Source of the DNA: an uncultured Hyphomicrobiales bacterium
GTDB lineage: Bacteria > Pseudomonadota > Alphaproteobacteria > Rhizobiales > Beijerinckiaceae
DNA: 32,206 nucleotides
Reading direction: 5' to 3'
Assembly (NCBI GenBank): GCA_903884435.1
Contig: CAISEY010000419.1
Coordinates: forward strand, 1-32,206
In this document: positions 1 to 32,206 of the stretch, in pieces
How positions within the stretch are numbered: position 1 is the stretch's first letter
Layout of the letters: each line of letters starts with the position of its first letter
Notes under the pieces: model-generated
Databases searched by the model: none
What the model saw: only the letters and a program-made list of their open reading frames with translations
Told to the model about the DNA's origin: nothing
Made by a program: the position numbers and the translations under genes

Positions 1-387
1 CGAGGAGCCCTCCTCGTTGGAAACGTAGATACGTCGCCGTTTTTCGTCGATCGCGAAAGTCTCCGGACTCGCGCCCGTCGGAATTTTGCCGACAACCTCG
101 AGTTTCGCGACGTCGATCACGTCGTCGTCGCCGCAGGCGACGTAGAGCAATGTATGGTCCTGATTGAAATTCATGTCGCGGGGTCGCCGCGAAACCATCA
201 TGTCCTTGAAGACCTTGAGCTTCTTCGGTTCGAGAACGATAAGGTTGTTGGACTTTTCGTTGCTGACGAAAATAAGTCCGGTGTCCTTCGCGAACGCGGC
301 CGGAGCCGCGAAGGCGAGGCTCGTCGCGACGGTCGCCGCCGCCAGGGAGGGCAGGGGGGAGCCTCTGCCCGAGAATAGTTCGACCAA
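1..387 (-). CDS. Secreted YVTN-type beta-propeller protein, PQQ-catabolism-associated type (partial, C-terminus off the left edge)
   Basis: The frame is open from the window edge back to an in-frame stop near 443 and contains no ATG. I chose the TTG at 387 because GGAGAGG lies five bases upstream and the product then begins with a good signal peptide ending near AAPAAFA-KD. The 129 visible residues are beta-propeller repeats: GLIFVSNEKSNNLIVLE, then LLYVACGDDDVIDV, then RIYVSNEEGSS. This pattern matches the secreted propellers known from PQQ-dependent catabolism clusters (TIGR03866 type, recalled from memory). The divergently transcribed ABC ATPase next door is of the matching family, which supports the call. 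The protein should be periplasmic; its ligand is unknown. The start codon is uncertain because no ATG is available. Confidence 0.72.
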   Translation of the reverse strand, partial: MVELFSGRGSPLPSLAAATVATSLAFAAPAAFAKDTGLIFVSNEKSNNLIVLEPKKLKVFKDMMVSRRPRDMNFNQDHTLLYVACGDDDVIDVAKLEVVGKIPTGASPETFAIDEKRRRIYVSNEEGSS

Positions 388-488
388 GGCGTCCTCTCCG
401 GTGTCGCTGAAACAGGCGATTGCGTTGACGCGAGTGTAGGCCTAATTTTTCCGCCGCCGCAAGCAGCAACGCGGGGCAGGGGAACATA

Positions 489-1256
489 ATGAGCGATTTG
501 CGGACGCGGGACACGGGTGCGCCAGTGTTGCGCCTCGAAAACATCGTGCGCTCCTACGGCCCGGTGCGCGCGGTCGACGGCGTCAGTTTCAGCGCGGTTC
601 CCGGTCAGTTCATCGCGCTGCTGGGCCCCAACGGCGCGGGAAAGTCGACGCTGTTCCAGTTGCTTTCCGGCCTGTTCACGCCGGATTCCGGCCTGATCGA
701 GGTCATGGGCCACGACATGCGACGCGACCCCGTTCCGGCGCTGGCGAGCCTCGGCATCGTTTTCCATCAATCGACGCTCGACCTCGAGCTGACCGTGCGG
801 GGCAATCTTCTGTTTCACGCGGGCTTGCACGGCATTCCCGGCGCGATCGCGAAACAGCGAATCGCCCGCGAGCTTGAACGGCTCGGCCTCGCGGACGCCG
901 CGGACAAAAAGGCTGGGTCGCTCTCGGGCGGCAACCGCCGCCGCGTCGAACTCGCGCGCGCGATGTTGCACGAACCGCGCGTGCTGTTGATGGACGAGGC
1001 GACGGTGGGTCTCGACATCCAGAGCCGCGCCGATCTGCGCAAGCTCATTCTTTCGCTGCGTGACGAGCGCGGCGTCGCCATTCTCTGGGCGACGCATTTG
1101 ACGGACGAGGTCGCGGACGCCGATCGCGTGATCGTGTTGCACAAGGGCAAGATCCTGCGCGACACGACGCCCGCGGAGCTCGTGGCCTCCACGGGGAAGG
1201 CGTCTGTCGAGGAGGCCTTCCTGTCGTTGACGGCGCCCCCTCCGAAAGCCGCCTAG
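489..1256 (+). CDS. ABC transporter ATP-binding protein (PQQ-associated ABC-2 export type)
   Basis: This 255-residue protein has every ABC ATPase motif: Walker A GPNGAGKST at 46-54, Q-loop Gln94, signature LSGG at 145-148, Walker B VLLMDE at 165-170 and switch His203. It would power an ABC-2 type exporter at the inner membrane. The general form (DrrA/NodI-like, GHDMRRDP after the Walker A region) and the adjacent propeller gene fit the ATPase of PQQ-dependent catabolism clusters (TIGR03864 type, from memory). AGGGGAAC sits just before the ATG. The permease that normally follows is not downstream; the next gene is convergent and ends ten bases later. The partner must be elsewhere, possibly left of the window. 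Confidence 0.88.
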   Translation: MSDLRTRDTGAPVLRLENIVRSYGPVRAVDGVSFSAVPGQFIALLGPNGAGKSTLFQLLSGLFTPDSGLIEVMGHDMRRDPVPALASLGIVFHQSTLDLELTVRGNLLFHAGLHGIPGAIAKQRIARELERLGLADAADKKAGSLSGGNRRRVELARAMLHEPRVLLMDEATVGLDIQSRADLRKLILSLRDERGVAILWATHLTDEVADADRVIVLHKGKILRDTTPAELVASTGKASVEEAFLSLTAPPPKAA

Positions 1257-1266
1257 CTGGCGAAGC

Positions 1267-2313
1267 TTACTTGCGTTCCTCGCGGTAGATGCCGAGCTTT
1301 TCCTGCGCGGCCCGGTCGGAGAAGCTGAAATAGATCGCGTCCTTCGACGCCCGCACCTTCGTCCAGACCCAGGAGGGGATGCCCGCGACATCGCTCTCGC
1401 CGGCGGTGAAGGTCTTGCCGTCCGCCTCGATCGTGATCTCGCCTTCCAGCACGACGATGGTGCGGCCATCGGTCGAGCGCATCGCTTTTGTTTCGAACCC
1501 CTTTGGCAAATGCGTCAGCCAGGTCGCGATGGTCGGCATCGCCCAGCCGCCATCCTGCGGATTGACGTAGCGCAGCGCGTGGCCAAGATGGGCGTCGGGC
1601 GGATTGGCGCCGGCGACCTGCATGAGCGCGGGACGCGCCTTGCTGAAGGAATAGTTGAAGATCGGAGAGGTCTGGCCAAACGGCGAGAAGGGCTGCATTG
1701 GCCCCAGGCCTGAGCCGAACATCGCGTCTGAATGGCCCTGCGGCTTCGACATGATCTGCGTCTTGTCGTTGAAGTGATCCATGAAGGCCGCTTCGTAGAA
1801 ATTCACCATGTGCAGGTCGAGGCCATCGACCCAGATCACCGGCTTCTGTTCCTTCTGGCCATGATCGTGCCAGGTCATCGCGGGCGTGATCACGAGATCG
1901 CCGCGCTTCATCTCCGTCAGTTCGCCGGCGACGGCGGTGTAACCGCCATTGCCCTCGAGCACCATGCGCAACGCCGAGGCGGTGTGACGATGCGCGGGCG
2001 CGATCTCGCCGGGCATGATGAGCTGGTAGCCGGCGTACATGGTGGCCGTGATGCGCGAGCCGCCGGGCATGGCGGGGTTCTCGAGCACGAGCACGCGGCG
2101 CTCGGCTTCCTCCGCGGTCAGCAAATCGCCGGCTTCCATCAGGAGCGGCCGGGCCTCCGCGAATTTCCACACATGCGGCGCGAATTTCGACTTTGGTTGC
2201 TCCGGCACGAGGCCCTTCAGCACCTCCCACAGGGGCGCCATCGCTTTCGGCGACAGCCGGTCGTAGAATTTCTGGCGGTTGGCCGGGATGGCCGGGGCTG
2301 TCGCGGTCTGCAT
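1267..2313 (-). CDS. Gentisate 1,2-dioxygenase (bicupin)
   Basis: This 348-residue two-domain cupin should be the cytoplasmic Fe(II) ring-cleavage enzyme that converts gentisate and O2 to maleylpyruvate. The iron ligands are visible in the first cupin: H108 and H110 in PAHRHT, and H149 in TWHDHG. Their spacing matches the known enzyme (41 residues from first to third). A second cupin lies around 255-335, and the length is normal. It is the last gene of a minus-strand run that includes a 3-hydroxybenzoate 6-hydroxylase, which makes gentisate the likely substrate. Salicylate 1,2-dioxygenase and 1-hydroxy-2-naphthoate dioxygenase share this fold and cannot be excluded from sequence alone. GGGAG lies eight bases before the ATG. 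Confidence 0.87.
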   Translation of the reverse strand: MQTATAPAIPANRQKFYDRLSPKAMAPLWEVLKGLVPEQPKSKFAPHVWKFAEARPLLMEAGDLLTAEEAERRVLVLENPAMPGGSRITATMYAGYQLIMPGEIAPAHRHTASALRMVLEGNGGYTAVAGELTEMKRGDLVITPAMTWHDHGQKEQKPVIWVDGLDLHMVNFYEAAFMDHFNDKTQIMSKPQGHSDAMFGSGLGPMQPFSPFGQTSPIFNYSFSKARPALMQVAGANPPDAHLGHALRYVNPQDGGWAMPTIATWLTHLPKGFETKAMRSTDGRTIVVLEGEITIEADGKTFTAGESDVAGIPSWVWTKVRASKDAIYFSFSDRAAQEKLGIYREERK

Positions 2314-2431
2314 GAGAAACTCCCTCGCTCGACATTCGTCGGAATGGGCGCGCTTCTATCACCAACGGGCGCCGCTCGCAAAGCAAACGGCCTGTCCGGG
2401 CGGGACAGGCCGCGAGACCGCGCCGGGTCGG

Positions 2432-3694
2432 TCAGGCCTTCGCCGCGTCCTCCCGAATGTCCGGAATGAAAAACACGAACATGTTGGCGACCACGATGGT
2501 GCAGGCCATGAAATAGAAGGTCGAGAGCAGGCCGAACCTGTCGGCGAGCATTCCGCACACGAACGGACCGATGGCCGTGCCCACGGCCTGAATGCCAAAC
2601 AGCAGGCCAATGGCTGTGCCGCCCATGTTTTTTGGCGTGGCGTCGAGCGTCCATGCCTGCAACACGGCGCGAATGGCGAAGAGGAAGAAGCCGAGCATCG
2701 CCACGAACAGCACGAACAGCGGCGTGCCGCCCGCGAAAACCATCATGACGAGCACCACCGCGGTCATGACCATGCTGGTCATCATGATGTTGCGGCGGCC
2801 AACCTTGTCCGACATCGAGCCGGCGATGGGCGCGGCGATGAAGCCGCATAATTGCAGGCCCATCATGGCGGCGCCGACGGCCCAGGAGGAATAGCCCATG
2901 ATGTTGGCGAGATAGAGCGGAACGAAGACCATCAGGGAGCCCTGGGTCATCGAGCGGAAGGCGGAACTCGTCGCCAGCATCATCAGCGTGTTGTTCTTCA
3001 ACAGCCCGCCAAAGCCCGTGATGACCTCGCCGAGGCTGAGGTTCTTTTCGCTCGGCTTGCCCTTGCTCTCCATCTGGAGCTTGCCGAGATAGGCCAGGAT
3101 CGCGATCGACATGAAGATGCCGGGGATCACGTTGAAGATCATCACCTGGCGCCAGCTCACGCCGGGAAAGCTGAAGACCGAACCGATGGCGAAGCCGCTG
3201 AGCAGCGCGCCCGCGACGAAGGGCGCGACCGCGTCGCCGATGTTGCCGCCCATGCCATGAATGGACACGACGAGCCCCTTCCGCTCCGGGAATCGCCGCG
3301 CCAGCGTCGGGATGGCGGTCGGATGCCAGATCGTGTTGCCGACGCCGATGAGGACCGCGCAGGCGAGCAGCATCCAGTAAGCGTGCGTCGCCGCCATGAT
3401 CATGTAGGGAAAGCCGATCCAGGCGAGCGACAGCGCCATCATCAGGCCCTTTCGCCCGATGGCGTCGCAGATGATGCCGCCAGGAATGTTCGAAATCGCC
3501 CCGGCCACGGCCTGGGCCGTTACGATGGACGCGATCTGCGTGTAGCTGAGGCCGAGTTCGTTGCCGATGACGGGCGCGAGAACATAGAAGGTCGCGGGAT
3601 ACCAGTGGGTCAGCGAATGGCCGATGGTAATCAGCCAGACTTCCAGAAACGAGCGCTTTTCAGAAATATCCGCGTGCGTCGCCACTGCCGTCAT
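2432..3694 (-). CDS. MFS transporter, probable aromatic-acid permease
   Basis: This 420-residue, very hydrophobic protein shows about twelve membrane segments with a soluble central loop near residues 207-225 (KLQMESKGKPSEKN). The MFS loop motif between helices 2 and 3 is recognisable as DAIGRKG, with a second copy in the other half as DKVGRRN. It lies in the same minus-strand run as the gentisate-pathway enzymes, 118 bases upstream of the dioxygenase. That context suggests uptake of 3-hydroxybenzoate, gentisate or a related acid, but it is inference. The N-terminal half resembles several MFS branches, so substrate and direction cannot be read from the sequence. GGGACGAAC precedes the ATG. 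Confidence 0.82.
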   Translation of the reverse strand: MTAVATHADISEKRSFLEVWLITIGHSLTHWYPATFYVLAPVIGNELGLSYTQIASIVTAQAVAGAISNIPGGIICDAIGRKGLMMALSLAWIGFPYMIMAATHAYWMLLACAVLIGVGNTIWHPTAIPTLARRFPERKGLVVSIHGMGGNIGDAVAPFVAGALLSGFAIGSVFSFPGVSWRQVMIFNVIPGIFMSIAILAYLGKLQMESKGKPSEKNLSLGEVITGFGGLLKNNTLMMLATSSAFRSMTQGSLMVFVPLYLANIMGYSSWAVGAAMMGLQLCGFIAAPIAGSMSDKVGRRNIMMTSMVMTAVVLVMMVFAGGTPLFVLFVAMLGFFLFAIRAVLQAWTLDATPKNMGGTAIGLLFGIQAVGTAIGPFVCGMLADRFGLLSTFYFMACTIVVANMFVFFIPDIREDAAKA

Positions 3695-3812
3695 GTCGTT
3701 CGTCCCTCGAATGGTCCGTCGCCCGGCGGCGCCCGAACGCCCCGGACCGACCGGTTGCTGATTATGATCGCAGAATAGTCAGCGTTCGCGGCGCGCGCAA
3801 CAGCGCCGCTCC

Positions 3813-4280
3813 TCACACTTCCTTGCCGATGGCCCGGTCCAGAGACCAGGGCCCGCCGCCGCGCAGGGCGATGGCGAGGCACATGAAGCCCCACATCAGC
3901 GTGAATTCATAGCCCCGGTTGAGCCAGGAGAAGCCGTTGCCCCAGTACAGGATGAACGTCAGGAAGGCCATTTCGATGGCGTTCGCCGCCGCGAAGAACC
4001 TCGTGAACAGGCCGAGAATGATGCACAGGCCGCCGAGCCCCTCGACGAAGGTCAGCAGGATCGACATGTAATAATTGTAGCCGATGGCCCACGGGATCGA
4101 GCCGTCGAGAACCTTGGCCTGCGCCTCCATCCCGCGCAGAACCTTGCCCCATCCGTGGACCAGCAGAACCCAGCCGACGCCGAATCGCACCACGAACCAC
4201 GAGAAGGGAATCGAGAAATCGTAAAATCCCCGAAGCCCGGGAATCAGCAAATCCGGCTGCTTTCCGGCGTTGTCCGGCAT
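3813..4280 (-). CDS. DoxX family membrane protein
   Basis: This 155-residue protein has four hydrophobic segments. The first carries the typical DoxX pattern, WVLLVHGWGKVLRG near 37-50. Later segments read LLTFVEGLGGLCIILGLFTR and LWGFMCLAIALRG-like, as in the family. DoxX proteins are small inner-membrane proteins often found in operons with oxidoreductases; their biochemical role is poorly defined. Here it sits between an aldolase-family gene (54 bases away) and the MFS gene (118 bases), inside the gentisate run. It may support quinone or redox balance or membrane association of the pathway, which is inference. Length is normal for the family. Confidence 0.85.
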   Translation of the reverse strand: MPDNAGKQPDLLIPGLRGFYDFSIPFSWFVVRFGVGWVLLVHGWGKVLRGMEAQAKVLDGSIPWAIGYNYYMSILLTFVEGLGGLCIILGLFTRFFAAANAIEMAFLTFILYWGNGFSWLNRGYEFTLMWGFMCLAIALRGGGPWSLDRAIGKEV

Positions 4281-4334
4281 GGTCGTCTCTCCCGCGTTTT
4301 TTCTCGACGCTTGTCCCGCCGGGCAATGCGTTCC

Positions 4335-5069
4335 TCAGGCGTCGAGTTCCCACTCGCCGGGCACGGCGCCGGATTTCACGCCCTTGCCAACATAATATTT
4401 CCAGAGCTTTTCGCAATGAAACTCGCGCATCTCGTGCCGGTCGATCTGTTCAAGTTCCGCGTCGGTGAGGGGCAGGGGCGTCCGGCCCGCCTGCAAAACC
4501 TGCATCTGCGCCCGGGCGTTTTCGTCGAAATGCACCGCGTCGACGAGCAGGGCGGGCAACGACTCGGCGACGAGCGTCGATCCATGCGCGCGCATCAGCA
4601 CGGCGTGGTGCGGGCCCAGCGCGCGGGCGAGTTTCGCGCCCTGTTCCGGCGTCTTGATGTGGCTCGGATCGTCGTCCATGGGGATGCCGCTGCGCCAGCG
4701 GATGGCGCGGGCGCGCATGGGCATGAGCTGAACGCCCTCCATCATGGTGAACCAGATCGCGAGCTCCATGTGGGAATGCACCACGGCCTGCACGTCCGGG
4801 CGGGCCTTGTAAATCCCGATGTGAATGGCGATCTCGACCGGCGGTCGTTCGTTCCCCTCGATCACCTTCCCGTCGAAGCCCACGAGAAGCATAGAGTCCG
4901 GCGTCACGTCCGTGCGCGGCTGCATGGCCGGCTGGATGTAGAACGCGTCGCGCCCGGGCGCGCGCACCGAAACGTGCCCGGAATAATCCAGCAGATTTTC
5001 CATTACCATGAGCCGGGTCGCCGCGGCGCACTGGGCGCGCCGCAGCGCGTCTGAATTCGAACCGGTCAC
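4335..5069 (-). CDS. Class II aldolase/adducin family protein (first of three paralogues)
   Basis: From the GTG at 5069 the product is 244 residues. Metal and catalytic residues of the family are present: E79 (PVEIAIH), H98 and H100 (HSH) and H162 (RAHGST). Members are Zn/Mn lyases that cleave phosphorylated sugars or, in aromatic pathways, decarboxylate substrates such as 3,4-dihydroxyphthalate (OphC/PhtC type). I prefer this start because GGGGGGAAA lies just upstream and the homologous region begins about ten residues in. A TTG at 5153, overlapping the stop of the monooxygenase gene as TTGA, would add 28 low-complexity residues. Its place directly behind the 3-hydroxybenzoate hydroxylase argues for a role on an aromatic or ring-cleavage intermediate; the substrate is unknown. 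Confidence 0.83.
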   Translation of the reverse strand: MTGSNSDALRRAQCAAATRLMVMENLLDYSGHVSVRAPGRDAFYIQPAMQPRTDVTPDSMLLVGFDGKVIEGNERPPVEIAIHIGIYKARPDVQAVVHSHMELAIWFTMMEGVQLMPMRARAIRWRSGIPMDDDPSHIKTPEQGAKLARALGPHHAVLMRAHGSTLVAESLPALLVDAVHFDENARAQMQVLQAGRTPLPLTDAELEQIDRHEMREFHCEKLWKYYVGKGVKSGAVPGEWELDA

Positions 5070-5149
5070 GCGCTTTCCCCCCGGGGCCTCGCCGGCCCGC
5101 TCGCTCGTCGTCGCTGGATGGCGCGAACCGGAGGCGCGCGCCGGTTTCG

Positions 5150-6340
5150 TCAATCGCCGATTTCCGGCGGATCATAGAGCCAGGCCATCGATTCGAAAGC
5201 CTGTTCCGGCGTGCGTTCGCCAAGAACGGCGTTGCGCAGGTCGCGCGTCGCGCCCGAGGCGTGATAGACTTCGCCGTAGAGCTTCGCGGTCAGCTGCACG
5301 CGGGCGGTGCGCAGATAGCGCTCCTTCTGATAGGCGAGGAACGCCGCGTTCCAGTTGCCGTCGCACCTGGCGATCTTGCTCGCGAGGCAAACCGCGTCCT
5401 CGATCGCCATGTTCGCGCCTTGCGCCAGATATTGCAGCATCGGATGCGCGGCGTCGCCCAGCAGCGTGACGTTGCCCCTGCTCCAGTCGCGAACCGGCGC
5501 GCGGTCGCAGAGGACCCACATGCGCCACGACTCGATCTTGCCGAGCAGGGCGCGCACGGGCTCGCAGGCGCCGGCGAAACGCTCGTGCAGTTCCGCCGGA
5601 TCGCCGAAGGAATCCCAGCCTTCGGAAAACTTGCTCGAATGAAAGGTCGCGACGAGATTGAACATCTCGCCGCCGCGCACGGGGTATTGCACGAGATGGG
5701 TCTTCTCGCCGGCCCAGATCACCATCATCTGCCATCGCAGCTCTTCCGGCATGTCGCTGGTCTTGAGCACGGCGCGATAGGTGATGTGCCCGGAGACGAC
5801 GGGCTTGCCGTCGCCGACGATTTTCGCGCGCACGCCCGACCACAGGCCGTCGGCGCCGATCAGCGCGGCGGCCTCGAAGAGTTCGCCGCTCTCGGCTTCG
5901 GCGGTGACGTGGCCGCCCTTGTCCTCGAAATCGTTGATCTTGCAGCCATTGCGCAAGGTCACGAGATCGGGGTGGTTCCGGCACGCTTCCAGCAGCACCC
6001 GGTGAATGTCGGCGCGATGGATGACGCCGTAGGGATTGCGGAAGCGCTTCAGGAAGGCTTCGTTGAGCGGCAGCGTCGTCACTTCCTCGCCGGTGATGCA
6101 GTCGCGCATCATCAGGCCTTTCGGGAACACCGCGTATTTGTTGATCTCGCCGGTGATCCCGAGCTTGTCGAACATGCGGAACACGTTGGGGCCGAGCTGG
6201 ATCCCGGCCCCGATCTCGCCGAATTCCGGAGCCTGTTCCGTCACGATGGAGCGCTGGCCCTTCAGGGCCAGCGCCAGCGCGCAGGCGAGCCCGCCGATGC
6301 CGCCGCCCACGATCAGAAATGGTTTTGAATTCGCCGCCAT
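5150..6340 (-). CDS. 3-hydroxybenzoate 6-hydroxylase (FAD-dependent monooxygenase)
   Basis: This 396-residue group A flavoprotein monooxygenase should use NAD(P)H, FAD and O2 to convert 3-hydroxybenzoate to gentisate in the cytoplasm. FAD motifs are clear: GGGIGG at 12-17, the DG motif at 164-165 (IGADGLW) and GDAAHP at 295-300. H215, Y219 and Q303 have the same spacing as His213, Tyr217 and Gln301 of the Rhodococcus jostii enzyme (positions recalled from the literature), which separates it from salicylate 1-hydroxylases. The gentisate dioxygenase in the same run and the FAA hydrolase 19 bases upstream complete the context. Length is typical. Other 6-hydroxylases acting on related benzoates remain possible. 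Confidence 0.86.
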   Translation of the reverse strand: MAANSKPFLIVGGGIGGLACALALALKGQRSIVTEQAPEFGEIGAGIQLGPNVFRMFDKLGITGEINKYAVFPKGLMMRDCITGEEVTTLPLNEAFLKRFRNPYGVIHRADIHRVLLEACRNHPDLVTLRNGCKINDFEDKGGHVTAEAESGELFEAAALIGADGLWSGVRAKIVGDGKPVVSGHITYRAVLKTSDMPEELRWQMMVIWAGEKTHLVQYPVRGGEMFNLVATFHSSKFSEGWDSFGDPAELHERFAGACEPVRALLGKIESWRMWVLCDRAPVRDWSRGNVTLLGDAAHPMLQYLAQGANMAIEDAVCLASKIARCDGNWNAAFLAYQKERYLRTARVQLTAKLYGEVYHASGATRDLRNAVLGERTPEQAFESMAWLYDPPEIGD

Positions 6341-6359
6341 GTTCCGCTCCCTCGCGAGT

Positions 6360-7223
6360 TCAGACTTTCCGCGCCCGCACCTTCACCTGCATCGAGCCGA
6401 TGCGGTCGATGCGCGCGTCGATGACGTCGCCCGGCACGACGGGACCGACGCCGTCGGGCGTGCCGGTCATGAACACGTCGCCCGGCTGCAGCGTGTAGTA
6501 GATCGAAGCCCATTCGATCAGCTCGCGCAGCTTGATGATGAGGTTCTTCGTGTTGTTGCTCTGGCGCGGCTGGCCGTTGACCGTGAGCACGAGGTCGAGA
6601 TCGTGGGGGTCGCCTATTTCGTCCGCGGTGACCATCCAGGGGCCGAGAACGGTGAACGTGTCGATGGATTTGCGCATCGAACGTTCCTCGGCCCCGCGCA
6701 CGGTCATGTCGAGGCCGATGCAATAGGACGCGACGTAGTCGAGGGCGTTTTCCTTCTTCACGTTGCGGGCGGGCTTGCCGATGATCGCGACGAGCTCGAT
6801 TTCGTGATCGTTGCGGCGGTCGAGATGCACGAGCTCGACGCCATGGCTCGCGCCGACGATGGAGGACGTGGCCTTGAGGAACAGACCGATGGTCTGGATC
6901 TTGACGATCTCCTTGCCGTGGCGGATTTCCGGATCGAATTCCGCCTCGTCGTAATGGGCCTGGTAGTTGACCGGCGCGGCGACGACCTTGCCCGGATTGG
7001 CGACCGGCGGAAGGAAGGTCACGCCGGCGAGCGGAACCTTTTTCGCGGTCTTCGCGGCTTCCAGAATCTTCGGACGCAGCATGTCGAGGTTTTCGATGAG
7101 TTGGTCGGTGCGCGGCAGCGGGTATTTGTAAGCGGGCAGAGCGTCGAGCACGGACGTCACGTCGAGCAGATGATCGCCCTCCACGAGACCGAGGCGATTG
7201 TCGTTGAAGCGGCAGAGTTTCAT
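6360..7223 (-). CDS. Fumarylacetoacetate hydrolase family protein, probable fumarylpyruvate/maleylpyruvate hydrolase
   Basis: This 287-residue protein has the FAH C-terminal fold with metal ligands E141 and E143 (HEIELVAIIGK) and D172 (GLDMTVRG), plus MTGTPDGVGPV near the end, a family hallmark. FAH enzymes hydrolyse beta-diketo acids. In the gentisate pathway the enzyme splits fumarylpyruvate to fumarate and pyruvate, and some relatives act directly on maleylpyruvate. Direct action would suit this cluster, which shows no glutathione-type maleylpyruvate isomerase. It is 19 bases upstream of the hydroxylase and 42 bases downstream of an aldolase gene. Family membership is firm; the exact substrate is inferred from neighbours. 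Confidence 0.85.
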   Translation of the reverse strand: MKLCRFNDNRLGLVEGDHLLDVTSVLDALPAYKYPLPRTDQLIENLDMLRPKILEAAKTAKKVPLAGVTFLPPVANPGKVVAAPVNYQAHYDEAEFDPEIRHGKEIVKIQTIGLFLKATSSIVGASHGVELVHLDRRNDHEIELVAIIGKPARNVKKENALDYVASYCIGLDMTVRGAEERSMRKSIDTFTVLGPWMVTADEIGDPHDLDLVLTVNGQPRQSNNTKNLIIKLRELIEWASIYYTLQPGDVFMTGTPDGVGPVVPGDVIDARIDRIGSMQVKVRARKV

Positions 7224-7265
7224 GTCGTTCCTCTCTGGATGGCGTTTCGGTGAAGCGTGGCGCGG

Positions 7266-8054
7266 CTAGAGCTTGCCCTGCGCGCGCATGACCCAGAAAT
7301 CCCAGGCCCGGTTGATTTGCGAGGCGATGTTGCGCGCGGACGTGACGGCCTCGCCCTCGGTGAGCGGAATGAAATCGCCGAGGCTCATGGCCTCCGATTG
7401 CAGTTTCGCGTTCACCTCCGTGTAGACGGCGCGGAACACCGCCTCGCGCAGGTTCGCGCCCACGACCGTCGAGCCATGTCCGCGCATCAGCGCGCAATCG
7501 CAGGCGCCGAGCGTTTTCGCCAGCGCCGCGCCGAGCCTCGAATTGGTGATGAGAAGATCGCTCGATTCGCCGGCGTGATCGCGGATTTCGAACACCGGAG
7601 TGCACATGCCGAGAAAGCCGCTCATGTGGCAAACCGGCAGGAACTTCGCCTTTCGCGAAATGCTGAAGGGCACGACGGACGGGGAATGCGAATGCACGAC
7701 GGCCATCACGTCCGGACGCGCGCGGAAAACCTCGCCGTGAATGAAGCGCTCGAGATAGACCGTCCGCCCGTTGGCGTTGACGGGATTGCCGTCGAAATCG
7801 AACTCGACGATGTCGTCGGCGGTGACGAGGGCCGGAGCCATGTTGCGCGCCAGCAGAAAGCGGTCGGGACGCTTGTCGTGGCGCACGCTGACGTGGCCGA
7901 ACCCGTCGACGACGCCTTCCCGGAACAGGATATGGTTGGCCATCGCCAGTTCCTCGACGAGCGCGCGGTCGGCGGCGGGCCCGCCGTCGGCGCGGTCCGC
8001 GACGCGAGACGTGAAAGCCGTGCCCTCGAGAGCCGGAGTTGCGGGGGATGTCAT
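7266..8054 (-). CDS. Class II aldolase/adducin family protein (second paralogue), first gene of the gentisate run
   Basis: The ATG at 8054 with GGGAGAAA upstream gives 262 residues; an open frame continues to 8132 but looks non-coding. Family residues are E102 (YLERFIHGE), H121 and H123 (HSHS) and H193 (RGHGST). Among the three paralogues it is closer in layout to the one at 15679-16452 (NPYLERYIH and GHVSLRHP-like motifs) than to the one at 4335. The gene leads the minus-strand run and shares a 155-base divergent promoter region with the ThDP enzyme. Reaction unknown: a metal-dependent aldolase or decarboxylase acting on an aromatic or ring-cleavage acid is the most likely reading. Confidence 0.84.
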   Translation of the reverse strand: MTSPATPALEGTAFTSRVADRADGGPAADRALVEELAMANHILFREGVVDGFGHVSVRHDKRPDRFLLARNMAPALVTADDIVEFDFDGNPVNANGRTVYLERFIHGEVFRARPDVMAVVHSHSPSVVPFSISRKAKFLPVCHMSGFLGMCTPVFEIRDHAGESSDLLITNSRLGAALAKTLGACDCALMRGHGSTVVGANLREAVFRAVYTEVNAKLQSEAMSLGDFIPLTEGEAVTSARNIASQINRAWDFWVMRAQGKL

Positions 8055-8132
8055 CTGGCCGTTTCTCCCGGTGGAGATTGCGCCGCGTCGCGGCTCTGAC
8101 AGGGCGCGCCGGGCCTGGAAAACGCCGTCCAA

Positions 8133-8158
8133 TTGACAGGTCGCCGGCGGTCAGTCAA
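8133..8158. promoter_or_regulatory. Operator-like dyad in the divergent promoter region
   Basis: TTGAC-N4-CGCCGGCG-N4-GTCAA. The outer pentamers are perfect inverted repeats and are centred exactly on the self-complementary octamer (centre between 8145 and 8146). The site lies between the divergent aldolase (start 8054) and ThDP-enzyme (start 8210) genes, so one dimeric regulator could control both transcripts. No regulator gene lies next to it. Function is inferred from symmetry and position only. Confidence 0.4.
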
Positions 8159-8209
8159 CTAGCCGGGATGGCTCGCGCGGCGTGGCCACGGAAGCATCGG
8201 GAGGAACGC

Positions 8210-9997
8210 GTGGCGACGAAAAAGACGACTGCGAAAGGCAAGACCGCGAAGGCGAAACCGCTGGCTCCCGGGGTCGAGGATCCCAACGGCGCCTCGAAGG
8301 CGGGAGCCCTGTTCGGGTCCGACGTCATGGCCGAGGCGCTCGTCGCGCTCGATGTTCCCTACATCGCCCTCAACCCCGGAGCGTCCTATCGCGGGTTGCA
8401 CGATTCCATCGTGAACTACCTCGGCAACGAAAACCCCAAGATGATCCTCTGCCTGCACGAGGAACACGCCATCGCCATCGCCCAGGGCTACGCCAAGGTG
8501 ACGGGCAAGCCGATGGCGGCGGCCATTCATTCGAATGTCGGCCTGATGCACGCCTCCATGGCGATTTTCAACGCCTGGTGCGACCGCGTGCCGGTCATCG
8601 TCATTGGCGCGACGGGCAACGTCGATTCGGTCAAGCGACGCCCCTGGATCGAGTGGATTCACACCTCGCGCGACCAGGCCTCGATGGTGCGCAACTATGT
8701 CAAATGGGACGATCAGCCAGGTTCCGTCGGCGCCGCGCGCGAATCCATCCTGCGCGCCGGCTGGATTTCGAAGACGGCTCCGATGGGGCCGACATATGTC
8801 GTCATGGACGTTGAATTGCAGGAAGAGAGCGCTTCCGAGCCCCTGCCTCCCATCGACCCCTCGCGTTACATGCCAAAAGTGACCTACGCCGCGACGCCGG
8901 ACCAGGCGCGCGCGGCGGTCGACCTGCTGCTGAAGGCGAAAAATCCGCTGATCCTCATGGGCCGCGCGTCGCGCGGCGAGGCGGAATGGGCCGACCGCGT
9001 GACGCTGGCCGAGAAGCTTGGCGCGCGCGTCGCGACGGACACGAAGGTGGGCGCCGCCTTCCCGACCTCGCATCCCCTGCACGTCGGCGCGTTTGGCTCC
9101 GGCGCCGCCGGCGAGGTGCTGAACGCCATCAAGTCGTCCGACGTGATTCTGAGCCTCGACTGGGTCGATCTCGCGGGCACGTTCAAGACGGCGCTTGGCG
9201 ACGTCGAGACAAAAGCAAAGGTCATCCAGGTGACGCTCGATCACATCCTCCACAACGGCTGGAGCATGGATTACATGGGCCTGCCGGCGGTCGACATGAT
9301 GATCGCTTCCGAGACCGATCCCGCCGTCGCCGCCATGGTGAAGGCGCTCGAGGGCAAGCCGTCGAAGTTCAGGGGCGGAGAACCTTCCGGTCTCGTGGCG
9401 CCCGACCTCAAGAAAGGCCCCATCGCCGTCAACCAGATGGTTGGCGCGCTGCGCCAGGTGGTCGCTGGCAAGGATGTGTCCCTGCTGCAAATTCCCCTGT
9501 CGTGGAACGCGAAGACCTGGCACTTCGAGCATCCGCTCGACTACACGGGCTCGGATGGCGGCGGCGGCATCGGTTCCGGCCCCGGCATTTCAGTCGGCGC
9601 CGCGCTGGCCTTGCGCGATTCCGGTCGTCTCGCCATCTCGATCTTCGGCGACGGCAATTTCATGATGGGCTGCCAGGCGATCTGGACGGCGGCGCACTAC
9701 AAAATTCCGTTGCTGATCATCGTCGCCAACAACCAGTCGTTCTACAACGACGAACTGCATCAGGAGCGCATGGCGCGCATGCGCAACCGGCCCGTCGAAA
9801 ACAAGTGGATCGGCCAGCGCATGGTCGATCCGGAACTCGATCTGGCGACCATCGCTCGCGGCCAGGGCGCCATCGGCCATGGCCCGGTCAAGAGCGCCGA
9901 CGAACTCGTCGATGTCTTCACGAAGGCGGTGAAGGATCTCGAGGCGGGCCACGTCGTCGTGGTGGATTGTCGCGTGCTCCCGGGATACGCGCCATAA
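8210..9997 (+). CDS. Thiamine diphosphate-dependent enzyme, acetolactate synthase/benzoylformate decarboxylase superfamily
   Basis: The GTG at 8210 follows GGGAGGA and gives 595 residues; an ATG at 8168 has no comparable ribosome site. The three ThDP-enzyme domains are present: the PYR domain with the cofactor-activating Glu84 (LHEEHAIAIAQGYA), a central domain, and the PP domain with GDG at 480-482 and NN at 508-509. Such enzymes decarboxylate or ligate 2-oxo acids. Substrate cannot be read: beside a gentisate pathway it could act on pyruvate released by ring cleavage or on an aromatic 2-oxo acid. The first 16 residues (ATKKTTAKGKTAKAK) form an unusual lysine/alanine tail before the fold. 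It is transcribed away from the catabolic run. Confidence 0.82.
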   Translation: MATKKTTAKGKTAKAKPLAPGVEDPNGASKAGALFGSDVMAEALVALDVPYIALNPGASYRGLHDSIVNYLGNENPKMILCLHEEHAIAIAQGYAKVTGKPMAAAIHSNVGLMHASMAIFNAWCDRVPVIVIGATGNVDSVKRRPWIEWIHTSRDQASMVRNYVKWDDQPGSVGAARESILRAGWISKTAPMGPTYVVMDVELQEESASEPLPPIDPSRYMPKVTYAATPDQARAAVDLLLKAKNPLILMGRASRGEAEWADRVTLAEKLGARVATDTKVGAAFPTSHPLHVGAFGSGAAGEVLNAIKSSDVILSLDWVDLAGTFKTALGDVETKAKVIQVTLDHILHNGWSMDYMGLPAVDMMIASETDPAVAAMVKALEGKPSKFRGGEPSGLVAPDLKKGPIAVNQMVGALRQVVAGKDVSLLQIPLSWNAKTWHFEHPLDYTGSDGGGGIGSGPGISVGAALALRDSGRLAISIFGDGNFMMGCQAIWTAAHYKIPLLIIVANNQSFYNDELHQERMARMRNRPVENKWIGQRMVDPELDLATIARGQGAIGHGPVKSADELVDVFTKAVKDLEAGHVVVVDCRVLPGYAP

Positions 9998-10007
9998 ACG
10001 CCAAAGC

Positions 10008-10038
10008 CGCCCCTCTTCCGCTTCGCGGGAGAGGGGCG
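10008..10038. terminator. Bidirectional hairpin between convergent genes
   Basis: Arms 10008-10021 (CGCCCCTCTTCCGC) and 10025-10038 (GCGGGAGAGGGGCG) pair over 14 bp with one G-T wobble and a three-base TTC loop. The hairpin starts 11 bases after the ThDP-enzyme stop and ends five bases before the stop of the minus-strand binding protein. Neither side has a strong U tract, so it may be a weak terminator or a copy of the palindromic CCCTCTCCCGC-type repeats common in these genomes. Confidence 0.55.
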
Positions 10039-10043
10039 TCCTC

Positions 10044-11000
10044 TCACTTGGCGTAATATTTCAGAAACTCGTCCATCTGCTCCTTCGTGAAGGGAGCGTT
10101 GATGAATTTCAGCGAGAGCGCGTCGGCCATGGCGTTTTCGAGGCCGGAGATGCGTTTCGTCGCGAGATTGTTCTTCGGGAAATAATCGTCGCGGATCAAC
10201 TTCGCCTGCGCTTCGCTGATCCCCGCGAATTCGGCGTAGGTCTTCAGCGCGGCCGGGTCGGAATACATCCATTCCAGCGTTTCGTCGTAGGCGGCGAGGA
10301 AGCGCTTCATCTGGTCGGCCTTCTTCGTCAGCACGTCGATATGCGCGAAGTTCATCCGCACCGTCTGGTTGCGGAAAGCCTCGAGGTCGCTTTCCTTCGC
10401 GATGACCCGCACGCGGCCCGCCTTCACGTCCTCGACGACATAGGGCGGCGCCGACCAGCCGATGTCGAGCTGCCCTGACATGACCTGCGTGAAGGTCGCG
10501 GGGGCCGCGCCCGCCGCCACGGCCTTGATGTCGACGCCGGCCTGGCGGATCAGCGCGAGCGCGCCCAGGTTCGACGACGAGCCATTGGACGAATAGGCCA
10601 TCGTCTTGCCGGCGGCGTCCTTCAGCGTCTTGATCGGCGAATTGGCCGGCACGTACCAGAAAATATCGTCCGCGCCGGTCATCGAACTCGAGAAGGGGCG
10701 GATCGGCGCGCCCTTGGAGAAGGCGGCCATGATGCCGCTCGTGCCCGTGGCGAGACCCATGTCGAGACTGCCGGCGATCACGCCCTGCGTCGTCTCGCCG
10801 GCGCCGGCGGTGTAGAGCATCTCGAGCTTCAGGCCGTGTTTGGCGAAAATGCCGGCCTTCTGGCCGAGGTCCGGCGTCGATGTGTCCCAGTTGCCGCGCT
10901 GGGGCACGCCAAGTTTCAACACGTCCTCGGCGGTCGCGGGCGCGACGGCGAACGCAAGAGCGATCAGCGCGGCGGCGAGACGGACGGGCTTCACGGGCAT
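10044..11000 (-). CDS. ABC transporter substrate-binding protein, NMT1/SsuA-like (paralogue 1)
   Basis: The ATG at 11000, preceded by AGGAGG, gives 318 residues with a Sec signal peptide cleaved near PATA-EDV. The mature protein is a type II periplasmic binding fold of the NMT1/TauA/SsuA group, with the motif SMTGADDIFWYV near residue 111 and a conserved tail FTKEQMDEFLKYYAK. The tail and middle motif are shared with the proteins at 18263-19216 and 19695-20639, so the three are close paralogues. No permease or ATPase gene is adjacent. Likely ligands in this setting are aromatic or organic acids, which is inference. The gene is alone, convergent with the ThDP enzyme. Confidence 0.83.
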   Translation of the reverse strand: MPVKPVRLAAALIALAFAVAPATAEDVLKLGVPQRGNWDTSTPDLGQKAGIFAKHGLKLEMLYTAGAGETTQGVIAGSLDMGLATGTSGIMAAFSKGAPIRPFSSSMTGADDIFWYVPANSPIKTLKDAAGKTMAYSSNGSSSNLGALALIRQAGVDIKAVAAGAAPATFTQVMSGQLDIGWSAPPYVVEDVKAGRVRVIAKESDLEAFRNQTVRMNFAHIDVLTKKADQMKRFLAAYDETLEWMYSDPAALKTYAEFAGISEAQAKLIRDDYFPKNNLATKRISGLENAMADALSLKFINAPFTKEQMDEFLKYYAK

Positions 11001-11226
11001 GGCGATCCTCCTGGGTTCGCGGCTTTTAAACCCTGTTCGCGTCCGGCGTTCAAGGGCTGGCGCCAGCGATCTTCCCCGCGCCCGGCCGCCCCAGTGCGTC
11101 GGGAACCCGCGATCCGGACGAAGCCGCGGGCAAGGCCGGCTTGCAAAAACGGGCTTCCTGACACAAAAATACCGCGCTGGAGGCGCCGCGCGTCTGGACG
11201 CCCGCCTCTCTCGACGGGAGGAAATC

Positions 11227-12282
11227 ATGGCGAAATCCGCGAGTCCGGCCTCTCGCCCGGCGAGTCCGTCGGGCGGCCCCGGAGCTTCGAAGCCCGGCGT
11301 CGCCAAGCCGGCGGTCATCCGGCACGGATCGCCCCCGCGGTCGCCTGTCGCCGGCGAGACCTTGCAGGCCCGCGAAAAGGAAGAACTCGAACGGGCCGAG
11401 CGATACGCGCATTACGCGGACATGCTGCACAAGACCGCGGAGAAAACCGAAACGTTCTTCAAGGCGGCGGAACATTCGCGGGCCATCGACGCCGCCTTCA
11501 AACACGTCAAGACGGTTGGACAGATGGCCTACGACGTCCGGCGGGTGAAACGGGGCATTGTCAAACTCAACCGCGTGGCGACCGAGGGCGGCCGCGCCGG
11601 GGAGCGGGCGCGCGCCAGTTTGCAGAAAAGCCTCAAGGCGGCCCACGATCTCGAAATGCAATTCGCCCGGGAGCGCGCGTTGAGCGGCGCGTCGCTGAAG
11701 GTCATTCAGGAATACAAGGCGCTCCTGCGCACGGGCATGGTTGGCGCGGCGAAGGCGCGCATGGCCGAATTCGCGAAGCGTCTCGAAGCGACGCTGGAGA
11801 AAAGCACGGTCGGGCAAAATCTCGTCAAGAAGGGCAAGGTGTTCGCGAATCCCCATGTCGTCCGAGGGCTTTTCATCGTGAAATGGAGCATGTCCGCCTG
11901 GGAAAGCGTTGAGTCCAGCTATGTCCATTCAAACATGGACACGACCGCCGGAAAGGTAGTCAACACGGCGCTGGATATTGGCGGCAAGGTGCTCGTCGAC
12001 AGAAACCCCGTCGTCGGGTTCGTCGATGAATCCATTCTGCCGAAGGGTTACAAGCTCTCGGAAATATACCATGGCGGCGCTTCGGCCGTCACCGCGATCG
12101 GCGAAGGGCTGCTCAGGAACGACAGCCGCGCGATGGACCGGTTTCACGAGAAATCGATGCATGGCGCTTACGGAAAAATCCTGCAAGCCTCGAGCGAGGC
12201 CGGTGTTTTCTGGGCGGAAAAAGGCGTCGTCGGCGGCATGGACGAGTTCGTCGATTCCGTGCGCTGGTGGGTGAGCCACTGA
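11227..12282 (+). CDS. Unrecognised protein, 351 residues, disordered N-terminus and helical body
   Basis: The ATG at 11227 follows GGGAGGAAATC. I do not recognise a family. Residues 1-45 are rich in Ala, Ser, Pro and Gly and look disordered. Residues about 47-210 are charged and strongly helical (EKEELERAERYAHYADML, AKARMAEFAKRLEATLEK). A more hydrophobic part follows from about 220 (LFIVKWSMSAWESV) to the end, with Gly-rich stretches such as TALDIGGKVLVDRNPVVGF. There is no signal peptide and no clear membrane helix. The layout, a flexible leader plus long helices and a compact C-terminal domain, occurs in secreted effectors and toxins, but nothing here proves that. It stands alone between metabolic and glycan genes. 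Confidence 0.75.
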   Translation: MAKSASPASRPASPSGGPGASKPGVAKPAVIRHGSPPRSPVAGETLQAREKEELERAERYAHYADMLHKTAEKTETFFKAAEHSRAIDAAFKHVKTVGQMAYDVRRVKRGIVKLNRVATEGGRAGERARASLQKSLKAAHDLEMQFARERALSGASLKVIQEYKALLRTGMVGAAKARMAEFAKRLEATLEKSTVGQNLVKKGKVFANPHVVRGLFIVKWSMSAWESVESSYVHSNMDTTAGKVVNTALDIGGKVLVDRNPVVGFVDESILPKGYKLSEIYHGGASAVTAIGEGLLRNDSRAMDRFHEKSMHGAYGKILQASSEAGVFWAEKGVVGGMDEFVDSVRWWVSH

Positions 12283-12348
12283 CTGCCGGGGATCGCGCGC
12301 CATTCGCCGGTCGGGATGGAATGATCGTCGGTCGCGCGGCGTCCGGGC

Positions 12349-13437
12349 CTACCGCCGCCACACGAAAACAGTGCTCATGGCGTAGTTGAAGATCGATCCA
12401 ACCAGAGTGCCGGCGACGCCCGCCAGCCACCAGGGTTGTTGCAGGCCGAACAGCCAGCTCGCGAGACCGACGTTGGCCACGGCTCCCAGGCTGCAAACCG
12501 CGTAAAATTTCAGCAATCCCAGGATCGCGCCCGCGCCGCGCAATTGCTTGTCCCTGTAGGTGAGGAGATTGTTGACGAAAAAATTCGTGGTCATGGCCAC
12601 GAAGGTCGCCAGGGTCTGCGCCGCGCCAAACGACAGGCCGCCGGGCGTGAGGCCCGCGCGCAACGCGAGAAGATGCACCGCGACGCCGCTCGCGCCGACG
12701 ATGGCGAACAGGAGGAATCGGACAGGCACGAGCCCGCCCGACACTTTTTCGACGAGCAGCGCCGCGAAATCGAACATGACCCGCGCGTCGAATTTGGAGG
12801 ATCCTTCCTCGCGCGAACGAAACGAATAGGTCACTTCGACGACGCGCGGCGGGGTTCGGGCCGTCGCGAGAATGTCGAGCAGGAGTTTGAAGCCGGCCGT
12901 CGTCAGCCGCGGCGCCAGGTCCTCGAAGAGATCGCGCCGGATCGCGAAAAAGCCGCTCATGGGATCGGTCACGTTCGCGCGCAGGCCGCGGCGCGCCAGA
13001 GTCGTGGCGAAACGGCTGGCCCAGGCCCGTCGCGCGGAAAAGCCCGCGTTTTCCTCGTCCTCCGCGCGGGTTCCGATCACGAGATCGGCCTCGCCGCGCC
13101 GGAGCGGCGCGAGCAGCTCCGGCAGGATTCGTTCGTCGTGTTGCAGGTCGGCGTCCATCACGACGATATTCGGCGCCGACGAACTGAGCGCGCCCTCGAT
13201 GCACGCGCCCGCGAGCCCGCGCCGGTCGACGCGGCGAATGGCCCGGACACGACTGTCGCCTCGCGCCAGCGCTTTCGCGGTCCGCCATGTTCCGTCGGGA
13301 CTGTCGTCGTCGACGACGATGATTTCCCAGCCGGCCTCTCCCATGGTCGTTTCGACCAGCGCGACGAGTTTTTCGATGTTTCCGGCTTCGTTGAAGGTCG
13401 GGACGACGATGGAGACGTCGGGCGTCTGGTTGTTCAT
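12349..13437 (-). CDS. Polyprenyl-phosphate glycosyltransferase: GT2 domain fused to GtrA-like membrane domain
   Basis: This 362-residue protein starts with a GT2 domain of the dolichyl-phosphate mannose synthase type: VSIVVPTFNEAGN near 8-20, DDDSPDGT, and the metal-binding VMDADLQHD. From about residue 235 four hydrophobic segments form a GtrA-like flippase domain. The enzyme should load a sugar from a nucleotide donor onto undecaprenyl phosphate at the cytoplasmic face and help present it to the periplasm. The GT39 gene 58 bases upstream on the same strand would use this donor. GGAAAG precedes the ATG at 13437; the open frame upstream to 13728 is the wrong-frame shadow of the GT39 gene. 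Sugar and acceptor are unknown. Confidence 0.87.
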   Translation of the reverse strand: MNNQTPDVSIVVPTFNEAGNIEKLVALVETTMGEAGWEIIVVDDDSPDGTWRTAKALARGDSRVRAIRRVDRRGLAGACIEGALSSSAPNIVVMDADLQHDERILPELLAPLRRGEADLVIGTRAEDEENAGFSARRAWASRFATTLARRGLRANVTDPMSGFFAIRRDLFEDLAPRLTTAGFKLLLDILATARTPPRVVEVTYSFRSREEGSSKFDARVMFDFAALLVEKVSGGLVPVRFLLFAIVGASGVAVHLLALRAGLTPGGLSFGAAQTLATFVAMTTNFFVNNLLTYRDKQLRGAGAILGLLKFYAVCSLGAVANVGLASWLFGLQQPWWLAGVAGTLVGSIFNYAMSTVFVWRR

Positions 13438-13495
13438 CAATCGCTTTCCGGGGCAGGGGCGGGCGCGGGCCAATGGATACGCCGGCGCGTGGTTG

Positions 13496-15049
13496 TCATT
13501 CCAGAGCGTCGAGTCGCGAGACGGCGTCCGGCGGCAAGAACCTGTGTCCGCGGAACACGGCGAAGACCGCGAAAGATTGTGTCCCGTGATAAAAAGTCGC
13601 GTCCTCGAGACGCTCCAGCCGGTCGAAACGGCCCTTGATGTAGGTTTCGATGTGCGCGGCGAAACGCGGGCTGACGAAGATGACCGCGTCCTTCCCGGCG
13701 AACTCTCCGAGCGGAGCGAGCACGCCATAGCCGCGGGCGTCGGCGCACAGGCAGGTCACCGGCAAGCTTCCGCCAAGCGCGTAGTCGAGGCGGCCCGCGT
13801 CATACCATCGCCTCGCCGCGACGAAGAGGCCAGGGGTTTCCTCGACGCCGCGCGCCGCCAGAATGGCGTGAACGTCCGTCAGGTCGCGCGTATCGGCGAG
13901 CGGATCGGCGAGATGAAGGCGCCCCCAGTCGACGGGCGCGACCGCGACGAGGCTCAGGCCCGCGACGAGAAGCGCCGCCAGGCCCGCCGTGCCCGCGAGG
14001 GCGTGCGTCCAGACGCGTTTCGTCCACGAAGCGCCTTGCGAGAGGTCGGCGGCGAGCAGGGGAACCCACAGGAGATAGCCGGGCATGGCCCAGTGAAAAT
14101 AAAGGCTTTGCGACCAGATGGAGAGGATCGTGAATGTCGCGACCGGACCGGCGCCGAGACAGAACAGCAGCCAGCGACGTTCGTCCCCGGCGCCGGCGCG
14201 CGCGGCCCGGACCGCCGACACGACAAGGCCCAGCCAGAGCCAGGGAAACAGGAACAGCGCCTGTCCCGCCAGCACGACAAGCGGCATCCACGGGCGAATC
14301 CCCTTCGAAACGGCGCGTCCACTCTGGAAGGCGAAGGACGCCCAGTCATGCTGGATGTTCCAGACGATCACGGGCGCGAACATGAGCGCCGCGAGCGCGC
14401 CCCCGGCGTAGGGCCAGGGGCTGGCGAGCCATCGCCTGTGCCGGGGACTCGTGAGCAGGAACAGGCCTGTTCCCGCGAACAGGAAGACGCCGTGATACTT
14501 CGAAAGGAGCGCGAGGCCGCACCAGAAGCCGGCCGCGAGCCACAGGGAGGGCCGCGTTCCGTCGATCAGCAAGACCCGCGCGAGACAAAGCGCGCCGGAA
14601 ACGAGGGCGAGATCGAGCGGTCCATCCGGCAACACCCAGGTCGCGGTAGTGACGCCAAGGACGGGCGCGCAGTTCAGGAGCAGCGAAGCCAGAAAGCCGG
14701 CCCGCTCCCCGAACAGAAGCGAGCCAAGGCGATATATCTGCCAGGTCGTGACGCAAAACAGCAGAACAAAGGGCGCGCGGACGGCGAGGGCGGCCTCGGA
14801 TCCGAAAAGCACAGCGGCGCCCCGGGAGAGCCACCAGGCGAGAGGCGGATGATCATAAGCGCTGAGCGCCAGATGACGCCCCGTCGCGATCGTGTAACTC
14901 TCGTCGACGCCGAGGCCAAGCGAACCCGCGAACAGAAGTCTGAGGCCCAGGGACGCGAGGATCAGCGCGAGAACGCGCGGAGCCTGATTTGCGAGAGTTT
15001 CGGTTGTGTAGGCGCCGCCTGAAAAGCTTTTCGTTTGCAAAAAGACCAT
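13496..15049 (-). CDS. Glycosyltransferase family 39 (ArnT/PMT-like) integral membrane protein
   Basis: From the ATG at 15049 (AGGG six bases upstream) the product is 517 residues; a GTG at 15115 without a ribosome site would add 22. The first periplasmic loop carries the acidic catalytic pair in GVDESY (D49, E50) followed by DHPPLAWWL, as in ArnT-type lipid A sugar transferases. About ten to twelve membrane helices follow, then a soluble C-terminal domain of roughly 120 residues. It should transfer a sugar from a polyprenyl-phosphate donor to a surface lipid or protein in the periplasm. The GT2-GtrA gene 58 bases downstream is the natural donor synthase. Acceptor unknown. Confidence 0.83.
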   Translation of the reverse strand: MVFLQTKSFSGGAYTTETLANQAPRVLALILASLGLRLLFAGSLGLGVDESYTIATGRHLALSAYDHPPLAWWLSRGAAVLFGSEAALAVRAPFVLLFCVTTWQIYRLGSLLFGERAGFLASLLLNCAPVLGVTTATWVLPDGPLDLALVSGALCLARVLLIDGTRPSLWLAAGFWCGLALLSKYHGVFLFAGTGLFLLTSPRHRRWLASPWPYAGGALAALMFAPVIVWNIQHDWASFAFQSGRAVSKGIRPWMPLVVLAGQALFLFPWLWLGLVVSAVRAARAGAGDERRWLLFCLGAGPVATFTILSIWSQSLYFHWAMPGYLLWVPLLAADLSQGASWTKRVWTHALAGTAGLAALLVAGLSLVAVAPVDWGRLHLADPLADTRDLTDVHAILAARGVEETPGLFVAARRWYDAGRLDYALGGSLPVTCLCADARGYGVLAPLGEFAGKDAVIFVSPRFAAHIETYIKGRFDRLERLEDATFYHGTQSFAVFAVFRGHRFLPPDAVSRLDALE

Positions 15050-15161
15050 CGTGAACCCTGCGCGAAACCGGTCGGCCGCGTCGACGGGCATGAAACCGCG
15101 CGCGAGAAAATCCACCGTTTGGTTTCATTCGGGGATGGTAACGCCATCGCCGGCGGCCTTG

Positions 15162-15632
15162 TCAATCGGACCCGTCCTGGCGTTTCATCGGAAAGTGACG
15201 CGAAGACGATCGATCACTTGAGGAAATATTCGAGCGGTTCGTCCGTTTCCGCCTTCGTGAACGGTTTCGCGATGAACTCTCGCGCCAGCGAGCGCGAGGG
15301 AAAGCATGAATACACGCGCCGGCCTCGATCCCTCCGGTGAACGGCGCCCCGGAGTTTCGGGACGTGGCATTGGGCTCGGCCTCGCGGGGAAAGAAGCGGA
15401 GCCTGGCCTGCCTCGCCGCGTATTTGTTCGCCAGATCGATGACGGCGAGCGCGTGGGCGCTCGACGCCGACGGAAAATCCGCGACGAATTGCTCGACGTC
15501 GCGGCCCGCCCGGAGATAGTCGAACAGAGCTTTCACGGCGACGGGGCGCCCGGTGAAACAGGGCGCCCCGCCGAGCCAGGCGGGATCGACGGTGACGAGC
15601 GGCGACGGCAATGGATAAAATTCCGGCCACAT
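15162..15632 (-). CDS. DUF433 protein (VapB45-like), probably reading through into degraded sequence
   Basis: The first 75 residues fit the small DUF433 domain, often an antitoxin or DNA-binding protein: VTVDPAWLGGAPCFTGRPVA, then LFDYLRAGRDVEQFVADFPS, then ALAVIDLANKY. Known DUF433 proteins end close to this point (about 75-85 residues). Here the frame stays open to 156 residues, and the tail is Arg/Ser-rich with no recognisable content (RNRSRRRKRTNRSN). In another frame the same DNA encodes what looks like the end of a binding protein. The natural stop has probably been lost. No toxin gene is adjacent. The start at 15632 has a weak ribosome site. Confidence 0.5.
   Translation of the reverse strand: MWPEFYPLPSPLVTVDPAWLGGAPCFTGRPVAVKALFDYLRAGRDVEQFVADFPSASSAHALAVIDLANKYAARQARLRFFPREAEPNATSRNSGAPFTGGIEAGACIHAFPRARWRESSSRNRSRRRKRTNRSNISSSDRSSSRHFPMKRQDGSD
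15214..15297 (-). pseudogene. Possible C-terminal remnant of an NMT1-like substrate-binding protein
   Basis: In a frame different from the DUF433 reading, these bases encode REFIAKPFTKAETDEPLEYF-LK followed by TGA. The end matches the tails of the three intact binding proteins in this window, for example KFINAPFTKEQMDEFLKYYAK, in position of the PFTK core, the acidic residues and the final Tyr/Phe-Leu-Lys. Upstream in the same frame the similarity stops at once. I read it as the stump of a fourth paralogue, possibly left by recombination between copies. The match is short, so chance is not excluded. Confidence 0.35.
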
Positions 15633-15678
15633 GCCGCGGAGGGGTGGCTGCTTGTGGAATGACAGGCGAATCCCCGTT

Positions 15679-16452
15679 TCAGGCCGGCGTCGCGATCTCC
15701 TTCGCGTGGGCCGCGCGCTCCTTCAGCAGATCGTCGCGGCCCGCCATTTTCGCCTCGTATTCGAAGCCGCGAAAGGTGGCGTAGGAGTTTTCGTCGCCCA
15801 CTTCCCGGTCGCGCGCCGCGATTTCCCCCGGCGTGAGTTCGCGGATGGGGCCGCCGAGGCGCATGGCGTCCATCAACATTTGCGCGTTGACGAGCATCGC
15901 CTTGCACTGGCGAATGAGCCGGATCGCCGATTTCGCGGCGCCGACGAACCCGTGCCCGGCGAGCAGCAGCGTCCGGTTCGGTCCGAGCTTTCGCGCGAGG
16001 CTCCTGCCCTGGTCGAGGTTGGCGATGAGCATGTTGGTGTCGCCGAATTCCTCGTGAATGTCCCAGTTGGGAACCGTCGCTCCCATTTCATTGGCGCCGA
16101 AATAGACGATCTTCATGGGCGTGTCGGTCACGGTGAACGGCAGAACCGCCTGCGGATGGCCATGCACGACCGCGCCGATGTCGGGGCGCGCCGCGTAAAC
16201 CGCGGCGTGAATGTAGCGTTCGAGATAGGGATTGCGGTTGTCGCCCCTGTCCGCCTTTTCGCCGTCGAGACCGAGCGTCATGATGTCCTCGCGCTCGACG
16301 AGTTCGGGGCTGAGCGAGCGCGACAGCAGGAACTTCGTCGGGTCCGTCGGATGACGCAGGCTCACGTGGCCGTAGGCGTCGACCGCGCCGATCCGCGCCA
16401 GCGCGCGATTGGTGATGACGAGATCGATTTTCGCGATTTCGAGTTCATGCAT
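15679..16452 (-). CDS. Class II aldolase/adducin family protein (third paralogue)
   Basis: This 257-residue protein has the family residues E78 (PYLERYIH), H97 and H99 (HGH) and H167 (AGHGFV). It lies 16 bases downstream of a Bug/TctC binding protein on the same strand, so the two form a likely operon: capture of an acid in the periplasm and a lyase or decarboxylase step inside. The family includes aromatic-acid decarboxylases of the OphC/PhtC kind as well as sugar-phosphate aldolases; no phosphate-binding specificity can be claimed here. Compared with the paralogue at 7266-8054 the second HSH metal motif is HGH, and the third reads AGHGFV rather than RGHGST, so substrate may differ. Confidence 0.83.
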   Translation of the reverse strand: MHELEIAKIDLVITNRALARIGAVDAYGHVSLRHPTDPTKFLLSRSLSPELVEREDIMTLGLDGEKADRGDNRNPYLERYIHAAVYAARPDIGAVVHGHPQAVLPFTVTDTPMKIVYFGANEMGATVPNWDIHEEFGDTNMLIANLDQGRSLARKLGPNRTLLLAGHGFVGAAKSAIRLIRQCKAMLVNAQMLMDAMRLGGPIRELTPGEIAARDREVGDENSYATFRGFEYEAKMAGRDDLLKERAAHAKEIATPA

Positions 16453-16468
16453 GGTCCGCTCCCCGTGA

Positions 16469-17515
16469 TTATTTCGCGCCGCGTTCGTAAATGGTTTTCA
16501 GCCTTTCGACCACCGGCGCCGGCGTGGCGAAGGCCTCTCCGATCAGGCGGGCGACGCGCTCCGCCGGGATCGGCCGCACGCTCATCTCGCGGGCGGCGGC
16601 CTCCTTCAGGAAGTCCGGATCGGCGAACGTGTCCATGAAGGCCTGACGCAACGCCGCGACGCGCTCGGGCGGAACGCCCGGGCCGACCATGTAGGGAAAC
16701 GTCATTTTCGAGGAGGCCGTGCCGAGCGCCAGCAGGGCGAGGTCGTCGTCGTTTCGCGCGAATTCGCGAGCGGCCGGAACGTCGGGCAGGGCGGCGAGCC
16801 GCGTTTCGCCCGATTGCGCGAGGACGCGGATGTCGCCGGCCTCGACGAGACGTTTGTAGCTGTGCCTCAACGTGTCGAGGGGCATGGTCGCGTAGCCCTC
16901 CGCCTCGCCGCGCTCGATGGCGAGCATCACCGCCGGCAAGCCGGTGTAGCCGATCACCGCGCGCATCTTCGTTTTGAACACTTCGTTATAGAGCCCGATG
17001 GTCACGGTGGGCGTCGAGCCTGGTGCGAGCGCGCCGATGGGCGTCTCCCGCGCGCGCATGTCTTCCACGCGTCGCACGGGCGACGAGCGCCAAACGAACA
17101 GCGTGTGCGGCGAATCCGCGGGCGTTGGCAGCCACTGGAATTTCAGCGAATCGTATTTGACGCCCGCGGCGTTGAGCAACGGTTGCAAAGGCACGTTGGA
17201 AGAGGGCGCGCCGATCAGCGTCCCGTCCTGGGCGGCGACGTTGAAAACGTGGTTCGCCTGCAACAGGGAGCTGGCGCCGGGCATGTTTTGCACGACGATG
17301 TTTGGCAGGCCCGGGACATGCTTGCCGAGGTGCGCTCCGACGAGCCGCGCGTAAAGATCGAAACTGCCGCCTGGCGGCAGTCCGACGATGATCGTGATCG
17401 TCTTTCCCCGATAGAAATCCGCGACGGCGTTCTGCGCGCGGGCGGGGACGCCGCCCGCGATTGTCGCGAGGATGGCGAGCGCCGTGATCGCCGTCGACGC
17501 GCGAGATTCGTGCAT
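16469..17515 (-). CDS. Bug/TctC family tripartite tricarboxylate transporter binding protein
   Basis: The ATG at 17515 gives 348 residues with a signal peptide ending near GVPARA-QNA. The mature start is classic for the family: YRGKTITIIVGLPPGGSFD. Later parts fit too: GASSLLQANHVFN and IGYTGLPAVMLAIERGEAEG, the latter in place of the usual mapping-on-domain-2 motif. Bug proteins capture carboxylates or aromatic acids in the periplasm and deliver them to TctAB permeases. No tctA or tctB is present. The aldolase-family gene follows after 16 bases. The mature length is slightly above usual. An open frame extends upstream to 17785 but overlaps the divergent VOC gene and is not coding. Confidence 0.84.
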   Translation of the reverse strand: MHESRASTAITALAILATIAGGVPARAQNAVADFYRGKTITIIVGLPPGGSFDLYARLVGAHLGKHVPGLPNIVVQNMPGASSLLQANHVFNVAAQDGTLIGAPSSNVPLQPLLNAAGVKYDSLKFQWLPTPADSPHTLFVWRSSPVRRVEDMRARETPIGALAPGSTPTVTIGLYNEVFKTKMRAVIGYTGLPAVMLAIERGEAEGYATMPLDTLRHSYKRLVEAGDIRVLAQSGETRLAALPDVPAAREFARNDDDLALLALGTASSKMTFPYMVGPGVPPERVAALRQAFMDTFADPDFLKEAAAREMSVRPIPAERVARLIGEAFATPAPVVERLKTIYERGAK

Positions 17516-17573
17516 CCGTTGATTTCCCGTCCCTGTCGATCGCCATTCTGCATGAAATCGCCAGTGCGCAAAG

Positions 17574-17585
17574 CCGTTGCAACGG
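17574..17585. promoter_or_regulatory. Perfect 12-bp palindrome in a divergent promoter region
   Basis: CCGTTGCAACGG is fully self-complementary and lies between the divergent Bug gene (start 17515) and VOC gene (start 17632). The position suits a shared operator for a dimeric regulator. A single 12-bp palindrome in GC-rich DNA may also be chance. Confidence 0.25.
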
Positions 17586-17631
17586 GCCAGCCGCGCGCGA
17601 TACCTTGCCCCGTCCGTCACCGGAGGCGCCA

Positions 17632-18237
17632 ATGGCCACGCAAGCAATCCGCCGCGAGACTCTCGTCCGTTCCCGAACGCGCGGCGTGCATCACCTCGCG
17701 CTTTGCACGGACGACATGAAGGCGACGACGGAATTTTACGTGCGCGTGCTCGGCATGCCCCTCGTCCACGCCATGCGCGTGCCAAAGGGGCTTGGCGTGG
17801 GGCCGGATAACCGCGGCAATCCGCCCTACGAGGAATTGCGCCACTATTTCTTCGACATGGGCAACGACAGCCTGCTCGCCTTCTTCGAAATTCCGGAGGG
17901 AAGCGAACCGCGTGGCAACCGCAACGCCATCGGCGCCATGCAGCATTGCGCCTTCGTCGTCACGCCGGACAAATTCCGGGCCATCGAGGCCTCGCTGAAA
18001 CGCGAGGGCCTGCCTTACCTCGGGCCGGTGCGGCAATTGCCGGGCATGGACGGAATCTACGTGATCGACCCCAATGGAATCCGCCTTGAATTCGCCTGCC
18101 AGCCGGACGACGGCGAGGAGCCCGGGGTCGTCGAATGCGTGACCCAGACGAAGGAGGAGGCCGCGAGCGAATTGCGCGGCCTGCCGGGCGTCGACGAGGC
18201 CTGGTTGCGGGAGATGACAGCGGCGCTTCCTGGGTAA
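17632..18237 (+). CDS. VOC superfamily (glyoxalase/extradiol dioxygenase-like) protein
   Basis: The ATG at 17632 follows GGAGGCGCCA and gives 201 residues. The paired beta-alpha-beta-beta-beta modules of the vicinal oxygen chelate fold are visible: RGVHHLALCTDDMKATTEFY near 26-45, then YFFDMGNDSLLAFFE, then MQHCAFVVTPDKFRAIEASL and IYVIDPNGIRLEFAC. Candidate metal ligands are H30 in the first module, His103 in MQHCAF, and the Glu of RLEFAC. Such small proteins include glyoxalases, isomerases, fosfomycin-type resistance enzymes and minor dioxygenases. With aromatic-catabolism genes around, a lyase or dioxygenase role is plausible, but substrate is unknown. Confidence 0.8.
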   Translation: MATQAIRRETLVRSRTRGVHHLALCTDDMKATTEFYVRVLGMPLVHAMRVPKGLGVGPDNRGNPPYEELRHYFFDMGNDSLLAFFEIPEGSEPRGNRNAIGAMQHCAFVVTPDKFRAIEASLKREGLPYLGPVRQLPGMDGIYVIDPNGIRLEFACQPDDGEEPGVVECVTQTKEEAASELRGLPGVDEAWLREMTAALPG

Positions 18238-18262
18238 GGCCCCGCGGGTTTCTGGCGCTCCG

Positions 18263-19216
18263 CTATTTCGCGTAATATTTCAGCAAGTCCGCCATCTGGT
18301 CCTTCGTCAGCGGTTGCGCGAGGAACTTGAGTTCGATCGCGTCCTTCATGGCGTTGTCGATGTCGGAGACGCGATTGAGTCGCAAATTGTCCTTCGGGAA
18401 ATAATTGTCGCGGATGGCGCGCGCCATGTCCGTGCTCGTCTGCGTGAACTGGCCATAGGCCACGAGCGCCGCGTCCCCCGCGTACATCCATTCCACGGCT
18501 TCGGCGTAGGCGGCGCGGAACCGGTCGAGCACGGCGGCCTTCTTCGTGATGAAGTCGAGATTGCCGATGTTCATGCGCACCGTCTGGTTGCGGAACTCCG
18601 GCACGTCGCTCTCGCGCGCGATGATGCGGATTTCGCCGGACTGCACCTTGTCCACGGCGACGGGCGGCGAGGACCAGCCGATGTCGATCTGGCCCGAAAG
18701 GGCTTGCGTCAGCGTGCCGGGAGGCCCGCCGGTCGGCGTCAGCTTCATTTGCACGCCAAAATACCGCTGGAAACCGAGCACTGCGAGATGGGTCGAAGAC
18801 CCGTTGGTCGAATAGGCGATCGTCTTGCCGGCGGCCTCTTTCAGGGACTTGAGCGGCGAGGCCGCCGGCACGTACCAGAAGAGATCGTCGGCGCCCGTCA
18901 TGGAATTCGAGATCGGGCGGATCGGCGCCCCCCGGGCGAAGGCCGACATGACGCCCGTCGTGCCCGCCGCGCTGCCGAGATCGACGCTGCCGCCGATCAC
19001 CGCCTGGATCGTCTCGCCGGAGCCCTGCGTCCACAGCACCTCGAGATCGACGCCGTGTTTCGCGAAAATTCCCGCTTTCACGGCGGTGTCGAACATCGAC
19101 GTGTCCCAGGCGAAACGCTGGCCAACGGCGATTTTCACCTTGTCGGCCTGCTGGGCGAGGGCGGGCGAGGCCGCCGCGAGAAGCGCGGCGGCGATGGCGG
19201 AGCGACGCGTGATCAT
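18263..19216 (-). CDS. ABC transporter substrate-binding protein, NMT1/SsuA-like (paralogue 2)
   Basis: The ATG at 19216 has GGGGACAAC upstream and gives 317 residues. The N-terminus MITRRSAIAAALLAAASPAL is a signal peptide with a double-Arg start (TRRS), possibly Tat-like but without the full motif. Shared motifs with the other paralogues are TQGSGETIQAVIGGSVDLGS, SMTGADDLFWYV and the tail LTKDQMADLLKYYAK. It should bind an organic or aromatic anion in the periplasm. No membrane component is near. It is convergent with the VOC gene 25 bases away. Its closest relative here is the next binding protein at 19695, with a small secreted protein gene between them, which suggests tandem duplication. 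Confidence 0.83.
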   Translation of the reverse strand: MITRRSAIAAALLAAASPALAQQADKVKIAVGQRFAWDTSMFDTAVKAGIFAKHGVDLEVLWTQGSGETIQAVIGGSVDLGSAAGTTGVMSAFARGAPIRPISNSMTGADDLFWYVPAASPLKSLKEAAGKTIAYSTNGSSTHLAVLGFQRYFGVQMKLTPTGGPPGTLTQALSGQIDIGWSSPPVAVDKVQSGEIRIIARESDVPEFRNQTVRMNIGNLDFITKKAAVLDRFRAAYAEAVEWMYAGDAALVAYGQFTQTSTDMARAIRDNYFPKDNLRLNRVSDIDNAMKDAIELKFLAQPLTKDQMADLLKYYAK

Positions 19217-19292
19217 GGTTGTCCCCATGTGATGACTGGCGCTCGCCTTTTGCGTCAATTCGGGCGCCGCGTAAACTCGCGGGGCGGCGGCC

Positions 19293-19619
19293 TCAGTTTC
19301 CGCAAATCCGTCCGGCGGATTCCTCGAGACGCGCCCGCGACGCCTCCATCTGGTCGAGAACGCGCTCTCCCATGCCGCAATGACCGGGGTCGTCGCGCAA
19401 AATCCGGATGATCTCCGCGCCATCGACGAGTTCCCGGGCGTAGAGTTCACAAAGCCTTGGCGTGTCGCTGGCGGGCGTGCGTTTGCGCTCGGCGCCCGCC
19501 TTGCGGATCTCTTCGTTCATTTTCGGCGTATGCGCGCATTCCGCGCCGGGCGGGGCTGCTCGCGTGATCGCTGGAAGAAGACAGGCGGAAAAAAGAGCGG
19601 CGAGAAACATTCGAGGCAT
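19293..19619 (-). CDS. Small secreted four-cysteine protein, unrecognised
   Basis: This 108-residue protein has an N-terminal signal peptide (FLAALFSACLLPAITRA) and a charged mature part with cysteines at 28, 57, 81 and 106, enough for two disulfides. C13 lies inside the signal region; the preceding FSA is a poor lipobox, so a lipoprotein is unlikely. Residues 54-75 (RLCELYARELVDGAEIIRIL) and 84-104 look helical, suggesting a small helical bundle. I know no family for it. It sits between two paralogous binding-protein genes on the same strand, 76 bases from each side, so it may be a periplasmic accessory to them or simply trapped in the duplication. Confidence 0.62.
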   Translation of the reverse strand: MPRMFLAALFSACLLPAITRAAPPGAECAHTPKMNEEIRKAGAERKRTPASDTPRLCELYARELVDGAEIIRILRDDPGHCGMGERVLDQMEASRARLEESAGRICGN

Positions 19620-19694
19620 CTGTCGTGAAACGTTCCGGCGCCGCGAGAAACGGAAACGGAGCGGCCCGCGGCGCGCGGGTTCCGCTCGCCGCCG

Positions 19695-20639
19695 CTATTT
19701 CGCGTAGAACTTCAGGAAATCGTCCATCTGTTCCTTCATCAGCGGCGCGGAGAGAAATTTCATCTCTATGCCATCCTTCATCGCGTTGTCGAGGCCGGAC
19801 ACGCGCGCGAAGTCGAGATTGCGTTTCGGGTAAAAGGACTCGCGGATGTCTCGCGCGAGAGCCGGCTCGACGCCCGCGAATTTCGCGTAGAGTCCGAGCG
19901 CTTCGTCGCCCGCGTACATCCAGTCGATGGCTTCCCGCCACGCCTTCCCCAGTCGGTCGAGAACCTCCGGCTTGCCGTTGATGAAAGCGAGATTGGCGAT
20001 CGTCATGCGCATGGTCTGGTCGCGGAACTCCGGGACGTCGCCCTCGCGGGCGAGCACGCGAAGGGCCCCCTGGCGGATGAGGTCCACCGCGAAGGGCGGC
20101 GTCGACCAGCCGATGTCGAGCTGGCCGGACATGACCTGCGTCAGCACGCCGGGCGGCCCGCCCGCCGCGGTGAGGTTCATCCGCACGCCGAAATGCCGCT
20201 GGAAGGCGAGCACCGCGAGATGCGACGAGGAGCCGCTGGAGGAATAGGCGATGGTTTTGCCCGCGGCGTCCTTCATGGTCTTCAGCGGCGAATCCGCCTT
20301 CACGTACCAGAAGAGGTCGTCCGCGCCCGTCATCGAATTGCCGATCGGCCGCACCGGCGCGCCCTTCGCGAAAGCGGCCATGACGCCGGCGGTTCCCGCG
20401 GAAACGCCAACGTCGACAGCGCCTGAAATCACCGCCTGCATGGTCTCGCCCGTGCCCTGCGTCCACAATATGTCGAGAGCGATTCCATGCTTGCGAAAGA
20501 TCCCGTTTTCGACGCTGGTCGCGAGTTGCGCGGACTCCCAGCCGCCGCGCTGGCCTGCGCCGATCCTCACGACGTCCTGCGCCTGGGCGGGGGCCGCGAC
20601 GAACAAGGAAAAAGCGAGCGCGAGGCGGCGCGTGAACAT
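19695..20639 (-). CDS. ABC transporter substrate-binding protein, NMT1/SsuA-like (paralogue 3)
   Basis: This 314-residue protein has a signal peptide ending near APAQA-QDV and the same body as the two other paralogues: TQGTGETMQAVISGAVDVGV, SMTGADDLFWYV and the tail LMKEQMDDFLKFYAK. The first lobe begins VRIGAGQRGGWE, like VKIAVGQRFAWD in paralogue 2. It should be periplasmic and bind an organic or aromatic anion. No permease or ATPase neighbours it. A 188-base divergent region separates it from the MFS gene at 20828. An unusually high level of identity among these three proteins would fit recent duplication; an alignment is required to measure it. Confidence 0.83.
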   Translation of the reverse strand: MFTRRLALAFSLFVAAPAQAQDVVRIGAGQRGGWESAQLATSVENGIFRKHGIALDILWTQGTGETMQAVISGAVDVGVSAGTAGVMAAFAKGAPVRPIGNSMTGADDLFWYVKADSPLKTMKDAAGKTIAYSSSGSSSHLAVLAFQRHFGVRMNLTAAGGPPGVLTQVMSGQLDIGWSTPPFAVDLIRQGALRVLAREGDVPEFRDQTMRMTIANLAFINGKPEVLDRLGKAWREAIDWMYAGDEALGLYAKFAGVEPALARDIRESFYPKRNLDFARVSGLDNAMKDGIEMKFLSAPLMKEQMDDFLKFYAK

Positions 20640-20827
20640 GTGATCCTCCCCCGTGAAATCTGTTTGCGAGTCTTGTGCGATAATTTCCCGCGCGGGTAAA
20701 TGGAGTCGCCCTCTCTTGTGCCGGCGCGAAATTCCCGTCTATTCTCTCTTCAAAGAGATCAGAAGAATCCCCCGACTGTCACGGACTTGAGCCCGCGCGC
20801 GGTCGCGGCGCCAATCCGGGAGCCTCC
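20640..20827. promoter_or_regulatory. Divergent promoter region with two short palindromes
   Basis: This 188-base gap separates the divergent binding protein and MFS genes. It holds a 10-bp palindrome CCCGCGCGGG at 20687-20696, just after GATAAT (20679-20684, a possible -10 element), and an inverted repeat TCTCTT-CA-AAGAGA at 20745-20758. No convincing -35 element lines up with the GATAAT. The region is more AT-rich than its surroundings, as expected for promoters. Confidence 0.35.
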
Positions 20828-22105
20828 GTGTCCGCAAACCAGAGCTGGTCCAATCTCGCGGCCGCGTTCCGGCACAAACATTACCGCACCTACCAGACCG
20901 GGCGTTTCCTCTCGCAGTTCACGACCTGGATGTACAAGATCGCGGTTGGCTGGATCGCCTGGAAACTCACCCGTTCCGCGGCCTGGCTCGGGGTGTTCGG
21001 CTTCCTCGACCAGGCGCCGGCCCTGTTCATCATGCCGCTGGCGGGCGCCGTCGCCGACCGCATGGACAATCTGCGCTTCATGCGGATCACCCAGGCCCTT
21101 TTGCTCTCGCAGGCGATCCTTCTCTCGGTGCTCGACGGCTTCGATCTCCTGAGTCTCTGGAGCCTCGTCGCCTTCACGCTCGTCTATGGCACGATCAACG
21201 CCGCGCAACAGCCGGCGGCGCAGGCGATCCTGCCAAACCTCATGCCAAAGGACGCGCTGACCGTCGCCTACGGGCTCAATTCCATGCTGTTCAACGTGGC
21301 GCGCTTCGCGGGGCCCATGGCCGCGGGCGCTCTCATCAGCGCCTGGGGCACGGCGCCGGCGATCCTCTGCAACGCGCTCGGCGCCGCGGTTTTCACGGTC
21401 TGCCTGATTTTTCTCCAGACCGATTTTTCCATGCCGACGCGCGCCCGCGACCGCGCGCCGGACCTGCTGCGGGACGTGCGCGAGGGCTTCGCCTACGCGC
21501 TGAGCCACGAAGGCATCGGTCCCGCCATGGTGATTCTCTCGACCCTGTCGGTGATGACGTTCACCATCGACCTTTTGTTGCCGAGCCTCGCGGACGGCGT
21601 CTTTCACGCGGGCGCGCCGGGCCTCGCGTGGATGACCTCCGCCATGGCCGCGGGCGCGATGCTCCAGGCGACCCTGATCGCCCGCAGGAGCGGCGTCTCG
21701 GGGCTCTCCGCCTACGCCATTCACGCGATTGGCTGGCAGGCGCTGGGATTTCTGGCGCTGGCGATTTCCGGCGACATCTGGCTGGCGCTTGTCTGCATCT
21801 TCGTGATCGGATTTTCGGCCTCCGCGACGCGCGTCAGTTCCATGACTCTGCTGCAATACAGCGTCGATCTCGACATGCGCGCGCGCGTCGCGAGCTTTTA
21901 TTCGCTCATCACGCATTTCGGCCCCGCGCTTGGCTCTCTCGTGGTTGGCGCGCTCGGCGACCTCGCGGGGATGCAGGCGACGATGGGGATCATCGGCGTT
22001 TACACGATCGGCGTCTGGGCCTGGGCCGCGAGGAAGCGCCCGGCGATGACGTCCGCGCTGGAGATCGAAGCGGAGACCTATCGCCTGCGCGTGGCGCGGC
22101 GGTGA
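20828..22105 (+). CDS. MFS transporter of the MFS_3/EntS-like exporter type
   Basis: The GTG at 20828, preceded by GGGAGCC, gives 425 residues with about twelve membrane helices. The N-terminus (FRHKHYRTYQTGRFLSQFTT) and the first-half motif AVADRMDNLRFM are typical of the MFS_3 family that includes the enterobactin exporter EntS and many multidrug exporters. A central loop near residues 198-216 carries TRARDRAPDLLRDVREGF, as usual for this family. It probably exports a small molecule; the substrate is not evident. The GMC oxidoreductase follows 89 bases downstream on the same strand, so the two may be cotranscribed. Confidence 0.84.
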   Translation: MSANQSWSNLAAAFRHKHYRTYQTGRFLSQFTTWMYKIAVGWIAWKLTRSAAWLGVFGFLDQAPALFIMPLAGAVADRMDNLRFMRITQALLLSQAILLSVLDGFDLLSLWSLVAFTLVYGTINAAQQPAAQAILPNLMPKDALTVAYGLNSMLFNVARFAGPMAAGALISAWGTAPAILCNALGAAVFTVCLIFLQTDFSMPTRARDRAPDLLRDVREGFAYALSHEGIGPAMVILSTLSVMTFTIDLLLPSLADGVFHAGAPGLAWMTSAMAAGAMLQATLIARRSGVSGLSAYAIHAIGWQALGFLALAISGDIWLALVCIFVIGFSASATRVSSMTLLQYSVDLDMRARVASFYSLITHFGPALGSLVVGALGDLAGMQATMGIIGVYTIGVWAWAARKRPAMTSALEIEAETYRLRVARR

Positions 22106-22194
22106 GCCGGACTTGACAGCCGGGCCCGCCGCGTTCGGGATGGCGGCTGGAGCCGGGCGACATTTGTCGCCGGAAAAATCGCGCGGGAGGATTC

Positions 22195-23907
22195 ATGGCC
22201 GGTGGCCAGCATTACGACTACATCGTCATTGGCAGCGGCTCGGCCGGTTCGCCGCTCGCCGCGCGTCTGTCCGAACGTTCGTCGAACAGTGTTCTGCTGC
22301 TGGAGGCCGGCGCCGACTACGAGCCGGGAACCGAGCCCGCGGAAATTCTGGACGGGTTCTCCGGGAACGCCCATTCCAATCCGCGCTTTATCTGGCCCGG
22401 TCTGCAATCGGCCTTCGGTCCGCGTCCAGGCAATGATCACGATCGCCGCCCGCGCCGCCGCTACAACGCCGGGCGCGTGATCGGCGGAACTTCCGCCATT
22501 AACGGCATGTGCGCCAACCGCGGTTTGCCATCGGATTTCGATTCGTGGCGCGACGCCGGCGCCGAGGGCTGGGGCTGGGACGACGTATTGCCGTTTTTCA
22601 AAAAGCTCGAGGACGATCCGGAATTCGAGGGGCCCCTGCACGGCGTCGGCGGGCCCATCCACATGCGCCGCTGGCACAGGGAGAAATGGCCGCCCTTCAC
22701 CACCGCCGTGATGAAGTCCATCGCCGACGCCGGTTTCAAGGAAATTGGCGACCAGAATGGCACGGGAACGGAAGGCACGTTTCCGCTCGTCATCAACAAC
22801 ACGGAGGATGGCCAGCGCGTGTCGGCCGCGCGCGGCTACCTGACGAAGGAGGCGCGCGCGCGCCCGAACCTTTCCATATGGGGCGAGACGCGCGTCGAGC
22901 GGCTGATCTTCGAGGGCAGGCGCGTCGTCGGCGTCGTGGCGACGCGCGCCGGCCAGCGGCATGAATTGCGGGCTCGCGAGATCGTTCTCTCGATGGGCGC
23001 CATTCATTCGCCGGTGTTTTTGTTGCGCAACGGCGTCGGCCCCGCGCGCGAATTGCGCGCGCTCGGGATCGACGTGGTTCACGACCGCGCCGGCGTCGGC
23101 AAGAATCTGCACGAACATCCCGGCGTCAATCTCGGCGTCTTCATGAAACGGGAGTCGCGCCTGCCGCCGACCCTGCGGCGCCAGATTCTCGGGGGTCTTC
23201 GCTATTCCTCGGGTGTCGAGGGATGCCCGCCCGGCGACATGTACATCAACGCCCACGACCGCTCGGCCTGGCACGCCATCGGCAAGCGCATCGGCCTGAT
23301 GATGATGTGGGTGAACCGCTCGTTCTCCACCGGCGAAATCCGACTCAAGTCCGCCGATCCGACGGCCGCGCCGGACATCGACTTCAACATGTGCAGCGAT
23401 CCGCGCGACATGCGCCGGCTCATCGATGGCGTGCGGCTGCTGATCCGGTTGCAGGCGCATCCGGCGGTGCGGGCCTGTTGCGAGGAAATTTTCCCCGTCA
23501 GCTTCTCCGACAAGGCGCGGGCGCTGGCGATCTACAGTACGTGGAACGACATCCAGACGAAGGTCGGCGCCGCGCTGATGGAGGCCTCGCCGCTGACGCG
23601 CAAGGCGATCATCAAATACATGATCGCCGACGCGCCGTCCTTCGACGAACTCGCGAACGACGATTCCGCCTGCGCCGAATGGATCAGGTCCGCGGTGCTC
23701 GGCCACTGGCACGTCAGCTGCACGAACCGGATGGGCCGGATCGACGATCCGATGGCGGTGACGGATCCGCGCGGGCGCGTCATCGGTCTCGAGGGGCTCC
23801 GGATCTGCGACGCCTCGATTTTCCCCAGCGTGCCCTGCGCCAACACCAACGTCCCCACCATGATGGCGGGCGAACGCATGGCTGCGCTGATCCTGGAGGA
23901 GGGTTAG
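22195..23907 (+). CDS. GMC family FAD-dependent alcohol/choline dehydrogenase-like oxidoreductase
   Basis: This 570-residue flavoprotein has the FAD dinucleotide motif GSGSAG near 13-18, the GMC signature RVIGGTSAINGMCANRG near 97-113, and the C-terminal active-site region GHWHVSCTNRMG with the catalytic His, followed by NTNVPTMMAGERM. The family oxidises alcohols to aldehydes, or acts on aryl alcohols and sugars, passing electrons to O2 or a quinone. There is no signal peptide, so it is cytoplasmic. GGGAGG precedes the ATG. Its stop overlaps by three bases the stop of the convergent gene at 23904. Substrate unknown; an aryl alcohol would fit the region but is only a guess. Confidence 0.86.
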   Translation: MAGGQHYDYIVIGSGSAGSPLAARLSERSSNSVLLLEAGADYEPGTEPAEILDGFSGNAHSNPRFIWPGLQSAFGPRPGNDHDRRPRRRYNAGRVIGGTSAINGMCANRGLPSDFDSWRDAGAEGWGWDDVLPFFKKLEDDPEFEGPLHGVGGPIHMRRWHREKWPPFTTAVMKSIADAGFKEIGDQNGTGTEGTFPLVINNTEDGQRVSAARGYLTKEARARPNLSIWGETRVERLIFEGRRVVGVVATRAGQRHELRAREIVLSMGAIHSPVFLLRNGVGPARELRALGIDVVHDRAGVGKNLHEHPGVNLGVFMKRESRLPPTLRRQILGGLRYSSGVEGCPPGDMYINAHDRSAWHAIGKRIGLMMMWVNRSFSTGEIRLKSADPTAAPDIDFNMCSDPRDMRRLIDGVRLLIRLQAHPAVRACCEEIFPVSFSDKARALAIYSTWNDIQTKVGAALMEASPLTRKAIIKYMIADAPSFDELANDDSACAEWIRSAVLGHWHVSCTNRMGRIDDPMAVTDPRGRVIGLEGLRICDASIFPSVPCANTNVPTMMAGERMAALILEEG

Positions 23908-24485
23908 GTTGTCTTCAGCTCCGCGTGGCGCGGACTGCGCGCGCGGCGATAGTCGAAGCTGAACTCCAGCGTGCGGTTCAACCCCACGGGCTTCCAGAAC
24001 AACGGCGGGCGGCGCGAGGCGTAGACCTTGCCCGCCGCGGGGTCCACTTTCCGGAAGCCGAAAAAGGCGGGCAATTCGTCGTCGTAAAATCCCGCCGTGG
24101 CGCGGACACGCCGGACGCCGCGCGCGCCTTTCGGGAACGCGCCGAACAGAAAGTTGTTGTAGCTCCCGTCGAGGGCGAGGCCCTTTGGCGGCTTGAGTTC
24201 CTGCTGCTCGAAAAAGTCGCCGACGCCCTGCTTGCCGCGGGAATCTCCGACGGCGCGCTGGCCGGCGGCGACGGGCCAGGCCGACCATTCGTGGCGCGAG
24301 CGCACCACCTGTTCGCGCCGGACGTCGATGTAATCGTCGAACACGTCGAGTTCCTGAACGATCCAGCCATGTTTCGCGGCGGCGTTCGGCAGCGCGAAAT
24401 TCACGCCGAGGATGAAGCCGCCACTGAACACGAGCGGTCCGCAGCGCGGCGCGCCGACGATGTAGGGGATTTGCACGAGCGCCAT
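23904..24485 (-). CDS. Unrecognised 193-residue cytoplasmic protein
   Basis: AGGAAG precedes the ATG at 24485. I do not recognise the family with confidence. The product has no signal peptide or membrane helix, is rich in aromatic residues (IVQELDVFDDYIDVR, HEWSAWPV, YNNFLFGAFPKG, GFYDDELPAFFGF) and seems mostly beta, like a small ligand-binding barrel. Its stop codon overlaps that of the GMC oxidoreductase in tail-to-tail orientation. It is upstream of and co-oriented with the Bug gene's stop (40 bases apart), so Bug then this gene form a possible two-gene unit. The high Trp/Tyr/Phe content could suit an aromatic ligand, but that is speculation. Confidence 0.7.
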   Translation of the reverse strand: MALVQIPYIVGAPRCGPLVFSGGFILGVNFALPNAAAKHGWIVQELDVFDDYIDVRREQVVRSRHEWSAWPVAAGQRAVGDSRGKQGVGDFFEQQELKPPKGLALDGSYNNFLFGAFPKGARGVRRVRATAGFYDDELPAFFGFRKVDPAAGKVYASRRPPLFWKPVGLNRTLEFSFDYRRARSPRHAELKTT

Positions 24486-24525
24486 GGCCGGTTCTTCCTG
24501 GAGCGCGCGCGGCGCGCGAAGAGGT

Positions 24526-25500
24526 TCAATCGATCTGGATCGCGAGCTTCCGGATCTCGGCGCTCCACTTGTCCTGTTCTTTTTGCACGAAAGCCTCGAA
24601 CTCCGCGAGTTCCATTCGCGAGGGCTCGAGCCCGGCGCCCTTGAAGACCTGCAGAATGTCGGGCGTGGCGAGCGCCTTGTTGATCTCCCTGTTCAGCAGC
24701 GCGACGATATCCCCGGGCGTTCCCGCCGGCGCGACGATGCAGAACCAGGTCGTCGACGTGAGGTCCGGATAGCCCTGTTCCGTCAGCGTCGGGACATCCG
24801 GCAGGATGGGCGAACGCCTGGGCCCGGTTGTCGCGGCGGCGCCGATCTTGCCCGCTTTCACGAATTCGGCGGCGGCCGGAATGGCGAGCAGGCCAAGCTG
24901 GATTTGCTCCCCGATGAGCGCGTTGACGATGGGCACGTCGCCGCCATAGGGCGCGTGCGCGGCCTCGAAGCCAAACTTGCGTTTCAACATTTCGCCGAGA
25001 ATGTGGCCCGACGATCCCACGCCGTTCGACGAATAGTTCATCTTGCCCGGATTGGCCTTCGCCCAGGCGGCGAGGCCGGCGACGTCCTTGCCCCCGAGCG
25101 AGGGCGGCGTGCCCATCAGAAGCGGCAATTCCGTCAGCATGGCGACGGGCGCGATGTCCTTGCGCGGGTCGTAGAGCGGCGCCTTCGACATGGCGGGGTT
25201 GAGCGCCATCGTGGACAGCGAGCCCATGCCGATCGTGTAGCCGTCCGGCCGCGCGTGGGTGAGCGCCGACGTGCCGACGCTGCCGGCGACGCCGGCGCGG
25301 TTCTCCACGATGACGGTTTGCCCGAGGCTTTCGGAAATCTTCTGCCCCACCGACCGCGACAGCAGATCCGCCGCCCCGCCGGGCGGGAACGGCACGACGA
25401 TCTTGATGGTCTGTTGCGGCCATGTCTGCGCCGCCGCTGGCGCCAGCGGGCTGGCGGAGAGCGCCACGAACGCGCAAAGCGAGACGAAAATGTTTCGCAT
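24526..25500 (-). CDS. Bug/TctC family tripartite tricarboxylate transporter binding protein
   Basis: The ATG at 25500 with GGGAGGAAACAG upstream gives 324 residues, the usual length. The signal peptide ends near LAPAAA-QTW and is followed by the family start IKIVVPFPPGGAADLLSR. Further hallmarks are VENRAGVAGSVGTSAL near 73-88, NYSSNGVGSSGHILGEMLK, and HAPYGGDVPIVNALIGEQIQ, the YKG-type ligand loop. It captures an organic acid in the periplasm; no TctA or TctB membrane gene is present. It is more canonical than the Bug protein at 16469. Its promoter region is shared with the divergent propeller gene at 25661. The unknown 193-residue gene follows after 40 bases. Confidence 0.87.
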   Translation of the reverse strand: MRNIFVSLCAFVALSASPLAPAAAQTWPQQTIKIVVPFPPGGAADLLSRSVGQKISESLGQTVIVENRAGVAGSVGTSALTHARPDGYTIGMGSLSTMALNPAMSKAPLYDPRKDIAPVAMLTELPLLMGTPPSLGGKDVAGLAAWAKANPGKMNYSSNGVGSSGHILGEMLKRKFGFEAAHAPYGGDVPIVNALIGEQIQLGLLAIPAAAEFVKAGKIGAAATTGPRRSPILPDVPTLTEQGYPDLTSTTWFCIVAPAGTPGDIVALLNREINKALATPDILQVFKGAGLEPSRMELAEFEAFVQKEQDKWSAEIRKLAIQID

Positions 25501-25660
25501 CTGTTTCCTCCCGCGGCGGCGCTGTTTCGCGCCGGCCGGCGGAGGATGAAAGCACCGCGCGCGCCGTTCGTCCAGAGCGATCGACGCTTTGCGGGCGCCC
25601 GCGTTTCGGTGTAGTTCGAAGGCCGGGGCGGCGGGACGCTGGCGCCAACGGGAGGGAAAA

Positions 25661-27256
25661 ATGCGAATTTCGGTCAGGTTGCTTGCTTCCGCCGCGCTCG
25701 GGGTGTGTCTGTCCGCGCCCGCCTTCGCCGCGACGGTGACGGGAACCGTGACCGGGCCCGATGGCAAGCCCGTCATGGCCGTTTTCGTCGTCGCGCAGGA
25801 CGCCACGACCCGCAAGACCGTCAATGTCCTTTCGGGCGAGGACGGGCGTTATTACATCGGCGACCTGCCGGCGGCGTCCTACAACATCTCGATCAAGGCC
25901 GCCGGCCTGCGGGCCGACGCGCGCCGCGACGTGACGCTGACGCGGGACCAGAAGGCGTCCTTCGATTTCGCCGCCCAAAAGCGCCCGGTGCAGTGGAGCG
26001 AACTCTCGACCTTCCAGGGCCGCAAGCTGCTGCCGAAAACGCCGGAGCACGACCTGAGCCACCAGGACCCGTTTTTCGGCGCCTGTTTCCAGTCCTGCCA
26101 TTCCTTCCAGAATCGCATGGCCAATGGCACGCGCGATCTCGACGGCTGGCGCGATCGCGTCAAATACATGAACGACACGATGATGGCGGGCGAGGGCCGC
26201 CGCACCACCGAGAAAGAGGCCGAGGACTTCGCGCGCTATCTGACGCTGATGTTCGGGCCGGATTCGCCCAAGCCCGAGTCGCCCGAGCAGATGCCCGAAT
26301 ACAAGTCGCTCGTGCGGCCGTTCAGCCCGAAGGCGATGAACATCGCCTACGTGGAGTTCGACATGCCCGCGCCCGGCGGCATGGGCCCCTGGAGCGCCAT
26401 GGAAGACCGCGACGGCAAAATGTGGATTCCCTACTACGGGAAGGGAAACGAGGTCATTCGCCTCGATCCCGACACGGCGCGAATGGATCACTTCAAGCTG
26501 CCGTTCTCGCGCACCGCGGGCATTCACTCGGTCATTCCCGCGGCGGACGGCAAGGTCTGGTTCGTCGAAACGTCGATGGGCAAGATCGCCCAACTCGATC
26601 CGGCGACGAAGGAGATCAACGAATACCAGAGCCCGCCCTTGCCAGACGGCCGCAAGCCCGGAGCGCACACCATCCGCGTCGACGAGCGCGGCCTCGTGTG
26701 GACGAGCGGCGGCCCGGTCATCACCATGTTCGATCCGAAGACGAAGGACTTCCGCCACTACGACGTGCCCGGCACCTACGGCAACACCGTCGGCCACGAT
26801 GGCGACCAGTGGTTCACCTCGTTCCGCGCCGACGGCGTGATCGCCCGTATTTCGAAGGACGGCCAGCTCGCGAAATTCCAGCCGCCGACGAAGGGCAAGC
26901 CGCAACGTCTCGATCTCGATCCGGACGGCAACGTCTGGTTCAGCGAGCGCCAGGGCAACAAGATCGGCCGTTTCGATCCGAAAACGCAGACCTTCAGGGA
27001 ATTCCCGCTGCCGGGACCGGAAGCGAGCCCCTACGCCATCGGCGTCGATCGCGATCGCATGGTCTGGTACTCGTCGCACGAGCAGGACGTTCTTGGCCGG
27101 CTCGATCCGAAGACGGGCGAGGTGACGGAATATCCCTATCCGCATTCGGAAATGTCGATGCGCGAGTTCTACCTCGATAAGAAGGGCCGCATGTGGTACG
27201 CGAGCTCGGCCAACAACAAGATCGGCTACTGGTATTACAACGAGCCCCCGAAATAG
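25661..27256 (+). CDS. Secreted three-part protein: carboxypeptidase-regulatory domain, cytochrome c-like segment, seven-bladed Vgb-like propeller
   Basis: The ATG at 25661 follows GGAGGG; the 531-residue product has a signal peptide to residue 23 (SAPAFA-ATV). Residues 25-105 are a carboxypeptidase regulatory-like beta-sandwich (VTGPDGKPVMAVFVVAQD, GRYYIGDLPAASYNI). Residues about 130-200 resemble a small cytochrome c with a variant haem site C142-FQS-C146-H147 (three residues between the cysteines, not two), candidate axial Met170/174/175 and a final helix (EAEDFARYLTLMFG). Residues about 230-531 hold seven repeats around W-F/Y (KMWIPYYGKG, KVWFVETSMG, LVWTSGG, QWFTSFRADG, NVWFSERQGN, MVWYSSHEQD, RMWYASSANN) as in virginiamycin B lyase-type propellers. 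It probably acts in the periplasm; lyase activity is not implied. It precedes the molybdenum-enzyme genes. Confidence 0.8.
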   Translation: MRISVRLLASAALGVCLSAPAFAATVTGTVTGPDGKPVMAVFVVAQDATTRKTVNVLSGEDGRYYIGDLPAASYNISIKAAGLRADARRDVTLTRDQKASFDFAAQKRPVQWSELSTFQGRKLLPKTPEHDLSHQDPFFGACFQSCHSFQNRMANGTRDLDGWRDRVKYMNDTMMAGEGRRTTEKEAEDFARYLTLMFGPDSPKPESPEQMPEYKSLVRPFSPKAMNIAYVEFDMPAPGGMGPWSAMEDRDGKMWIPYYGKGNEVIRLDPDTARMDHFKLPFSRTAGIHSVIPAADGKVWFVETSMGKIAQLDPATKEINEYQSPPLPDGRKPGAHTIRVDERGLVWTSGGPVITMFDPKTKDFRHYDVPGTYGNTVGHDGDQWFTSFRADGVIARISKDGQLAKFQPPTKGKPQRLDLDPDGNVWFSERQGNKIGRFDPKTQTFREFPLPGPEASPYAIGVDRDRMVWYSSHEQDVLGRLDPKTGEVTEYPYPHSEMSMREFYLDKKGRMWYASSANNKIGYWYYNEPPK

Positions 27257-27293
27257 GGGGACGGTTTTACTGGCGCGTTCCCGACGTTCCATT

Positions 27294-27322
27294 GTTCGAC
27301 GGCGAAACGTTCGCCGTCGAAC
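27294..27322. terminator. Perfect 13-bp inverted repeat with 3-base loop
   Basis: Arms GTTCGACGGCGAA (27294-27306) and TTCGCCGTCGAAC (27310-27322) are exact complements around ACG. It lies 38 bases after the propeller gene stop and 162 bases before the molybdenum-enzyme start. There is no following U tract, so it could be a terminator, an mRNA processing or attenuation hairpin, or a protein-binding palindrome controlling the downstream operon. A weaker hairpin (CGGTC-CGG-GACCG) follows directly. Confidence 0.5.
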
Positions 27323-27483
27323 CGGTCCGGGACCGCGGGGCGGGAAATCCGTTCGCGGGCGGGCCAAACATTGCCCTCCCGGCTCCGTCCCGCTAGAACG
27401 CCGCTTCGGCTCGCGCGAGCCCCGAAATTCATCCAGACACCGGCCCGGGCGGGCCCCGAGGCTCGCCCGCCGAGGAGGAACGC

Positions 27484-30400
27484 ATGTCCATCGCTACCGG
27501 CAAGTTGAGAGTGATCCTGTGGGGGCTGGCGAAGGTCCTGCCGCTCGCCGCCGCCCGCTATCCCGAATTCGCCGCGCGGCTGAAGGAGCATGACCTCGTC
27601 GCCCGCATCATGGCGCGCGACGAGGAGATTGGCCGCTGGTTCGAACTGCGCGGCGGCAAGGTCGCGAGCGGAACCGACGCCGGCAAAAAGGCCGACATCA
27701 CCATCGCCTACAAGCACGCGGCGATCGCCGCCGACCTGCTGACGCCGCCCTTCAACTGGCTCAACCAGATCAACGCGCAAAAAGACTTCAAGATGACCGT
27801 AGATGGCCCCGAGGGCCTGTCGAACTGGTTCGCGCAGACGATCATGCAACTGATGAGCGTCAACCTCGACATGGGCGTGCCGCAGAAGGATGGCACCATC
27901 CGTTACTGCAACATGGCCAACGGCGGGCCGCTGTTCGTCTACGTGAAGGACGGCAAGATCGTCCGCACGACGCTGATCGACTTCGACGAGACCGATCCGC
28001 AACCCTGGACCATCGAGGCCAAGGGCGTGAAACTGACTCCGCCACGCAAGACGACGCTCGCGCCGCACGGGCAGAATTCCAAGGCCATCGTCTATTCGCC
28101 CGACCGCGCGCTCTATCCGATGAAGCGCGTCGATTTCGATCCGAACGGCGAGCGCAATCCGCAAAACCGCGGCAAGTCCGGCTATGTCCGCATTTCGTGG
28201 GACGAGGCGCTCGAACTCGTTTCCTCCGAGATCAAGCGCGCCAAGAGCAAATACGGTCCGGGCGTGATGGCCGTCTCGCACGGTTCGCATCACACCTGGG
28301 GCAACATCGGCTATTACCTCTCCGCGCTCTATCGTTTCCGCAACGCGGTCGGCCACACCGCCGTCCATCACAATCCCGATTCATGGGAAGGCTGGTACTG
28401 GGGCGCGGCGCATCACTGGGGTTACTCGCTGCGCGTGGGGCAATCGGAAACCTACGGCACGGTCGAGGATTGCCTGCAAAATTGCGACATGGTGGTGTTC
28501 TGGTCCGCCGACCCCGAAACGACGTCCGGCTCCTATGGCGCGCAGGAAGGCACGGTGCGCCGCCAGTGGCTGAAGGATCCCCGGCTGAAGTGCAAGATCG
28601 TCCACGTCGATCCCTTCTACAATTCCTCCGCGCAGTTCCTGCCGGGCAAATGGTTCGCGCCGAAGCCGACGACCTCCGTCGCGATGGCGATGGCGATCGC
28701 CTGCGTCTGGATCAGGGAAGGCCTTTACGACAAGGCCTATGTCGAATCCCACACGGTCGGCTTCGACAAGTGGAAGGCCTATCTTCTCGGCGACGAGGAC
28801 GGCGTGCCGAAGACGCCGGAATGGCAGGAGGCCGAGACCGGCGTGCCCGCGAAGGACGTGCGGGCGCTGGCGCGCGAATGGGGCGGCAAGCGCGTCTATC
28901 TCGCGCCGGGCGGCTGGGGCAACGGCCACGGCGGAGCCTGCCGCAACCAGACGGGCATCCAGTGGGCGCGCGTGATGGTGTGCCTCGTCGCCATGCAGGG
29001 CCTCGGCAAGCCGGGCGTCAACATGGGCAATCTGCAATGGGGCACGCCCGTCGATTTCAACTTCTATTTCCCGGGCTACGCGGAAGGCGGCATGTCCGGC
29101 GACATCGAGGGCACGTCGCTGCCGGTGGAGCTCTACCAGCGGATGCCGCAACTGCCGACGATGAACACGTCGAACCAGAAGATACCCCGCATCTTCATGC
29201 CCGAGGCCATCGTCGATGGAGAGGCGAAGGGCTTCCTGTGGAACGGCAAGTCGATCGAGCACCAGTTCGCGCCGGTGAACTATCCCGCCGCCGGCCACGC
29301 GCCGGTGAAGATGCTTTACAAGTACGGCGGCTCGATGATCGCGACGATGAACAACACCAATCGTCACGTGAAAATGTACCAGTCGGACGCGCTCGACTTC
29401 GTCGTCAACCAGTCCATCTGGATGGAGGGCGAGGCGAAGTTCGCGGACCTGATCCTGCCGGCCTGCACGAACTTCGAGCGCGTCGATATTTCCGAATGGG
29501 CGGCGCTCGGCGGCTATGGCCATCACGGCCAGCAGCAGCTCAACCACCGCGTCGTGATTTTCCAGGCGCCGGCGATCAAGCCGCTCGGCGAGTCGAAGTC
29601 CGACTACTGGATTTTCACGCAAATCTGCGCGCGCCTCGGCCTCGCCAATTACTTCAACGAGGGCATGAACGAGATCGACTGGGTCAAGCGCCAGTTCGAG
29701 GCTTCCGATCTTCCGCGATATATTTCGTGGAAGAAATTCGTGAAGAAGGGCTATTTCGTCGTTCCGACGGAGAAGGAAAAACTGCGCGCGCCCGTGTCCT
29801 TCCGCTGGTTCTGGGAGAATCGCAAGAAGGACGTGCCGGAGCCGCTGCCGCTGCCCTCCGACTACGCGAAGGAATATCTGTCCGGTCTGCAAACCCAGTC
29901 GGGCAAGCTCGAGTTCGAGTGCAATTCGCTCATTCGCGCCAACGATCCGGAGCGCCCGCCGATCGTGAAATACGAGCCGTCGTGGGAAGGCCAGCACTCC
30001 GGCGAGATGTTCAGGAAGCATCCCTTCATGATGGTGACGCCGCACTCGAAATATTCGTTCCACACCCAGGGAGACGGCAAGGATTCCTTCCTGCTCAACA
30101 TCGAGGATCATCGCATCAAGGTGGGCGACTGGTATTACTGGATCATGCGGATGAACCCGCAGGACGCCGCCGAGCGTGGCATCAAAAAGGGCGATCTCGT
30201 CAAGGTCTACAACGACCGCGGCGCCGTGCTCTGCGCGGCCATGCCGACCGAGCGCCTGCCGCGCGGCGTCTGCCATGGCTATGAATCCTGCGCGATCTAC
30301 GAGCCGATGGGAGAGCCCGGCAAGTCCATCGACCGCGGCGGGTGTCTCAATCTCCTGACGCCGCATCGCACGCAAACGAAGTCGACGCATTCGCTCGCCG

Positions 30401-30537
30401 GCGCCAACGCGCTGGTCGACATCGTGCCGTGGGACGGCAAGATCGAGCACATGTCGGAAACCTTCGCGATGATGGAGACCGCGGCGGCGGAGAAGGCGAG
30501 CGCCGCGCGCGCCGCCGTTCTGGAGCCCGCGAAATAA
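27484..30537 (+). CDS. Molybdopterin oxidoreductase large subunit, pyrogallol-phloroglucinol transhydroxylase/resorcinol hydroxylase family, with N-terminal SCP2-like domain
   Basis: This 1017-residue protein follows GAGGAGG. From residue about 140 it matches, as I recall it, AthL of Pelobacter acidigallici (875 residues): [66 protein letters not shown]. The presumed Mo ligand Ser300 is preceded by Asp299; His269 and Tyr678 match AthL His144 and Tyr560. AthL Arg153 and Cys557 correspond to Tyr278 and Leu675. As in AthL there is no N-terminal Fe-S motif or Tat signal, so it is cytoplasmic. Residues 1-130 are an added SCP2-like lipid-binding domain ([34 protein letters not shown]). The small subunit follows after 62 bases. 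The reaction, hydroxylation or transhydroxylation of a phenol, is inferred. Confidence 0.85.
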
Positions 30538-30599
30538 TCTGGACACGGAAATCGGCGTGAAGCCGCGGCGCCCGGCGCCGCGCCACGCGGGAGAAGACG

Positions 30600-31436
30600 A
30601 TGCAAAAGTGGAACATGATCATCGACGTGGCCGAGTGCACGAACTGCAATCTGTGCACGCTCGCCATTATGGACGAATACGTCGACAATGAATTTCCCGG
30701 CTACAGCGCGCCGATGCCGAAACACGGCCACAAGTGGATCGACATTCTGCAAAACGAGCGCGGGCAGGGCACCCAGCTCGACATCGCCTACGTTCCCGTC
30801 ATGTGCAACCATTGCGACGACGCGCCCTGCGTCAGGGCCGCGCGGGACGGCGCGGTGAAAAAGCGCGACGACGGCATTGTCATCATCGATCCCGTGAAGT
30901 CGAAGGGACAAAAGCAGATCGTCGAGAGCTGCCCCTATGGCCACGTCTGGTGGAACGAGCAATTGCAAATTCCGCAGGCGTGGAACTTCGACGCCCACCT
31001 TCTCGACAACGGCTGGACGCAGACGCGCGGCGGGCAGGTGTGCCCCACCGGCGCCATGAAGGCGATCAGGATCGACGACGCGGACATGCGCGACATGGCG
31101 AAGGTGGAGTCGCTTGAGCCAATGAAGCCGGAACTCGGCACGAAACCGCGCGTCTGGTATCGCAACCTCTGGCGCTATTCGACAGCCTTTGTCGCCGGAA
31201 GCGTGTCGCGCGAGGCCAATGGAATCGTTGATTGCGTCGAGGGGGCCGATGTTCGTCTCCTGCGCGACGGCAAGGTGGTCGCGACGGCGAAGACGGATAA
31301 CTATGGCGACTTCAAGTTCGACCGTCTCGCCGAAAACTCCGGCGCTTGCGTCGTCGAAATCGTCCATGGCGGGTCGAGGAAAAGCATCGACGTGACGGTT
31401 GGCAAGAGCGTCGGCCTCGGGGAGATCCGGCTATGA
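30600..31436 (+). CDS. Iron-sulfur small subunit of the transhydroxylase-type molybdenum enzyme, with reduced cluster set
   Basis: This 278-residue protein follows the AthS plan: ferredoxin-like N-terminal part and a C-terminal transthyretin-like beta domain from about 200 (GADVRLLRDGKVVATAKTD, YGDFKFDRL). PELGTKPRVWYRNLWRY at 177-193 is close to AthS as I recall it. Cluster cysteines present are C13, C16, C19, C69, C72, C77, C111 and C148, enough for two [4Fe-4S] clusters. The four that would build AthS's remaining cluster are replaced: Ile23, Trp128, Asp131 and about Gly144. C212 and C250 lie in the beta domain. The stop overlaps the next start as ATGA. It should pair with the large subunit in the cytoplasm. 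Confidence 0.85.
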   Translation: MQKWNMIIDVAECTNCNLCTLAIMDEYVDNEFPGYSAPMPKHGHKWIDILQNERGQGTQLDIAYVPVMCNHCDDAPCVRAARDGAVKKRDDGIVIIDPVKSKGQKQIVESCPYGHVWWNEQLQIPQAWNFDAHLLDNGWTQTRGGQVCPTGAMKAIRIDDADMRDMAKVESLEPMKPELGTKPRVWYRNLWRYSTAFVAGSVSREANGIVDCVEGADVRLLRDGKVVATAKTDNYGDFKFDRLAENSGACVVEIVHGGSRKSIDVTVGKSVGLGEIRL

Positions 31437-32206
31437 AAGGCCTGTTCGCGGCCACCATGGCGGGTGTCGCGTTTTCGCTGTTCGCCGCGCCGGCCATGGC
31501 GCAAACGAACAAGTGGAAACACGCCGTGCTCGAGCCCAAGAGCGACGCGGGCATCATCCTGATGGCGGCGCGGCGGGGCTTTTTCAAGAAGCTGGGCCTC
31601 GATGTCGAAATCGTCGAACTCAAGAACGAGATGCTGGCGCAACGCGCCGCGGTGGCGGGCGAACTCGATTCCTTCGAGGGTTCGCCGCCCTTCGCCGCCG
31701 CCGCCAGCGGTTCGACGCTGAAGGCCATCGGCTGCTACTGGACGGTGTTGCCCTATCATATTTTCGCCCGCGACACGGTGAAGACCATCGCCGACATGAA
31801 GGGCAAGACCATCGCGACCTCGGCCTCCGGCTCGGCGCCCGATCTCGTGGCGCGCGCCGTGCTCGACTTTCACCATGTGCCCGTCGCCAGCGTCACCTTC
31901 GCCAACGTCGGCAGCGACGCCGACCGCTATCGCGCCGTGATCCAGGGCGTCGTCGACGCGACCGTGGTGTCCGGCGAGTACACGCCCAATCTGGCGCGCG
32001 ACAAGCTGCATTCCATCGCCAGCGCCCGCGAGGCGATGCCGGAATACGACCGCCTGTGCATCACCGCGAACGACAATTCGCTGACGAAGAAGCGCGCCGA
32101 CGCCGTGCGTTTTCTCGCGGGCGAGATGAACGGCTTCGCCCACGCCCTGTCGCATCGCGACGAGACGATCGCGCTGACGAAGGAAATCACCGGACAAAAA
32201 CCGGAC
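31433..32206 (+). CDS. ABC transporter substrate-binding protein, NMT1/SsuA-like, divergent type (partial, C-terminus off the right edge)
   Basis: The ATG at 31433 overlaps the stop of the small-subunit gene (ATGA), implying translational coupling. The 258 visible residues start with a signal peptide ending near AAPAMA-QTN. The body is a type II binding fold: ILMAARRGFFKKLGLDVEIV near 41-60, MKGKTIATSASGSAPDLVAR and the lobe-2 region VIQGVVDATVVSGEY. It lacks the SMTGADD motif of the three paralogues at 10044, 18263 and 19695, so it belongs to another branch. Being coupled to the molybdenum enzyme, it likely captures the substrate of that pathway; ABC permease and ATPase genes may follow beyond the window. 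Confidence 0.83.
   Translation, partial: MKGLFAATMAGVAFSLFAAPAMAQTNKWKHAVLEPKSDAGIILMAARRGFFKKLGLDVEIVELKNEMLAQRAAVAGELDSFEGSPPFAAAASGSTLKAIGCYWTVLPYHIFARDTVKTIADMKGKTIATSASGSAPDLVARAVLDFHHVPVASVTFANVGSDADRYRAVIQGVVDATVVSGEYTPNLARDKLHSIASAREAMPEYDRLCITANDNSLTKKRADAVRFLAGEMNGFAHALSHRDETIALTKEITGQKPD

Follow-up and report, generated by a model that had tools for sequence, protein, structure and literature searches.

An AthLS-like molybdenum enzyme subfamily with a WxFD motif in place of ligands of a predicted [4Fe-4S] cluster

The AthS-like small subunit encoded in the window, by which we mean the whole stretch of 32,206 nucleotides analysed here, has replaced four of the twelve ligand cysteines of AthS, and these four correspond, as far as the sequence tells, to the ligand set of a single cluster, FS2. 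Alignments with relatives indicate that this loss is not private to the window protein and is common to a large family, which is named here after the WxFD motif that stands in place of a CxxC motif, and which apparently represents an undescribed subfamily of molybdenum enzymes.

Ligand cysteines of the small subunit

The small-subunit gene and its ligand positions, with cluster names transferred from relatives, are the following:

30600..31436, + strand: small subunit, AthS-like ferredoxin (ATG start, open reading frame of 278 aa; phmmer, Pfam, AF2 model)
30636..30656, + strand: Cys13-x2-Cys16-x2-Cys19, motif I, FS1 ligands (by the NarH table in the available part of PMC5338063)
30666..30668, + strand: Ile23 codon, fourth position of motif I, an FS2 ligand in 12-Cys relatives (alignments)
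30804..30830, + strand: Cys69, Cys72 and Cys77, motif II, FS3 ligands (each in 101/101 WxFD rows)
30930..30932, + strand: Cys111, motif III, fourth FS3 ligand (101/101 WxFD rows)
30981..30992, + strand: WNFD motif (Trp128-Asn-Phe130-Asp131) in place of the CxxC of motif IV (alignments)
31029..31031, + strand: Gly144 codon, third Cys position of motif IV, an FS2 ligand in 12-Cys relatives (alignments)
31041..31043, + strand: Cys148, motif IV, fourth FS1 ligand (101/101 WxFD rows)

AthS (PDB 4v4c_B) is the best solved relative of the small subunit, and the two proteins align end to end (phmmer, E 2e-66, residues 1-278 on 1-274). Pfam assigns PF13247 (4Fe-4S dicluster) with 67.2 bits against a cut-off of 26.2, and the AF2 model (pLDDT 96.3, 62 sequences in the alignment) superposes on 4v4c_B with TM values of 0.94/0.95 and an rmsd of 1.4 A. 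The C-terminal beta domain, which AthS also possesses, appears CarboxypepD_reg-like, PF13620 reaching 23.4 bits there, under its cut-off of 32.3. In phmmer and MAFFT alignments, AthS has Cys at all twelve positions, as the initial annotation had stated, whereas in the window protein four of them are occupied by Ile23, Trp128, Asp131 and Gly144, and the remaining eight ligand cysteines (13, 16, 19, 69, 72, 77, 111 and 148) align on the other eight of AthS.

The assignment of the four positions to one cluster follows from the motif order shared with the four-cluster ferredoxin subunits NarH and EbdB. In the NarH table of PMC5338063, as far as this source was available, FS1 is bound by C16, C19, C22 and C263, FS2 by C26, C244, C247 and C259, FS3 by C184, C187, C192 and C227, and FS4 by C196, C217 and C223. 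By motif order, window positions 23, 128, 131 and 144 equal NarH Cys26, Cys244, Cys247 and Cys259, and the lost four are therefore the FS2 set, an assignment that is made by homology and motif order and not by coordinates. The initial view that exactly one ligand set is missing while the eight other cysteines are kept is thereby corroborated. AthS itself is already without the FS4 set (window positions 81, 101, 104 and 107, with Cys in nine of nine 16-Cys rows), and, with the FS2 set replaced in addition, no more than two [4Fe-4S] clusters, FS1 and FS3, are predicted for the window protein. NarH and EbdB, by contrast, keep FS2 and the [3Fe-4S] cluster FS4, and their large subunits have an FS0, in the accessible descriptions (PMC8840923, PMC5338063, PMC8301774). 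The chance that four random losses among twelve cysteines hit one of three ligand sets is 3/495, a piece of arithmetic done after the fact.

A rescue of the set by shifted cysteines was looked for and rejected: the eight ligands together with Cys212 and Cys250 are all the cysteines of the protein, and the model places both spare ones in the C-terminal beta domain. Cys212 (codon 31233-31235) is invariant in the 101 WxFD rows and present in 14 of 17 12-Cys rows and one of nine 16-Cys rows. Misassembly or contamination of the window is unlikely, as homologues at 67-81% identity occur in six genomes of the same genus. The small-subunit gene (NG86) shows dN/dS values of 0.11, 0.19 and 0.19 against its relatives L002, L003 and L004, at dS of about 1, and is thus under purifying selection.

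The WxFD clade and the order of losses

The final small-subunit set, with duplicates removed, comprised 127 rows, namely 101 with WxFD, 17 with twelve ligand cysteines and nine with sixteen. A tree of these rows that excludes the trait columns unites the 101 WxFD rows in a single clade (SH-aLRT 99; 98 in a 122-row tree). Trp128, Phe130 and Asp131 are each present in 101/101 WxFD rows, Cys at 128 and 131 in 17/17 12-Cys and 9/9 16-Cys rows, and each of these two positions changed once on the 127-row tree. This single change and the support of the clade substantiate the suggestion of a distinct subfamily. His133 and Arg143 do not vary in any of the three groups of rows.

The other two FS2 positions behave differently. 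Of the 100 WxFD rows readable at position 23, 15 still have Cys there, and Cys144 persists in 36 of 101, while both cysteines are present in 17/17 12-Cys and 9/9 16-Cys rows. Neither is found in 52 WxFD rows (the window protein included), only Cys23 in 13 and only Cys144 in 33, and two rows, L118 and L168, have both. If losses are taken as irreversible, Cys23 was lost about 12 times and Cys144 about 10 times on the 127-row tree (Fitch counts 10 and 7) and 11 and 9 times on the 122-row tree (Fitch counts 9 and 6). The 127-row tree, on which these numbers depend, was calculated quickly and leaves 37 forks open, and the direction of change depends on rooting with the 16-Cys rows. As WxFD is fixed and positions 23 and 144 vary, the CxxC to WxFD change came first, after which the orphaned Cys23 and Cys144 were free to drift. 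The drift is seen only where 128 and 131 have changed (Cys in 26/26 other rows), and this is independent evidence that the four positions form one site. A strictly concerted four-way loss, as initially proposed, is ruled out by the intermediates with Cys23, Cys144 or both; the survey of homologues for the same four-way loss, which the initial annotation had advised, shows the change at 128 and 131 in 101 of 127 rows and the absence of both Cys23 and Cys144 in 52 of these.

At the eight FS1 and FS3 positions, a single event was found, C16S in five WxFD rows, and the seven other ligands are Cys in every readable row. The five rows with this change of an FS1 ligand (L063, L075, L084, L097 and L106) sit on one branch and are marine by title. 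The FS4 set was lost once, earlier and on one branch, in all 118 WxFD and 12-Cys rows, position 104 being gapped in one of them.

The rows stem from several searches. In the window's own family, 135 of 298 genomes had a match at E <= 1e-3, and ten places beside the window hold full AthS-like proteins with 47-81% identity (L002-L011), the next-best match having an E of 7e-12 and less than full length. The order search gave 4/397 genomes at E <= 1e-40, the window among them, and the phylum search around the window matched 1/398 genomes, which was the window itself. A scan of 84,980 species contributed the best 80 of 582 confirmed relatives, which came from at least 593 pattern matches; the ranking was done on L037, itself a WxFD protein, and 12-Cys forms are therefore under-sampled. 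From plasmids, six of the eight places with full-protein cover at >=40% identity were taken in (H1, H3-H6 and H8), with H2, H7 and the partial H10 outside the sample. Further sources were two genomes carrying 12-Cys forms, the phylum to which one of them belongs (9/297 genomes matched, including that genome) and the order of a betaproteobacterial locus (5/399 genomes at E <= 1e-40, two already in the set). Azoarcus was found neither among 40 of 333 plasmid records listed nor among the best 80 of 582 loci. Rows dropped as duplicates were L040 (identical to L037), L121 (the place of L100), L120 (the locus of L088) and L165 (identical to L086), and L162-L164 were the same loci as L099, L061 and L059; L127, a distant ferredoxin, and L012-L030, weak ferredoxin matches of the own-family search, were dropped as well. 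L119 is without its N-terminus and unreadable at position 23. In a first table of the window, AthS and 99 loci, Trp128 and Asp131 were present in 98/101 rows, the remaining three (AthS, L088 and L100) keeping all twelve cysteines. Genomes of the phylum of G1027 contain two 16-Cys AthLS-like pairs at a short distance from each other (L156, L157 and L159), and the betaproteobacterial genome with the 9-Cys locus L061 also holds a 16-Cys form, L167.

Large subunit, additional domain and gene neighbourhood

The large subunit and the other annotated genes of the window are:

27484..30537, + strand: large subunit, AthL-like, 1017 aa, predicted Mo-bis-MGD catalytic subunit (4v4c_A, Pfam)
27484..27870, + strand: N-terminal extension ahead of the AthL-like core, with an SCP2-like fold and without counterpart in AthL (AF2 model, Foldseek)
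25664-27256, + strand: CarboxypepD_reg and Vgb-lyase-like protein just upstream of the large subunit (Pfam)
10044-11318, 18263-19450 and 31433-32206: NMT1-type solute-binding proteins (Pfam)
16469-17785 and 24526-25824: TctC solute-binding proteins (Pfam)

Both subunits of the window pair align with the pyrogallol-phloroglucinol transhydroxylase AthLS/PgtLS of Pelobacter acidigallici (PDB 4v4c-4v4e). Residues 138-986 of the large subunit match AthL (4v4c_A) with an E of 9.3e-280, PF21423 (AthL-like domain 1) scores 84.7 bits against a cut-off of 27, and PF00384 (Molybdopterin) and PF01568 (Molydop_binding) are over their cut-offs. Pfam gave no match of PF04879 (Molybdop_Fe4S4, FS0) in the window protein or in six relatives scanned, and thus no FS0 cluster is predicted. 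AthL H144, D174, S175, W176, Y404 and Y560 are, on the list and numbering that we assume, the Mo ligand (Ser) and residues of the phenol pocket, and the window protein is identical to AthL at all of them in the alignment. The WxFD large subunits share these residues almost throughout (H144 76/76, D174 75/76, S175 76/76, W176 76/76, Y404 78/78, Y560 76/78), as do the 12-Cys large subunits (13/13 or 14/14, and 13/14 at 560). AthL Tyr152, presumably also near the active site, corresponds to His in 14/76 WxFD rows. Arg153 of AthL is Tyr in the window and in 72/76 WxFD rows, and varies in the 12-Cys rows. Kinship with catechol dehydroxylases, which are related to acetylene hydratase rather than to AthL in the available part of PMC7028382, was considered and rejected, since acetylene hydratase 2e7z_A gave an E of 9.2e-13 against the 9.3e-280 of AthL.

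A mixture-model tree of the large subunits, sampled with a hand-chosen 50 of 78 WxFD rows and 13 of 14 12-Cys rows (63 in all), places 49/50 WxFD partners in one clade (99). The exception is L112 from Reinekea marinisedimentorum, which has a WxFD small subunit and a large subunit that groups with the 12-Cys partners (98), a mismatch for which subunit gene exchange or a tree artefact are possible explanations. The AU test mildly rejects a single WxFD clade of large subunits (p 0.0203). In a first tree (98 rows, plain LG), WxFD needs three changes, with deep forks unsupported and a long-branch warning that includes L112.

Another difference from AthL is the extension of about 125 residues ahead of the AthL-like core. 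The core is preceded by at least 120 aa in 72/78 WxFD and five 12-Cys large subunits (L100, L145 and L147-L149), and the WxFD exceptions are L031, L062, L063, L066, L098 and L113, several of which are cut by contig ends. The extension is missing in AthL, L146, L150-L153, L155, L161 and the 16-Cys partners, and L154 is incomplete. Altogether 62 N-terminal stretches were aligned. By sequence, PF02036 (SCP2) had no match in the window protein, which thus stays below its gathering score, and matched 1/13 members scanned at E 0.0014, and a PDB sequence search with the extension returned nothing under E 0.5. The AF2 model of the domain (pLDDT 91.5) has its best Foldseek match in UbiJ-SCP2, a ubiquinone biosynthesis accessory protein (6h6p_A, E 1.2e-5, TM 0.62/0.69, 14% identity), and the 29 Foldseek matches at E <= 0.001 are all either SCP2 proteins or members of the alkylsulfatases and the related YjcS group, which we take to contain an SCP2-like part. 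For UbiJ, the available part of PMC9499169 proposes that the SCP2 domain binds ubiquinone intermediates by their polyisoprenoid tail. This SCP2-like fold, fused to a Mo subunit in the window, suggests that the substrate is possibly a lipophilic phenol.

The gene context looks like aromatic catabolism, as judged from annotated neighbours in 87 loci (the best 80 of 582, six plasmid loci and the window), many of them cut by contig ends, with ORFs of at least 120 aa counted and one member annotated per family. The families that recur are FAA hydrolase (16 loci), acyl-CoA synthetase (15), ABC ATPase (14), SDR (10), 3-hydroxyisobutyrate-type dehydrogenase (10), TctC (9, the window included), LysR (8), VOC/glyoxalase families (8, 6 and 5), aldehyde dehydrogenase (7) and OmpW (5). 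A second molybdopterin oxidoreductase lies near the AthLS-like pair in 8/87 loci (L040, L047, L059, L061, L069, L072, L080 and L086), and L061, the one member that was scanned, has an Fe4S4 domain. No cytochrome, NrfD or separate ferredoxin was found in the 20 annotated of 25 neighbour families present in at least four loci, a count from which redox partners shorter than 120 aa fall out. The window also holds an FAD_binding_3 protein, a class II aldolase, a TPP enzyme and several solute-binding proteins, and is partly syntenic with the same-genus genome G119 (L174); ABC, MFS and GMC genes are found within 489-32206 as well. The protein at 25664-27256 has one weak relative among the compared loci (L176, 25% identity) and, by eye, a signal-peptide-like start and a CFQSCH stretch (CX3CH) that may be an unusual haem site.

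Proposed function and its alternatives

We favour, with some reserve, the reading that the two genes at 27484-31436 code for a Mo-bis-MGD enzyme of the AthLS type, probably located in the cytoplasm, which belongs to a subfamily of redox-neutral phenol (trans)hydroxylases whose electron wire is cut. The sequences show that the FS2 ligand set was lost through a single CxxC to WxFD change at the base of the clade, followed by drift of the two leftover cysteines; Trp128, Phe130 and Asp131 would fill and pin the emptied site, and only FS1 and FS3 would assemble, their retained role being to stabilise the fold and the contact between the subunits. In ethylbenzene dehydrogenase, as described in the available part of PMC8840923, electrons pass from FS0 to FS4 in order, with distances of 6.6 A between FS1 and FS2 and 5.4 A between FS2 and FS3. 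In the window pair FS0 and FS4 are predicted to be missing, as they are in the 12-Cys line. Without FS2, the separation of FS1 and FS3 would be the sum of both gaps and the cluster body, which we estimate to be beyond fast tunnelling, and across so wide a gap the small subunit would not connect the Mo centre to the outside. It is sound to infer, as the initial annotation had done, that the path of electrons would not be that of AthS, and the loss suggests an enzyme that functions without electron transfer along this wire. A redox-neutral Mo reaction needs no wire, and for this reason the family may be read as phenol (trans)hydroxylases in which the small subunit, with its two clusters, plays a structural part. 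The chemistry at the Mo site would most likely be redox-neutral, hydroxyl abstraction and insertion cancelling each other as in pyrogallol-phloroglucinol transhydroxylase, and the substrate would be a phenol, in a setting of aromatic catabolism. The transhydroxylase is cited, in the part of PMC10420851 available, as the precedent for a catalytic cycle that abstracts and inserts an oxygen atom at the same time. Counting against this explanation are the AU test with the placement of L112, the His at the position of Tyr152 in some WxFD rows, the related Ser-ligated enzyme RhLS, which draws electrons from resorcinol, and the second Mo oxidoreductase, which is a possible redox partner in the eight loci where it occurs.

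The last two of these points also favour the strongest alternative, to which we give clearly less weight: a true redox hydroxylase that introduces a water-derived hydroxyl like resorcinol hydroxylase, its electrons leaving from FS1 or directly from the Mo site to a soluble acceptor, which would make FS2, FS3 and FS4 dispensable as a wire. Many Pseudomonadota respire, and most of the best 80 of 582 loci are titled Pseudomonadota. RhLS of Azoarcus anaerobius is placed, in the available part of PMC10100899, in the same Ser-coordinating group as PgtL and hydroxylates resorcinol, which is used as electron donor in respiration; the small subunit of RhLS may or may not carry WxFD. An acceptor protein of less than 120 aa would also lie outside our neighbour count. 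However, no dedicated acceptor gene recurs in the 20 annotated of 25 neighbour families, and an electron exit at FS1 would leave FS3 idle, although its ligands are kept in 101/101 WxFD rows.

We consider it improbable that the FS2 site still binds a cofactor, first a [3Fe-4S] or Asp-ligated cluster held by Cys23, Asp131 and Cys144, and later another metal or none. A precedent for such a site is FS4 of NarH, a [3Fe-4S] cluster with Trp in place of one Cys. In the available NarH table, this cluster is listed with three Cys (PMC5338063), and L118 and L168 indeed retain Cys23 and Cys144 beside Asp131, which is invariant in the WxFD rows together with His133 and Arg143, the latter two being invariant outside WxFD also. 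Yet neither Cys is present in 52/101 WxFD rows, the window protein among them, and one Cys only in 46 more, and position 23 accepts ten residue types besides Cys (first table), which is unlike a ligand. Degeneration of the small subunit, with the pattern as an accident of relaxed selection, is very hard to credit, for the drift of Cys23 and Cys144 and the C16S change in one subgroup stand against the low dN/dS, seven of eight other ligands that are Cys in all readable rows, the fixed W128, F130 and D131 and a full-length model of high pLDDT; random decay as a general account, which the initial annotation had dismissed, is rejected in view of the purifying selection and the invariant WxFD motif.

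Returning to the redox-neutral reading, a further-reaching and decidedly tentative proposal is that a widespread subfamily of Mo enzymes in Pseudomonadota shifts hydroxyls within or between lipophilic phenols without O2 or an electron wire. The SCP2-like domain, whose fold is shared with UbiJ and which is fused to the Mo catalytic subunit here, would present a lipid-phenol to the Ser-ligated Mo site, and the small subunit would be a structural scaffold with two clusters, in which WxFD has taken the place of FS2 as the last step of a series from four to three to two clusters.

To our knowledge, it is unsettled why a redox-neutral transhydroxylase carries iron-sulfur clusters. We found no description of an FS2 loss in AthS-like proteins in the titles and abstract beginnings of the open-licence literature, and an earlier notice elsewhere is possible; the loss is likewise not described in the available parts of PMC10100899, PMC7028382, PMC8840923, PMC5338063, PMC8301774, PMC12366328, PMC10420851, PMC10470551, PMC3971608 and PMC9499169. 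AthLS-like enzymes have been described from anaerobes, as far as the accessible parts of PMC10470551 and PMC3971608 go, and our survey extends their range, by record title among the best 80 of 582 loci, to many marine and soil Pseudomonadota. The lipid-binding-like domain hints at a new substrate class. The WxFD family is a natural experiment, in which relatives with 16, 12, 10, 9 and 8 ligand cysteines exist while the catalytic residues stay constant, and this series, in which the loss of the FS4 set preceded that of the FS2 set, makes the role of FS2 in catalysis directly testable.
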